Shown: piece by piece, positions 1 to 63,147 of the stretch
How positions within the stretch are numbered: the first letter of the stretch is position 1
How the letters are laid out: every line of letters starts with the position of its first letter
Assembly: GCA_027313705.1 (NCBI GenBank)
Contig: DAHVDE010000051.1
Coordinates: 1 to 63,147 of the forward strand
Reading direction: 5' to 3'
Length of the DNA stretch: 63,147 bases
Source: Actinomycetota bacterium
Lineage (GTDB): Bacteria; Actinomycetota; Actinomycetes; Streptosporangiales; Streptosporangiaceae
Position numbers and translations under genes: made by a program
Notes under the pieces: generated by a model
Databases searched by the model: none
What the model was told of the DNA's origin: nothing
Seen by the model: only the letters and a program-made list of their open reading frames with translations

Positions 1-56
1 CATCTGGCGTGCGCCAGTCATACCGGTTATCACGGCGTCCGGGCAGCCCGTCGACG
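1..56. other. Left edge, no supportable gene
   Basis: This is the stretch downstream of the glycosylase gene on the minus strand. Two ATG triplets on the minus strand (at 21 and 3) could begin a gene that runs off the left edge, but only a few codons are visible, so nothing can be assigned. Confidence 0.3.
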
Positions 57-2269
<2,213 letters not shown>

Positions 2270-2398
2270 TCAGCCCTCCCTGCATTGCCCGCTCCAAGCG
2301 TTCAGCCGACAGGCTATCTGCATGGCAGGTCCCGCGGGCAGCCGCCGGCCTGCCTTGCGCCGTGTGCCCGGTTGCCTGGCTGGCTGCGGTCAGCAAGG

Positions 2399-3634
2399 TC
2401 AGGAAGCTGCGGCCTTACGGTCCCGCTGCGCGGCGATCTTGCTCGGCAGGCCCCATAGCTCGACGAAACCCTTGGAAAGCTGCTGATCGAACATGTCGCC
2501 TGTGTCGTAGGTGGCCAGCCCGTAGTCGTAGAGCGCGAGCGCGCTGCGACGTCCGGTCACGACGGCCCGTCCGCTCTCCAACCTGACCCGCACCTCGCCG
2601 GTCACGTTCTTCGAGGCCGCGATCATGAATGCCTCAAGTGACTCGCGCAGCGGCGAGAACCAAAGCCCGTCGTACACCAGCTCGGTCCACCGCTGGCCAG
2701 CCATCCGCTTGAACCTGGCCAGGTCGCGTTCCAGGCAGGTGTTCTCGAGCTCAGCATGGGCGGCGATCAGCGTCATGGCACCAGGCGCCTCGTAGATCTC
2801 CCTGCTCTTGATCCCGACCAGCCGGTCCTCGACCATGTCGATCCGCCCGACGCCGTGCGCCCCCGCGAGCGCGTTCAGTTCGCTGATGATCTCCAGCGGA
2901 GAAAGGGATCGTCCGTCCAGGCTGTCTGGCAGCCCGTCAGTGAAGCCGATGACGATCTCCTCGGCCTGCTTGCCGAGCCCCGGATTCGACGTGTACCCGT
3001 ACACGTCCTCGTGCGGTGCCTCCCAGATGTCCTCCAGGTGCCCGGTCTCGGCCGACCGGCCCCAGACGTTCTGATCGATCGAGTAAGGCGACTTGGCCGT
3101 CACATCGATCGGCAGGCCCTTGGCGGCGGCGAACTCGATCGCCTTGTCTCGCGTCATGCCCGAGTCGCGTACCGGCGCGAACACCGTCACCTCGGGGGCC
3201 AGCGCGGCCAGGCCGACTTCGAACCGAACCTGGTCGTTGCCCTTGCCTGTGCAGCCATGTGACACCACTGAGGCGCCGTGCTCCCTGGCGACCCTGGCCA
3301 GGTGGGCCACGATCACAGGCCTGGACAAGGCAGAGACCAGCGGGTACTTATCCATGTAGAGCGCGTTCGCGCGCAGTGCGGGCATGCAGTACCCGGCGGC
3401 GAACTCCTCCCTGGCGTCTACCACCACAGCCTGCGCCGCGCCGCAGGCGAGCGCCCGCGCCTTGATCGTCTCCAGGTCCTCGCCGCCCTGGCCGACGTCA
3501 ACGGCCAGGGCGATCACCTCGGCGCCGGTCTGCTCGCCGATCCACCCGATCGCCACCGAGGTGTCTAGCCCACCGGAATAAGCGAGCACTACTCGCTGCG
3601 TCGTGGAACTCTGTGCCGTGGAACGCTGTGTCAT
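2399..3634 (-). CDS. argG: Argininosuccinate synthase
   Basis: ATP-dependent condensation of citrulline with aspartate to argininosuccinate. The N-terminal N-type ATP pyrophosphatase loop [10 protein letters not shown] is present, as are the family motifs [13 protein letters not shown] and [13 protein letters not shown], over 411 aa. The start chosen is ATG at 3634 because a strong GGGAGG lies just upstream; an in-frame TTG at 3652 overlaps the argR stop but has poorer support. The N-terminus before the loop is a short Ser/Thr/Gln-rich stretch. It sits directly after argR, so the repressor and the gene are co-expressed. The final step enzyme argH follows. Confidence 0.97.
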
Positions 3635-3648
3635 TGAACCCTCCCGAG

Positions 3649-4263
3649 TCAAGAGTCAGATTGTGCGTGCTGGCCGCCAGCGGCGGCCCGTGCCCGCCGT
3701 TCGGCGAGCCGGAGAAATGTCGCGGCCAGTTCGTCGCCTCCAGTGGGATCCCGAGCGACCACAAGCACCGTGTCGTCTCCGGCCACGGTGCCGAGCACCG
3801 AGTTAAGGCCCGACCTGTCGATCATCGAAGCCATCAGCTGAGCGGCACCTGGCGGCGTCTTGAGCACCACGAGGTTCCCGCTCGCCTCGGCAGAAAGCAG
3901 CAAGTCACCCGCCACCTTGCCCAGCGCGGCAACGGCGCCGCGGGACAGCCCGCTCAGCACCGCCGCGATCTCGACTGCCTCTTCGAGTGCGCTGGAGACT
4001 GGTGGCAGCGCAAGCTCGTCTGGATGCTCTGGCGGCAGCGCATACCGCAGTGCCCCGTCTGGCCCGCGCAACCGCACCGCCCCGAGTTCGTCCAGATCCC
4101 GCGACAGCGTCGCCTGAGTGACACGCACGCCGACTTCGGCCAGCCGGTCAGCCAGTTCGTCTTGCGAGTGCACCGGGTGACCGGGCGCCCCGAGGATGCC
4201 AGAGATCTTCGCATGCCTCGCGGCCTTGGTCGCGGGAGCGCTGGGCGCCGACGACCCGCTCAT
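3649..4263 (-). CDS. argR: Arginine repressor ArgR
   Basis: Arginine-sensing transcription factor expected to bind ARG boxes as an arginine-loaded hexamer. Residues about 15-85 form the winged helix, with the conserved [14 protein letters not shown] recognition segment. The C-terminal oligomerisation and arginine-binding domain carries [13 protein letters not shown]. The protein is 204 aa, a little longer than usual because of N- and C-terminal extensions. Its ATG overlaps the argD stop (ATGA). It lies inside the operon it most likely represses, giving a negative feedback loop through the boxes at 8717-8756. Mycobacteria carry argF between argD and argR; here the two genes abut and argF is absent. 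Confidence 0.95.
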
Positions 4264-5492
4264 TCCTCCGGTCCTGACAACTCCGCCGCCCGCGCCATGA
4301 TCCCCGGCAGCGCCGCGACGAAAGACTCGGCCTGCGCGGCATTGATGATCAGCGGCGGAGCGATCCTGACAGCGTCCGGCTGAACCGCGTTGACCAGGAA
4401 CCCGGCCTGCCTGGCTGCGGCCTCGACCGAGGCTGCCACCGCCGAATTCAGCGCGATGGCCAGCCAGAGCGCGCTTCCGCGCACCCCGGCGATGAGCTCG
4501 TGGCTAACCGAGCCGATCCCTTCGGCAAGCAACGCCCCTGCCTCCGTCGCGTTGGCAAGCAGCCCGTCCTTCTCGATCGTCTCGAGCACAGCGAGCGCCG
4601 CCGCGCAGGCGATCGGATTGCCGCCGAAGGTGCTGCCGTGGTCACCCTTGGCGAAAGAACTGCCATATTCGCCGATCCCGATGCAGGCACCGATCGGCAG
4701 GCCACCGCCGAGCCCTTTGGCCAGCGTGATCACGTCTGGCACCACCCCGGCGTCCTGGAAGGCGAACCAGGACCCGGTACGCCCGATGCCGCTCTGGATC
4801 TCGTCGAGCACGAGCATCGCGCCGTTAGCGTCGCAGGCAGCCCTGGCCGCGGCGAGGTAGCCGGGCGGCGCGGGCACCACGCCGCCCTCCCCGAGGCACG
4901 GCTCGAGGAACACCGCCGCGCACTCCTGGGTGACCGCTGCCGCCAGGGCGCCGGCGTCGCCGAATGGCACGAACCTGACCTCGAAGCCGAAGGGCGCGAA
5001 AGGAGCGCGAATCGATTCCTTGCCGGTAAGGCTGAGCGAGCCCATGGACCGCCCGTGAAAGCCGTGCTCGGCGGCAACGAACACCGTGCGCGCCTGACCT
5101 TGCTGCCGCCTGACCAGTTTCACGGCCGCCTCATTGGCCTCGGTGCCGGAGTTCGCGAAGAACACTTTCCCCTCGTGCCCGAGCAAGCCAATGAGCTTTT
5201 CCGCCAGCAGGACCTGGCCCTCATGCAGGAACAGGTTGGAACTGTGCGCCAGCTTCGCTGCCTGTTCGCTGACCGCGGCGACCAGCGCCGGATGCGCGTG
5301 CCCGAGTGCGCTGACCGCGATTCCGCCGATGAGGTCGAGGTATTCCTTGCCGTCGACGTCCCAGACCACGCACCCCTGGCCCCTGGCCAGCGCCACCGGC
5401 GGTACGCCGTAGTTGGGCATCAGCGCGGCGGCGTAGCGCGCCTGCAGTTCTGCCGTGCCCGTCGCTGCCGTGCCCGTCGCTGCCGTTGTCAT
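4260..5492 (-). CDS. argD: Acetylornithine aminotransferase
   Basis: PLP-dependent class III aminotransferase that makes N-acetylornithine from N-acetylglutamate semialdehyde. The 410-aa protein shows [15 protein letters not shown] (PLP phosphate and substrate region), [12 protein letters not shown] (the Asp that contacts the PLP ring) and [15 protein letters not shown] with the Schiff-base lysine. The N-terminus has a small in-frame duplication (ATGTAATGTA). ATG start and argB stop overlap as ATGA, and its own stop overlaps the argR ATG, so translation is probably coupled through argB-argD-argR. Confidence 0.96.
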
Positions 5493-6460
5493 GGCGTCCT
5501 GGCCTCTCCGTCAGGCACGACCATCGTGCCGATCCCTGAGTCGGTGAAGATCTCGAGCAGGACGGCGTGCGGCAGCCGTCCGTCTAGCACATGCGCCTGC
5601 GGCACCCCGCCCGTGACCGCGGTCAGGCAGGCGGTCATCTTCGGGATCATGCCTTCGCTGAGCGCCGGCAGCATCGTCGCCAGGTCGGTGACGCTGAGCT
5701 CGCTGATCACCTGCGGCGGCCGGCCATCGGCAACGGCCTGATCGCCGCCCGGCCAGTGCGAGTACAGCCCGGCCACGTCCGTGAGCATGATCAGTTTTTC
5801 CGCTCCGAGCGCCACCGCGAGCGCGGCCGCGGCGGTGTCGGCGTTGACGTTAAGCACGTCGGTTGAGTAGTCGCTGCGGGCGACGCTGGACACGACCGGG
5901 ATGCGGCCGTCGTCGATCAGCACCTTGATGGCCCTGGGGTTGACCTGCTCGACCTCGCCGACATGACCGAGGTCAACCGGCTCCCCTGTTGCGCTCTTGC
6001 CCTGCACGCGGCGGGCCGTGAACAAGTGCGCGTCCTCACCAGACATCCCGACGGCGAAGGGACCGTGCCGGTTTATCAGGCCGACCACGTCCCTGTTCAC
6101 CTGTCCGGTCAGCACCATCCTGACCACTTCCATGGTCTGCGCGGTAGTCACCCGCAGCCCGCCGTTGAAGACCGACTCGATGCCGAGTTTATTGAGATGG
6201 CTACTGATCTGAGGGCCGCCGCCGTGAACGACGACCGGGTATAGACCGGCATATCTGAGGAAGACCACGTCCTGCGCGAACGCGAGCCGCAGCGCATCGT
6301 CTGTCATCGCGTGGCCGCCGTACTTGATGACGACGATCTTGCCGTGGAACCGGTCGAGCCAGGGCAAGGCCTCGATCAGCGTCGCGGCCTTCGCCAGGGC
6401 GCTTGCTTGCAGGCCGGTGCCCGCTTGCGGGCTGGTGCCGGCCGTCAGATCAGCCGTCAC
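5489..6460 (-). CDS. argB: Acetylglutamate kinase
   Basis: Phosphorylates N-acetylglutamate, usually the arginine-inhibited control step of the pathway. The 323-aa product has [11 protein letters not shown] (phosphate loop and lysine), VHGGGPQIS and [17 protein letters not shown], typical of the amino-acid kinase fold. The frame is open further upstream, but GTG at 6460 is chosen because it overlaps the argJ stop as GTGA and places the kinase core about 40 residues in, as in related proteins. The short N-terminal extension before the core could be the arginine-sensing N-helix of hexameric NAGKs; that is inference from family knowledge. Confidence 0.95.
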
Positions 6461-7608
6461 GTCGAGTAGGCCGAGTTCTCGTGCACGTAGGCGGCGGTCA
6501 GGTCGGTGGTCCTGATCGTGGCGGACGCAGGTCCCGCCGACAGGTCTACCGTGATCGTCACGTCCCTTTGCTTCAGGTCGACGGCGCCGCGATCCTCGCC
6601 GGGGCCGCCATTCCGGCAAACCCAGACGCCATTGATCGCGACGTTGAGCTGATCGGCGTCGAAGGCCGCCGCCGTGGTACCGACCGCCGCGAGCACCCGG
6701 CCCCAGTTCGGGTCCTCACCGGTGATGGCGCACTTCAGCAGGTTGGACCTGGCTACCGCGCGGCCGACGGTGACGGCGTCCGCGTCGCTGGCGGCGCCGA
6801 CGACCTGAACGGAGATTGCCTTGGTGGCGCCCTCCGCGTCGAGCATTAGCTGACGTGCGAGGTCGTCGCACGCCACGGTGAGCAGTTCGGCGAACTCGGC
6901 CGGGTCAGGCGCGACCCCCGAGGCGCCGCTGGCGAGCAGGAGCACGGTGTCGTTGGTCGACATGCAACCGTCAGAGTCCAGCCGGTCGAAGGTCGCCCTC
7001 GTGGCAGCCCGCAGGGCCTTGTCGAGGTCGCTGGCCGGCAGGTCCGCGTCGGTCGTGAGGACGACAAGCATCGTCGCCAGGGCCGGGGCGAGCATCGCGG
7101 CGCCCTTGGCCATGCCGCCGATCTGGTAGCCGGCGCCGGCTACCGCAGTGGTCTTCGGCACCGTGTCGGTGGTCATGATCGCGGCCGCGGCCGACTCGCC
7201 GCCCTGCGCGCAGGCCGCCGTCACGGCGGCGGCCACGCCCGCGAGCAACTGGTGCATCGGCAGTCGCTCGCCGATGAGGCCGGTCGAGCAGACCGCGATG
7301 CCGGCCGGCGGCAAGGAAAGCAGTCCGGCCAGGTGCGCGGCCGTCCGCTCGGTGTCCGCGTAACCCTGCGGCCCGGTGCAGGCGTTAGCACCGCCTGAGT
7401 TCAGCACCACGGCGCTGACCTGGCCGTCGGCGAGAACGAGCTGGCTCCAGCGCACCGGTGCGGCCTTGACCCTGTTCGAGGTGAACACCGCGGCGGCGGC
7501 GGCGGCGGGACCATCGTTGATCACGACGGCTACGTCGGCCTTACCGGAGTTCTTGAGGCCGGCAGCGACACCGGCCGCACGGAACCCTTTTGGCACGGTC
7601 ACGCTCAC
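6457..7608 (-). CDS. argJ: Bifunctional ornithine acetyltransferase / N-acetylglutamate synthase
   Basis: Transfers acetyl from N-acetylornithine to glutamate, recycling the acetyl group, and may also use acetyl-CoA. The 383-aa precursor contains the self-cleavage region [15 protein letters not shown]; Thr179 in ALATM should become the N-terminal nucleophile of the beta chain. MTTDTVPK lies earlier and the C-terminus ends in the conserved HENSAYST. The GTG start at 7608 overlaps the argC stop as GTGA. Its presence means the operon uses the cyclic acetyl pathway, so no argE or argA is needed for flux. Confidence 0.96.
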
Positions 7609-8651
7609 GGCGCTACTCCGATCGAGGTCAGGCCGGCCGCCTCAGGCAAGCCGAGCATCAGGTTGGCGTTCTGCACGGCCTGGCCGGCCGCGCCCTTGCC
7701 GAGGTTGTCGATGGCCGCGACGACTACGGCCCGGCCCGCGCGGTGATCGACGGCGGCCTGAAGCTGGGCGCCGTTGGAGCCTGCCACCGCCCCGGTCGCC
7801 GGCCACCTGCCCGCTTCGAGCACGGTCAGGAACGGCTCGTCTTCGTAGTAGCGCCTGAGCGCTTCGTTCAGGGCCGGACTGTCCGTCGTGGCCGAGGTGA
7901 GCCTGGCCGTGCACGTCGCGAGAATGCCGCGCGGCATAGGGACAAGCAGCGGGGTAAATGACACCTTGACCGCACCCGGGTCTTTGCCCGCCGCTTCGGC
8001 CAGTGACTGCTCGATCTCGGGGATGTGCCGGTGAGCGCCCGCTACCTGATAGGCGGCGACCGAGCCCATGACCTCGCTGGCCAGCAGGTCAGCACGCACG
8101 CTCTTGCCTGCGCCCGAAGTGCCCGATGCCGCGACGACGACGAGGTCGTCCGTCGCGATCATCCCGGCCGCGACCAAGGGCGCCAGGGCGAGTATCACCG
8201 CCGTCGAGTAACAGCCAGGGGCAGCGACCCTGGTCGCCGCCTTGACCTGGTCCCGCACCCCGGCGAGCTCAGGCAGGCCGGTCACCCAGCGGCCTGCGTG
8301 GTCACCTTCGTAGTGCCTGGCCCACGCCGTCCGGTCGGCCAGCCGGAAGTCAGGTCCGAGGTCGACGATCTTCTGCTCAGCTGGCAGGCTCGCCGCGAGC
8401 GGCGCAGACTGACCGCTCGGCATGGCCATGAAGACCAGGTCGCAATCGGCGCGCTTGACCGCATGATGGGGCTCGAATACCAGGCCGGCCAGCTTTGCCT
8501 GGCCCGCCAGGCTCTGGTGCACGGCACCCGCGGTCTTCCCCGCGCTGCTGTCCGCAGTGAGCACGCCGATCTCGAACTGCGGATGCCCGGCGATCAGGCG
8601 CAGCAACTCGCCGCCCGCGTAGCCGCTGGCCCCCGCCACCGCCACCCGCAT
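7605..8651 (-). CDS. argC: N-acetyl-gamma-glutamyl-phosphate reductase
   Basis: NADPH-dependent reduction of acetylglutamyl phosphate to the semialdehyde. From ATG 8651 the protein is 348 aa and begins with the Rossmann motif VAVAGASGYAGGELLRL; the catalytic cysteine is Cys147 in PGCYSTAV. The frame is open upstream to 8828, but that extension would cross the promoter and ARG boxes, and a purine-rich GGAAGGCGGGG precedes ATG 8651. It is the first gene of the operon, so its promoter controls argC-J-B-D-R-G-H. Confidence 0.96.
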   Translation of the reverse strand: MRVAVAGASGYAGGELLRLIAGHPQFEIGVLTADSSAGKTAGAVHQSLAGQAKLAGLVFEPHHAVKRADCDLVFMAMPSGQSAPLAASLPAEQKIVDLGPDFRLADRTAWARHYEGDHAGRWVTGLPELAGVRDQVKAATRVAAPGCYSTAVILALAPLVAAGMIATDDLVVVAASGTSGAGKSVRADLLASEVMGSVAAYQVAGAHRHIPEIEQSLAEAAGKDPGAVKVSFTPLLVPMPRGILATCTARLTSATTDSPALNEALRRYYEDEPFLTVLEAGRWPATGAVAGSNGAQLQAAVDHRAGRAVVVAAIDNLGKGAAGQAVQNANLMLGLPEAAGLTSIGVAP

Positions 8652-8716
8652 CGCCGCCCCGCCTTCCGCGCCTGCTGCGCCATCTGACGGGTTCCCGGCA
8701 ACCGCCCATCCCGCCC

Positions 8717-8756
8717 GTGAATGATTATGCATCATACCGTGTGAATATGCAACTAC
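8717..8756 (-). promoter_or_regulatory. argC promoter with overlapping ARG boxes
   Basis: On the minus strand a sigma70-type promoter is visible: -35 TTGCAT at 8752-8747, a 17-nt spacer, and -10 CATAAT at 8729-8724. This predicts a start near 8717 and a leader of about 65 nt before the argC ATG. Two AT-rich ARG-box-like elements, GTGAATGATTATGCATCAT (8717-8735) and GTGTGAATATGCAAC (8739-8753), lie over the -10 and the -35. The match to TGAAT-(A/T)n-ATTCA-type ARG boxes is by eye. The placement fits steric repression by the ArgR encoded in the same operon. Confidence 0.8.
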
Positions 8757-8934
8757 CCGCGGGGCGGGTGTCCGGCGTCGCCCCCAGAGCGTGAGGAAAC
8801 TACTGCGGATAGTGACATTCCGGCTCATGCACCCCGATTAGGTCTCGAACCGGCGAGTTCGCTCCCCTGGCCTTAGGTCACTGGCGCATGATGTTGATCG
8901 CAGCCCGTCAGCAAGATTGATTAAGGAGAATGGC

Positions 8935-9381
8935 ATGCACCCCGGCGGTCGCCTGACCCGGATCTGCCAGCCTTCGCGCCGCCAGGCGCGGCCCTTCGGC
9001 CTCCTGCTGCCCGCACTGCTCGCGACGCTGCTTACTGGCCTGGCCGGCTTGGTCGCTGGCTGTAGCTCGGCGTCGCACCAGGTCAATGCCGGGCCGAAGG
9101 TGACCGCGTGCGGATCGTCGCGGACGGCCGCCAACGTGCCCATTCACGTCGAGGTCACGAAAGGTCACGTGGCCTGCGGTACCGCATTGTCCGTTGAGCG
9201 GAAGTACGCCAGGGCGATCAGGTCAGGACGGGCGCCAGGCAATGGCGGCGGCGGCCCGGTCAAGGTGAACGGCTGGACCTGCCAGGGTTACACGACTCCA
9301 GTTGTGCTGCGGACAGGCAAGGCTTCCCGGTGCACAGAAGGCAGCAACGAGATCCTGGCAATACTCCCCTCCTCAGGCTGA
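8935..9381 (+). CDS. Small secreted lipoprotein, function unknown
   Basis: A 148-aa protein starting at ATG 8935 with AAGGAG six bases upstream; an in-frame ATG at 8917 is less likely. It has a basic N-terminus, a hydrophobic stretch LLLPALLATLLTGLAGLVAG and a lipobox ending LVAGC, so it should be lipid-anchored outside the cytoplasmic membrane. The mature part contains paired cysteines in a pattern (VACGTALSVERKYA, then GWTCQGY, then a C-terminal Cys) that recurs in many small secreted actinobacterial proteins of unknown role. It is convergent with pheT and overlaps its end by 9 bp. It sits alone on the plus strand and does not look part of the arg or phe operons. Confidence 0.75.
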   Translation: MHPGGRLTRICQPSRRQARPFGLLLPALLATLLTGLAGLVAGCSSASHQVNAGPKVTACGSSRTAANVPIHVEVTKGHVACGTALSVERKYARAIRSGRAPGNGGGGPVKVNGWTCQGYTTPVVLRTGKASRCTEGSNEILAILPSSG

Positions 9382-11916
9382 CGCATCAGGGGCGCTCCTG
9401 AGCACTGCTCCGGTACGCCGCGCGGCCTCGGCGACCGCCGCATCCCTGGCAATCGCCACCTCCTCGTCGGTCAGCGTTCGGTCAGGTGCCCTGAACCTCA
9501 GTGTGTAAGCGAGCGACTTGTTCCCTGCCCCGGCCTGCTCGCCGCGGTACACGTCGAACAAGCGGATGCCCTCGAGCAGCGCGGCACCATGCGACCCGGC
9601 GACGGAACGAACTCCGGCCACAAGTGCCTCCTGCACCCGTGCCGCAGGAACGGCCGATGGCACCGCAAGCGCCACGTCCGAAGTGGCGACCGGATATCCG
9701 GAGATGAAAGGTGCCTGCACCGGAGGCACCAGGCCTGCCAACCGCTCGATCGCGCTCAGGTCAAGCTCCATCGCGCACGTCCTAGGCGCGAGCCTGAACG
9801 CCCCGATCACGCGGGGATGCAACTCGCCCGCATGCCCGACGACAACTTCCTCGCCGAACGCGCTGACGACGAACGTGGCGCACCTGCCCGGATGCCAGGG
9901 CTCCGCCTGGCTTGCCAGCACTTCGTAAGGAACCCGGCTGGCGCCCAGCACCGTCCGCGCCGCCTCGATTGCGTCGTAGAGGCTGACCTGCCGCCCCTCG
10001 CCCCACCATCCTGACGTCTCGATCTTGCCGGTCAGCACGCACCCGACGAGCCTGGGCTGGGCGGGCAGAGCCGCGTCGAACCGCTTGACCTCCGCCTTGC
10101 CCGGCGCGTGGTCAACGGGCAGCACGGGCGCCGCGCCGCAGCCGCCTTCCGCCTCGAGGAACACCTGCCCGATCTCGAACAAAGCCAGGTCAGGGAATCC
10201 ACGACCGGCATTGCGCCATGCCACCCGAAGCAGCCCTGGCAGCAGCGACGTCCGCATCAGCGGCTCATCTCCGCTGATCGGGTTGGCCAGCCGCACTGCC
10301 CGCCGCCGCGCGTCGTCAGCAGGCAACTGCATCTTGCCGAAGTCGTCCTGCGAGCCGAACGGGCTGCTGATCACCTCGACGAACCCGCTGCCGGCCAGCG
10401 CCTGCGCCACCTCGATCCGCAGCCGCTGCGCGGCGGTCCTGCCGTGCCCGGCCACCGCCCTCGGCATGGCGATCCCGATCTTGTCGTATCCCTCGATCCT
10501 GATGACTTCCTCGGCGAGGTCGCTCGGATCGGTCAGGTCGGGACGCCAGGACGGCGGCCGCACGACCAGCCGGTCACCGGCGTCGACGGCGACCGAGCAT
10601 CCCGCCTCGCGGAGCCGCCTGACCACGGTGTCGGCACCGTAAGACACTCCCGCCACCCGGTCAGGCAAGTCACCGGCGATCTCGATCGTCACCGGCTCGA
10701 TCGGCGCGGAAGCCAGCGAATACCCGGCCACCACGGAACCGCCACCGAGCGATGCCAGCAAGGCCGCGGCCTTGGCCGACGCCCGCAACGGCAACTCGTA
10801 GTCCACCCCGCGCTCGAATCGGGCTGACGCCTCGCTGAACAGCCGGTGCCGGCGGCTCATCCGCGCTATCCCTGGCGCGCTGAAGTGTGCAGCCTCGATC
10901 ACCACATTCACGGCGGCCGAACTGACCTCAGTGGCCAGGCCGCCCATGGTCCCGGCCATCGAGATCGGTCCTGACGAGTCAGTTATGACGATGTCGTCCG
11001 GGTCAAGCTGCCGCACGACGTGGTCGAGCGTCTCCAGCTTTTCCCCCTCGCGCCCGCGGCGGACCGCGATCGGACCCTGCAGGCGGTCGCGGTCGAAGGC
11101 GTGCATCGGCTGGCCGAGCTCGAGCATCAGGTAGTTCGTGACATCGACGGCCAGCGACACGCTGCGCATGCCGCACCTGGCCAGCCGCACCCGGATGGAA
11201 AGCGGTGTCACCGCGGCCGGGTCGATCCCGCTTACCTCGCGCAAGGCGAACCTGTCGCACGCGGAAGGGTCACCGATCGACGCCTGGTAGACCCGCGGAT
11301 CTGGCTTGTCCCCGGCGGGAAGTTCCCCGGCCGGGTCGGCGAACGGCACGGCGAAGGCACTGGCAAGTTCCCTGGCCAGGCCGCGAACCGAGAGCGCATG
11401 GCCCTTGTCAGGCGTCACGTTCACGTCGTAGACCACGTCCCGCAGTCCGGCGTACTCCGCGAAGTCGGCGCCGAGCGGAGCGTCGGCGGGCAGCACCAGA
11501 ATGCCCGAATGATCGTCACCGAGCGCCAGTTCGGCGGCCGAGCAGATCATGCCGTCTGACAGCTTCCCGTAGGCCTTCCTCGACCCGATCGAGATCCCGC
11601 CAGGCAGCGTGGCTCCGGGCAGGGCGAGCGGCACCAGGTCGCCGACCGCGAAGTTCGTCGCGCCGCAGATCACCCACCGCTGCTCTTCCGGCCGCTCGCC
11701 CGTGATTACCAGGCAGTACCTGATCGGCTTCTTGTGCCCGGTCAGCTCTTCGATTTCGAGCACGCGTGCGACGACGACGCCGCGGATCTGGGCTCCGACG
11801 TGCTCGACCGCCTCGATTTCCAGCCCGATCCCGGTCAGCCGCCTGCCGACCTCGGCCGGGTCGACAGGCTCGGGCAGCGGTGCGTATTCAAGCAGCCAGG
11901 ATAGTGGTACCAGCAT
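9373..11916 (-). CDS. pheT: Phenylalanine--tRNA ligase beta subunit
   Basis: Large subunit of the alpha2-beta2 PheRS. In order: N-terminal structural part, EMAP/tRNA-binding domain (about residues 40-150, IRGVVVARVLEIEEL), B3/B4 editing region, B5 (about 400-480), catalytic-like core, and the C-terminal anticodon-binding FDX-ACB domain (FISGYPVATSDVALAVP onward). At 847 aa it matches bacterial PheT. The ATG start follows the pheS stop with no gap, so the two subunits are made from one message. Confidence 0.97.
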   Translation of the reverse strand: MLVPLSWLLEYAPLPEPVDPAEVGRRLTGIGLEIEAVEHVGAQIRGVVVARVLEIEELTGHKKPIRYCLVITGERPEEQRWVICGATNFAVGDLVPLALPGATLPGGISIGSRKAYGKLSDGMICSAAELALGDDHSGILVLPADAPLGADFAEYAGLRDVVYDVNVTPDKGHALSVRGLARELASAFAVPFADPAGELPAGDKPDPRVYQASIGDPSACDRFALREVSGIDPAAVTPLSIRVRLARCGMRSVSLAVDVTNYLMLELGQPMHAFDRDRLQGPIAVRRGREGEKLETLDHVVRQLDPDDIVITDSSGPISMAGTMGGLATEVSSAAVNVVIEAAHFSAPGIARMSRRHRLFSEASARFERGVDYELPLRASAKAAALLASLGGGSVVAGYSLASAPIEPVTIEIAGDLPDRVAGVSYGADTVVRRLREAGCSVAVDAGDRLVVRPPSWRPDLTDPSDLAEEVIRIEGYDKIGIAMPRAVAGHGRTAAQRLRIEVAQALAGSGFVEVISSPFGSQDDFGKMQLPADDARRRAVRLANPISGDEPLMRTSLLPGLLRVAWRNAGRGFPDLALFEIGQVFLEAEGGCGAAPVLPVDHAPGKAEVKRFDAALPAQPRLVGCVLTGKIETSGWWGEGRQVSLYDAIEAARTVLGASRVPYEVLASQAEPWHPGRCATFVVSAFGEEVVVGHAGELHPRVIGAFRLAPRTCAMELDLSAIERLAGLVPPVQAPFISGYPVATSDVALAVPSAVPAARVQEALVAGVRSVAGSHGAALLEGIRLFDVYRGEQAGAGNKSLAYTLRFRAPDRTLTDEEVAIARDAAVAEAARRTGAVLRSAPDASA

Positions 11917-13035
11917 CTAAGCCTCCGCTCCGAACGCGCGAGAAAACCGCACGTCGCCGTCGATCGTGTCCCTGATGTCGGCCAGCCCGTTGCGGATCAT
12001 CAGCGACCGCTCGATGCCGAGTCCGAACGCGAACCCGCTGTACCTGTCGGCATCGATGCCGCACGCGGCAAGCACGCGCGGGTTCACCATGCCGCAGCCG
12101 GCGATCTCGATCCAGCCTTGCGACTTGCAGACCCGGCAAGGAGAACCGCCCCTGGCCGAGGCGCCACGGCACACATGGCACTCCATCGACACGTCAGCAG
12201 AAGGCTCGGTGAAAGGGAAGAAGTCCGGCCGCAGCCTCGTGCGCAGGCCGGGTCCGAACATGGCTTCGACGAAGGCGGAGATGGCGCCGCGCAGGTCGGC
12301 CATGGTCAGCCCTTCGTCAACGGCCAGGCCCTCGATCTGATGGAACACCGGGCTGTGGGTGGCGTCGAGCGCATCAGCGCGGAAGCATTTGCCAGGGCTT
12401 ACCACGTACACCGGCAAAGGACGGCTGAGCATCGCCCTGATCTGCACCGGTGAAGTGTGGGTACGCAGCACCTTACCTGAGTGCGCCGCGCCGTCCCGGC
12501 CAGCCACGAAGAACGTGTCCTGCATCTCACGCGCCGGATGGTCGGGCGGGAAATTCAGCGCGTCGAAGTTGTACCACTCGGCCTCGATCTCTGGGCCTTC
12601 CGCGATTTCGTAGCCCATCCCGATGAACACGTCGGCCAGCCGGTCAGCCAGCATCGCGACCGGATGCCTGGCGCCGCTCGCGCGCCTGTCCCACGGCAGC
12701 GTCACGTCGGCGACTTCGTCCACAAGGACCCGCTGGTCCCGGTCGGCCTCAAGCTCTCGCTGCCTGCCCGCGTGGGCCTCGCCGAGCAGCCGCTTGGCTT
12801 CGCCGACGCGCCTACCGGCCTCCGCCTTCGCCTCGGGCGGCAGCGCCCCGATTTCCGCGCTCGCCAAGACCAGCGGCGACCGGCCGCCGAGGTGCGCCAG
12901 CCGTGCTTCCTTGAGTTCGTCGAAACTGCCCGCGCCGGAAATGGCGGCGAGTCCGGCGTCCAGCATTCGCTGGACTTCCGCAGGCGCGAGCGCGGTGACC
13001 CGCACCGGGTCGTAGGCTTTATTCGGAGCTGACAT
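11917..13035 (-). CDS. pheS: Phenylalanine--tRNA ligase alpha subunit
   Basis: Catalytic subunit of PheRS, class II. From ATG 13035 it is 372 aa: an N-terminal helical coiled-coil region, then class II motifs including RTHTSPVQIRAM (motif 2 region), VFHQIEGLAVDE and the motif 3 stretch FGLGIERSLMIRNGL. The frame stays open to 13134, but the extension resembles nothing in the family and includes a low-GC patch, so the internal ATG is preferred. A GGATCGGAA purine run precedes it. The 230-bp gap upstream must hold the promoter, which I could not place firmly. Confidence 0.96.
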   Translation of the reverse strand: MSAPNKAYDPVRVTALAPAEVQRMLDAGLAAISGAGSFDELKEARLAHLGGRSPLVLASAEIGALPPEAKAEAGRRVGEAKRLLGEAHAGRQRELEADRDQRVLVDEVADVTLPWDRRASGARHPVAMLADRLADVFIGMGYEIAEGPEIEAEWYNFDALNFPPDHPAREMQDTFFVAGRDGAAHSGKVLRTHTSPVQIRAMLSRPLPVYVVSPGKCFRADALDATHSPVFHQIEGLAVDEGLTMADLRGAISAFVEAMFGPGLRTRLRPDFFPFTEPSADVSMECHVCRGASARGGSPCRVCKSQGWIEIAGCGMVNPRVLAACGIDADRYSGFAFGLGIERSLMIRNGLADIRDTIDGDVRFSRAFGAEA

Positions 13036-13243
13036 CTCGCATTCCGATCCTGTGTAAAGGTCAAAGGATTTTTTTGGCTTTAAGTGTCCTTGATCCATGG
13101 CCGGCAGCCGCCAGGCACCAGTGAATGCAGGCACCGGCGGGAGCCCGTCAACTGAACCGGCCAGGGCAGCAGCGCGGCAAAGTCCCCTGCGATCGTCTGG
13201 CCGGTGCTGATCAGCCCGCTCCTAGCACGCTCCGGTCAGTCGT

Positions 13244-13271
13244 GACCAGGTCAGTCCAGACCAGGTCAGTC
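13244..13271. repeat. 15-bp direct repeat at the kinase gene 3' end
   Basis: GACCAGGTCAGTC occurs at 13244-13256 and again at 13259-13271, a 15-bp period, with a shorter partial copy (CCGGTCAGTC) just before. It overlaps the last codons of the histidine kinase. Probably local slippage; no function can be assigned. Confidence 0.6.
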
Positions 13272-14540
13272 GTAGTCGGGCCCGCCGGCGGGCATGGTAA
13301 ATCGGAACTCAGCCCCGCCGCCAGGCGCGCGCGCCACGCTGATCGACCCGCCGTGCGCCTCGACAAGTCCCTTGACGATGAACAACCCGAGCCCGGCACC
13401 GCCGCGCCGCTTGCCCCGCCAGAACTGCCTGAACACGGCAGGCGCGAACTCGGGCGCGATCCCCTGACCCTCGTCGCGCACCGAAACCACGACCCCTGGC
13501 CCGCCGCAGACCAGCGCAGACTCGATCACGGTAGTAACCGTACCAGCACCGTGCCTGACCGCGTTCTCAATAAGGTTCGCCAGGATCTGGTCGACCTTGT
13601 CACCGTCAAGCCAGGTCTCAGGCAATCCGCCGCCGATCTCGATCTTGAATCTGGATGCTGCTTCGCCTGCGGCGACCCGGCCGGCCACTAGCTTGCCCGC
13701 CCGCGCGGCGATGTCGACCAGTTCCCTGTGCAGTACTGTGCGGCCCGCCTCCAGTCGCGAGACGTCGAGCAACTCGGCGATGAGCCGCGTCACCCGGTCG
13801 GCGTCGGCGTTGACCGTCTCGAGCATGACCCGCTTCTGGTCGTCGGTGAACCTCGACCACTTCGTCAGCAGGGTCGCGGTGAACCCCTTGACGCTGGTCA
13901 GCGGCGACCGCAGTTCGTGTGCCACCGTCGAGACGAGATCGGCCCTGGTGCGCTCGTGCCTGGCCCGCGCACTGGCGCTGCGTAGCGTCACCGTGAGGCG
14001 CTGAACCGCGCCGCGTTCAGCCGGGCCGCCGCGGCGCGGGCCGCGCACGTATCCGACGGTCACCAGCAATTCGGTGCCGTCAGGAAGGAACAAGGAGCAC
14101 TCGGGATGCCGCGTCCTGGTGGAAAGGCCGTCATATGGCCTGGAAAGGCGCCACCAGCAATGACCTTCGCTATCACACAATGGCAGCACATTGAGCAAGG
14201 TGTCACCGACGGCCTTGCTCGCGCTGATTCCGGTCAGCCGTTCGGCGGCCCGGTTGAAAATAATGACCGAGCCATTGGCATCGGCCACGACCAGCCCATC
14301 AGGCAGTTCGTCCGCGCTGAAAAGATCATCCGCTGATTGCGGCGACCGCGGCCCGGCCGCCGCGGCATCTTCCCCTGACAGCACCACGGCGCCCGCCTGG
14401 AGGTCGTCCCCCCTGGCCCGTCCCGCGGCGCCGTTCGCGGTCATCACCTTCACCTGCCGGTCGAGTTCGCTGCCCCGGCACACCAGTCTCGTCACCGCAG
14501 GTCCGGGGGATAACCCGCAGTAACTAGTGCGTCTGGCCAC
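13266..14540 (-). CDS. Orphan PAS-domain sensor histidine kinase
   Basis: Predicted soluble two-component kinase of up to 424 aa. A PAS domain spans about residues 72-170 (GLVVADANGSVIIFNRAAER). The dimerisation helix holds H208 in STVAHELRSPLTSVKGF. The ATPase part has the N box (ILANLIENAVRHG), G1 (DEGQGIAPE) and G2 (GGAGLGLFIVKGL). No transmembrane segment is visible, so it should sense a cytoplasmic signal. The start is unsure: GTG at 14540 or ATG at 14444, the latter with AGGTGAAGG upstream. No response regulator gene is nearby, so the partner is elsewhere. As I recall, a kinase at this place between rplT and pheS also occurs in Streptomyces, so it is an old neighbour of the translation genes. 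Confidence 0.9.
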   Translation of the reverse strand: MARRTSYCGLSPGPAVTRLVCRGSELDRQVKVMTANGAAGRARGDDLQAGAVVLSGEDAAAAGPRSPQSADDLFSADELPDGLVVADANGSVIIFNRAAERLTGISASKAVGDTLLNVLPLCDSEGHCWWRLSRPYDGLSTRTRHPECSLFLPDGTELLVTVGYVRGPRRGGPAERGAVQRLTVTLRSASARARHERTRADLVSTVAHELRSPLTSVKGFTATLLTKWSRFTDDQKRVMLETVNADADRVTRLIAELLDVSRLEAGRTVLHRELVDIAARAGKLVAGRVAAGEAASRFKIEIGGGLPETWLDGDKVDQILANLIENAVRHGAGTVTTVIESALVCGGPGVVVSVRDEGQGIAPEFAPAVFRQFWRGKRRGGAGLGLFIVKGLVEAHGGSISVARAPGGGAEFRFTMPAGGPDYD

Positions 14541-14683
14541 CTCGTGTGATCTCGACTCGAGCTGTCAATGACGCAACGTAACCAAAGCCTAGCGCGTCAG
14601 CTAAGCTGCGCGGCACCCCCATGCTGCCGCGCTCACCCCCGAGCGGCATCCCAGCAGGGGACCAGATGATGACTAATCGACGG

Positions 14684-15598
14684 TTACCTGGACGCGCGGG
14701 CCGAGGCGTAGAGGCAGACGGCCGCGGCCGCGGCCAGGTTGAGGCTCTCCGCCCGGCCGTAAATTGGCACGGCGACGACCTCGTCCGCGAGTGCACGCGA
14801 CTGCGCGGGCAGTCCCCATGCCTCGTTTCCGAACAGCCACGCCGTCGGCCTGGCTAGCCTGCCCGCCGCCTGAAGTTCGTCCAGGGTCAGGTCCGCGCCG
14901 CCGTCAGCCGCCAGCACGGTCAGTCCGGCACCGCGCAGCGCGCTGGCGGCATCCGCCGCGCTTACCCCGGTTACGACCGGCAAGTGGAACAGGGATCCGG
15001 CCGACGATCGCACGCACTTGCCGTTGTATGGGTCCACGGAGTCGCCGGCGAAGATCACTCCCCCGGCACCGGCCGCGTCCGCGGTACGCAGCACGGTCCC
15101 TGCGTTGCCAGGATCACGCACGTCCGCGAGCACGACCAGGAGCCGGGGACTGGCTGCGGCAAGTTCACCCAGCGGCACGTCAAGGAACGAGCACACCGCC
15201 AGCAGTCCTTGCGGGGTCACCGTAGGCGCCAATTCGGCCATCAGCTCAGCGCTGACCTCAAGCACCGCAACCCCGGCGCCGGCGGCGGCGTCCACCAGTT
15301 CGCCGTGCCTGGCCAGGGCCGCCGCCGTCACGAAAAGCTCAGTGACGGCGCACGGCGACCCGGCAAGCACGGACCGGCCGGACGAGCCAGCCTGGCCAGG
15401 GCAGCCAAGCGCTTCCCTGACCGCCTGCGGTCCTTCGGCGAGAAACAGCCTCGCCTCCTCGCGCTTGGCACGCCTGGCAAGCTGCCTGGCCAGCTTGACC
15501 CGAGGCGAGTGAACCCCTGGCTGCCGCCTAGCCTCAGGCAGCCTGCGGCCTCGGCGCGTCGACGTCGTCGGGCAGCGCCGCGCGCGCGACCACGACAA
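14684..15598 (-). CDS. TrmH/SpoU-family RNA 2'-O-methyltransferase
   Basis: SAM-dependent RNA ribose methyltransferase of the SPOUT class. The substrate-binding N-terminal domain ends near [14 protein letters not shown]. Catalytic motif 1 is [20 protein letters not shown], motif 2 is [11 protein letters not shown] and motif 3 is [16 protein letters not shown]. The RNA target (likely a 23S position) cannot be read from sequence. The start is unclear: homologous sequence begins around codon 15514 ([15 protein letters not shown]), but no ATG, GTG or TTG lies there. The nearest usual starts are TTG at 15598 and 15631, inside rplT, and a CTG at 15541 would give the expected length. It follows rplT, consistent with ribosome maturation. 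Confidence 0.87.
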
Positions 15599-15923
15599 GC
15601 GCAGCGAACGCCTCGGAATCGGCGACGGCAAGCTCGGCGAGCATGCGCCGGTCCACGTCGACGCCAGCTATCTTCAAGCCCTGGATAAACCGGTTATACG
15701 TCATGCCTTCTGCCCTGACAGCAGCATTAATCCGCTGAATCCACAGCCGACGGAACGCGCCCTTACGGTCCTTGCGGTCCCGGTAGGCATACGTCATCGA
15801 GTGCAGTTGCTGTTCCTTGGCCTTCCGGTACAACCTCGACCGCTGGCCGCGGTAACCGCTCGACCGCTCGAGTACTACCCTGCGCTTCTTGTGGGCATTG
15901 ACCGCCCGCTTCACGCGTGCCAT
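15534..15923 (-). CDS. rplT: Ribosomal protein L20
   Basis: Large-subunit assembly protein. The 129-aa sequence has the L20 core [30 protein letters not shown] and [18 protein letters not shown], then a C-terminal extension (about residues 110-129, acidic then PRPQAA) beyond the usual end. It is the last gene of infC-rpmI-rplT. In Firmicutes and proteobacteria L20 represses this operon by binding its leader or the rpmI region; whether that occurs here is not known from the sequence. Confidence 0.98.
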
Positions 15924-15949
15924 TTTGGCTCCCTACACGTCGGACCGGG

Positions 15950-16144
15950 TTACTTGCCCAGCAGCTTCTTGGCGATCTTCAGGTCGGCGGGCGAGACTTC
16001 CACGTCGCCTGCCAGGCGGCGGGTCCGCGTGCTCGGCTTGTGCTCAAAGTAGTGCCCCCGGTTGGCCCGGCGGCGCATGATCTTGCCGCTGCCCGTGATG
16101 CGCAATCTCTTCTTCGCACCACTGTGCGTCTTCATCTTCGGCAT
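15950..16144 (-). CDS. rpmI: Ribosomal protein L35
   Basis: A 64-aa ribosomal protein beginning [13 protein letters not shown], with the family pattern [25 protein letters not shown]. The frame is open to 16180, but ATG 16144 is the family start. It lies 26 bp before rplT and about 130 bp after infC, in the standard order. Confidence 0.97.
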
Positions 16145-16277
16145 GTCGCCGTATCCCTCGTTCCATGCGTGCTCACGCACACGTTCTCTACTTACAGCCG
16201 TTACTTACGGCTGTTATTTACACCGTCTTCACTGACCCGGCGGCGCCGTTTTCCTCTGCTAACAGCCGGTGCGCCCG

Positions 16278-17543
16278 TCAGCCTCCGGACTGCGTCGTCG
16301 AGCCGCCATTCTCCGGCCTCGGCCGCGGCGTCGGCACGGCAGTGCCCTCGCCTGGCTTGGCGGCCGTAACCCTCGGCGCGGTCGGCTTGGGTGCCGCCGG
16401 GCGCGGCGCGCCGCTCGGCACAGGTCCTGGCCTAGGTGCCGTCGGCCGCGGCGGAGCCGGTCTCGGCCCGCTGGGCGAAGGGCCAGGCCGCGGTGCGGCC
16501 GGCCGCGGTGCGCCTTCCGATCCCTGTCCTGGCCGCTGGGCGCCTGAAGCTCGCTCGGCCGCAGCCGGCCTTGGGGTCGGGCGCGGGCCAGAACCAGAAG
16601 TCGCGAAGCTAGGTCCAGCCGACCCAGGCGAACCCGCGCCAGTGGCGGAACCAAGCCCGGTGCCGGCCCCTGGCCTGACCGAACTCGAACCCGGGCGCGG
16701 TGCGGCCTGGCGAGGCCCTTGACCGCCGGCCGGCGCAGGCGCACTTGAGCGCGGCGCCGCCTGGAAGGCACGGCTAGTCCTGCTGGCCGGGCCGGCCGTC
16801 GTAGCCTGGGCCAGTCGCTCCGTCGCGACGGCCGCTTCCTGCGGTGCCTGCTCCTGCGGTGCCTGCTCCTGCGGTTCCTGCTCCTGCGGCAGGTAAGCCT
16901 GCAGTTGCGATGCCTGCTCCTGAAGCGAGCCTAGGTCGAACTGCATTTCGCCGCCTTCGTCGCGGTTCGCTCCTGGCGCCGAGGCGCGGGCGCTTGCCCG
17001 GTCAGGAGTCTTGACCGGCTTGACGTCCGCCTTCTTGCGGTGCGGTCCGATGACCATGATCATGTTCCGGCCGTCTTGCTTTGGCTGCGACTCGACGAAA
17101 CCAAGTTCCTCAACGTCACCGGCTAGCCGCTGGAGCAGCTTGTAGCCAAGTTCTGGCCTGCTCTGCTCGCGGCCTCGGAACATGATGGTGATCTTGACCT
17201 TGTCGCCCTGCTTCAGGAACCGCTCGACGTGACCCTTCTTGGTCCCGTAGTCGTGCGGATCGATCTTGGGGCGGATCTTGATCTCCTTGATGACGGTCTG
17301 GGCCTGGTTCTTGCGCGATTCCCTGGCCTTGAGCGCCGACTCGTACTTGAACTTGCCGTAGTCCATGAGCTTGCAGACCGGCGGCCGCGCGGTCGGCGCG
17401 ACCTCGACTAGGTCAAGATCGGCTTCCTGGGCGAGGCGGAGCGCGTCATTGATGGACACGATCCCGACCTGCTCGCCAGACGGGCCGACCAGCCGGACTT
17501 CAGGTACCCGGATTCGCTCGTTGATGCGAGGTTCAGTGCTGAT
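16278..17543 (-). CDS. infC: Translation initiation factor IF-3 with long disordered tail, probable ATC start
   Basis: IF-3 binds the 30S subunit and controls start-codon choice. The core, about 175 residues, includes [45 protein letters not shown] and [19 protein letters not shown], both IF-3 domains and the linker. The start chosen is ATC at 17543 because a perfect AGGAGG (17553-17548) lies four bases upstream and homology begins exactly there; GTG at 17606 would add 21 unrelated residues. Non-standard starts are known for infC and serve IF-3 autoregulation. After the core come about 245 residues rich in Pro, Ala, Gly, Arg and Gln, with QEQAP repeats. Such tails occur in some actinobacterial IF-3 proteins, but this one is long (421 aa in total). 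Confidence 0.93.
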
Positions 17544-17553
17544 GTGACCTCCT
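17541..17553 (-). promoter_or_regulatory. infC Shine-Dalgarno and ATC initiation codon
   Basis: AGGAGG (17553-17548 on the minus strand), then TCAC, then ATC (17543-17541) in the IF-3 frame. A full consensus ribosome-binding site in front of a non-standard codon is the arrangement expected for an IF-3-discriminated start. Confidence 0.75.
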
Positions 17554-17620
17554 GAGCCACTGTCATCCTGCCACGGGCCTATCCCAGAGCAGGTACTGCG
17601 AGCCACCTACGCGGAACGCC

Positions 17621-17651
17621 AAAAAGCCCCGCAAGGTATGCGTGCGGGGCT
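17621..17651 (-). terminator. Attenuator-like terminator hairpin in the infC leader
   Basis: On the minus strand AGCCCCGCA (17651-17643) pairs with TGCGGGGCT (17633-17625) around a 9-nt loop, and five T residues follow (17625-17621). This is an intrinsic terminator about 80 nt upstream of the infC start. Its position suggests transcription attenuation of infC-rpmI-rplT; it could instead simply end readthrough from aroE. Confidence 0.75.
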
Positions 17652-18011
17652 CCACCTGTGCAACCTCGGCGGCTCAACCGGAACGCCAACGGGAACAGTT
17701 CCCGCTAGGCCGACCAATGCCACTCCAGCCACCGACGCTCCGCGAGCCGACTCGCGCTGCGCGCAAGCGAGCCGCCGTACGTCCGGCCGAGACCAGCCGA
17801 TCCGGAGACCGGCTAGCCTGCCAGCCAGCCCTGCGTGAACTCCCTCTGGGCTGCTGGACTGCTACCCGCCGACATCGGCCCGCGCTTGCCAAGCGCCAGC
17901 CGCAGTCAGCTAGGTGGGAGGTGGCCAAGGTGGTCCTCCGCTTTCCCCAGGGCAATTCTGCCGCGGGGCATTAAGTTCTGCCTCTCACATTACCGCATCG
18001 CCGCGGCCTAG
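17652..18011. other. 360-bp gene-free stretch upstream of infC
   Basis: No credible gene is seen. It should hold the infC promoter and leader for the minus strand. It contains near-palindromes CGGGAACAGTTCCCG (17690-17704) and GCGCTTGCCAAGCGC (17882-17896), which could fold in the leader RNA. I could not pick a convincing -10/-35 pair. Confidence 0.5.
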
Positions 18012-18872
18012 TCATATCGCGCGCCGTGCTAGCTCAGCGAGTCCAGCACGGCGCATCGCCTCGAGCGGCGCCTGCCGGTCGGTCATCAACGCGACCTGCC
18101 CGGCTGCCTGGTGCAGCAGCAGATCAAATCCGCTGACGACGATCGACCCGGCCAGCCCGGCCGCGCGAGCCAGCGGCGTCGGCCACGGGTCATAAACGAC
18201 ATCGAGCACGGCCTGGCAGGCACTTGCGTGCTCGGCAAAATTTGCGGCAAGAAGATCGGCGGCGCCTGCGGGCACGGTCGAGATGACCAGGCGCATGCCG
18301 CGCATGCTGTCCGCGGTAAATGCCGTGAACGTGACAGATATTCCCAGCCGGTCGGCCGCCCGCTGGACGTCAGCAGTCCGCGCGGCGTCTCGCACCGCGA
18401 TGACCGCGGCCTTCTCGCCAAGTTCGCCGAGCGCGCCGAGCGCGGCACAGGCGGTCGCGCCGCCGCCGATGACCAGCGCCCGGCCAGCCGGAGACCGGTC
18501 GCCGGCAGGCAGACCCTTCTCGGCCAGCGCACCGGTCATCCCGGCCACGTCGGTGTTGTAGCCGAGTCGCTGCGCCGCCGCGAATACGACAGTGTTGGCG
18601 CAACCCACCGCGGCGGCGACCGGGTCGATCCGGTCGAGCAGTGGCATGACGGCGCGCTTCAGCGGCATCGTCAGCGACAACCCGGCCCAGTCTGGCCCGC
18701 ACGCGTCGAGGAACGAGGGCAGCGCGGCCTCGCCACACTCGACCGCCTCATAGCGCCACCAGGTCAGGCCAAGCTCAGCGTAGGCCGCGCGGTGCAGCAC
18801 CGGCGACAGCGAGTGCCCGATCGGCGAGCCAAGCACGGCCGCCCTGACGACCCGCGAGTCGGCCTGAGTCAT
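18012..18872 (-). CDS. aroE: Shikimate dehydrogenase
   Basis: NADPH-dependent reduction of 3-dehydroshikimate to shikimate, aromatic amino-acid pathway. The 286-aa protein shows the shikimate-binding GSPIGHSLSPVLHRAAY, the lysine of LTMPLKRAV, NTDVAGMTGAL with the catalytic Asp, and the nucleotide loop GGGATACAALGAL. ATG at 18872 overlaps the mltG stop (ATGA) and is preferred over a start at 18893. The usual following genes aroC, aroK and aroB are not here; infC follows instead. Confidence 0.94.
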   Translation of the reverse strand: MTQADSRVVRAAVLGSPIGHSLSPVLHRAAYAELGLTWWRYEAVECGEAALPSFLDACGPDWAGLSLTMPLKRAVMPLLDRIDPVAAAVGCANTVVFAAAQRLGYNTDVAGMTGALAEKGLPAGDRSPAGRALVIGGGATACAALGALGELGEKAAVIAVRDAARTADVQRAADRLGISVTFTAFTADSMRGMRLVISTVPAGAADLLAANFAEHASACQAVLDVVYDPWPTPLARAAGLAGSIVVSGFDLLLHQAAGQVALMTDRQAPLEAMRRAGLAELARRAI

Positions 18873-20992
18873 CCCTGGAATTGCTGCTGCCACTGCTGAA
18901 ATTGAGTGTAACTGCTCGTGAATAGCGTCGTGTGCGCCTTGGACCGCACATTGGTGATGAAGTAGAGCCAGCCGCCGTGCGGTGGGCGCAGAGCCGCTTG
19001 AATTGCCTTGAGCCCTGGGCTGTCAATGGGCCCTGGCGGCAGCCCGGTGTGAAGGTAGGTGTTGTAAGGCGATGGGTAGCTTTCTTCTGCGGTAGTGATA
19101 GAAGTACCGTATTTATTCATGGCATAAAATACGGTGCTGTCGAACTGCAGCTTCATCCCCGCATTCAGCCGGTTGTCGATCAGCCTGGAGATCTTCCCGA
19201 AGTCGGACCCGTTGCCCTCGTACTGGACGAGGCTCGCGATGACGAGGACTTGCATCGGGGTCAGGTTCACCTTCCGCGCGTCCGCGACCAGGTTCGCTCC
19301 CGTACTAGATACCTGCTGATTGAACTCATTGACCATGGTCTGCAGGATATGCAGCGGCGTTTCCTTGGGAAGCAGGGCATAGGTGTCGGGGAAGAGGAAT
19401 CCCTCGGCCGTCTTTCCTGCCCACTTCGGCAGTCCTAGAGATGCCGGCGGGTGGTCAATAATCTGGGTGAATTGCTTAACGGGGATACCCGTCTTACTGG
19501 AAAGTAGCTGCGCGATCTGGGTAGCGCGCAGCCCTTCCACGACAGTGACCTGGTCCTTGACCCGATGCGCTGCACTAAGCAGGTAGCTCACCGCCAGGGC
19601 GGCGCTCATGTGATGGTGCAGCAGGTACACGCCTGGCTGCAGGTCGCTGGCCCCGGTGGCTGCGGCCGCCGCGCTGTCGAACGGCCGCACTTCCATGATG
19701 ACCCCGGCCTGGACCAGAGCCGGCCCGAGGTCGCTCAGCGCCGCGTTCTGCGGTACCACGAAGTCCACCTTGCCGGTGCCAGGACCGGTGTAGTCGCCGT
19801 ACCTCGCGGTGTGCCAGGCCTCGTACTTGCTGTAGCCGTACTCCCCGACCACGCCGACCACCAGCGCGACCGCCAGCACCGAAGCTAGTACCGCCACCCG
19901 GCCGCGCAACCGCCGCGACGACTTAGCCCGCTTGCCGCGGCCACGGAAGCCGCGCCCGCCCTCCTCGGCGAATTCGTCGTCATCTTCGTCGTCGAACTGC
20001 CTGGGCAGCAGGCCGCTGTCACCTTCGTCGCGCCAGTCCCCGTCCGGCTCCTCACCTTCCCAGTCGTCGCCCTCTTCGTCGGCATCCTGCCACGGCTCGT
20101 ATCCGCTCGCGCGGTCCTGGCCAGGGAGCGGACTTGACCGGCCGTACGCCCCGGCATCGGCCGGGGCAAACGAGCCGGTGTCCGGGCGGGCGAAGACCTC
20201 GCTGTCCGGCTCGTCGTAACCGCGATACGAGCCGGTATCGCGGGCGTCGAAGGAACCGGTGTCGAGCGGGCTGAACGATCCCGTGTCTTGGCCGAGCGGG
20301 TCGCGGTAGGTCCCGGCCGAACCATAACCATCCTGGGCGTAGCGGTCACGCCCATAGGATTCCTGGCCGTAGGTACTGTCCCAGCCGTTGCGCGCCTGGG
20401 ACGGGCTGGACGGACTGGACGGGCTGTCGCCGTCATCGAGTGCGTAATCGCCACGCTGGCCAGATGTAAGCTCGCGGTAACCTGAGCGGGCGTAAGAGCC
20501 ATTGCCTTGCTGGCTGCCGCCGTAGGGCGTCGTGCCGTGCTGGCTCCCGTTGTAAGGCGTCTGGATGGGCGGCGCCTGATAGTACGCGCCAGCGCCGCCG
20601 CCCGCCGGTCCGTACGCATCCTGTCCTGGCGCGGCATTGCCGTGGGTATGCGGATCTCGCTGATGGCGGCCAGCATTGCGCGAATCAGGGTCATACTGCT
20701 CCTGACCATACCGAGCCTGGCCATACCGATCTTGCGGGTACTGCCCTTGGCCGTACTGATCTTGGCTGTACTGACCCTGGCCGTACTGGTCTTGGCTGTA
20801 CTGACCCTGACCGTACTGACCCTGACCGTTTTGCTCTTGGCTGTATTGAGCGTGATCGTAGGACTGCGTGGCGCCTTGCCAGCCGTAGCCGTCCTGGTCG
20901 GCGCCGTAATGGCCGCCTTCAGACCGGTAATCAGGGTCAATTCCGAAGTCATCCGCGCCGTAGCCGCCTTCGGCTGGCCAGTTGCTGCTCAT
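18869..20992 (-). CDS. mltG: Endolytic murein transglycosylase MltG with long repetitive cytoplasmic region
   Basis: Membrane-anchored lytic transglycosylase thought to cut nascent glycan strands and so set their length. Residues 1-360 are low complexity and probably cytoplasmic: a pentapeptide repeat of the type (G/S)Q(G/D)QY at about 51-100, several DTGSF motifs at 236-275, then an acidic patch and a basic stop-transfer flank. One transmembrane helix spans about 365-383. The extracellular YceG/MltG domain follows, with ASLVQYEG (conserved Glu) and NTYLHTGLPPGPIDSPG. Family members usually have a far shorter N-terminus. At 707 aa it overlaps aroE and abuts ruvX, the conserved alaS-ruvX-mltG-aroE order. 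Confidence 0.94.
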   Translation of the reverse strand: MSSNWPAEGGYGADDFGIDPDYRSEGGHYGADQDGYGWQGATQSYDHAQYSQEQNGQGQYGQGQYSQDQYGQGQYSQDQYGQGQYPQDRYGQARYGQEQYDPDSRNAGRHQRDPHTHGNAAPGQDAYGPAGGGAGAYYQAPPIQTPYNGSQHGTTPYGGSQQGNGSYARSGYRELTSGQRGDYALDDGDSPSSPSSPSQARNGWDSTYGQESYGRDRYAQDGYGSAGTYRDPLGQDTGSFSPLDTGSFDARDTGSYRGYDEPDSEVFARPDTGSFAPADAGAYGRSSPLPGQDRASGYEPWQDADEEGDDWEGEEPDGDWRDEGDSGLLPRQFDDEDDDEFAEEGGRGFRGRGKRAKSSRRLRGRVAVLASVLAVALVVGVVGEYGYSKYEAWHTARYGDYTGPGTGKVDFVVPQNAALSDLGPALVQAGVIMEVRPFDSAAAAATGASDLQPGVYLLHHHMSAALAVSYLLSAAHRVKDQVTVVEGLRATQIAQLLSSKTGIPVKQFTQIIDHPPASLGLPKWAGKTAEGFLFPDTYALLPKETPLHILQTMVNEFNQQVSSTGANLVADARKVNLTPMQVLVIASLVQYEGNGSDFGKISRLIDNRLNAGMKLQFDSTVFYAMNKYGTSITTAEESYPSPYNTYLHTGLPPGPIDSPGLKAIQAALRPPHGGWLYFITNVRSKAHTTLFTSSYTQFQQWQQQFQG
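20693..20842 (-). repeat. 15-bp coding repeats in mltG (QY-rich pentapeptides)
   Basis: About ten tandem 15-bp units, often paired into 30-bp units, encode variants of QGQYG and SQDQY at residues 51-100 of MltG. The DNA copies are very alike at the centre, which suggests recent expansion and a length-variable tract. Confidence 0.8.
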
Positions 20993-21514
20993 TTAGTGGT
21001 CACCAGTTCCCGCGCCGACGAGTTCCCCGGCCGGAGTGCCGGTCAGCCGTTCAGAATCGAGCGCGCCTTGCAGGATCAGCGCCGCGGCCGCCTTGTCAAC
21101 CGTCGATCGCCGTTGCCTTGAGTCGCTACCAGCGGACCGTAGCGCAGAATGCGCGAGCGTGGTAGTAAAGCGCTCATCAACTAGCCTGACCTGCACCGGC
21201 GCGACCAGGCTGGCCAGGTCGGCGGCAAACGATCTGGCCAGTTCTGCCGCCTTGCCCGCCTTTCCTGACAGGCCAGTCGGCAGGCCGACCACCACCTCAA
21301 TGACGTCACGTTCGGCCGCCAGCCGCGCGATCTCGGCGAGGTCACCACCGCCACGCCTCACGGTGGCAAGTGGCGTCGCCAAGATTCCGCCTGGATCGCA
21401 GGCCGCGACACCGATCCGGACCGACCCGACATCGATGGCGAGTCTTATGCCTGACCTCAAGCCGTCATTCCTATGCGGTTTGATCTCGAAATAGCTACGA
21501 CCCGGCTGCGGCAT
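20993..21514 (-). CDS. ruvX: RuvX / YqgF-type Holliday junction resolvase-like RNase
   Basis: RNase H-fold protein. E. coli YqgF has been linked to 16S rRNA 5'-end processing; the Holliday-junction role is an older proposal. The 173-aa sequence has AIDVGSVRIGVAACDP with the first catalytic Asp, VVGLPTGLSGKAG, and LVDERFTTT with the second acidic residues. ATG at 21514 is used; a TTG before RSGIRLAIDVG is possible. It sits between alaS and mltG. Confidence 0.9.
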   Translation of the reverse strand: MPQPGRSYFEIKPHRNDGLRSGIRLAIDVGSVRIGVAACDPGGILATPLATVRRGGGDLAEIARLAAERDVIEVVVGLPTGLSGKAGKAAELARSFAADLASLVAPVQVRLVDERFTTTLAHSALRSAGSDSRQRRSTVDKAAAALILQGALDSERLTGTPAGELVGAGTGDH

Positions 21515-21518
21515 GGTC

Positions 21519-24275
21519 TCACGTTACGCTACCCGAGCGTTCCATGTCGGCAATAACCGCCTGAACCGCACCAAAGGACTCTCTGATCACCTGGTCAGCG
21601 CCGTCACCCAGCGTGGCACCGCCGCCCTGCGCGATGTCGTCACGGCCGCCACCCCGGCCGCCGAGCGCGGCGGTTGCCGTGGCGATAAGCCGTCCGGCCG
21701 CAAGGCCGCGAGCACGGGCCGCGTCGTTTACCGCGACCACGACGGAAGGACGATCGTTCGTCACCGCGACGGCGACCACGACGCCCGGCCTGCTTGGCGT
21801 GAACTGACCCCTGACATCAAGCGCGAGCTTGCGTACCCCATCAGCCGCGGTGCCGTCTGGCAACCGGTAGGCGACGTAGACGACCCCGCCGACGTCCGCG
21901 GCCCGGCCGGCCAAGTCCGCCGCGATGTTCGCGAGCTGCTTGGCTTGCACCCGCTGTAGCTCGCGCTCGGCGTCGCGCAGCTTGCTGACTATCCCGGTGA
22001 TCCGGTCGGCGAGCTCTGGCCGAGGCGTCCTGAGCTGCTCGCTGAGCTGACTGACGAGCAGGCTCTCCCGCGCCAGGTACCTGAACGCGTCCATGCCGAC
22101 GAGCGCCTCCACCCGGCGCACGCCAGAGCCGATCGAAGACTCACCCAAGATCTTGACCAGGCCGAGCTGGCCGGACCTGGCCACGTGGGTGCCGCCGCAC
22201 AGTTCGCGCGAGTACTCGCCCACCTCGACCACGCGAACCTCGTCGCCGTATTTCTCGCCGAACAGGGCGAGCGCGCCCATCGAACGCGCCTCGCTGATCG
22301 AGGTGTAGAACGCGCGGACATCAAGGTCGTTGATCAGCACCTCGTTGACCTCGTCCTCCACGTCGGCGAGCACCGGCGCGGGCACGGCGCCGACCGCGGT
22401 GAAGTCGAACCTGAACCGGCCGGGGGAGTTCTCTGAGCCCGCCTGCGCCGCCGTCTCGCCGAGCGCGCCGCGGAACGCGCGGTGCACCAGGTGGGTCGCG
22501 GTGTGCGAGCGCGAGATGGCGCGGCGCCGGTCCACGTCGATCTCGACAAACACTTGATCGCCGACCATGATCTCGCCAGAGGTGATACGGCAGCGGTGCA
22601 CGACCAGCCCGGCGACCGGCGCCTGCACGTCAAGCACCTGTACCGTCGCTCCAGCGTCCGCACCGCTGCCGGTCGCGCGCATGGTCCCCGCGTCGGCTAG
22701 CTGGCCGCCGCCCTCCGCATAGCAGGGCGTACGGTCGAGCACCACGTCGACCTGCATGCCGCTGCCCGCGCTCGGCACGGCGACGCCTCCGGACAGCAGG
22801 CCGATCACGGTCGCTTCCGCCGCGATCTCGTCGTAGCCAAGGAAGACTACCCGGCCGGATTTCTCCAGCAGCTGCGCGTAGGCCGAGATGTCAGCGTTTC
22901 CGGTTTTCTTCGCCGCCGCGTCGTCCTTGGCGCGCTGCCGCTGCTCCGCCATCAGCCGCCTGAACTCGGTCTCGTCGACCTGGAGTCCCTGCTCGGCCGC
23001 CATCTCAAGGGTCAGGTCGATCGGGAACCCGTAAGTGTCATGAAGCTGGAACGCCTGAGCACCGCTGATCGAGCGGCCGCCGCCGCGCTCGATCTCTGAT
23101 GCCGCCGCCTCGAACATCGCGGTGCCGGTGCGCAGCGTGCCAGCGAACGCGCTCTCTTCCGCGTCGAGCACGGTGTGGATGTTCGGCGCGTCCCTGATCA
23201 GATCGGGGTATGAACCGCCGAGCGTGCCGATCGCGACCGCAGCCAGTTCGTGCAGGTAGCGCTCGTTCTGGCCGCCGCGGTAACCGCCATCACCGCCACG
23301 CTGACTGCCCGCGAGCAGTCGCAGGTTCCTGACGCTGCGCCGCACGATCCGCCGCAGCACATAGCCGCGCCCCTCGTTGGACGGGATCACGCCGTCGGCG
23401 ACTAGCATGACGGCTGCGTTCACATGGTCGCCTACTACCCGCAGCGCGACGTCCGTGCGCCGGTCTCTGCCGTACTTCTGGCCGGTGAGGCCGGCCGCCT
23501 TGTCGAGTACCTTCCAGGTCGTGTCGACCTCATAGATGTTGTCCACGCCCTGAAGCACGATCGCCATCCGCTCCAGACCCATGCCGGTGTCGATGTTCCG
23601 CGAGGGCAACTGGCCTTGGGTGTCGAAGTCCACCTTGCTCCGGACGGCACTGAGCTGGTACTGCATGAAGACGAGGTTCCAGACCTCGAGGTAGCGATCC
23701 TCGTCGACCTCTGGTCCGCCATCGCGGCCGTACTCAGGACCGCGGTCATAATAGATCTCCGAGCACGGGCCGCCAGGACCTGGCACGCCCATGTGCCAGT
23801 AGTTGTCAGCCAGGCCGCGGCGCTGGATCCGGTCGGGTGACACCCCGACCTGGTCACGCCAGATCGAGTAAGCCTCCTCGTCCTCGGCATAGACCGTCGC
23901 CCAGAGCCTGCTTTCAGGGAAGCCGAAACCTCCGTCAGACTCCGCTCTGGTCAGCAACTCCCAGGCCAGCGGTATCGCCTGCTCCTTGAAGTAGTCGCCG
24001 AAGGAGAAATTGCCGAGCATGTTGAAGAACGTGGCGTGCCGCGTGGTCTTGCCGACCTCGTCGATGTCCGGCGTCCTGAGGCACTTTTGCATCGACGTCG
24101 CACGGCGGTAAGTGGGCTTGCGCTGGCCGAGGAAGTAAGGCTTGAAAGGCACCATGCCGGCATTGACCAAGAGCAGAGTCGGATCCTCAGCGACCAGGCT
24201 GGCCGAAGGCACCACCGCGTGCCCGCGCTGCGAAAAGTACTCAAGGAAACGGCGGGCGATCTCTGCCGACTCCAT
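21519..24275 (-). CDS. alaS: Alanine--tRNA ligase
   Basis: Charges tRNA-Ala and edits Ser and Gly mistakes. The 918-aa enzyme carries the class II catalytic domain ([30 protein letters not shown]), the editing domain [11 protein letters not shown] with zinc ligands completed by [12 protein letters not shown], and the C-terminal [15 protein letters not shown] of the C-Ala domain. Its ATG overlaps the stop of the preceding small gene by one base (TGATG), so it is translationally coupled. Confidence 0.97.
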
Positions 24276-24769
24276 CAGCGGCCATCCTTAGTCTCAGGTG
24301 TCTCTTCGTGACAGGCTCCGAGCGCTCCGGCCGACCGGGCAGGCATCACCAGCCGTCCGCCAGCCCGCGGCTGCTGATCCCGGCGGGTCTGGTGGCTCTG
24401 ACCTACGAGGGTAGAGCCTGATCCGGTGTGCTGCCGATTCAAATTCCGCTCGTGGGCTTGCAGGTACTCGGCCATTCCGGTCCGCACTTCGGTCATGAAG
24501 GTCCCGGCCTGGACTCCGGCGGTCCGGCTGGCCTGCATGAAAGCCCGCGCCTGCCGGGCAGTCCAGATTGCCGTGCTCAGCGTCGCCGCGGCCGAAGATC
24601 GCGTGCTCGGACTGGCGGCGGCGCGGTCGCCTGCGCTCTGCCTGACCGGTGGCACGGCCGGCCTGACCGTTCGCAGCTGGCCGGTAAGTGACTTGGCGGC
24701 ACGGTCGAGCCTGCGGTAGCCGACGACGCCGAGTGCCACGCCCGCCGTGAGCCAGATGGCCCTGCGCAT
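24275..24769 (-). CDS. Small conserved actinobacterial protein (DUF6167-like)
   Basis: A 164-aa protein of unknown function. It starts [18 protein letters not shown], a single short hydrophobic segment, then a basic [10 protein letters not shown] stretch, a polar middle and a disordered C-terminus. The position just before alaS and the N-terminal pattern match the small DUF6167 proteins I remember at this locus in Streptomyces; the match is by memory, and the tail is longer here. It is coupled on both sides by TGATG stop-start overlaps. Confidence 0.65.
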
Positions 24770-25200
24770 CAGGACCTGACCCGCTTGCGGCCGGAAATCT
24801 CCCTGCGCCGCCCGGCCTGGCCGGTCCGGCGGACGGCCAGCGCACGCTTGACCCCGTAGCTGGCCGCGGCCAGCCGCAGCACCGGCGCGCCGAAACCGTC
24901 CGCGACCAGCTTCGCCGTGCCCGCTACCGCTGTGACCTGCTCAGCCAGGTCAGCCATGCTGGCGCTGACCGCTTCGACGCTCTCGCTGAGCACCTGCGTC
25001 CTTGCCAGTTGCTCATTGGCTCGGTCAACGGCCGCTTGCGCCCGGCTGAGCAGCGCGTCAGACGCATCCTGATAGCCGGTCAGCACGGTGCTCGCCCGGC
25101 CGATCAGCCCGGCCAGCTTGACGAGCACGTACACGGCGGCAATCACCCCGATAGCGAAGAATACGGCGGCGATCAGCGCCGCTAGCTGCCCGGCATCCAT
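24769..25200 (-). CDS. DUF948 family membrane-associated protein
   Basis: A 143-aa protein with an N-terminal membrane segment (LIAAVFFAIGVIAAVYVLVKL, about residues 8-28) followed by a long helical, probably coiled-coil region (about 40-100) and a basic tail. This is the layout of DUF948 proteins, known at this locus upstream of alaS in actinobacteria. Function unknown. It is coupled to the next gene by a TGATG overlap. The rpsD gene that I recall between rarA and DUF948 in Streptomyces is not here. Confidence 0.75.
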   Translation of the reverse strand: MDAGQLAALIAAVFFAIGVIAAVYVLVKLAGLIGRASTVLTGYQDASDALLSRAQAAVDRANEQLARTQVLSESVEAVSASMADLAEQVTAVAGTAKLVADGFGAPVLRLAAASYGVKRALAVRRTGQAGRRREISGRKRVRS

Positions 25201-25244
25201 CGGCCACAGCCCTCCCTGTACCCGTCGCTCTGCTGCGCCTGACC

Positions 25245-26678
25245 CTACCGCTTGGCCGGCGAACCTGGCTGCTCCCCTTGGCCTGCCTCCGCTCCTGAAC
25301 CCGGTTGCCCTTCTTCACTGCCAGGCCCTGGCAGCATCGCCCTGATTCGCTCGGCCCGGTCGGCGTACCTGGCCTCGGCGCCATGCCGCGTCGGCTGGTA
25401 GTAGCGACGGCCGGCGGCGGCCTGGGGCGCGTACGCCTGGCGGACGATCCCCTCTGGGTAATCGTGCGGATACAGGTAGCCTGCTCCGTGCCCGAGCCTG
25501 CCCGCATCTCGGTAGCTGGCGTCCCGCAGGTGCGCGGGCACCGGACCCGTCCGGCCCGACCTGACGTCGTCGACGGCCGCGCCGATCGCCGTCACCACCG
25601 AGGTTGACTTGGGCGCGAGCGCCAGGTGGATCACCGCCTGCGCCAGGTTGATCCTTGCCTCGGGCAGGCCGACGAACTCGACCGCCTGGGCCGCCGCGAT
25701 CGCCAGGGGAAGCGCCGTCGGGTCGGCCATGCCGACGTCCTCGCTCGCGTGCACGATAATCCGCCTGGCGATGAACCTGGGATCTTCTCCGGCCTCGATC
25801 ATCAAGGCCAGGTAGTGCAGCGCCGCGTCCACGTCGCTGCCCCTGATGGCCTTGATGAAAGCGCTGATCACGTCGTAGTGCTGGTCACCGGCCCGGTCAT
25901 AGCGCACGGCCGCGCGGTCGACCGCGCGCTCGAGCACGCCCGCGTCGATCACCCCGCCGGCCGGCAACCCGAGCGCCGCCGCCTCCAGATAGGTCAGCGC
26001 GCGCCTCGCGTCGCCGCCGGCCAGCCTTAGCAACTGCTCCTGCGCGTCCTCCGCCAAGGTCACGGCGCCGCCAAGGCCGCGCTCGTCCGAGATGGCCGTC
26101 GCGATCACGATCCGCAGCGCGGAGTCGCTCAGCGGCTGGAGCGCCAGCAGCAGCGACCGCGACATCAGCGGCGCGACCACGGAAAACGAGGGGTTCTCTG
26201 TGGTCGCGCCGATGAAGGACACCCACCGGTTTTCGACGGCAGGCAACAGCGCATCCTGCTGCCCCTTGTTGAACCTGTGCACTTCGTCGATGAACAGCAG
26301 GGTCTGCTGGCCGGTGTGGCCAAGCTCGGCGCGTGCTGTCTCGACGGCCGCCCTGACCTGCGCGACGCCGGCCGAGACAGCCGAGATCTCCACGAACCTG
26401 CGCCTGGTGACCCGGCTAAGCACATAAGCGAGCGTGGTCTTTCCCGTGCCTGGCGGACCCCAGAGGAGCACTGACATGGGCGCATCGTGCTCGGCCAGCT
26501 TGCGCAGCGGCGACCCTGGCGCGGTGAGCTTGGGCTGGCCCACTACCTCGTCAAGATTACGTGGCCGCATCCTGACCGCGAGCGGCGCAATCGCGGACGT
26601 GGCCTCGTCGGCGGCGTCGTCAAAGAGACTCGCGCCCTGGAGAGCCCGCTGCCTGCCCCGGTCGCCCGCACTGGCCAT
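25245..26678 (-). CDS. rarA: Replication-associated recombination protein A (RarA/MgsA)
   Basis: Clamp-loader-like AAA+ ATPase acting at stalled forks. Over 477 aa: [14 protein letters not shown]-type N-terminus, Walker [15 protein letters not shown], Walker [19 protein letters not shown], sensor 1 [11 protein letters not shown], then the family-specific C-terminal domain with [17 protein letters not shown] and YPHDYPEG. The C-terminal 30 residues are Gly/Gln/Pro-rich. It lies 9 bp downstream of aspS, so it is likely co-transcribed. Confidence 0.94.
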
Positions 26679-26687
26679 CGGGCCGGC

Positions 26688-28487
26688 TCACCCGCCGGCG
26701 GGCTGGCCGCCCGGAGCTTGCTGGCGGCCAGGAGCCTGCTGACCGGTAGCCTGCTGGCCGGCCAGGCCATCAATGCCCGCCTCCTTGCGCTGCTGCGGCG
26801 TGATCGGGGTCGGTGCCCCGGTCAGCGGGTCATTTCCTGACGCTGCCTTCGGGAAGGCGATGACATCCCTGATCGAGTCCCGGCCAGTCAGCAGCATCAG
26901 CAGACGATCCCAGCCGAAGGCGATGCCGCCGTGCGGCGGCGGGCCGAAGCGCAGCGCGTCGAGCAGGAACCCGAATTGCGACTGTGCCTCTTCCCTCGTC
27001 AGGCCGATGACGTCGAAGACCTGCTGCTGCATGGCCGGACGGTGGATCCTGATCGAGCCGCCGCCGATCTCGGTGCCGTTGCAGACGATGTCGTAAGCGT
27101 CGGCCAGGGCACCGCCGGGCTCGGTGGCGAACTTATCCGCCCATTCGGGCAGCGGTGAAGTGAAGGGATGGTGCACGGCGCTCCAGCCACCCGCACCGTC
27201 TTCTTCGAACATCGGCGCGTCCACGACCCAGGTGAAGGCCCACGCGTCCGGATCGATCAGCCCGCACCGCGCACCGATCTCCAGCCTGGCCGCGCCGAGC
27301 AGCGCGCGTGCCGTGCCCGTAGCGCCGGCCGCGAAGAAAACGCAGTCACCTGGCGCCGCGCCGGCCGCGGCAGGCAGGTTCGAACGTTCTTCGCCAGAAA
27401 GATGCTTGACCACCGGGCCGGCCTCGGTGAGGGCACCATCCGGCCCGATCAGCACGTAAGCCAGGCCCCTGGCACCTCGTGCCCTGGCCCAGTCCTGCCA
27501 GCCATCAAGCTCCTTGCGCGACTGCGCCGCGCCGCCCGGCATCACCACCGCGCCGACGTGCTCGGCCTGGAACACGCGAAAGCTGGTAGCGGAGAAGTAC
27601 TCGGTCAGGTCCGCAAGCTCGCAGCCGAATCGAAGGTCGGGCTTGTCCGATCCGTACCTGGCCATCGCGTCGGCGTACGACATGTGCGGAATCGGGCAGG
27701 CCACCTCGTAGCCTGCGATCTCCCGCCAGAGCCGCTGCAGGAGGTTCTCGGCGACTTCGATGATGTCGGCGCGGGTGACGAAGGACATCTCGATGTCGAT
27801 CTGGGTGAACTCAGGCTGCCGGTCGGCTCTGAAGTCCTCGTCGCGGAAGCAGCGGACGAGCTGGTAGTACCGCTCGAGGCCGGAGATCATCAGCAGTTGC
27901 TTGAACAACTGAGGCGACTGCGGCAGCGCATACCAGCTACCTGGACGCAGCCTGACCGGCACCAGGAAGTCGCGTGCGCCTTCCGGTGTCGACCTGGTCA
28001 GGAACGGCGTCTCCACGTTGACGAAGCCGCGGCTGTTCATCACGTCACTGACCAGGTACGCGGCCTTGGACCTGGCCTTAAGCGCATCGGCAAGCTCGGC
28101 TCGCCTGATGTCCAGGTAGCGGTAGCGCAGCCGCACTTCCTCGTTGAGCTCGCCATGTCCGTCAAGCGGGAAGGGCAGCGGATCGCACTCGGCGAGCACC
28201 TCGACGGCGCCGGCCGCGACCTCGATCTCCCCAGTGGGCAGCTCGGGGTTCTCGTTGCCTGCCGGGCGGCACCTGACCTCGCCGGTGACGAGCACGCAGA
28301 ACTCGGCTCTGAGCTCGTGGGCGACGTCTTCCTCGCGCAGCACGACCTGGACGACGCCGCTGGCATCGCGCAGGTCAATGAACACGACACCGCCGTGATC
28401 GCGCCGGCGCGCCACCCAGCCGGCCAGCGTGACCGGTTCTCCAGCCTGCGCGGCGCGCAGCGCGCCCGCCTCGTGCGTGCGGATCAT
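26688..28487 (-). CDS. aspS: Aspartate--tRNA(Asp/Asn) ligase
   Basis: Class II synthetase of the bacterial type: OB-fold anticodon domain (1-110), catalytic domain with the GAD insertion, and motif 3 [12 protein letters not shown]. Length 599 aa. The anticodon-domain signature RRRDHGG places His at residue 31, which in studied enzymes marks the non-discriminating type that also makes Asp-tRNA(Asn) for the GatCAB amidotransferase; this inference rests on one position. The C-terminal 30 residues are a Gln/Gly/Pro-rich tail. The frequent neighbour hisS is absent. Confidence 0.95.
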
Positions 28488-28521
28488 CGCACTTTCGCCC
28501 TTCTCGTCGTGATAATGCGCC

Positions 28522-29217
28522 TCAGAGCCCTCTGGCCGGTCCTGGCGCCGGCGCCAGGTCCTTGAGGAAGTGGTTCGTCGCCCGTTCTGTGCCTATCGTG
28601 GTCTGCGGTCCGTGACCCGGCAGGACAACGGTGCTGTCTGGCAGGGGCAGGCAAACCCTTGACAGGCTATCGAGAATCGTCTTGTAGTCGCCGCCCGGCA
28701 AGTCGGTTCGCCCGATCGAGCCGGCGAACAGCAGGTCACCGGTGAACAGGGTGGCTTGGCCGGCCGGCAGCCTGAACGTCACCGAGCCGCGGGTATGCCC
28801 GGGCGCGTGATCGACGACCAGGCTGACTCCGGCGAGTTCGATGGTCATCCCGTCGGCAAGCTCGAGCACGTCGGCGGGCTCGGCGAAGGTGACGCCGCGG
28901 AACAGCTGCTGGCCAGGGATACCTGAGATGCCAAGGCCGGGGTCGGCGAGCAGCGCCCGGTCGGCGGGGTGAATGTAGGCGGGGATGCCGACCGAGTCGC
29001 ACAGCGGCGCGATCGACCAGATGTGGTCCACGTGCCCGTGGGTCGCCAGGGCCGCGACGGGGTGCAGGCGGTGCCTGGCGACTATGTCCTCGATACCAGG
29101 CGCGGCATCCTGGCCTGGATCTATGATCAGGCATTCGGAGCCAGGTCCTGGCGCTACCACATAACAGTTGGCGGCGAACGAGCCGGCGGGGAATCCTTCG
29201 ATCAGCACGGGCTTCAT
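28522..29217 (-). CDS. MBL-fold metallo-hydrolase (glyoxalase II-like)
   Basis: A 231-aa beta-lactamase-fold hydrolase. Metal-site motifs: THGHVDH (HxHxDH), [11 protein letters not shown] and [13 protein letters not shown], ending near [11 protein letters not shown]. Proteins of this size and position, between relA and the hisS/aspS region, are widely kept in actinobacteria and are often annotated as hydroxyacylglutathione hydrolase-like, but the natural thiol substrate is unknown. ATG 29217 starts the conserved part; the frame is open to 29310. Confidence 0.88.
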
Positions 29218-29488
29218 CCCTGGGATCAGCGAGTCGGGTCGGGGCGGCAAGCGGCCTTCGATCAGGCTACCTACCGGCGCGGTGCAGGCTCGCGTCAAGG
29301 CCGCCGCCAAGGCACCGCAAGCCTGCCGAAGGCACCCGATTGTCCCCGGCAGTTACAGGACGGCTGCGGTTGGTGCGTCGAACCGATAACAGCGGTCGTA
29401 TGCACTTGCTTAGCGCGGATATCATGCGCGAAGTTTTGGAGAAGCACCACTACCGGTCTATAGCGGTTCTGACGGGAGGGCAGGACGG

Positions 29489-30340
29489 GTGGCGGGAAAG
29501 CAGGAGCGTCAGCGCAAGCTTGCGAGGGAACGCTACGAGCGGAGGCTGGCAAGGGAGGCGGAACGCCAGGAGAAAGCGCGCAAGACGGCCAAGATCGTCG
29601 GCAGCAGCGTGGCCATCGTCGTGGTCGCGGCTGTGGTCGTCGTCGGCGTCCTGACGCTCGGCAAGCCGGGTAGGTCCGCTGCCGCCAAATCCCTGACCAC
29701 GCCGTCAGCGAGCACGACTCCTTCGGCGCCGCCGTCGGCAACGCCGTCGGCAACCGCCCAGGCAGTCGTGGAACCGGCGAAGCACTGCGTCTACACGCCG
29801 CACCCGCCGGCCGCCCGGCACATCGGCGTGCCCCCGGCGACTCCTGACTGGCGGGCCACGTATCAGGCGACGATCAAGACCAATCGCGGCAACATCGTCA
29901 TCGACTTGCTGAACAGCAAGGCCACCTGCACGGTCAACTCGTTCGTCTACCTGGCCGAGCACGGCTTCTACAACAAGACGCCTTGCCCGCGCCTGGTCAC
30001 GAGCGGCATCTTCGTGCTGCAATGCGGGGACCCCACCGGAACAGGCTCCGGCGGCCCTGGCTATGAGTTCAACGACGAGAACCTCACCGGCGCGACCTAC
30101 CCGGCGGACACGCTGGCGATGGCCAACGCGGGGCCGAACACCAACGGCAGCCAGTTCTTCCTGGTCTACAAGAACACGCCGTTGCCGCCGTCTTACACGC
30201 CTTTTGGCAAAATCACCGGAGGGATGAACGTCTTGCTGGACCTAGCCAAGGCGGGCATCAAGCCTCCGCTTAATCCGGCCGGTGGTGGTCGCCCCAAGGA
30301 TGCGGTAACCATCGAAAGCATCTCAATCCAAAAAACCTGA
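29489..30340 (+). CDS. Membrane-anchored cyclophilin-type peptidyl-prolyl isomerase
   Basis: A 283-aa protein starting at GTG 29489 behind GGGAGGG. Residues 1-35 are a charged helix (many Arg/Glu), 37-57 a transmembrane segment, 60-120 a Ser/Pro/Thr linker, and about 125-283 a cyclophilin domain facing outside (MANAGPNTNGSQFFLVYKNT is the core motif). It should assist folding of exported proteins. It contains several extracytoplasmic cysteines (such as Cys147, Cys166 and Cys179) that could form disulfides. It is divergent from the MBL gene and followed by the DUF349 gene on the same strand. Confidence 0.92.
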   Translation: MAGKQERQRKLARERYERRLAREAERQEKARKTAKIVGSSVAIVVVAAVVVVGVLTLGKPGRSAAAKSLTTPSASTTPSAPPSATPSATAQAVVEPAKHCVYTPHPPAARHIGVPPATPDWRATYQATIKTNRGNIVIDLLNSKATCTVNSFVYLAEHGFYNKTPCPRLVTSGIFVLQCGDPTGTGSGGPGYEFNDENLTGATYPADTLAMANAGPNTNGSQFFLVYKNTPLPPSYTPFGKITGGMNVLLDLAKAGIKPPLNPAGGGRPKDAVTIESISIQKT

Positions 30341-30400
30341 CCAGACGGCTGACAGCGGAAACTAGAGCACGTCAGTCAGGTACTAAGCGGGAGGTAATCG

Positions 30401-31639
30401 GTGAGCACGGGAAGCCATCCGTGGGGCCGGGTAGCCGAGGACGGCACCGTGTACGTGCGCACCGCCGATGGGGAGCGCGTCGTCGGCATCTGGCAGGCGG
30501 GCAGCCCTGACGAGGCGCTTGAGTTCTATACCCGCAGGTACGAATCGCTGGCGACCGAGGTCAGCCTGCTCGAACGGCGGCTGAGCACCACTGACCTGGC
30601 TCCAGGCCAGGCCAGGACCACCATCGCGCGGCTGTACGCGGCCATCGACGGAGCCAAGGCCATCGGTGACCTCGACGGGCTCAAGCGCAGGCTCGACGGC
30701 CTGGGCGAGCAAGCTGAGCAGCGCCGCGAGGAGCACAAGGCCGCGCGTGACCGGGCCAAGGCCGATGCGATCGGCATGAAGGAGCGCATCGTCGCCGAGG
30801 CCGAGCACATCGCGGTCGAGGCGACGCACTGGAAGTCCAGCGGCGAGCGCCTCAAGGAACTGCTCGACGAGTGGAAGGCCGCGCCGCATGGCGACCGCGG
30901 TGCCGAGGCGGCATTGTGGAAGCGCATGTCGACGGCAAGGACCGCCTTCGCCAAGCGCCGCAAGGCCTACTTTGCTTCGCTCGAGTCCGAGCGTGAGGAA
31001 GTCAAGGATCGCAAGCAGGAGCTTGTCGCCAGAGCCGAGGAACTGGCTTCCTCGACCGACTGGGCGGCGACTGCAGCGGCATACCGCGACCTGATGGCCC
31101 AGTGGAAGGACGCTGGCCGGGCCGACCGGGCCACGGAAGACGAGCTATGGAAGCGGTTCAGGACCGCGCAGAGCGGGTTCTTCGACGCCAGGGCGACCGC
31201 GATGTCGGCCAAGGACAGCCAGCTGCGCGAGCGCGCCACCGCCAAGGAGCAACTGCTTGCCGAGGCCGAGCGGCTGCTGCCCATCACCGACCCCAAGACC
31301 GCGCGCAACGCACTCCGCTCCATCCACCAGCGCTGGGACAAGATCGGCTCGGTCGCGAAGGAAGCTCAGGAACGGCTCGAAGGCGGGCTGCGCAAGATCG
31401 ACGAGGCCGTGCGGAAGGCCGAGGACATCCAGTGGCGGCGTACCAACCCAGAGGCGCTCTCGCGCGCCAGGGACACAGTTGACCAGATCAGGCGCACGAT
31501 CGGCCAGCTTGAGAAGCAGCTTGCTCAGGCCACCGAGCGTGGCGACGACGCGGCATGCCAGCGCGCCAAGTCCGCCATCACGACGAGGCAATCCTGGCTG
31601 ACCGAGGCGGAGAAGACCCTTGCGGACCTCACCGGCTGA
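30401..31639 (+). CDS. DUF349 repeat protein
   Basis: A 412-aa, highly charged, almost wholly helical protein. After an N-terminal motif (SHPWGRVAEDGTVYVRT, about 5-30) it contains several DUF349 units, each built around LW(K)RF or similar, for example EAALWKRMSTARTAF and EDELWKRFRTAQSGFF, and ends in a coiled coil. GTG start with GGGAGG upstream. The function is not established; the family is common next to relA in actinobacteria, so a link to ribosome or stress physiology is only suggestion. It is convergent with relA, the stops being 3 bp apart. Confidence 0.85.
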   Translation: MSTGSHPWGRVAEDGTVYVRTADGERVVGIWQAGSPDEALEFYTRRYESLATEVSLLERRLSTTDLAPGQARTTIARLYAAIDGAKAIGDLDGLKRRLDGLGEQAEQRREEHKAARDRAKADAIGMKERIVAEAEHIAVEATHWKSSGERLKELLDEWKAAPHGDRGAEAALWKRMSTARTAFAKRRKAYFASLESEREEVKDRKQELVARAEELASSTDWAATAAAYRDLMAQWKDAGRADRATEDELWKRFRTAQSGFFDARATAMSAKDSQLRERATAKEQLLAEAERLLPITDPKTARNALRSIHQRWDKIGSVAKEAQERLEGGLRKIDEAVRKAEDIQWRRTNPEALSRARDTVDQIRRTIGQLEKQLAQATERGDDAACQRAKSAITTRQSWLTEAEKTLADLTG

Positions 31640-31642
31640 GCG

Positions 31643-34054
31643 CTAGCTGATCACGCGCTGAGCGTCGTAGACACCGTCGACGTTGCGTACGGCCCTCAGC
31701 ACGTGCCGCAGGTGCTCAGGGTCGCCCATCTCGAAAGTGAATTTGCTGAGGGCGACCCGGTCCCTGCGGGTGCTGACCATCGCGGACAAGATGTTGACGT
31801 GCTGCTCTGACATCGCCCTGGTGACGTCGGACAGGAGCCCGGTCCGATCTAGCGCCTCCACCTGGATCGCGGCCAGGAATCTTGAGCTCTCCTTGGGTGA
31901 CCAGTGCACGGAGACCACGCGCTCTGGCTGGGAGGCGATGAGGTGCTGCACGTTGACGCAGTCCGTGCGGTGCACGGACACGCCGTTACCTCTGGTCACG
32001 AAGCCGGTGATCTTGTCACCTGGCACCGGGGTGCAGCACTTGGACAGCCTGGCCCAGACGTCGCCAGCGCCTTCCACCGAGACACCGGAATCGCCCGGTG
32101 CAAGCTGCGGGCTTGGCGGCCTGGTCAGCACGGTGGCTTCGGCGATGTCCTCCTGGGCACCCTGGAGCCCGCCGGCCGCGTTGACCAGCTTGCTGACGAT
32201 CGACTGGGCGCTCACGTGACCGTCGCCGACAGCCGCGTAAAGGCCGGACAGATCCTGATAGCGCAATTCGTGCACGATTACCTGGAGTGCGTCAGCAGTG
32301 GCCAGGCGCTGCAGCGGCAGGCCCTGCTTGCGCATCGTCCTGGCGATCATCGCCTTGCCGGTGTCCGCCGACGCCTCGCGGCGCTCTTTGGAGAACCAGT
32401 GCCTGATCTTGTTCCTGGCCCTGGCGCTCTTGACGAAGCCAAGCCAGTCCTGGCTCGGTCCCGCGTCCAGTGCCTTGGAGGTGAGCACCTCCACCGTCTC
32501 GCCATTGCCGAGCGGCGATTCGAGCGACACAAGCCTGCCGTCCACCTTCGCGCCTACGGTCCGGTGCCCGACCTCGGTGTGGATGGCGTAGGCGAAGTCC
32601 ACTGGCGTGGCACCCTGCGGCAGCGCGATAACCTCGCCGCGCGGGGTGAATACGTAGACCTCCTCGTTGCCGACCTCGAACCTCAGCGACTCGAGGAACT
32701 CGGCCGGATCAGCGGTCTCCCGCTGCCAGTCGACTAGCTGCCGCAGCCACGCCAGGTCAGACGGGCTGCTCCCGGTCGTCATCTCCTCGCGGTACTTCCA
32801 GTGCGCCGCGACACCGTACTCGGACCTGCGGTGCATCGCCCAAGTGCGGATCTGGAGTTCCACCGGCTTCCCGCCCGGCCCGATCACGGTGGTGTGCAGC
32901 GACTGGTACATGTTGAACTTGGGCATCGCGATGTAGTCCTTGAAGCGGCCAGGCACCGGATTCCACCGGGCATGCGCCGCTCCGAGCACCGCGTAACAGT
33001 CGCGAACGCTGTCGACCAGGATGCGGATGCCGACGAGATCATAGATGTCGTCGAAGCTCTTATTCTTCGCGATCATCTTTTGATACACCGAATACAGATG
33101 CTTCGGGCGGCCGGTGACCCGCGTCTTGATCTTGGCCTCACGCAGATCGGCGGAAATCTCCTCGATTACTTCCTGCAGGAATGCCTCGCGGCGCGGGGCG
33201 CGCTCGGACACCAGGCGCGCGATCTCGTCGTAGCGCTTGGGGAACAACGTCGCGAACGCGAGGTCTTCGAGTTCCCACTTGACGGTGTTCATGCCAAGCC
33301 GGTGCGCCAGCGGGGCGTAGATCTCGAGGGTCTCGCGTGACTTCTGCTCCTGCTTGGGCCTTGGCAGGTATCGCAGCGTCCGCATGTTGTGCAGCCGGTC
33401 GGCAAGCTTGATGACCAGCACCCTGATGTCGCGCGACATCGCCACGACCATCTTGCGCACAGTCTCCGCCTGCGCGGCCTCGCCGTACTTGACCTTGTCG
33501 AGCTTGGTGACGCCGTCCACCAGGGCGGCGATGTCATCACCGAACTCCTTGCGCAGTTCGGCAAGCGTGTACGGCGTGTCCTCGATGGTGTCGTGCAGCA
33601 GGGCGGCGCACAACGTCTCGTGATTCATGCCAAGCTCGGCCAGGATCGTGGCGACCGCGAGCGGATGGGTGATGTAGGGGTCGCCGCTCTTGCGTGACTG
33701 GTTGGCGTGCCAGCGGGCGGCTACCTCATACGCTCGCTCGATCAGCCTGACGTCGGCCTTCGGATGCGTGGTACGAGCCGTCTTGATCAAGGGCTCGAGC
33801 ACTGGGTTGACGGCACCGCCACGGGCCGAGGCGAACCGGCTCAGCCGCCGCCTGACGCCCGGATGCCCGATTCCCTGTACCGCGCCGGCCACGTTGTCCG
33901 GAGCCGGGCCATCAGGCGCTGCTGCGGGCATGCTGACATCCGGGATCACCCCATTGCCAGCCACGGGCAGATTTCGATCTTCAGTACCCCGCCCGTCAGC
34001 CTCCTGGGTGACTCCGCTTACGGCCATCCCGGCCGTCGCTATGTCACCGGCCAC
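31643..34054 (-). CDS. relA: Bifunctional (p)ppGpp synthetase/hydrolase
   Basis: Rel enzyme of the stringent response. Order: disordered N-terminus (about 80 aa), HD hydrolase domain with [12 protein letters not shown] near residue 155, synthetase domain with [23 protein letters not shown] domain ([18 protein letters not shown]), zinc-finger-like CCTPVPGD region and C-terminal ACT domain ([17 protein letters not shown]). All catalytic motifs look intact. GTG 34054 is favoured by GAGGAG six bases upstream; a TTG at 34084 gives ten more residues. It ends the apt-relA part of the conserved secDF-apt-relA run. Confidence 0.96.
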
Positions 34055-34156
34055 TGCCGCTCCTCGCGTCGGCTGAAGTTTCAAGTGTATCTAGGCGACA
34101 CTAACGCCCGCGTGGTGCTTACATGTTCCTTCGGCCGGCGGACTCCGGCAAAAGAC

Positions 34157-34759
34157 TCAGATCGCCAGGAGCGCACGTATATCCACGCCTGGCAGGTTGG
34201 CACGGCCGTCGAGAAACCCGATCTCGATGAGAACGCTCAGCGCGGTGACCTCAGCACCGCACCGCCTGATCAGGGCGGCCGTTGCGGCGGCGGTGCCTCC
34301 GGTGGCTAGCACGTCGTCGATCAGCAGCACCCGGTCGCCAGCAGCGAAGGCATCGGTCTTGACCTCGACCGCAGCGGTGCCGTATTCAAGGTTGTACGTC
34401 TGCGTATGGGTTGGGCCCGGAAGTTTGCCCAGTTTGCGAACCGGGACGAAACCAACTCCGAGGCGGCATGCGACCGGGGCGGCCAAGATGAAGCCGCGTG
34501 CTTCAATGCCCGCCACCTTGTCGACTCCGGCGTGCCCTGACGCCATCGCCTCGATCACGACGGCGAACGCGGCGCCATCGGCGAGCAGGGGCGTGATGTC
34601 CTTGAACAGCACGCCAGGCTGCGGGTAGTCCGGCACGTCCCTGACCAGGCCGCGAAGCAATTCAGCGGGGTTTAGCCATCGATCCGTCCCGCCAGCGGCC
34701 CCGCCGGCCACCGCTCCCCGCGCTAGGTCGCTGGCCAGTCCAGGCTCTGACGCTGGCAC
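34157..34759 (-). CDS. apt: Adenine phosphoribosyltransferase
   Basis: Purine salvage: adenine plus PRPP to AMP. The 200-aa protein has the PRPP-binding motif VLLIDDVLATGGTAAATAAL and the family motifs YPQPGVLFKDITPLLAD and GIEARGFILAAPVA. The N-terminal 25 residues are a variable Ala/Gly-rich extension. GTG start at 34759, six bp after secF. Its constant place between secF and relA suggests a shared nucleotide theme, since relA consumes purine nucleotides; this is inference. Confidence 0.96.
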   Translation of the reverse strand: MPASEPGLASDLARGAVAGGAAGGTDRWLNPAELLRGLVRDVPDYPQPGVLFKDITPLLADGAAFAVVIEAMASGHAGVDKVAGIEARGFILAAPVACRLGVGFVPVRKLGKLPGPTHTQTYNLEYGTAAVEVKTDAFAAGDRVLLIDDVLATGGTAAATAALIRRCGAEVTALSVLIEIGFLDGRANLPGVDIRALLAI

Positions 34760-34765
34760 AGCCAG

Positions 34766-36058
34766 CTACCGCCGCTTCTTCTTGCCTGAAGGCCGACGCT
34801 GGGCAGAGGTCGTGCGGCGCGGCTGCTGCCTGGCGCTCGCCCCGGCACGGGCATCCGACGTCGCCCCGCCCGGCCGCCCGGCCGATACCGGAGCGATGGC
34901 CTGCGCACCCGTGTCCTGCGCCAGGTCGGATTCTAGCTCTAGCTCTGAATCCGGCTCTGGCTCTGGAACCTGATCAGCGGCCTGTCCGCCGTTGCCGTTC
35001 GCGGCCTGTCCGCCGTTGCCGTTCGCGGCCGGTGCTGTGGCCACGGCGCCGGCCATTGCCTTCGCCTGGCGCTTCGCGCTCGTCGCCCGCTGGGTGATCT
35101 GCTTGGCCAGTTGCCTGAACTCAGGCTGGCGCTCCTTGAGGTCGGCGAGCACAGGCGTCGCGATGCAGATCGAGGAGTACGTGCCCGACAGCATGCCGAT
35201 GAAGAGCACCAGGGCCAGGTCCTTGAGCTCGCCGTTGCCGTTGCCGAGCAGGAAGGTGCTGACCACGAGGATCGCCGTCACCGGCAGCAACGCGATCAGC
35301 GAGGTGTTGATGGATCTGACCAGGGTCTGGTTGAGCGCCAGGTTCGCCGCGTCACTGTACCTGGTTCTTCTCGTGGCGAGCAGGCCGGCGGTATTTTCCC
35401 GTACCTTGTCGAAGACCACCACGGTGTCATAGAGCGAGTAGCCGAGGATGGTCAGCAAGCCGATCACGGTCGCCGGGCTCACCTCGAACCGGCTCAGCGC
35501 ATAGACACCAGTCGTGATCACGATGTCATGCACGAGGGCGACCAGAGCCGCAGCCGCCATTCGCCACTCGAAGGCCACCGACAGATAGATCACGATCACG
35601 ATGAGGAAGGCGATCAGCGCCTCAAACGCCTTCTGCGAGATCTGCCCGCCCCAGGTCGGCCCGACCGCCTGGAGGCTGACCTGATTGGTCTTCAGCCCGG
35701 CCGCGTGCGCCAGCGCCCTGGTGACGTCGTTCTGCTGCGTGGTGCCGATGGTCTCGGTCTGCACGTTCCAGTTGTTACCGCCCACCTGCTGCACGATCGT
35801 GGTGGACGGCGCACCCGCCTTGATCGCGGTATTCGTGACCTGCGTCTGGGTCAGGTGAACGCCAGCTGGGACCTTGAACTGGAAGAGATCACCGCCCTTG
35901 AAGTCGATGCTGAGGTTCAGCCGCAGAATGAGCAGCGCGGCGAGGCTGATCACCAAGATCGCGCCTGAAATGGTGTACCAGAGCTTCTGCCTGCCGACGA
36001 AGTTGAACGAGACCTCGCCTCGGTACAGCCGGCCACCGACATTTCCGAGCCGGGACAT
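34766..36058 (-). CDS. secF: Protein translocase subunit SecF
   Basis: Membrane partner of SecD, driving late steps of Sec export with the proton gradient. From ATG 36058 (overlapping the secD stop as TGATG) it is 430 aa. It has the N-terminal membrane segment, the SIDFKGGDLFQFKVP periplasmic-type start, and five further membrane helices including TVIGLLTILGYSLYDTVVVFDKVREN. The long cytoplasmic C-terminal tail holds a duplicated NGNGGQAA, an acidic patch and a basic end. The frame is open further upstream to 36142, but that region belongs to secD. Confidence 0.95.
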   Translation of the reverse strand: MSRLGNVGGRLYRGEVSFNFVGRQKLWYTISGAILVISLAALLILRLNLSIDFKGGDLFQFKVPAGVHLTQTQVTNTAIKAGAPSTTIVQQVGGNNWNVQTETIGTTQQNDVTRALAHAAGLKTNQVSLQAVGPTWGGQISQKAFEALIAFLIVIVIYLSVAFEWRMAAAALVALVHDIVITTGVYALSRFEVSPATVIGLLTILGYSLYDTVVVFDKVRENTAGLLATRRTRYSDAANLALNQTLVRSINTSLIALLPVTAILVVSTFLLGNGNGELKDLALVLFIGMLSGTYSSICIATPVLADLKERQPEFRQLAKQITQRATSAKRQAKAMAGAVATAPAANGNGGQAANGNGGQAADQVPEPEPDSELELESDLAQDTGAQAIAPVSAGRPGGATSDARAGASARQQPRRTTSAQRRPSGKKKRR

Positions 36059-38136
36059 CACGCCTCCTTCGGTGCGGTCCGGGCGGAGGTGCCCGCTGCC
36101 GCTCCCGTCGCCGGTCTGGCCGGCTGGCGAGCCCCCCGCCACGGCGAGCGCGCGCCAAGCCTGGCCGGATCAAGCCCTGACATCGGCCGTCCGGAACTGA
36201 AGAACTTCGTCCTGGCCAGCACCGTGACCATAGGCTTGGTGAACAAGAAAACCACCACGATGTCGATCAGCGTAGTCACGCCAAGCGTAAACGCGAAGCC
36301 CTTCACGTCGCCGATGGCGAAGAGGTAAAGCAGCAGTGCCGCGAGGAACGACACGGTGTCGGAGACCAGGATGGTTCTTCGCGCCCGGCCCCAGCCTCGT
36401 TCCACCGCCGCCCGCAGCGAGCGTCCTTCCCTGACTTCGTCCCGCAGCCGCTCGAAGAACACCACGAAGGAGTCCGCCGTAATGCCGATCGCGACGATGA
36501 GTCCCGCGACGCCCGCCAGGTCGAGGTTGTATCCCTCGTACTTGCTCAGCAGCACCACGGCCAGGTAGGTGAGTGCAGCGGCGGTGCCGAGGCTGAAGAC
36601 CGATACCAGGGCCAGCCCGCGGTAATAGAAAAACGAGTAGCAGATGACGAGCAAGAATCCGACCAGCGCCGCGATCAGGCCGGCATCTAGCTGCGCCGCC
36701 CCAAGCTGAGCGGACACTGACTGGGTCTGCTGGCTGGAGAAGCTGAGCGGCAGCGCGCCGTACTTGAGTACGTTGGCGAGGTCAGTCGCCGACTTCTGGG
36801 TGAAGTTACCCGTAATCTGACCAGATCCGCCCGTAATGGCCTGCGACACATAAGGTGCGGACACGACCCGGCCGTCAAGCACGATCGCGAACTGGTCGAG
36901 CACCGAGGTCTGGCTCTGGGTCGACGGGTTAAAGTAGGTCTGATACATCTGCGTGGTCTTGGAGCCGAAGGACTTCGAGCCCACGCTGTCGAGGTTGAAC
37001 GTGACGACCCACTGGTTGTTGGTCGAAGAAAGCTGCGCGCTCGGTGACTGAAGATCGGTGCCCTTCACAATCGGCGCCCCGAGCACATACTTGACGCCCG
37101 AGCTGTCACAGGCCACGATCTGCGGATTGTTGTCGTACTTGGCAGAGTCATTGCCATAGATCTTCTGCTGCCAATTCCTATCGCGGCAGTTCAGCTTATT
37201 GAACAGCGCCAGCGTCTGCTTGGAGACCAGGCTCGCATCGCCGGTGGTGAACAAGCTGTTAGCCGTGGGTGCCGTCGGCGGGGTAGCTGAAGGTGCCGGC
37301 GACGTGCCAGGGCTCGCTGAGCTTGACGGAGACGGCGATCCAGAAGGCGAGGGCGAGGCACTCGGCTTAGGCGAGGACGATGACGACGGCTTGGCCGAGG
37401 GCGACGATGTGGCCCCTGCGGAATGCGCGGCCGTCAGCTGCCTGGCTCCTGCCGCCTGCCCGCTGCCGCCTGACGGTGAAGGACTGGACGACGGCTTAGC
37501 CGACGAGGTCTTCGCCTTGGCCGAACTCGACGGGCTAGCCGCAGACGAGGGCGAGGACGTAGGCGTAGGCGTAGGCGTGGCCGAGGGAGTCGGAACTGAC
37601 GATGCCGAGACCGACTTGGGCACGCCTGCTCCCGCGTGACCTCCGGCGCATGACGTTGGATACAGGGCGGTCGTCGTGCAGAGCAGTACCTGCCTGAACC
37701 GCATCTCCGCCGAACTGAGCAGCGGCGAAATCTCCGAGGCGGTCTTGCCAGGTACGGAGATGTTGATGTACTGCGAGCCCTGCTGCTGGACCGTGGTGCC
37801 GTTCACGCCCAGGCTGTTGAAACGGGTCTCAAGGATCGAGATCGCCTGGTTCATGCTGTTCTTGCTCGGTATGCCGCCGTTAAGCGAGCTGGCCTGCAAC
37901 GTCACTTGCGTTCCGCCGTGCAGGTCGAGGCCGAGCCCGATCTTGAACTTCGAATGCCAGTCGCCCGGCCGCGTGATCGTCGATCCGATGATGACGGCGA
38001 GCATGACAATCAGGAGCGCCGCGAGCGCGGCCAGATGCACGCCAGGACGGTACGGCGGCCCGCTCTGCCGTGATGTGCTGCCGCCGCCCGGCCAAGCGCT
38101 TCCGCGCGGCCGCGACGGCCTACTTGGGGGAGTCAC
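36058..38136 (-). CDS. secD: Protein translocase subunit SecD with Ser/Pro-rich insert
   Basis: Larger SecDF subunit, 692 aa, GTG start. An N-terminal membrane helix (about 33-52) is followed by GLGLDLHGGTQVTLQA, the P1 head domain, and a C-terminal set of membrane helices including GLIVAIGITADSFVVFFERLRDE. Between about residues 172 and 293 the extracytoplasmic domain is interrupted by a Ser/Pro/Ala/Thr-rich low-complexity stretch. Such linkers occur in other actinobacterial SecD proteins; this one is long, about 120 residues. It is translated just before secF and after yajC. Confidence 0.95.
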   Translation of the reverse strand: MTPPSRPSRPRGSAWPGGGSTSRQSGPPYRPGVHLAALAALLIVMLAVIIGSTITRPGDWHSKFKIGLGLDLHGGTQVTLQASSLNGGIPSKNSMNQAISILETRFNSLGVNGTTVQQQGSQYINISVPGKTASEISPLLSSAEMRFRQVLLCTTTALYPTSCAGGHAGAGVPKSVSASSVPTPSATPTPTPTSSPSSAASPSSSAKAKTSSAKPSSSPSPSGGSGQAAGARQLTAAHSAGATSSPSAKPSSSSSPKPSASPSPSGSPSPSSSASPGTSPAPSATPPTAPTANSLFTTGDASLVSKQTLALFNKLNCRDRNWQQKIYGNDSAKYDNNPQIVACDSSGVKYVLGAPIVKGTDLQSPSAQLSSTNNQWVVTFNLDSVGSKSFGSKTTQMYQTYFNPSTQSQTSVLDQFAIVLDGRVVSAPYVSQAITGGSGQITGNFTQKSATDLANVLKYGALPLSFSSQQTQSVSAQLGAAQLDAGLIAALVGFLLVICYSFFYYRGLALVSVFSLGTAAALTYLAVVLLSKYEGYNLDLAGVAGLIVAIGITADSFVVFFERLRDEVREGRSLRAAVERGWGRARRTILVSDTVSFLAALLLYLFAIGDVKGFAFTLGVTTLIDIVVVFLFTKPMVTVLARTKFFSSGRPMSGLDPARLGARSPWRGARQPARPATGAAAGTSARTAPKEA

Positions 38137-38207
38137 CTGTCCCTGTCCCTTTGTTGCCTTGGATTCTGGTGCGCTCGCGGCTTACTCTCCGCAGCGAGTT
38201 GGTCAGC

Positions 38208-38663
38208 TTAGCCGTTGCGGTCCTTGGCATCCACGTCCTCGGACATGGCGCTCTCGTCCTTGAAATCCCAGTCGTCGCCCGACGCGCCGTCAGCATGCTC
38301 GGTCTCGTCAATCGTCTCGGGCATCGGCTGCCCGGCCTGATCGTCGGAGATGACATCCATCACGGCCCGGCGCAGCATCGTTACCTGCACGCCTGGCGAG
38401 ATCTCTAGCACGATGTCTCGGTCGTCGCCGGACACCACCGTGCCGTACATGCCCGCAGTCGTCCGCACTCGCTGACCAGGCAGCACCTGGTTCTGCGTGG
38501 CCATCATCTTGCGCTGCCTGTTCCGCTGCGGGCGCATGATCAGGAAGTAGAACAGGCCGATCAGCACGGCGAGAATGACGAACGTGAAGGCGGAACTGCT
38601 GCCAGAGGCTGACTTGGTCGGCGCGGCGAGGAACGTTCCTGCGGCGAATGTCATAGTCCCCAT
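38208..38663 (-). CDS. yajC: Preprotein translocase subunit YajC
   Basis: Small SecDF-associated membrane protein, 151 aa. One membrane helix (FTFVILAVLIGLFYFLIMRP) is followed by RPQRNRQRKMMATQNQVLPG and the YajC core (RVRTTAGMYGTVVSGDDRDI), then a long acidic tail. ATG 38663 has GGAAGGAAG upstream; the frame is open to 38855, but that part lacks homology. It opens the yajC-secD-secF segment after a 269-bp gap from ruvB that should hold a promoter. Confidence 0.92.
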   Translation of the reverse strand: MGTMTFAAGTFLAAPTKSASGSSSAFTFVILAVLIGLFYFLIMRPQRNRQRKMMATQNQVLPGQRVRTTAGMYGTVVSGDDRDIVLEISPGVQVTMLRRAVMDVISDDQAGQPMPETIDETEHADGASGDDWDFKDESAMSEDVDAKDRNG

Positions 38664-38932
38664 CACGGGGCTTCCTTCCAGTTGATAACGGTGGCGCGGC
38701 CAGCGGACCACAGTCCGCGATCCGCACCGCCCGGTTGCTTGCCCAACGGCGGCCGGTAGCAACCAGGGCGTAATACCGGTCAGGAACCGGCAAGCGCACC
38801 AGGCTGCTGGGAAAGACCAACTGCCGAAGTTTAGCGGCGGGCGGGCCGCGCACAAACAGGCTACGGCTTAAGCGAAGTGATCGTGACCAGGCCGCAACCA
38901 GATGTGGCTTTCCTGCCCGCCGGCTCGGATGA

Positions 38933-39994
38933 CTACATCTGATCAAACAACGTAACCTGACCAGCCTCATCCCCTCGCCCGCCGACGGCCGGCGCGATGA
39001 GGCCGAGCTGCTCCCAGGCCGCCGGGGTGGCCACCCGCCCGCGCGGCGTGCGCGCGATCAGCCCGGCCCGTACCAGGAAAGGCTCCGCCACCACCTCGAC
39101 CGTCTCGGCTTCCTCGCCAACCGCGACAGCGAGCGTGGACAGCCCGACGGGTCCGCCGCCGAACCTGCGCACCAGCGCGGTGAGCACAGCCGTGTCGAGC
39201 CGGTCGAGGCCGCTCTCGTCCACGTCATAAAGCGCGAGTGCTTCCCTCGCCGCCTCCAGGGTTACCACGCCGTCACCGCGCACCTCGGCGAAATCCCTGA
39301 CCCGGCGGAGCAGCCGGTTCGCTATCCTCGGAGTGCCCCTTGACCGGCGCGAGATCTCCCTGGCACCTTCCTCGCGCAAGGCCACGCCGAGCAGCCCGGC
39401 CGATCGCTTGATAATCACTTCGAGCTCGTCGGGCTCGTAGAAGTCCAGGTGCCCGGTGAAGCCGAACCTGTCGCGCAAAGGCGCGGGCAGCAGTCCCGCC
39501 CTGGTCGTTGCGCCCACGAGGGTAAATGGCGCGATGTCGAGCGGTATCGCGGTCGCGCCAGGGCCCTTGCCGAGCATGACGTCTACCCTGAAGTCTTCCA
39601 TCGCGAGGTAGAGCATTTCCTCGGCTGGCCTGGCCAGCCGGTGTATCTCGTCGATGAATACCACTTCGCCCCCGGCCAGCGAGGTCAGCATGGATGCCAG
39701 ATCACCGGCCCGCTCGATCGCGGGACCGCTGCTCAGCCGCAAAGGTGCGCCAAGCTCGGCGGCGATGATCATCGCAATCGTCGTCTTCCCTAGCCCGGGC
39801 GGCCCGGAAAGCAGCACGTGGTCTGGCGCCTTGCCGCGCCGCATGGCACCCTCGAGCACCAGCGTAAGCTGCTCGCGCAACCTGGCCTGGCCGACGAACT
39901 CCGACAACTGCTTCGGCCGCAGCGCACCCTCGATCTGCCGCTCGTCGGCGTCGGCGAGCGGTGAGACGAATCGCTCCGCGTCCTGGTCGCTCAT
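38933..39994 (-). CDS. ruvB: Holliday junction branch migration helicase RuvB
   Basis: AAA+ motor of RuvAB. 353 aa with [11 protein letters not shown], Walker [15 protein letters not shown], Walker [10 protein letters not shown], sensor 1 GATTRAGLL, and the C-terminal winged helix ([18 protein letters not shown]). Its ATG overlaps the ruvA stop (ATGA). Confidence 0.98.
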
Positions 39995-40644
39995 GTCCGG
40001 CCGAGCGCACGCAGGGCCGCACGCAGCGCCACGGCCACGTCGACGTGAGCTTCGCCGCCATCTGCGGCCTGCTGGCCGGCAATCTCAGGCTCGATCGCGG
40101 CAATCGCCTGCTCGGCGTCCTTTGGCTGCCAGCCGAGCGACACCAGTCCTGTCCTGACCTGATCCCGCCAGGTCGGCAGCCCCGCCGAGCTCGCACCCGC
40201 CTGCCCGGGCACCGCCATCGCGCCGCCGACCGCGCCATCGCCAGGCGAACCTAGCCGGCCGGCCAACTCCAGCACGATCCGCTGCGCGCCCTTACGGCCG
40301 ATTCCAGGCACCCTGGTAAGCGCAGTCACGTCTGCCGCCGCCACCGCGCCGCGCAGCCCGTCGGGCGTGAAGGTCCCGAGCATGGCCAGCGCCAGCCTTG
40401 GCCCGATCCCGCTGGCCGTCTGGAGCAATTCGAACGTGTTCCGCTCGTCGTCATTGCTGAACCCGTAGAGGGTCAGCGCGTCCTCTCTGACCACCAGGGA
40501 GGTGCTGACCTTGGCCCGTTCACCGGCCCGCAGCCCGGCCAGCGTCCCAGGCGAGCACTGAACGAGCAACCCGACGCCGCCAACGTCGATAACCGCGCCT
40601 TCCGGCGCGACGACGCTCACAGTGCCCTCGACATGCGCGATCAT
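39991..40644 (-). CDS. ruvA: Holliday junction DNA helicase subunit RuvA
   Basis: Junction-binding subunit, 217 aa: OB-fold N-terminus ([12 protein letters not shown]), helix-hairpin-helix motifs [14 protein letters not shown] and [16 protein letters not shown], a flexible acidic/Ala-rich linker, and the C-terminal RuvB-binding UBA-like domain ([14 protein letters not shown]). ATG overlaps the ruvC stop. Confidence 0.97.
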
Positions 40645-41192
40645 GATGCTCCCCTCGCCAGGCCGTCAGCGGCCGCCGCCAGCCTTGACTGGGCACCGCC
40701 GCGCCACAGATGACAGATCGCCAGCGCCAGCGCGTCGGCCGCATCGGCAGGCCTTGGCGGGTCCGTCAGCTTGAGCAGCCTGGTCACCATGTGCGTGACC
40801 TGTTCTTTGTCGGCCCGGCCGTTACCTGTCACCGCGGCCTTGACTTCGCTTGGCGTGTGCAATGCCACCGGCACGCCTCGCCTAGCCGCGCAGACAATCG
40901 CCACCGCGCCTGCCTGCGCCGTGCCCATCACGGTGCGCACGTTGTGCTGACTGAACACCCGCTCGACGGCGACGGCATCCGGCTGGTAGAGCCGCAGCCA
41001 TTCGTCGATCTTCTCTTCGATCGCCAGCAGCCGCTGACCGATCTCGGCCCCGGCCGGGGTAGTCACCACGCTGGTGGCCACCAGGCGCAGGCTCACTCCA
41101 GGCCCGCCAGTAACGACACCGATCCCGCACCTGGTCAGCCCTGGATCGACACCAAGCACCCGCATGTGCCCTGCTAGCTGAGTCATGGCCAC
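40641..41192 (-). CDS. ruvC: Crossover junction endodeoxyribonuclease RuvC
   Basis: Holliday junction resolvase, up to 183 aa. Catalytic acids lie in [20 protein letters not shown] and [12 protein letters not shown]. Possible starts are ATG 41192, ATG 41186 and ATG 41165; the last gives the family-typical MRVLGVDPG and has AGGGCAC upstream. It opens ruvC-A-B. A LexA-type operator lies at 41205-41218, so the operon is probably SOS-induced separately from yebC. Confidence 0.95.
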
Positions 41193-41204
41193 CCGAGTTA
41201 GAGG

Positions 41205-41218
41205 CGAACAAATGTTCG
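41205..41218. promoter_or_regulatory. LexA/SOS box in front of ruvCAB
   Basis: CGAACAAATGTTCG is a perfect CGAAC-N4-GTTCG dyad, the SOS operator form of actinobacteria and Bacillus. It sits 13 bp upstream of the ruvC ATG at 41192, in the gap after yebC. Expected effect: repression of ruvC-ruvA-ruvB until DNA damage inactivates LexA. Confidence 0.85.
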
Positions 41219-41238
41219 GAGCAGACTCTACCCGCTTA

Positions 41239-41256
41239 CCGCAGGCATGCCTGCGG
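41239..41256. terminator. Perfect palindrome downstream of yebC, possible terminator
   Basis: CCGCAGGCATGCCTGCGG is fully self-complementary and could form a 7-bp stem with a CATG loop just after the yebC stop. It has no T-run. It may end pdxT-yebC transcription ahead of the SOS promoter of ruvCAB. Confidence 0.45.
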
Positions 41257-41278
41257 AACCGTGCCCGCGTGTCGCCCG

Positions 41279-42040
41279 CTAGTCCTCGGCGTTCAGCTTC
41301 TCCATGATTTCGTCGGCGACCGAGTAGTTGGCGTAGACGTCCTGAACCTCGTCGGACTCCTCGAGCACGTCGATGAGCCTGAAGACCTTCTTGGCGGTCT
41401 CCTCGTCGAGTTCGACCTCGACAGAAGGCAGGAACGGCGTCTCGGCAGACTCGTAGTCGATGCCAGCTTCCTGGAGCGCCCTACGTACCGGCACGAGGTC
41501 GGTCGCCTCGCTCACCACCTCGTAGGACTCGCCGATATCGGTGACTTCCTCGGCGCCCGCGTCAAGCACGGCCATGAGCACGTCGTCCTCGCCGAGCTTG
41601 TCCGATTTGGGGACGATCACGACGCCTTTGCGGGAAAACAGGTAGGAGACCGAGCCTGCGTCGGCCATTGATCCGCCATTGCGGGTCAGCGCAACCCGCA
41701 CTTCTGAAGCGGCGCGATTGCGGTTGTCGGTCAGGCATTCAACCAGCAGCGCAACTCCGCCTGGCGCGTAGCCTTCGTAGGTCACGGTCTCGTAGGCCGC
41801 GCCGCCCGCCTCGAGGCCCGCGCCGCGCCTGACCGCCCTGTCGATGTTGTCGTTGGGCACCGAGCTGCGCTTGGCCTTCTGCACGGCATCGTAGAGCGTC
41901 GGGTTGGCGTTCACGTCAGGACCGCCGCCGCGCGCGGCCACCTCGATGTTCTTGATCAGCTTGGCGAATAGCTTGCCGCGCCTGGCGTCTACGGCCGCCT
42001 TCTTGTGCTTGGTGGTGGCCCACTTGGAGTGGCCGCTCAT
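41279..42040 (-). CDS. yebC: YebC/PmpR/TACO1 family protein
   Basis: A 253-aa protein starting [23 protein letters not shown], the family signature, with DNVDRA-like ([12 protein letters not shown]) and [15 protein letters not shown] motifs. Long described as a transcriptional regulator; recent work in bacteria and mitochondria links the family to translation of proline-rich stretches. The many Pro-rich tails in this genome make that role attractive here, but this is inference. ATG overlaps the pdxT stop (ATGA). Confidence 0.94.
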
Positions 42041-42675
42041 GAACGTTCCCTCACCATGTCGACAAAGATCTTGTGTACGCGATTGTCCTGGGTGAGCTCG
42101 GGATGAAACGCGGTAGCGAGCGCCCGACCCTGGCGGACGGCCACGATCTTACCTGTGCCAGGCTCGGTCGCCAGAATCTCGACGAAAGGCCCGGCTTCCT
42201 CCACCCATGGCGCCCTGATGAACACCGCGTGGAACGGCTCGTCGCCGACCCCGCGCATCGCGATGTCCCGTTCGAAAGAGTCGAGTTGACGCCCGAAAGC
42301 GTTGCGCCGCACGGTCATGTCGATCGCGCCGAGCGTCTCCTGGTCACCCGCGTGGTCGACGAGCCGCCCGGCCAGCAGGATCATTCCGGCGCATGACCCG
42401 TAGACCGGCATCCCCGCCGCGATCCGCCCGCGCAGCGGATCAGCAAGCTCGAAGATCGACAGCAACTTCCAGATGGTCGTAGATTCCCCGCCGGGAATGA
42501 TCAGTCCGTCCACCGCTTCTAGCTCGGCGAGACGGCGCACCGGAAGCGGCCTGGCTCCTGACAGGTCAACAGCCCGCAGATGCTCGGCCACGTCGCCTTG
42601 CAGCGCCAGCACGCCGACGACCGGCCGAGCCGTCGTCTCGCCAGTAACAGCCTCCGCAGCGATGGCTGACACCAT
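42037..42675 (-). CDS. pdxT: Pyridoxal 5'-phosphate synthase glutaminase subunit
   Basis: Class I glutamine amidotransferase feeding ammonia to PdxS for PLP synthesis. The 212-aa protein has [25 protein letters not shown], the nucleophile Cys in [11 protein letters not shown] and the catalytic His/Glu in AFHPELT. The usual upstream pdxS is absent; a divergent plus-strand gene lies there instead. The synthase subunit must be encoded elsewhere for PdxT to work. Confidence 0.95.
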
Positions 42676-42860
42676 TCCCCCAATGCTTGTGACCAGACAG
42701 CAACCGGACAGCTACGAGGTTATCCGGGCAGTACATCTGTCTTAGCAAACAACAACCGCCCGGTGTGCCATAGTCACGCTGCGGGTAACGATCACTGCAC
42801 GTAACAGCGAGTTCATCAGGTATCCAGCGCAGCTAGCCAGCCACCCACAGGAGGACCCAG

Positions 42861-45050
42861 ATGGGTCAAGTCTGGACATTCGCCGGCGCGCCCGCGAGCA
42901 CCGCCGGCGCGTTCAGCGGTCTCATCACGCTGCTCGAAGGCACCACCTTCTGCATCTGCGAGACCTCAGGCGACATCAGGCCTGGCGCCTCCCAGGGTCT
43001 GTTCGTCAGGGACACCCGCCTGATCAGCAGGCTCGAGCTGAGCATTAACGATCACGTACCTGAGCCGCTCGCGCCCCAGTCACGTGAACCTTTCGCCTGC
43101 ACGTTCCTGTCGAGAATGCCGCCGACCGACGGCCTGGCCGACAGCACGCTGCTGGTGACCAGGCGCCGGGTGCTTAATGACGGTATGGACGAGACGATCA
43201 CGCTGCGCAATATGAGCTCAGAGCCGCTGCCCGTCAGCCTGCGCATCGGCGTACAGGGTGACTTCGCCGACGTCTTCGAGGTCAAGGAGGGCCGCACGCG
43301 CGAGCCAGGTGACCTAGACGGCCTGACCGTCGACGTGGACGACGACGCGATCAAGCTCAACCGCAAGGCAGGCACGCACTTGCGTGGCGCCTCGGTCACC
43401 GGGAGCCAGGGCGGAGACGGCGGTCTCGGCGGCAACTCAGAGCTAGCGGTCTCCGCGACCAACCTCACCTGGCACGCGGTCGTCCCCGCACGCGGAATGT
43501 GGTCGACCACCATGAAGGTCACCCCCTCGCTTGACGGGAGGGACCTGATCGAGTTCAGGTCGGCCGCCGCCCACCAGCAGCTGCAGGCCGGGCCAGAGCA
43601 GCGCCTAGCCGACTGGCGCAGCCAAAGTCCGCTGGTCAAGGCCAGCGACCCCCGCCTGGCAGCGGTGTTCTCCGCCAGCACGGAAGACCTGGGCAGCTTG
43701 CGGATCTTCGACCCGGAACACGCTGACCGCGCGGTCATCGCCGCAGGCGCCCCGTGGTTCATGACCATATTCGGCCGTGACTCGCTGCTGACATCGTGGA
43801 TGATCCTGCCGCTCGACCCGAGCCTGGCGCTCGGCACCCTGCGCACGCTGGCCAGCCTGCAGGGAACACGGACAGACCCGGCGACCGAGGAGCAGCCGGG
43901 CAAGATCTTGCACGAGATGCGCTTCGGCATGCAAGCCTCCCTGTGGCTGGGCGGGTCGAGCGTGTATTACGGCTCGGTCGACGCCACTCCCCTGTTCGTG
44001 ATGCTGCTCGGCGAACTGCGCCGCTGGGGCCTAGAACGCCGGGTCGTCGACGAGTTGCTGCCGTACGCCGACCGCGCACTCGACTGGATCGTGAACTACG
44101 GCGACGCGGACGGCGACGGCTTCGTCGAGTACGCCCGCACTACCGACCTTGGCCTGGCCAACCAGGGCTGGAAGGACTCCTTCGACGGCATCACCTTCGC
44201 CGACGGCACGATCGCCAAGACGCCGATCGCCCTGGCCGAGGTGCAGGGCTACGCCTACGCCGCCTACCTCGCCAAGTCGCACTTCTGCACCGAGCGAGAA
44301 GACCAGGAAGGCGCGGCCTACTGGGGCGAGAAGGCCGAGGAACTGAAGGAGAACTTCAACCGGGCATTCTGGCTGCCTGAACAGGGATACTTCGCGCTCG
44401 GCCTGGACGGGGACAAGCGGCCGATCGATGCGCTGGCCTCCAACATGGGCCACTGCCTGTGGACCGGCATCGTCGACGCGGGCAAGGCTGCCGCAGTGGC
44501 AAGGAACCTGACCAGCCAGGAGATGTTCTCCGGTTTCGGGATCAGGACGCTGGCCACCTCATGCGGCGCCTACAACCCGATGAGCTATCACAACGGCTCG
44601 ATCTGGCCGCACGACAACGCCATCTGCGCGGCCGGCCTGATGCGCTACGGCTTCATACGCGAAGCACAGCAAGTCGCCGTCGGCATACTCGAAGCCGCCG
44701 AGTGCTTCGGCGGCCGCCTGCCTGAACTATTCTGCGGCTTCGACAGGAACGAGTTCCCCGAGCCCGTCTACTATCCCACCTCATGCTCTCCGCAGGCATG
44801 GGCCTCGGCGGCGCCCTTCCACCTGCTCCGCACCCTGCTGCGATTTGACCCATCCGTGCCAAATGGAATGCTATGGTGCGATCCAGCACTTCCCGCCGGA
44901 TTCCTACCGCTAAGGATTGAATCCCTCCACGTAGCCGGCGCCAGGGTAGCCATCGACGTGCACGAGAACGGCTGGTCCCTTGACGGCCTAGGGGAAATTC
45001 TCACCCTCGTCCGCTCCGGCCGCGACCCCCTCACAGCAATCAGCCCCTAA
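42861..45050 (+). CDS. Amylo-alpha-1,6-glucosidase / glycogen debranching-type enzyme
   Basis: A 729-aa protein, ATG after AGGAGG. The N-terminal beta-sandwich domain (GDE_N_bis type, about 20-230) has TSGDIRPGASQGLFVRDTRLIS. The C-terminal (alpha/alpha)6 barrel (about 255-690) has APWFMTIFGRDSLLTSWM, GWKDSFDGI and SYHNGSIWPHDNAICAAGL, as in bacterial GDE/GH63-like enzymes. No signal peptide is seen, so it should act on internal glycogen or another alpha-glucan. It stands alone between two minus-strand units; the divergent gap to pdxT is 185 bp. The exact substrate is not settled. Confidence 0.87.
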   Translation: MGQVWTFAGAPASTAGAFSGLITLLEGTTFCICETSGDIRPGASQGLFVRDTRLISRLELSINDHVPEPLAPQSREPFACTFLSRMPPTDGLADSTLLVTRRRVLNDGMDETITLRNMSSEPLPVSLRIGVQGDFADVFEVKEGRTREPGDLDGLTVDVDDDAIKLNRKAGTHLRGASVTGSQGGDGGLGGNSELAVSATNLTWHAVVPARGMWSTTMKVTPSLDGRDLIEFRSAAAHQQLQAGPEQRLADWRSQSPLVKASDPRLAAVFSASTEDLGSLRIFDPEHADRAVIAAGAPWFMTIFGRDSLLTSWMILPLDPSLALGTLRTLASLQGTRTDPATEEQPGKILHEMRFGMQASLWLGGSSVYYGSVDATPLFVMLLGELRRWGLERRVVDELLPYADRALDWIVNYGDADGDGFVEYARTTDLGLANQGWKDSFDGITFADGTIAKTPIALAEVQGYAYAAYLAKSHFCTEREDQEGAAYWGEKAEELKENFNRAFWLPEQGYFALGLDGDKRPIDALASNMGHCLWTGIVDAGKAAAVARNLTSQEMFSGFGIRTLATSCGAYNPMSYHNGSIWPHDNAICAAGLMRYGFIREAQQVAVGILEAAECFGGRLPELFCGFDRNEFPEPVYYPTSCSPQAWASAAPFHLLRTLLRFDPSVPNGMLWCDPALPAGFLPLRIESLHVAGARVAIDVHENGWSLDGLGEILTLVRSGRDPLTAISP

Positions 45051-45062
45051 CGGCCACCCCCG

Positions 45063-45242
45063 CAACCCCGCAACGCAGGCCCACCCCGACACGGCACCCG
45101 CCCCAACCCCCCAACCCCCACAACCCCGCAACGTAGGGGCAACAACCCGCGGACCAACCCCCACAACCCCGCAACGTAGGCACCCCAGCCCCCACACCCC
45201 CGCAACGTAGGCACCCCAGCCCCCACAACCCCGCAACGTAGG
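45063..45242. repeat. Intergenic tandem repeat, core CAACCCCGCAACGTAGG
   Basis: Five copies of the 17-bp core start at 45063, 45121, 45164, 45195 and 45226; the last three are exactly 31 bp apart, with CACCCCAGCCCCCA between them. The first copy has one change and the fourth begins CACCC. The field fills the gap after the debranching gene and before dgt. Minus-strand reading frames through it give repetitive Gly/Leu/Cys peptides that I do not believe are proteins. Looks like a GC-rich slipped or dispersed repeat. Confidence 0.8.
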
Positions 45243-45313
45243 CCCGCCCCGACAGGGGCGCCTGCACGGGAGGGGCGGGGGGACGGGGGGCGAGGGTTGG
45301 TGGTGGTGCTGGG

Positions 45314-46612
45314 TTAGCAGAGGCGGGTGTGCCAGGCGAGCGCCGAGGTATCGGTGAGGGATGCGACCTGGTCCACGATGACCCGCAACCGGCCGGGCTC
45401 ACTGCATGCGGCCTCGTGCGCGGAGCGGAACATCGGGTCGAGTGACGCCGGCGCGGTGGCGGCTAGCGCCTGCGCCAGTTCCGTGAGGATGGCGCGTTCC
45501 CTGGCCTGGGAGGCGACTGCCCCAGCCCGCCCCATCACGTAGCAGGCGGTCACCCCTTTGAGCAGGGCGCATTCCAGTCGCTGCTGCTGCGGCACTTCAA
45601 GATCATCCGCAGAGAGGTCCCCGCCGCGCGGCCGCCCGTACCCCCGCCCGTACCCCCGCCCCCGCCCGTACCTCCGCCCCCGCTCGCTCCTGCGCCAGGC
45701 ATCCTGCGTTGCCCGCTGCGCGGCACCGCAGAACCTGCCGATCAGTTCGCTGGTCAGGTTCTTGACCGCGGCTGCGGTCTGCGGCGCGCCGTCGAAGGTG
45801 GCTGGCCAGTAGTCGAGGTTGAGCAACCGCTCGAACGCTTCACCGAGCTCGGCGGCGGTGACCGAGCCTGGCGGGCAGTACTCCGTGCGGGTTAGTTCGG
45901 CAATGGCGCTTATTTGCTGCTGATCGTTAAGGTTTTCCATCGTGATCAGCCCCGAGTGCAGCCCGTCTTCGAGGTCGTGCACCGAGTACGCCACGTCGTC
46001 CGCCCAGTCCATGATCTGAGCCTCAAGGCACGGGCGGCCAGCCCGGGCGCCTGCCCTGATCCAGGTGAAGATCTCGGCGTCGTCGTCGTAGGCGCCGTAC
46101 TTGGCCTTCCTTTCCGGCCCATCCGATGCCAGCCACGGGTATTTCAGCGTGGCGTCGAGGGTGGCCCTGGTCAGGTTGAGGCCGGCGCCGGGAACCTTGG
46201 CTTCGATCCTGGTGAGCAGGCGCAGGCTCTGGGCGTTGCCCTCGAAGCCGCCGAAGGCTGCGGCAAAGGCCGCGAGCGCTTGCTCGCCGTTGTGGCCGAA
46301 CGGCGGGTGGCCAAGGTCGTGCGCCAGGCAGGCGGCGTCGACGAGGTCGGGGTCACAGCCGAGCGCGGCGCCTAGTTCCCTGCCGATCTGCGCGCATTCA
46401 AGCGAGTGAGTGAGCCTGGTCCGCGGGAAGTCAGCTTGGCCGACGGCCACGACCTGTGTCTTCGCCGCAAGCCTGCGCAGCGAGGCGCTGTGCAGCACCC
46501 GGGCACGGTCACGCTGGAAGGGCGTGCGGTCCGTGCCCGGGGCTGCCTTGGCTGGCTCGGGGACGAACCTGGCGGTGTCGTGTGCCCCGTAGCGCCCGTG
46601 GTCAGCCGGCAC
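45314..46612 (-). CDS. dgt: dGTP triphosphohydrolase-like protein with RG/YG insert
   Basis: HD-domain dNTPase, 432 aa, GTG start. Metal motifs: RLTHSLE, LAHDLGHPPFGHNGE (HD) and the later DWADDVAYSVHDLEDG. Near residues 308-331 there is an unusual RGRRYGRGRGYGRGYG insert, not part of the usual fold. The start is 3 bp after the ppdK stop, so the two form an operon. I recall dnaG as the usual downstream neighbour of dgt in actinobacteria; here the repeat field follows instead. Confidence 0.93.
   Translation of the reverse strand: MPADHGRYGAHDTARFVPEPAKAAPGTDRTPFQRDRARVLHSASLRRLAAKTQVVAVGQADFPRTRLTHSLECAQIGRELGAALGCDPDLVDAACLAHDLGHPPFGHNGEQALAAFAAAFGGFEGNAQSLRLLTRIEAKVPGAGLNLTRATLDATLKYPWLASDGPERKAKYGAYDDDAEIFTWIRAGARAGRPCLEAQIMDWADDVAYSVHDLEDGLHSGLITMENLNDQQQISAIAELTRTEYCPPGSVTAAELGEAFERLLNLDYWPATFDGAPQTAAAVKNLTSELIGRFCGAAQRATQDAWRRSERGRRYGRGRGYGRGYGRPRGGDLSADDLEVPQQQRLECALLKGVTACYVMGRAGAVASQARERAILTELAQALAATAPASLDPMFRSAHEAACSEPGRLRVIVDQVASLTDTSALAWHTRLC
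45620..45691 (-). repeat. Arg/Gly/Tyr-coding repeat inside dgt
   Basis: Imperfect 12-bp units (CCGCCCGTACCC on the plus strand) encode YGRG-type repeats at about residues 308-331 of the dGTPase. An expandable in-frame repeat. Confidence 0.7.
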
Positions 46613-46615
46613 AAC

Positions 46616-49318
46616 TCACCGGCTGTCGCTGCCTCCGGCTTCGTCGAGCGCGACCGCGCGGCCGGCCTCCAGGCGGGCGACAGGAACCCTGAACGGCGAG
46701 CAGGACACGTAGTCGAGCCCGGCGTGGTGGAAGAAGTGCACCGAGTCCGGGTCACCGCCATGCTCGCCGCAGACCCCTATCTTCAGCGACGGGCTGGTCT
46801 GCCTGCCCTCCTCGACGGCGATCTTGACCAGCCGGCCAATGCCGTCGGCGTCGATAGTCTCGAACGGCGACACGCCGAAGATGCCGGCCTCGATGTACTT
46901 GGTGAAGAACGAGCCTTCGACGTCGTCGCGGGAGAAACCCCAGCCCATCTGGGTGAGGTCGTTGGTGCCGAATGAGAAGAACTGTGCGGCCTGGGCGATC
47001 TGGCCGGCGGTCAGGGCGGCCCTCGGCACCTCGATCATGGTGCCTATCGGGGTCTCCACGTGCACGCCGGTCTCTTCCGCCACCTCCTTGAGCACCTTCT
47101 CTGTCTCCTCGCGGGCGGCCTCAAGCTCCTGAACGGCACCCACAAGCGGGATCATGATCTCTGGCTTCGGGTCCCCTCCGGCCTTGACCCGCTCGGCGGC
47201 GGCGTGTGCGATGGCACGGACCTGCATCGCGTACAGGCCGGGGATGACGAGGCCAAGGCGGACGCCGCGCAGGCCGAGCATCGGGTTCTGCTCGTGCAGC
47301 CTGCGCACGGCGTCGAGTAGCTTGCGGTCCTGCTCGGTCGCCTTGTCTGCGGCGAGGGCGACCTGGACGGAAAGCTCGGTCAGGTCAGGCAGGAACTCGT
47401 GCAGCGGCGGGTCGAGCAGCCTGATCGTGACCGGCAGCCCGTCCATCGCCTCGAAGATCTCCACGAAGTCGCCACGCTGGAGCGGCTCAAGCTCGGCCAG
47501 GGCCGCTTCGCGGTCGGTGTCGGTGTCGGCCAGGATCAGCCGCTCGACCACCTGCCGCCGCTCACCGAGGAACATGTGCTCGGTCCTGGTCAAGCCGATG
47601 CCCTGGGCGCCGAACCGGACCGCGCGGGCCGAGTCCGGTCCGTTGTCTGCGTTGGCGCGCACCTTGAGCCTGCGACGCTCGTCTGCACGGAACATGATCC
47701 GGTGCACGGCCCTGACCAGCTCGTCGGCCTTGGACGGCTCGATGTTGCCCTCGAAGTACTCGACCACGGGGGACGCGGAAACTGGCACGTTGCCCTCGTA
47801 AACGCTGCCTGAGGTGCCGTCGATGGAGATGACGTCACCCTCGCTGATCGTGACGCCTTTCGCGGTGAACTTCCTGGCCCTGACGTCGACCTCGAGCTCC
47901 TCTGCGCCGCAGACGCAGGTCTTGCCCATGCCGCGGGCGACGACGGCGGCGTGGCTGGTCTTGCCGCCCCTGCTGGTCAGGATGCCGCGGGCGGCGATCA
48001 TGCCGTGCAGGTCATCGGGGTTGGTCTCGCGGCGAACCAGGATGACATCCTCGCCCTTGGCCGCCCACTCGACGGCGGTGGCCGAGTCGAAGACTGCCCT
48101 GCCGACGGCAGCGCCTGGGCTCGCGCTGATCGCCTTGGTGATCATGGTGGCGCTGGCGCCGGAGTCGAACCTGGGGAACATGAGCTGGGCAAGCTGCGCG
48201 CCTGTCACCCGGCGCAGTGCCTCGTCGATGTCGATCAGGCCCTGGTCGACTAGCTGGGTGGCGATGCGGAACGCGGCGCCAGCGGTGCGCTTGCCTACCC
48301 GGGTCTGAAGCATCCACAGCTTGCCGCGCTCGATCGTGAACTCGATGTCGCACAGGTCCCTGTAATGGTTTTCCAGCGTCTCCATGATGCCCATGAGCTC
48401 GCCGTAGGACTTGGCGTCGATCTTCTCGAGTTCCTGCAGCGGCACGGTGTTGCGGATGCCAGCGACGACGTCCTCGCCCTGGGCGTTCTGCAGGTAGTCG
48501 CCGTAGACGCCCTGCTGGCCGCTGCCAGGGTCGCGGGTGAAGGCCACCCCGGTGCCCGAGTCGAGGCCGAGGTTGCCGAACACCATCGCGACCACGTTGA
48601 CCGCGGTACCGAGGTCGGAAGGAATGCGCTCCTGGCGCCGGTACAAGATGGCGCGGGGAGCATTCCACGAGTCGAACACGGCGTTGACCGCCATGTCCAT
48701 CTGCTCGCGCGGGTCCTGCGGGAAGTCACGGCCGGTCTCTTCCCTGACGAGCTGCTTGTAGGTGGCGACGAGGGCCTTCAGGTCCTGCGCGTCAAGGTCA
48801 AGGTCGTTCTTGGTGCCCTTGGCGGTCTTGGCGGCGTCGATGGCGTGCTCGAACTTCTCGCCTTCTATGCCGAGCACAGTCTTGCCGAACATCTGGATCA
48901 GGCGCCGGTAAGAGTCCCAGGCGAACCTGTCGCTGCCCGCCTTCTTCGCGAGCCCGGCGACGGAGGCATCGGAGAGCCCGATGTTGAGCACCGTCTCCAT
49001 CATGCCAGGCATCGAGAACTTGGCCCCCGACCGCACGCTGACCAGCAGCGGGTCTTCGGCGGCGCCGAGATCTAGGCCCATCGCCTCTTCGAGTCGCTTG
49101 AGGTGCTCAGAAACCTCGGCGGCCAGACCGTCAGGTACAGTCCCGTTCTCCAGGTAGTGCCGGCAGGCGTCGGTACTGATAATGAACCCGGGCGGGACAG
49201 GCAGCCCGAGGTTGGTCATCTCGGCGAGGTTGGCACCCTTTCCGCCGAGCAGGTCCTTCATGTCTTTGTTACCTTCGACAAAGTCATAGACCAGCTTCGG
49301 CCCAGCACTAGTTGGCAC
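46616..49318 (-). CDS. ppdK: Pyruvate, phosphate dikinase
   Basis: Interconverts pyruvate + ATP + Pi with PEP + AMP + PPi. The 900-aa protein has the N-terminal nucleotide-binding domain (GGKGANLAEMTNLGLPVPPGF), the swivelling domain with phosphohistidine His456 in LTSRGGKTSHAAVVARG, and the C-terminal TIM barrel with FGTNDLTQMGWGFSRDD and GVCGEHGGDPDSV holding the catalytic Cys. GTG start with AAGGAG upstream. No PPDK regulatory protein gene is adjacent. It is followed closely by dgt. Confidence 0.97.
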   Translation of the reverse strand: MPTSAGPKLVYDFVEGNKDMKDLLGGKGANLAEMTNLGLPVPPGFIISTDACRHYLENGTVPDGLAAEVSEHLKRLEEAMGLDLGAAEDPLLVSVRSGAKFSMPGMMETVLNIGLSDASVAGLAKKAGSDRFAWDSYRRLIQMFGKTVLGIEGEKFEHAIDAAKTAKGTKNDLDLDAQDLKALVATYKQLVREETGRDFPQDPREQMDMAVNAVFDSWNAPRAILYRRQERIPSDLGTAVNVVAMVFGNLGLDSGTGVAFTRDPGSGQQGVYGDYLQNAQGEDVVAGIRNTVPLQELEKIDAKSYGELMGIMETLENHYRDLCDIEFTIERGKLWMLQTRVGKRTAGAAFRIATQLVDQGLIDIDEALRRVTGAQLAQLMFPRFDSGASATMITKAISASPGAAVGRAVFDSATAVEWAAKGEDVILVRRETNPDDLHGMIAARGILTSRGGKTSHAAVVARGMGKTCVCGAEELEVDVRARKFTAKGVTISEGDVISIDGTSGSVYEGNVPVSASPVVEYFEGNIEPSKADELVRAVHRIMFRADERRRLKVRANADNGPDSARAVRFGAQGIGLTRTEHMFLGERRQVVERLILADTDTDREAALAELEPLQRGDFVEIFEAMDGLPVTIRLLDPPLHEFLPDLTELSVQVALAADKATEQDRKLLDAVRRLHEQNPMLGLRGVRLGLVIPGLYAMQVRAIAHAAAERVKAGGDPKPEIMIPLVGAVQELEAAREETEKVLKEVAEETGVHVETPIGTMIEVPRAALTAGQIAQAAQFFSFGTNDLTQMGWGFSRDDVEGSFFTKYIEAGIFGVSPFETIDADGIGRLVKIAVEEGRQTSPSLKIGVCGEHGGDPDSVHFFHHAGLDYVSCSPFRVPVARLEAGRAVALDEAGGSDSR

Positions 49319-49714
49319 TGCGCGCTCTCCTTGGATGCCGCGAACCCAGGCCCGTAGCCTTCCGGCGGCCTCCCGATGGCTGCCGACGACTGGCCGGGCT
49401 CCTAGCGGCTTTGTGATCGTTGGCCTACAAGGCCCTCAGGATGACTCTATCGATTCCAGGCGCTGCTATGCCTGCGGTGACGTCGAACGCCGGCCAAGGC
49501 AGCAAATTGGACCGGCGAGAGGCAGGTCAGCATGAGCTCCGTCTGGTGTACCTGTGCCGGGCCACCGGGCGCTATTTCGGGTTCACCGCATTTCGGGTTC
49601 ACCGCAGTTGGCGTCGTGCGCGGCGAGGAGCACCTGCCACTCAATGGTCGGACCGGCTCACCGCGGATTCGCTCCTTCGAGTGGCCGCAGGGGCGGACTG
49701 GCGGGCAGCGATCT
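49319..49714. other. 396-bp gene-free gap upstream of ppdK
   Basis: No convincing gene. It should carry the ppdK promoter (minus strand); AAGGAG just upstream of the GTG is clear, a -10/-35 pair is not. A short hairpin GGCCTTGTAGGCC lies about 100 bp upstream of ppdK, and a 16-bp tandem duplication lies at 49575-49606. Confidence 0.5.
49575..49606. repeat. Perfect 16-bp tandem duplication
   Basis: TTTCGGGTTCACCGCA is present twice head to tail (49575-49590 and 49591-49606) in the non-coding gap. A recent duplication; no function is visible. Confidence 0.85.
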
Positions 49715-50875
49715 TCAGAAGCCGGTATCGGAAATGACGCCCGCGGCGATTGCCCGTGCCCGCCAGTCCCGCAGGCCCGCAGGCAACTTAGGCGTCTTCG
49801 CCCCTGGCGGGGCGGCGAACAGCAGGTCAGCGACCCGGCCGGCCAGCCTGAGCCGCTGCCGGACCGCGATCGCCCAGCCGTCGGCGACGAGCAGGTCAGG
49901 CATCTCGAGGCCGGCGTCGGTCAGAGTGCAAATCGCCCCGTTCGCTCCCAGCAGGTCAGGCAATTTCCGCCAGAAAGCACCGGGGGACTCGCGCAGCCGT
50001 CCGCCCCAGCCAATCGCCAGATCCCAAGGCGGGTTAGTGACGACAGCATCGACCTCGCAGCGCAGCGAGCCAGCGTCGGCCCGCGATACCGAAATGCCGA
50101 CGCCGGCCAGCCTGGCGTTCGCCGCGGCGCTCACCACCCGCGCCTGATCAAGATCACTTGCGAGTACCCGGAGGCCGGGACGGGCGATGGCGGCTTCGAT
50201 CGCAATGGTCCCGTCTCCGCAGAACGGGTCGAGCAGCGTTCCCCTGGGCGGGGCCGCGATGGCCGCGAGTGCCGCGGCCGCCGGGGGATGCAAGGTCCCC
50301 GCGCCCGCGGAAGTCTTGTAGTCGCGCCGGTGCAGCGGCCTGGCACCGAGTCGCACCGTGACCAAGGCCGAGTCCCCGTGGATGAAGGTCCGCACCGTCA
50401 GGTCGGTCTTGACCACCTGCGGTTCGTTGCTGACCCGCTCGGCGAACAGGAAGCCGAGCTCAGGCGCAAGCGCGCGGCCCAGCCAACGCTCAGCCGCGAA
50501 CCGGTTGTAGCCGCGCTTGCCATCCAGGCTGGCCACGACATCGAAGTTGCCCGACTCAGGCAGTGCCCGAACGCCACGGACCTGGTCGAGTACCCCTCGC
50601 CAGTCAAGCTCGGCTGCCGCTCGACCGAGTGACTCCAGGTCAGTCTTGGCCGCGCCGATTCCGCCAGCCGATCCCGCCACCAGGAAGACGTCGTCCGCCG
50701 TACGCAATCCAAGCAGCGAAGGGCCGGCCTCACCGACCCTGAACGCCACCTCACGCCGGCCGAGCGAAAGGCCGGAAGCACCGGTCAGCGCGCTCACCTC
50801 GGCCGCGCAAACCCATTCGAGCCCGTGCAGCGACCTGGCGATGATGAGTGGCCCTTTCAGGCCGGCGCTGGTCAC
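49715..50875 (-). CDS. THUMP/UPF0020-type RNA methyltransferase
   Basis: A 386-aa SAM-dependent methyltransferase. The N-terminal half (about 1-180) resembles the ferredoxin-like/THUMP RNA-binding part of the RlmL/Trm14 group (ends ARPLHRRDYKT). The C-terminal half has the SAM motif DPFCGDGTIAIEAA near residue 216-229 and the catalytic TNPPW, which suggests N2-guanine methylation of RNA. The exact target (tRNA position 6 or a 23S guanine) cannot be decided. GTG start; it is divergent from the small secreted protein gene. Confidence 0.85.
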   Translation of the reverse strand: MTSAGLKGPLIIARSLHGLEWVCAAEVSALTGASGLSLGRREVAFRVGEAGPSLLGLRTADDVFLVAGSAGGIGAAKTDLESLGRAAAELDWRGVLDQVRGVRALPESGNFDVVASLDGKRGYNRFAAERWLGRALAPELGFLFAERVSNEPQVVKTDLTVRTFIHGDSALVTVRLGARPLHRRDYKTSAGAGTLHPPAAAALAAIAAPPRGTLLDPFCGDGTIAIEAAIARPGLRVLASDLDQARVVSAAANARLAGVGISVSRADAGSLRCEVDAVVTNPPWDLAIGWGGRLRESPGAFWRKLPDLLGANGAICTLTDAGLEMPDLLVADGWAIAVRQRLRLAGRVADLLFAAPPGAKTPKLPAGLRDWRARAIAAGVISDTGF

Positions 50876-50982
50876 CCGCCGAGCCTAATAGCAGCGGCCG
50901 GCTGGCTGCGGCGGTCCGACCAGGCAACCCGGCCAGCCCAGCCTGGGCAGGATTGACGGTTCGCGAGGCGCGTGCCACCATC

Positions 50983-51001
50983 ATAGGTAAAGATTACCTT
51001 T
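50983..51001. promoter_or_regulatory. IdeR/DtxR-like iron box
   Basis: ATAGGTAAAGATTACCTTT matches 15 of 19 positions of the TWAGGTWAGSCTWACCTWA iron-box consensus as I remember it, with a perfect AGGTAA-N3-TTACCT dyad. A second overlapping dyad, AAAGATTAC-N6-GTAATCTTT (50989-51012), is also perfect. This AT-rich island lies 38 bp upstream of the secreted protein start; a TTGACG at 50953-50958 may be its -35. Confidence 0.6.
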
Positions 51002-51038
51002 TCGTAATCTTTCTACCATTCCGCAAAGCGAGGTAAAC

Positions 51039-51362
51039 ATGAGCCGGTTAACCACTGCCGCAGCGGTTCTGTCCCTGGCGCTTGGTTCCGCACTCGCGCT
51101 TCCTGCGGCAGCCCAGGCTGCTGTTTCTGCCCCAACTGCAGGTCACTACAAAGTGGTGCCCAACCTGACCGGCGGCAATTACCAATGGGTGTTCAGCGGC
51201 GCGACTTTTCCGCTGACTTCAGCAGGGCTCTCCTCCTGCAACGCCGAGGGCGCGTATGACATACGTACGTACCCTAAAACGGACCAGAGCTGGCTGTGCC
51301 GGGGCAACACCCCGGACTCAGGCGTCTACAATCTGTGGATTTACTTCAATCCCCAGGGCTAA
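51039..51362 (+). CDS. Small secreted protein, function unknown
   Basis: A 107-aa protein, ATG at 51039 with GCGAGG upstream. Residues 1-28 form a Sec signal peptide (basic MSRL, hydrophobic LSLALGSALALPA, AxA-type cleavage near AQAA). The mature part, about 79 aa, is Gly/Ser/Tyr/Trp-rich with two cysteines (SSCNAEG and WLCRGN) likely to form one disulfide and a compact beta-rich fold. I recognise no family. Codon use and GC look like the neighbours. The iron-box-like dyad just upstream suggests metal-dependent expression. It is single-gene: divergent from the methyltransferase and convergent with glyS across a hairpin. Confidence 0.75.
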   Translation: MSRLTTAAAVLSLALGSALALPAAAQAAVSAPTAGHYKVVPNLTGGNYQWVFSGATFPLTSAGLSSCNAEGAYDIRTYPKTDQSWLCRGNTPDSGVYNLWIYFNPQG

Positions 51363-51392
51363 TGTCGCCTGACCGCGGCCGCGGTGCGCACC

Positions 51393-51417
51393 TGGACCCC
51401 AGTAGCGCTGGGGTCCA
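51393..51417. terminator. Bidirectional hairpin between the secreted protein gene and glyS
   Basis: TGGACCCCAG (51393-51402) pairs perfectly with CTGGGGTCCA (51408-51417) around a 5-nt loop. It lies 30 bp after the plus-strand stop and 8 bp after the glyS stop, so it can end both transcripts. No T-run. Confidence 0.75.
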
Positions 51418-51424
51418 CCCTCGC

Positions 51425-52831
51425 CTAACAGTCCGCTAGCCGCTCGGCCAGGTATGAGATCAGCCCGTCCATCCCGACCCTGTCCTGTTTCATGGAGTCG
51501 CGTTCCCGTACCGTGACGGCGTCGTCGTTCAGGCTGTCGAAGTCAACGGTCACGCAATAGGGCGTCCCGATCTCGTCCTGACGCCGGTACCGCCGGCCGA
51601 TCGCGCCAGCATCGTCGAAGTCGGCGTTCCAGTGCCTGCGCACCGTAGCCGCGACGTCCCTTGCCTTAGGCGACAGGTCGGCGTTACGCGACAGCGGCAG
51701 CACGGCCACCTTCACCGGAGCAAGGCGGTGATCAAGCCGCAGCACGGTCCGCTTCTCCATCGCGCCCTTAGCATCAGGCGCCTCGTCTTCTGCGTAGGCG
51801 TCAAGCAAGAACGCGAGCATCATCCGGTCGACACCGGCCGCGGGTTCGATCACGTAGGGGACGTACCGTTCGTTCGACTCGGGATCGAGGTAGGAAAGAT
51901 CCTGGCCGGACGCCTTGGCGTGCACGCCGAGGTCGTAGTCGGTCCGGTTGGCGATGCCCTCGAGCTCGCCCCATTGCGATCCGGCGAAATCGAACCGGTA
52001 CTCGATGTCCACGGTCCGCTTGGAGTAGTGCGACCGTTTCTCCGCCGGGTGCTCGTACCGGCGCAGGCTATCCTCGGGCAGCCCGAGGCCCAGGTACCAG
52101 GCCATCCTGGTCTGGATCCAGCGGTCGTGCCACTCTTCGTCAGTGCCTGGCTTGACGAAGAACTCCATTTCCATCTGCTCGAACTCACGGGTGCGGAAGA
52201 TGAAGTTTCCCGGCGTGATCTCGTTCCTGAACGACTTGCCAATCTGGCCGATGCCGAACGGCACCTTGCGGCGCGAGGTCTGCAGGACGTTCTTGAAATT
52301 GATGAAAATGCCCTGGGCAGTCTCCGGACGCAGGTAAGCCAGCCCGCTGTCCGCGCCCGCCTCGTCTCGCTCGACCGCGCCCAGATAGGTGCGAAGCAGC
52401 CCGTTGAACATGGCAGGCTCCGTGAACGCTCCCCTGGTGCCGCAGTTCGGGCAGGCCAGGTCAGCGAGGCCGTGCTCGGGCTCCCTGCCGTCGTGCTTTT
52501 CCTGATAGGCCTCGACCAGATGATCGGCACGAAACCTCTTGTGGCAGGACTGGCACTCGGTGAGCGGGTCCACGAACTCGGTGATGTGCCCGCTCGCCTG
52601 CCAGACCTCAGGTGCCAGGATCACGCTCGAGTCGATGCCCACTATGTCGTCGCGCTCGGTGACCATCGACTTCCACCACTGGCGCTTGAGGTTGTTCTTC
52701 ATCTCCACGCCGAGCGGGCCGTAGTCCCAGGATGCACGCAAACCGCCGTAGATCTCGCTGCTCGGGTATACGAAACCCCGCCGCTTGGACAGGCTGACTA
52801 TGGTTTCCATGCGGTCGATGCGACGGGCCAT
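51425..52831 (-). CDS. glyS: Glycine--tRNA ligase, single-chain type
   Basis: Class II homodimeric GlyRS (not the alpha/beta type). 468 aa from ATG 52831 with TGGAGA upstream; a TTG three bases earlier is not needed. Motifs: [17 protein letters not shown], zinc site CQSCHKRF and [41 protein letters not shown] and the anticodon-binding C-terminus. A three-unit 15-bp repeat lies in its leader. Confidence 0.96.
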
Positions 52832-52846
52832 CAAGATTCTCCAGCG

Positions 52847-52891
52847 TGATGTGATCTGGCGCGATGAGATCTGACCTGATGTGATCTGACA
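52847..52891. repeat. Three 15-bp repeats in the glyS leader
   Basis: Units starting at 52847, 52862 and 52877 share the pattern (T/C)GATG(T/A)GATCTG(G/A)C, exact 15-bp spacing, 15 bp upstream of the glyS ATG (which is read leftwards). They are AT-richer than their surroundings. Direct repeats in helical-phase-like spacing could be an operator or just slippage. Confidence 0.75.
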
Positions 52892-53031
52892 TCATTACGG
52901 GGCAGCCGGGCTAGCTACGGCAGGTGGCGGTATCCCCAAGCTTAGCGGTGATTAGCCGGTACCCGATGCCGCTATCGTGGTCGGTGACCTCACCGCCCGC
53001 AACTTGTTAACGCCGAAAGGACGCGGCTTCC

Positions 53032-53379
53032 TTGGCCAGCAACCGTTCCCGCCGCCCGCGGCCACTGCCGCAGGGCCGGACGCTGTTCACGCCGGGCGCG
53101 TCGCCTTCCAGGCAGTCGCTCGAGCACCGCAGCGCCACCTCGCTGCTCTGGGTACACCAGTTGCCCGCCTGGCTGCTTCCGGTACTCGCGGTAGCGCTGC
53201 TCGTGACCGGTTTCGCCGTCGGCGGCTTGGGCGGCGCGATCGCCCTGTGCGGGCTGGCCGCGGTGCTGGCCTGGCTGGCCGCGATCTCCTGGCCCAGGCT
53301 TTCCCCGCTCAGCCGGCTGGTCAGGATCGCCGCGATCGGCGCCATCGCCGCCATCGGCGTGCTGCGCGCGCTGCACTGA
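53032..53379 (+). CDS. Small membrane protein (DUF6703-like)
   Basis: A 115-aa protein with two or three membrane helices (LLPVLAVALLVTGFAVGG, AIALCGLAAVLAWLAAI, VRIAAIGAIAAIGVL) after a basic Arg/Pro-rich N-terminus and the SLEHRSATSLLWVHQLP motif. I recall this motif in the small actinobacterial membrane family found near glyS/uppS. Likely TTG start at 53032, AAAGGA upstream. Function unknown. Confidence 0.65.
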   Translation: MASNRSRRPRPLPQGRTLFTPGASPSRQSLEHRSATSLLWVHQLPAWLLPVLAVALLVTGFAVGGLGGAIALCGLAAVLAWLAAISWPRLSPLSRLVRIAAIGAIAAIGVLRALH

Positions 53380-53439
53380 CTCCGCGCTGCACTGACTCCG
53401 CGCGACGCTGACTCCGCGCGACGCTGACTCCGCGCTGCA
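53376..53439. repeat. Four-copy 16-bp tandem repeat between convergent genes
   Basis: Four exact 16-bp units, each starting CTGACTCCGCGC, begin at 53376, 53392, 53408 and 53424. Their last four bases read TGCA, GACG, GACG, TGCA, an A-B-B-A order. The first unit overlaps the stop codon of the membrane protein gene, and uppS ends right after the last. Each unit contains a TGA. Confidence 0.88.
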
Positions 53440-54228
53440 CTAACCCGCCGGGGCCGCGGCGATCGGGTTGGGCATCGCGCCGCCGTAACGACGGTCCCTG
53501 CTCGCGTAGATCTCGCAGGCGTGCCACAAATGCCGCCGGTCGAAGTCGGGGAACAGCGTGTCGAGGAACACGAACTCGGCGTAGGCCGACTGCCAGATCA
53601 AGAAGTTGGACGCGCGCTGCTCGCCGGAGGACCTGACGAACAGGTCGACGTCGGGGATGCCTGGCTCGTCGAGGTACCTGGCGAAGACCTTCTCGTTGAC
53701 CTGGTCAGGACGCAACTTGCCCGCGGCCACATCGGCCGCGATGGCGGCCGCGGCATCGGCTATCTCGGCCCTGCCTCCGTAGTTGACGCAAAACTGGAGG
53801 GTAAGAACCTTGTTGTTCTCCGTCATCCGCTCGGCGTCCGTTAGCTCAGAGATCACGCTGCGCCACAGCCTCGGCCTGCGGCCCGCCCAGCGGACCCTGA
53901 CGCCCATCTCGTTGAGCTGATCGCGGCGGCGGCGGATGACGTCGCGGTTGAAGCCCATCAAGAACCTGACTTCTTCTGGCGACCGCCGCCAGTTCTCGGT
54001 CGAGAACGCATAGGCGGACAGGTAGGGGATACCAAGCTCGATCGCGCCCATGATGACGTCGAACAGCGAGTACTCGCCGGCCTTATGACCCTCGGTGCGC
54101 GGCAGGCCGCGTGCCTTGGCCCAGCGGCCGTTGCCGTCCATGACCAGGGCGACGTGCCGAGGAACCAGGTTCGCAGGGATGCCAGGCGGCCTGGCACCTG
54201 AGGGATGCGGGTCAGGCGGGCGGATCAT
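53440..54228 (-). CDS. uppS: Isoprenyl transferase (undecaprenyl/polyprenyl diphosphate synthase)
   Basis: Cis-prenyltransferase that makes the polyprenyl carrier for cell-wall synthesis. 262 aa from ATG 54228, which overlaps the recO stop (ATGA). Motifs: [20 protein letters not shown] with the catalytic Asp, [30 protein letters not shown] and [19 protein letters not shown]. Whether the product is C50 or C55 cannot be told. The frame runs on upstream to 54513, but that is recO in another frame. Confidence 0.95.
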
Positions 54229-54995
54229 GCGTGCTCCACATGGCGCAGCGACCTGAGCGAGTGCTCGAGATGCCACTGCGCGTAAGCAGCTACCAGGCCG
54301 CTGCACTCCGCCTGATAACGCTGTTCGCTCACGTCCGCCAAGCCCCACTCCCCTCGCAGCAGCGCGGTCATCAAGTCGATCGTGCCGGCGGCGGCGGACG
54401 CCGCGCCAGGCGCGTGACATTGACGGCAGACCAGGCCGCCCGCCGCCACGCCGAACGTGCGCCGCCCGGCCACCGGCGACCCCTGTGGCGTCCTCGTGCC
54501 GCAGATCGCGCATTCGTCTAGAGCCGGAGCGTACCCGGCAACGGCCAGTGACCTGAGCAGAAAGGCGTCGAGCACCAGGCGGGGCGCGTGCTCGCCTGCC
54601 ACCAGCGTGCGCAGCCCGCCGACCAGGAGCAGGAACTGGCGCAAGGCAGGCTCCTTCTCGACATTGGTGAACCGCTCGGCGGTTTCCAGCATCGCGATGC
54701 CTGTCGTGTAGCGCGGGTAGTCGCCAGTCAGCGAATCGCCGTAGCCGCGCAGCGTCTCGGCCTGGGTAATCACGTCGAGCGTGCGGCCGGTGTAGAGCAT
54801 CAGGTCAACGTGGGTAAACGGCTCAACCCTGGCACCGAACCTCGACCTGATGCGGCGCGCGCCCTTGGCGACCGCCCTGATCCGTCCGTTCTTGCGAGTC
54901 AGCACCGTGACGATACGGTCGGCCTCGCCCAGCTTCTGGGTACGAAGCACGATCCCGTCGTCGCGGTACAAGCTCACTGGCCCATTCTCGCCCAT
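54225..54995 (-). CDS. recO: DNA repair protein RecO
   Basis: RecFOR-pathway protein loading RecA on SSB-coated DNA. 256 aa: OB-fold N-terminus ([21 protein letters not shown]), helical middle, and a zinc site CAICGTRTP ... GGLVCRQCH. Start either ATG 54995 or GTG 54977, the latter matching the usual MSLYRDDG. It sits between the TerB protein and uppS. Confidence 0.94.
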
Positions 54996-55040
54996 CGAGC
55001 CCGCGTCCGCCGCCGGTCACCTGACCGGAGGGCACCGCAC

Positions 55041-55700
55041 TCAGCCCGCCTGGGCGGCTTCTTCGGTAAGCAAGATCACCTCACGGGCCTGGGCCTGGCT
55101 CAGCCCGAGGTAATGCGCTACGGTGCCGACGACCTCGCGCTCGCCGTCGCTCAGCGGCCCGTCCGCGAGGCCAACCCGCACCACGCGGCCGAGGAACCAC
55201 TCCTTGGCGTGCAACTCAAACTGGATGGCCACCGTCTCGATCGCGGCACGCAGCCCTGGCACAGGACCGCAAGCGACCGGCGAATCCGGCTGCACCGCAT
55301 GGTCGACGTAGTCAAGCGCGACCGCCAGGTCGGCTTCACCGTACTGGGGCGAGCCCGCGCTCATAATCAACTCGATGGCCAGGCGCCTGGCGGCATTGCT
55401 TGCCGCGCCGCCAGCCGACAGCATCGCCAGCGAACTGGCCGTCGTCGCCGTGAGCAAGGCAGACCGCATCTGCTCAGTTGTGGGCACGGCAAGCAATTCA
55501 ACCCGGTAACAGGTGCGACAGATAATGCAGCGAAGGTGTTCCCCGGTCCGCTCAAGCGGAAATATCGGCAACCCGAGCAGACTCACCCAGCGGCGTCCAG
55601 TTCTGTGCCGGTAGGGCCGGTCACCGCCGCACCGCTCGCAGTGGAATATTCCGGTGGCGAGAGTGCGATAGTGAATACGGGATCCCACGTTGACCAGCAT
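55041..55700 (-). CDS. Zinc-ribbon plus TerB-domain protein
   Basis: A 219-aa protein. An N-terminal zinc ribbon pairs C21ERC24 with C58IIC61 (and C64). About residues 75-215 form an all-helical TerB/DjlA-like domain ending GEREVVGTVAHYLGLSQAQAREVI. It is often named tellurite resistance TerB, but no other ter gene is here, and its place beside recO is a conserved actinobacterial arrangement, so the name should not be read as function. Cellular role unknown. Confidence 0.8.
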   Translation of the reverse strand: MLVNVGSRIHYRTLATGIFHCERCGGDRPYRHRTGRRWVSLLGLPIFPLERTGEHLRCIICRTCYRVELLAVPTTEQMRSALLTATTASSLAMLSAGGAASNAARRLAIELIMSAGSPQYGEADLAVALDYVDHAVQPDSPVACGPVPGLRAAIETVAIQFELHAKEWFLGRVVRVGLADGPLSDGEREVVGTVAHYLGLSQAQAREVILLTEEAAQAG

Positions 55701-55898
55701 TGCCTCCCCTTCACCCCGCCCGCACAGGCGAGCCGATCGCCTAGGTTACCCAGAACTAAACCCCACGCGGGACCGCACGCCAAGCCCGATCATCACACGA
55801 CCAGGCGGACGCGGCATCGCTTTCGGAAAATTCCAGGTCCAGCCGAGAAGCTCGGGAGATCAAATTCAGCCGAATTCACTATCAACGATAATTCAGGA

Positions 55899-56840
55899 TC
55901 AGTCGTAGAAACCAAGTCTGCGCAGTTGCCTTGGATCGCGCTGCCAGTCCTTGGCTACCTTGATTCTCAAGTCCAGGTAGACCCGGCTGCCGAGCAGTGC
56001 TTCAATCTGGCGCCTGGCCAGCGACCCGACCTCCCGCAGGCGCGCTCCCTTGGCGCCGATCACGATTGCCTTCTGGCTGTCGCGTTCCACGTACATGATC
56101 GCGTGCACGTCGACCAGGTCGCGGCCGGGCCTTTGCGCCATCTCCTCGACCACGACGGCGATGGAATGCGGTAGCTCGTCCCTGACCCCCTCGAGGATGG
56201 CCTCCCTGATCAGTTCGGCCACCATCAACTGCTCTGGCTCGTCGGTCAGCTCGCCATCCGGGTAGAGCGGCCGGCCAGGCGGCAGGTGACTGATCAGAAC
56301 GCCGGCGAGCACATCAAGCTGGAACCCCGTAACCGCCGAAACTGGCACGATGTCGGCCCACGCCGCCAGGCCGGCCACGGCGGCTAGCTGCGCGGCGACT
56401 TGCTCTCTTGACGCCTCGTCTGCCTTGGTGACGATTGCCACAACGGGCGTCCCGCTGTGCGTCTGGCCGGAAAGCTCGGCGGTCAGGTACTTATCGCCAG
56501 GGCCGATCCTCTCGCTGGCCGGGACGCAGAAGCCGATCACGTCGACCTCGGACAGCGTGGACCTGACCAGGCTGTCGAGCCGCTCGCCAAGCAGGGTCCT
56601 TGGCCGGTGCAGGCCAGGAGTGTCGATTATGGTCAGTTCCGCATCCGGCCGGCGCACGATGCCCCTGATCACCCGGCGCGTCGTCTGCGGCCGGCTGCTC
56701 GTGATCGCGACCTTGGTGCCGACCAGCGCATTCATCAGTGTCGACTTGCCGACATTGGGCCGGCCTGCGAAGCAGGCGAACCCGGCGGCGAACTCGTGCT
56801 CTGGCCCGCCCTGGCCGTTGCGTGCTGGCGTCGCTTCCAC
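55899..56840 (-). CDS. era: GTPase Era
   Basis: Small-subunit assembly GTPase binding the 3' end of 16S rRNA. 313 aa: G1 GRPNVGKSTLMNALVG, G2 RPQTTRR, G3 DTPGLHRP, G4 TKADE; C-terminal KH domain ends IKVAKDWQRDPRQLRRLGF. GTG or ATG starts are crowded at the N-terminus; 56840 is used. It belongs to the phoH-ybeY-CNNM-CDA-era set involved in ribosome quality. Confidence 0.96.
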   Translation of the reverse strand: MEATPARNGQGGPEHEFAAGFACFAGRPNVGKSTLMNALVGTKVAITSSRPQTTRRVIRGIVRRPDAELTIIDTPGLHRPRTLLGERLDSLVRSTLSEVDVIGFCVPASERIGPGDKYLTAELSGQTHSGTPVVAIVTKADEASREQVAAQLAAVAGLAAWADIVPVSAVTGFQLDVLAGVLISHLPPGRPLYPDGELTDEPEQLMVAELIREAILEGVRDELPHSIAVVVEEMAQRPGRDLVDVHAIMYVERDSQKAIVIGAKGARLREVGSLARRQIEALLGSRVYLDLRIKVAKDWQRDPRQLRRLGFYD

Positions 56841-56872
56841 GCAGGCGATTCTTCCCTACTGCGCCGCCTTGG

Positions 56873-57235
56873 TCATCTCGGCTCGGCGTCAGGCGGGCGG
56901 ATGACCCGGCGCACGGCGCCGTCGGGCCCGGCGTGAATGATCGCCGCGTCCGGGCCAAGATCCCTGACCGCTGCCTCGTCGTCCCCGGCCGGGCCAGGTC
57001 CATCGCTGACCAGAGCAGCAGCCTCGAGGGCTGAAGCGCCGCTTGATGCCGCCATGGCGACGGCCAGTGCCAGCGCGGAGAGCCGCAGGGAGGGCAATGC
57101 CACCGCCGCGGCCGCGTACGTACGGCCGGTCTCGTCCCTGACCGCCGCGCCCTCGGCAGAACCTACCCGTGCCCGCGCCGACCGGGCGAGCGTAATGATC
57201 TTCAGATCTTCTGGCCCGAGCTCACCTTCATTCAC
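56873..57235 (-). CDS. Cytidine deaminase-like protein lacking zinc ligands
   Basis: A 120-aa protein aligning by pattern with actinobacterial proteins annotated as cytidine deaminase at this locus (IITLARSARARVGSAEGAAVRDETGRTYAAAAV). It contains no cysteine at all, and the HAE and PCxxC zinc motifs are gone (the HAE place reads LALAVAMAAS). So it is probably not a deaminase but a retained fold with another role, perhaps tied to Era or YbeY. 33 bp upstream of era. Confidence 0.75.
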   Translation of the reverse strand: MNEGELGPEDLKIITLARSARARVGSAEGAAVRDETGRTYAAAAVALPSLRLSALALAVAMAASSGASALEAAALVSDGPGPAGDDEAAVRDLGPDAAIIHAGPDGAVRRVIRPPDAEPR

Positions 57236-57336
57236 CCGCCCGAGCTTACTTGGACCGGTGCCGGCCGCAGGCGCGCGCGGGCTGGCCGGCCTGACTGGCC
57301 GCCGTTGGCTGGGTACCGCGAAGCCGCCAGGCGTGG

Positions 57337-58815
57337 CTAGGGCAAGCCCTCGTGGTCGTCATGACCGGTGGCCAGGTCGGCGGCCTGCGCCGCCTCGCCG
57401 TCGGGAAGATCTCCTGATGACCAGGCCCACTGGTCAGTATCCTCGTCCTGCGGCGACCGGCCGTACTCGCCACCAGCACCAGTACCGCCCTGACCGCCAC
57501 CGCCCTGACCGCCACCGGCGCCATCTCGGCCAACGCTGGCGCCATCTCGGCCCGCGCCGCCTGACCGCACTCGTTCCACGGTCACGGTGCTGATCCGGTT
57601 ACGGCGGCCTGCCAGGCTCTCCGCCGTGAGCCGCAGCCCGGCTACCTTCGCTGTCGACCCCGCGATCGGTATGCGCCCGAGACGCTGAGCAAGCAATCCG
57701 CCCACAGTCTCCACGTCATCGACTTCGATCCGCACGCCGAACAACTCGGCCAGCTCGTCCACGGAAAGCCGCGCGGTGACCCGCGCCTGGCCCGCGCCGA
57801 GCCATTCGACCTGAGGCTTCTCCCGGTCATATTCGTCGGCGATCTCCCCGACGATTTCTTCGAGAATGTCCTCGATCGTCGCGAGCCCGGCGGTGCCGCC
57901 GTACTCGTCGATCACGATGGCCACGTGGATCCGCCTGGCCTGCATCTCTGCGAGCAGGTCGTCAACCGGCTTGCTGTCAGGCACGAAGGTCGCTGGCCGC
58001 ATCACCGAGCTGACCGGTGCGCTCGTCAGGGCCTGAGCATCGTCATACGTCCTGGTCACGATGTCCTTCAAGTACGCGATCCCGACAATATCGTCAAGGT
58101 TCTCGCCGACCACGGGGATGCGGGAGAACCCGCTCCGCAGGGCAAGCGAAAGCACCTGCCGCAGCGACTTGGTGCTCTCGACGAAGATCATGTCGGTCCG
58201 CGGCACCATCACCTCGCGCACGATCGTGTCGCCGAGTTCGAAGACCGAGTGGATCATCGCGCGCTCGCCAGGCTCGATGACCCGCCTTCGTTCCAGCAAG
58301 TCGACCAGACCGCGCAGGTCCTCCTCCTCGCCAGACGGCCCGCCAGGCTGGCGCCCGCCCCGGCCAGGGATACTCCCGGCCGCCAGCAGCAGTGCCGGAA
58401 GCGGGCCGAGCGCCCTCACGATGGGCTGCATCACCGAAGCGGCCCGGTCGGCGATTCCTGCCGCATACTCCCGCCCGAGCGTCCTCGGCACGATTCCGGC
58501 GACCACATAGCTGGCGGCGACCATGATCAGCCCGGCATACAGAAGCCCGCGCCACGGCGGCGTGAACCAGTGCACGAAGGCGAACGCCACGAAAAGCGTC
58601 CCGGTGATCTCGGCGGCGACCCGCGCCAGGAGCAGCACCGCGATGTACTTGGGCACCTCGGCAAGCACGGCCTGAAGCGGCGGCGAAGGCTCGCCGACTG
58701 AGCTTGCGAGTTCCTTGGCCCCGGCGCGAGACACCCGAAGCAGCGCGGTATCCGCACTCGCGCACAGCCCCGCGAGCAGGACGAGCGCGGCGGCAGCGAC
58801 AACTAGCCAGCCCAC
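57337..58815 (-). CDS. CNNM/CorC-type hemolysin-family membrane protein
   Basis: A 492-aa protein: N-terminal DUF21/CNNM membrane domain (about 1-150, 3-4 helices), paired CBS domains (about 190-330, REVMVPRTDMIFVESTKSL and RRIHVAIVIDEYGGTAGLAT), the CorC_HlyC domain (about 350-430) and a Gly/Gln-rich acidic tail with GAGGGQGGGGQGG. The family is tied to Mg2+/Co2+ handling; the hemolysin label is historical. Starts 8 bp after the ybeY stop. Confidence 0.9.
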   Translation of the reverse strand: MGWLVVAAAALVLLAGLCASADTALLRVSRAGAKELASSVGEPSPPLQAVLAEVPKYIAVLLLARVAAEITGTLFVAFAFVHWFTPPWRGLLYAGLIMVAASYVVAGIVPRTLGREYAAGIADRAASVMQPIVRALGPLPALLLAAGSIPGRGGRQPGGPSGEEEDLRGLVDLLERRRVIEPGERAMIHSVFELGDTIVREVMVPRTDMIFVESTKSLRQVLSLALRSGFSRIPVVGENLDDIVGIAYLKDIVTRTYDDAQALTSAPVSSVMRPATFVPDSKPVDDLLAEMQARRIHVAIVIDEYGGTAGLATIEDILEEIVGEIADEYDREKPQVEWLGAGQARVTARLSVDELAELFGVRIEVDDVETVGGLLAQRLGRIPIAGSTAKVAGLRLTAESLAGRRNRISTVTVERVRSGGAGRDGASVGRDGAGGGQGGGGQGGTGAGGEYGRSPQDEDTDQWAWSSGDLPDGEAAQAADLATGHDDHEGLP

Positions 58816-58822
58816 GCCAGTC

Positions 58823-59350
58823 CTACCCGGAAGCCGCCAGGTCGCCGGGATCCTCGCCTGTGCCTGGTGGCGAGGAGGCGCGCCAGGAACTCAGCAGGCG
58901 GTCCTGCAGGCCGAACATGGCGGCGTGCTCGGCCGCGTCTGCGTGGTCGTAGCCGAGCAGGTGCAAGATCCCGTGAGCGCAAAGCAACTCGATCTCGGCA
59001 TCCACGCTCTGCCCGGCCCTGCGGGCCTGAACGGCCGCCACCGCCGGGCAGATCACTACATCGCCAAGCAGGCCGGGAATTCCGGCCGCGTCCGGCTTGT
59101 CGCGCTCGCCCTGGGTGCCGCCAGGCTGCGGCGGACGCAACTCGTCCATCGGAAACGCGAGCACGTCGGTCGGGCCTTCCTCGCCCATCCACCTGACATG
59201 CAACTCCGTCATCGCCGGCTCGTCGACGAGCAGCACGGAAAGCTCAGCGAGAGGATGCACCCGCATTTCGTCGAGCACGTGCCTGGCCAGGCCAGCCAGG
59301 GCCGCCTCGTCGATGTCGGTCCCGGACTCATTAGCGATCTCGATACTCAC
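58823..59350 (-). CDS. ybeY: Endoribonuclease YbeY
   Basis: Metal-dependent RNase for 16S 3'-end maturation and ribosome quality control. The 175-aa protein has the zinc motif [17 protein letters not shown] (H3xH5xH) and [19 protein letters not shown]. The C-terminal 15 residues extend past the usual end. GTG start at 59350; lies 6 bp after the phoH stop. Confidence 0.95.
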
Positions 59351-59356
59351 CAGAAC

Positions 59357-60430
<1,074 letters not shown>

Positions 60431-60441
60431 TTACCCCCGCC

Positions 60442-60783
60442 TCAGCCAGGTGTCCAGGCCATGGGCCGGCCACCGATCACGTGCGCGTGCACGTGATCGA
60501 CACTCTGCCCGGCGTGACCACCGGTGTTGAAAACCACCCGGTATCCACTGTCCGCGATGCCCTCTGCCCTCGCCACTTCGTGTACCTGCGACACCAGTTC
60601 GGCTAGCAGGCTCTCGTCTGCTGCCAGCGTAGCCAGGTTGGGATAGTGCGCCTTCGTGATCACGAGCACGTGAGTCGGCGCCTGGGGATTTATGTCACGG
60701 AACGCGAGCGTACGAGCAGCGTCGAGCACGATCTTCGCTGGAATCTCGCCGGCTGCGATTCCGCAGAATAGGCATTCTGGCAC
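60442..60783 (-). CDS. HIT-family nucleotide-binding hydrolase
   Basis: A 113-aa histidine triad protein: CLFCGIAAGEIPAKIV start and the triad HVHAHV near the end. HINT-like members hydrolyse adenosine phosphoramidates or adenylates. GTG start at 60783. First gene of the HIT-phoH-ybeY-CNNM-CDA-era run on this strand. Confidence 0.93.
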   Translation of the reverse strand: MPECLFCGIAAGEIPAKIVLDAARTLAFRDINPQAPTHVLVITKAHYPNLATLAADESLLAELVSQVHEVARAEGIADSGYRVVFNTGGHAGQSVDHVHAHVIGGRPMAWTPG

Positions 60784-60862
60784 GGCCTTGATCTTAACGT
60801 GCGCTCGCCTCAGTTACTGCCGACATATATGGTTGCATCACAGGTAACCCCCTAAGCGCGCT

Positions 60863-61591
60863 GTGCGGAGGCAATCACGGCGGGCTACGACCCATGAACC
60901 CAGGCCAGCGCAGCATATGAAGGTGCGTAAACCAGACGGCCATCCTGAGCGTCAAGACAGGGTGACGGAAACCTTGGTGGTCGGTCCTGCGTTCGGGCCT
61001 GCCTGCGAGCAGCCACCCCAGATGCCGTCGCACTTGACCGCGCCGATCCCGGCGCCGCAGCCACTGCCAGAATCCACCACGACGACGAAGGCCGCCCAGT
61101 TGAGCGCCGATGCGGCTATCGCTGAGCTTTACTATGCGCATTATCGCCCGCTAGTTCGCCTAGCGGCACTGCTTGTCCACGATGTCGCTACAGCGGAGGA
61201 AGTCGTGCAGGACTCATTCGTCGCATTGCACGCCGGATTGCACCGGCTGCGTGACAGTGAGAAGGCACTGGCCTACCTTCGCGCTGCCGTAGTGAATCGA
61301 TCACGTTCAGTACTTCGGCATCGGGTCGTCGTAGACCGCAACGCACCTAAGCCTCCGCCTGACATGCCAAGCGCCGAGCACGGCGCCCTCGCCATGATCG
61401 AGCGGTCAGCGGTGGTCAACGCACTCCGGGCGCTGCCTGCCAGGCAGCGGGAAGTAGTAGTGCTCAGGTTCTATGCAGACCTGTCAGAGGCTCAGATCGC
61501 CGATGCTATGGGAATCACCCGCGGCGCGGTCAAAAGCCACGCCTCGCGTGCCATGGCTGCCCTCCGTTCGGTGCTGGAGCCGCAGACATGA
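60863..61591 (+). CDS. ECF-type RNA polymerase sigma factor (SigE-like family)
   Basis: A sigma factor of up to 242 aa. Region 2 spans about 84-155 (IAELYYAHYRPLVRLAALLV, then AEEVVQDSFVALHAGLHRL). Region 4 spans about 180-240 (LRALPARQREVVVLRFYADLSEAQIADAMG, then GAVKSHASRAMAAL). The first 80 residues are a Pro-rich, unalignable extension; true start could be GTG 60863, ATG 60917, GTG 60962 or ATG 61022, none with a strong SD. It overlaps the next gene by ATGA, the usual pairing of a sigma factor with its regulator. Confidence 0.9.
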   Translation: MRRQSRRATTHEPRPAQHMKVRKPDGHPERQDRVTETLVVGPAFGPACEQPPQMPSHLTAPIPAPQPLPESTTTTKAAQLSADAAIAELYYAHYRPLVRLAALLVHDVATAEEVVQDSFVALHAGLHRLRDSEKALAYLRAAVVNRSRSVLRHRVVVDRNAPKPPPDMPSAEHGALAMIERSAVVNALRALPARQREVVVLRFYADLSEAQIADAMGITRGAVKSHASRAMAALRSVLEPQT

Positions 61592-62502
61592 GCGGCCAGG
61601 GCTCCGAGCCATTCCACGACGACTTCGAACAAGCGCTGCACGACGCGCTGCTTGCCTCGGCCAGCATGGTCGAGCCAGCTGCCGGAGGCCTCAATCGCAT
61701 CCGGGCCAAGATCGTTGTCCGCCGGGCGGCCAGGGCTTCGCTCTGGCGGGTCACGCCGATTCGCGGCGCCGCCGGGTGGAAGCCGTTTCGAGTTACCTTC
61801 GCCTGGCTGGCCACCCTCAGCGAAGCGGTGCTCGATCGCTTCCGGCCTGATCCCACCCGTGCGGGCTGGTTCGGCTGGCTGCGTCCGGCGGCGGCGATCG
61901 CTACCGGCGCCTTCGTGGTGACCGCGGCCTCCTGGGCGGTAGCCGCGCTGCCCGAGGCGATCACTCAGGTCAATAGCACGCGCAGCTATCACGCACCCAA
62001 CGCGAAGCGAAGCAGCCTGGCGAAGCGGGGAACCCGCCCTCCTGGCTACCCCTCGTCGTACGGCGGCAATCCAGGCACAGCACCAAGCGGCGTGCCAGGG
62101 ACTTCCGGCGCCAGCAGTTCGCTTAGCTGTTCGCCATCACCGTCGGCCAGCGGCTCGCCTTCTGCGAGCCCAACGCCCTCAGGCACTCCGAGCGGCAGCC
62201 CGAGCCCGAGCGGCACGCCCGGCACCGGCACGCCGACCCCGACGACGCCAGCCTCGTCGCCGCCCGCACCGCAGCCAACGCCGTCAGGCACCGTCTCGCC
62301 TGGCCAGAGCCAGCAGTCGGTGTCGCCGTCACCAGGATCGAGCCAGGCCTTTGCAAAGAACGCACTGCTAGACGCCTTCACCTGGGCTGCCGAGATGGGC
62401 GGCGAGCCTTCCTCGATGCCGAGTCCCGAGCCAACGGCAACGCCTACCGCCACGTCGTCTCCTCAGCCGAGCCAGGGACCAGGACCTGTGCCGTGCGGCT
62501 AG
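61588..62502 (+). CDS. Putative membrane anti-sigma-like partner protein
   Basis: A 304-aa protein overlapping the sigma gene (ATGA). Residues 1-100 are cytoplasmic and include GGLNRIRAKI, a motif I associate with proteins encoded after SigE-family factors. One membrane helix spans about 101-121. Residues 125-304 are extracellular, Ser/Pro/Thr/Gly-rich low complexity, with two cysteines (SLSCSPS and the terminal PCG) that could form a disulfide. No zinc-binding anti-sigma HxxxCxxC motif is present, so the anti-sigma role is from position only. It ends 4 bp inside the convergent rsmE gene. Confidence 0.7.
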   Translation: MSGQGSEPFHDDFEQALHDALLASASMVEPAAGGLNRIRAKIVVRRAARASLWRVTPIRGAAGWKPFRVTFAWLATLSEAVLDRFRPDPTRAGWFGWLRPAAAIATGAFVVTAASWAVAALPEAITQVNSTRSYHAPNAKRSSLAKRGTRPPGYPSSYGGNPGTAPSGVPGTSGASSSLSCSPSPSASGSPSASPTPSGTPSGSPSPSGTPGTGTPTPTTPASSPPAPQPTPSGTVSPGQSQQSVSPSPGSSQAFAKNALLDAFTWAAEMGGEPSSMPSPEPTATPTATSSPQPSQGPGPVPCG

Positions 62503-63147
62503 CTGTCCCACCGCCCGCAGCGGCTGAGCAAGAGCGCGGCCCCGACCGCTCCCGCCGTTGAGCCGCGCAGCACGGTCGGGCCGAGCCTGACGGGCATCGC
62601 ACCAGCTTGGGTCAAGGCAGCGGTCTCTGCCTGGCTTATCCCGCCTTCCGGACCGACGATCAGCAGCAGGTCACCGGCGGGCGGCAGCGTCACGTCTGAT
62701 ACCGAGTTCACGGCGGCCGGGTCAAGCAGAAGCCCGAGGCTTGAGTGCTCAAGCAAGCTAAGTGCGCCTGCGGTGCTTACCTGGCCGGTCACTTCGGGGA
62801 ACCTGGAGCGGCGCGACTGCTTGGCGGCTTCGCGCGCGGCTGACCTCCAGCGACCGAGCGACTTGTCCTCGCGCTGCGGCCGCCAGATCGCCACGCTGCG
62901 CTCGGCCGCCCACGGCACGATGACATCCACCCCGAGCTCAGTCATCAACTCGACGGCAAGCTCGCCCCGGTCGCCCTTGATGATCGCCTGGACCACGACG
63001 ACACGGCACGCGGGCGGCGGATCTTCCCGGCGCGACCTGACCTCGACGTCGAGCTCGCCCGGCCGCGCGGCGGTGACGACGCACTGCGCGGTCAGGCCCG
63101 CGCCATCGGTGATGTCGACAAGTTCGCCAGGCGCCAGCCTGCGTACC
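62499..63147 (-). CDS. rsmE: 16S rRNA m3U1498 methyltransferase RsmE, 5' end off the window
   Basis: SPOUT-class methyltransferase. The frame is open without a stop to the right edge: the visible part starts VRRLAPGELVDITDGAG (the N-terminal PUA-like domain) and continues through VVVVQAIIKGDRGELAVEL, GVDVIVPWAAERSVAIW, LLIVGPEGGISQAE and LGPTVLRGSTAG. About 216 codons are visible; only the first 25 or so should be missing. The GTG at 62996 is internal, not the start. In actinobacteria it usually directly precedes HIT/phoH; here the sigma pair intervenes. Confidence 0.93.
   Translation of the reverse strand, partial: VRRLAPGELVDITDGAGLTAQCVVTAARPGELDVEVRSRREDPPPACRVVVVQAIIKGDRGELAVELMTELGVDVIVPWAAERSVAIWRPQREDKSLGRWRSAAREAAKQSRRSRFPEVTGQVSTAGALSLLEHSSLGLLLDPAAVNSVSDVTLPPAGDLLLIVGPEGGISQAETAALTQAGAMPVRLGPTVLRGSTAGAVGAALLLSRCGRWDS

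Follow-up and report, generated by a model that had tools for sequence, protein, structure and literature searches.

A probable ATC start codon for infC and a conserved RNA element in infC leaders, seen from a Streptosporangiaceae genome

In the 63,147-nucleotide stretch of actinomycetotal DNA analysed here (the window), translation initiation factor IF-3 is encoded by infC on the minus strand, and its translation very probably starts at the ATC codon 17543-17541. This start is strongly supported by comparison with other genomes of the class. The comparison bore out the start position and its Shine-Dalgarno (SD) sequence, revealed that many relatives lack a canonical alternative, and uncovered a conserved, covarying leader RNA with, in most loci, a terminator-like hairpin. 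We have high confidence in an overall explanation in which the SD would guide initiation to the ATC, IF-3 would feed back on its own synthesis, and the leader would probably add attenuation by ribosomal protein L20. An ATC start of infC is already in print for Streptomyces (PMC5472188) and is therefore not a discovery; the one described here is real, was correctly read and is ordinary in kind. The window adds a member from a family other than that of Streptomyces, together with a class-wide count.

The infC start in the window and its class

The features discussed below are the following:

16278..17543, minus strand: infC (IF-3), 421 aa counted from the ATC, by NCBIfam profile match
17541..17543, minus strand: ATC, predicted start codon of infC, from position 1 of TIGR00168 and class comparison
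17548..17553, minus strand: Shine-Dalgarno sequence AGGAGG, 4 nt 5' of the ATC (4-nt spacer in 102 of 116 class loci)
17604..17606, minus strand: upstream GTG candidate, rejected (no SD, 14 nt past the hairpin T-run)
15950..16204, minus strand: rpmI (L35), second gene, stop-to-stop frame, from ORF list and profile
15534..15932, minus strand: rplT (L20), third gene, stop-to-stop frame, from ORF list and profile
17621..17651, minus strand: terminator-like hairpin AGCCCCGCA...TGCGGGGCT with T-run, by a simple hairpin rule
17864..17943, minus strand: leader core AAG-P1-CACC-P2-GGGT, L20-leader-like, from models R1 and R2 and covariation

The genes follow each other in the order infC, rpmI, rplT on the minus strand, and the L35 protein begins at MPKMKT inside its frame. 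The infC stop-to-stop frame (17606-16278) opens with GTG 17606-17604 right behind a TAG, and no further in-frame ATG, GTG or TTG lies between this codon and the ATC. NCBIfam TIGR00168 (infC) matched the frame with 223 bits against a cut-off of 60, residue 24 of the frame standing at profile position 3, so that profile position 1 falls on residue 22, the ATC. The initial annotation had claimed that homology to IF-3 opens exactly at this codon, that a perfect AGGAGG precedes it by 4 nt, and that GTG 17606 is the only upstream GTG and lacks a good ribosome site. All three statements were borne out, with AGGAGG at 17553-17548, the spacer TCAC at 17547-17544 and no SD before the GTG. The codons after the ATC read AGC ACT GAA CCT CGC ATC AAC. 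The pattern AGGAGG-N4-AT[ACT] had a single occurrence on both strands of the window, at infC, and SD matches of at least 5 bases preceded 16 of its 43 long ORFs, at spacings of 2-13 nt (4 nt in two). The 16S 3' end GGATCACCTCCTTTCT was present in three relatives; this exact pattern did not turn up in the assembly of the window itself. One infC copy was found in the window's genome, that of the window. Residues 1-171 of the protein correspond to the query core and are followed by a C-terminal tail of about 250 residues rich in Pro, Ala, Gly and Arg (16278-17030). Stop-to-stop infC frames among 39 matches ranged from 193 to 556 aa.

The initial annotation had proposed an alignment of infC 5' ends across related genomes as a check. 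Our sample consisted of 110 loci (30 + 80) from relatives and named genomes plus 20 same-class loci, with the start position anchored by tblastn; removing 14 of these 130 class loci with identical 120 bases around the start left 116 distinct ones. The aligned start was ATC in 115 and ATT in one (L121), where the script output had given ATC 114 and ATT 2 and the tie L105 was assigned by hand to the ATC standing at the usual place. All 116 starts had an SD match of 5 bases or more in front of them, separated from the codon by 4 bases in 102, so the conserved ATC-plus-AGGAGG arrangement looked for in this check was found. In 35 loci there was no in-frame ATG, GTG or TTG upstream at all. Some such codon was present in the other 81, preceded by an SD-like match of at least 5 bases in 18 of the 116; the commonest single distance was 24 nt (17/116), and the distance of the window's GTG, 63 nt, occurred in seven loci including the window. 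The neighbouring genes of the same loci started normally where they lay within the fetched flank: rpmI with ATG in 98 of 99, the single exception being aligned at a CTG immediately before the ATG, and rplT with ATG, GTG or TTG in 105 of 105. Per-base conservation, taken over 106 distinct 75-base stretches, was at most 0.41 bits at -30 to -15, peaked at the SD and was high from the ATC onward, which is the pattern expected of a start codon and unlike that of an internal isoleucine. Conservation of the third base of the codon says little in this respect, because 568 of the 675 isoleucine codons in the window's long ORFs are ATC. Taken with the regular starts of rpmI and rplT and the loci devoid of an in-frame canonical codon, these counts support ATC as the predicted infC start.

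Could translation instead begin at GTG 17606, with the ATC as an internal isoleucine behind a 21-residue N-terminal extension? This codon is the sole canonical one in frame upstream of the ATC, and the window shares its distance with the few loci counted above, but no SD stands before it, it lies 14 nt past the T-run of the leader hairpin, and the bases upstream of the ATC are poorly conserved. A start at this distance was found in none of four genus relatives: a stop was reached 51 and 57 nt upstream in L004 and L006, with no start codon between, and L002 and L003 have a GTG at -105 and an ATG at -39, respectively. The third of the class without any in-frame canonical codon upstream (35/116) likewise speaks against it. 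The comparison was able to reveal an extension, because some other families do show GTG or TTG near -51 with alike upstream residues. We therefore rejected GTG 17606 on the missing SD, its absence from the genus relatives and the poor upstream conservation, and regard it as very improbable, although a minor longer form of IF-3 may exist besides the ATC-started one. Still less credence, practically none, is given to a start further downstream, at GTG 17459-17457 (codon 29) or at the first in-frame ATG (codon 60). Canonical codons do stand at these places, but starting there would cost the protein the first part of its N-terminal domain, where conservation is good from the ATC onward, and both were rejected on this ground.

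infC starts in other classes of the phylum

Outside the class, 35 of 71 infC loci had no in-frame ATG, GTG or TTG, and the best SD-preceded non-canonical codon was mostly ATC, ATA, ATT, GTA or GTC, with a few others or none. From these alignments infC outside the class seems to start at ATA, ATT, GTA or GTC. In family f29, GTA stood at the conserved start place in 18 of 18 loci (L150-L153, L213-L226; all 18 genomes of this family in the sample), 16 of which had no in-frame canonical codon. Family f26 had GTC in seven and GTA in two of nine loci (L141-L144, L208-L212), all nine without an in-frame canonical codon and eight with an out-of-frame ATG behind the SD.

A different arrangement was found in nine loci of families f32, f45, f53, f57 and f68 (L157, L158, L177, L178, L186, L187, L192, L193, L201), which have GTG or TTG 48-60 bases upstream. 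An SD of 5 preceded this codon in two of the nine, and the upstream residues PRRFDRRPP were common to L177, L178, L186 and L187. The position of these codons and the residues shared by four loci make a canonical start with an N-terminal IF-3 extension likely in these families, which thus speak against a universal non-canonical start of infC.

The infC leader

The stretch separating the aroE frame upstream from the infC ATC contains the window hairpin (17651-17625, T-run to 17621). The same simple rule, applied to at most 150 bases upstream of infC, was satisfied in 91 of 116 class loci, against one on the opposite strand, none inside infC and four when each locus was plainly shuffled once. Of the loci outside the class, 40 of 69 satisfied it, a count that omits two short loci, against four on the opposite strand and none inside infC. 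For its composition the window's own hairpin has no exceptional stability (z -1.35; 26 of 200 shuffles did equally well), and a promoter/terminator scan of the infC leader with a loop limit of 8 listed neither a promoter nor a terminator.

Further upstream, infC leaders of the class carry a conserved, covarying RNA element. A model built from 51 leaders (R1) matched the window core with 30.4 bits (E 3.3e-4), the only match in the genome at E <=0.1. The second model, R2, gave 37 bits, with the window copy (L001) being among its training rows. The 51 rows of alignment A2 were picked by a regular expression, so that its invariant columns are circular. Among 79 class loci outside the R1 training set, 75 were searched and all 75 had an R1 match upstream of infC and on its strand (weakest E 0.066); 14 of 71 loci of other classes had one (E up to 1). 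In searches of whole genomes the best R1 match lay at infC in 31 of 38 infC-bearing genomes, including that of the window. Five of the remaining seven had only a weak R1 match elsewhere (E 0.03-0.08), and the other two had none under stricter filters. R2 found a match at infC in two of these seven (G022, G031); in G164 and G130 it gave no match with E up to 1, and in G050 weak ones only, away from infC.

Covariation was assessed on 69 aligned leader matches (alignment A3), which were fitted to the R1 structure, a procedure that favours the result. In this alignment 97.1% of cells could pair vs 87.2 when shuffled, 11 of 15 pairs changed on both sides somewhere vs 4.9, and the covariation score was 0.293, against 0.119 after shuffling and no more than 0.051 after sliding. 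Its rows also contain a match that is probably false (L064 2655-2694) and a leader belonging to an additional, inverted infC copy (L004 504-579). In the latter locus (G001:C264) two inverted infC copies lie about 110 bp apart near the contig end, perhaps an assembly artefact. We also compared leaders with 23S rRNA for possible mimicry: three leader snippets had runs of 8-11 bases in common with a single locus carrying rRNA (L205), and two of three 23S genes contained AAGTGG in what is presumably their H40-H41 area, regarded as the L20 site.

No Rfam family matched anywhere in the window at gathering score, the L20_leader model RF00558 did not match the window leader up to E 5, and it matched in none of the 30 class loci searched. 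In other classes, where 60 of the 71 loci were searched, 19 had an RF00558 match 5' of infC at E <=1. Only one of these, L136 743-855 on the minus strand (65.6 bits), exceeded the threshold of 58.7, followed by L164 (56.1), L137 (45.1), L171 (42.9) and L156 (42.3 bits) and weaker others. R1 or R2 matched in 11 of the 19 loci and overlapped RF00558 in all 11, the AAG sitting 6 nt inside the RF00558 start in nine and 12 nt in two. Five of these 11 had been detected with R1, R2 matches were weak in some cases (E up to 0.49), and four are among the R2 training rows, yet had earlier been found by R1. Loci of other classes thus have the AAG-P1-CACC-P2-GGU core upstream of infC aligned in register with RF00558. 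Sub-threshold matches to the cspA thermoregulator were also seen upstream of infC in other classes (L140 1046-1120, minus strand; L148 333-518, plus strand).

Another Rfam family, Scr1601 (RF02830), reached its gathering score of 100 in two of the 30 class loci, L033 (888-1113, 162.8 bits) and L064 (164.2 bits), with eight more below threshold. Both are Streptomyces loci, and the match occupies the same place in the infC leader; in L033 its end coincides with the hairpin, some 90 nt ahead of the infC ATC. Scr1601 differs from the window leader in being filed as a small RNA gene, and it had no match there. Published work lists Scr1601 among the small RNAs of S. coelicolor and reports that its S. 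ambofaciens homologue was encountered in UTRs (PMC8388888). Since the window matches neither RF00558 nor Scr1601, we did not file its leader in RF00558; by analogy it nevertheless probably works like an L20 leader.

Published precedents and a model of infC control

According to the passages on infC in Feeney et al. (2017), this gene starts with ATT in E. coli and ATC in Streptomyces, IF-3 autoregulates its own translation through that start codon, and the start is misannotated in most Streptomyces species (PMC5472188); in those passages the Streptomyces ATC is stated rather than experimentally demonstrated. Other reports describe ATT as the B. subtilis start (PMC6097659), ribosomes arrested by retapamulin at the AUA with which S. 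aureus infC starts (PMC13009471) and, in vitro, a drop in full-length product for mismatched pairs, AUU/CAU among them, as IF-3 increases (PMC10158994). Our literature searches, mostly without full text, brought up no other mention of an ATC start of infC, nor of an L20 leader in actinobacteria.

The nearest likeness is with Streptomyces infC, where ATC stands at the same alignment position within AGGAGG-N4-ATC (e.g. L033), although the spacer letters differ and the window belongs to another family (Streptosporangiaceae). E. coli likewise has a non-canonical codon that limits IF-3 synthesis (PMC5472188), but there it is ATT instead of ATC, and infC is described as not being under L20 control (PMC10931766), whereas the window has an L20-leader-like element upstream. 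With B. subtilis infC-rpmI-rplT the window has in common the gene order and the non-canonical infC start (PMC6097659, PMC10931766), and with its L20 leader the succession AAG-P1-CACC-P2-GGU plus terminator (PMC6097659, PMC10931766, RF00558 consensus). It differs in lacking an RF00558 match, and its response to L20 is putative. The L20 RNA was described as narrowly distributed to Firmicutes by Babina et al. (2018; PMC6097659).

On this basis ribosomes would initiate IF-3 at ATC 17543-17541, guided by the AGGAGG, with the initiator fMet-tRNA decoding the ATC via a third-base mismatch. Because IF-3 disfavours mismatched starts, its level would feed back on its own translation, high IF-3 lowering and low IF-3 raising it. 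A further feedback would probably come from the leader with its terminator-like hairpin, upstream of the start in the same mRNA: L20, encoded by the third gene, would attenuate transcription as in Bacillus subtilis. Initiation at the ATC in the cell, repression by IF-3, co-transcription and L20 binding are what we infer from these comparisons.

It is also conceivable that the ATC start is real and the weak codon only sets a low constant level of IF-3, with no feedback. A rare start does cut yield by itself, to about 10% of that of AUG for three S. aureus reporters in poor medium, as one report gives it (PMC13009471), and feedback in the window organism is argued by analogy with E. coli, having been stated for Streptomyces. 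However, infC retains the non-canonical codon while its neighbours rpmI and rplT in these loci do not carry one, and in Streptomyces extra infC is reported to lower SigR, which is made from GTC (PMC5472188). We consider a constant level without feedback unlikely, and keep to feedback by IF-3 as the preferred reading.

A wider proposal, to which we give slightly better than even credence, concerns the infC-rpmI-rplT operon of Actinomycetota as a whole. It would combine two feedbacks on a single mRNA: a divergent L20 leader attenuating transcription, of which Scr1601 would be the terminated form, and an IF-3-limited start that is non-canonical in most families. The codon itself would have drifted among ATC, ATT, ATA, GTA and GTC, with GTA or GTC fixed in whole families, and the conserved property would be rejection by IF-3.

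Specialist attention is best directed to the leader and to the GTA/GTC starts. For the window organism the ATC likely fixes the N-terminus of IF-3, in a class where Feeney et al. describe the Streptomyces infC start as mostly misannotated (PMC5472188), and the classic IF-3 feedback would be extended beyond model species. If the leader is responsive to L20, it would carry the L20 attenuator from Firmicutes into Actinomycetota, and a small RNA of Streptomyces would turn out to be the stub left by an attenuated operon.
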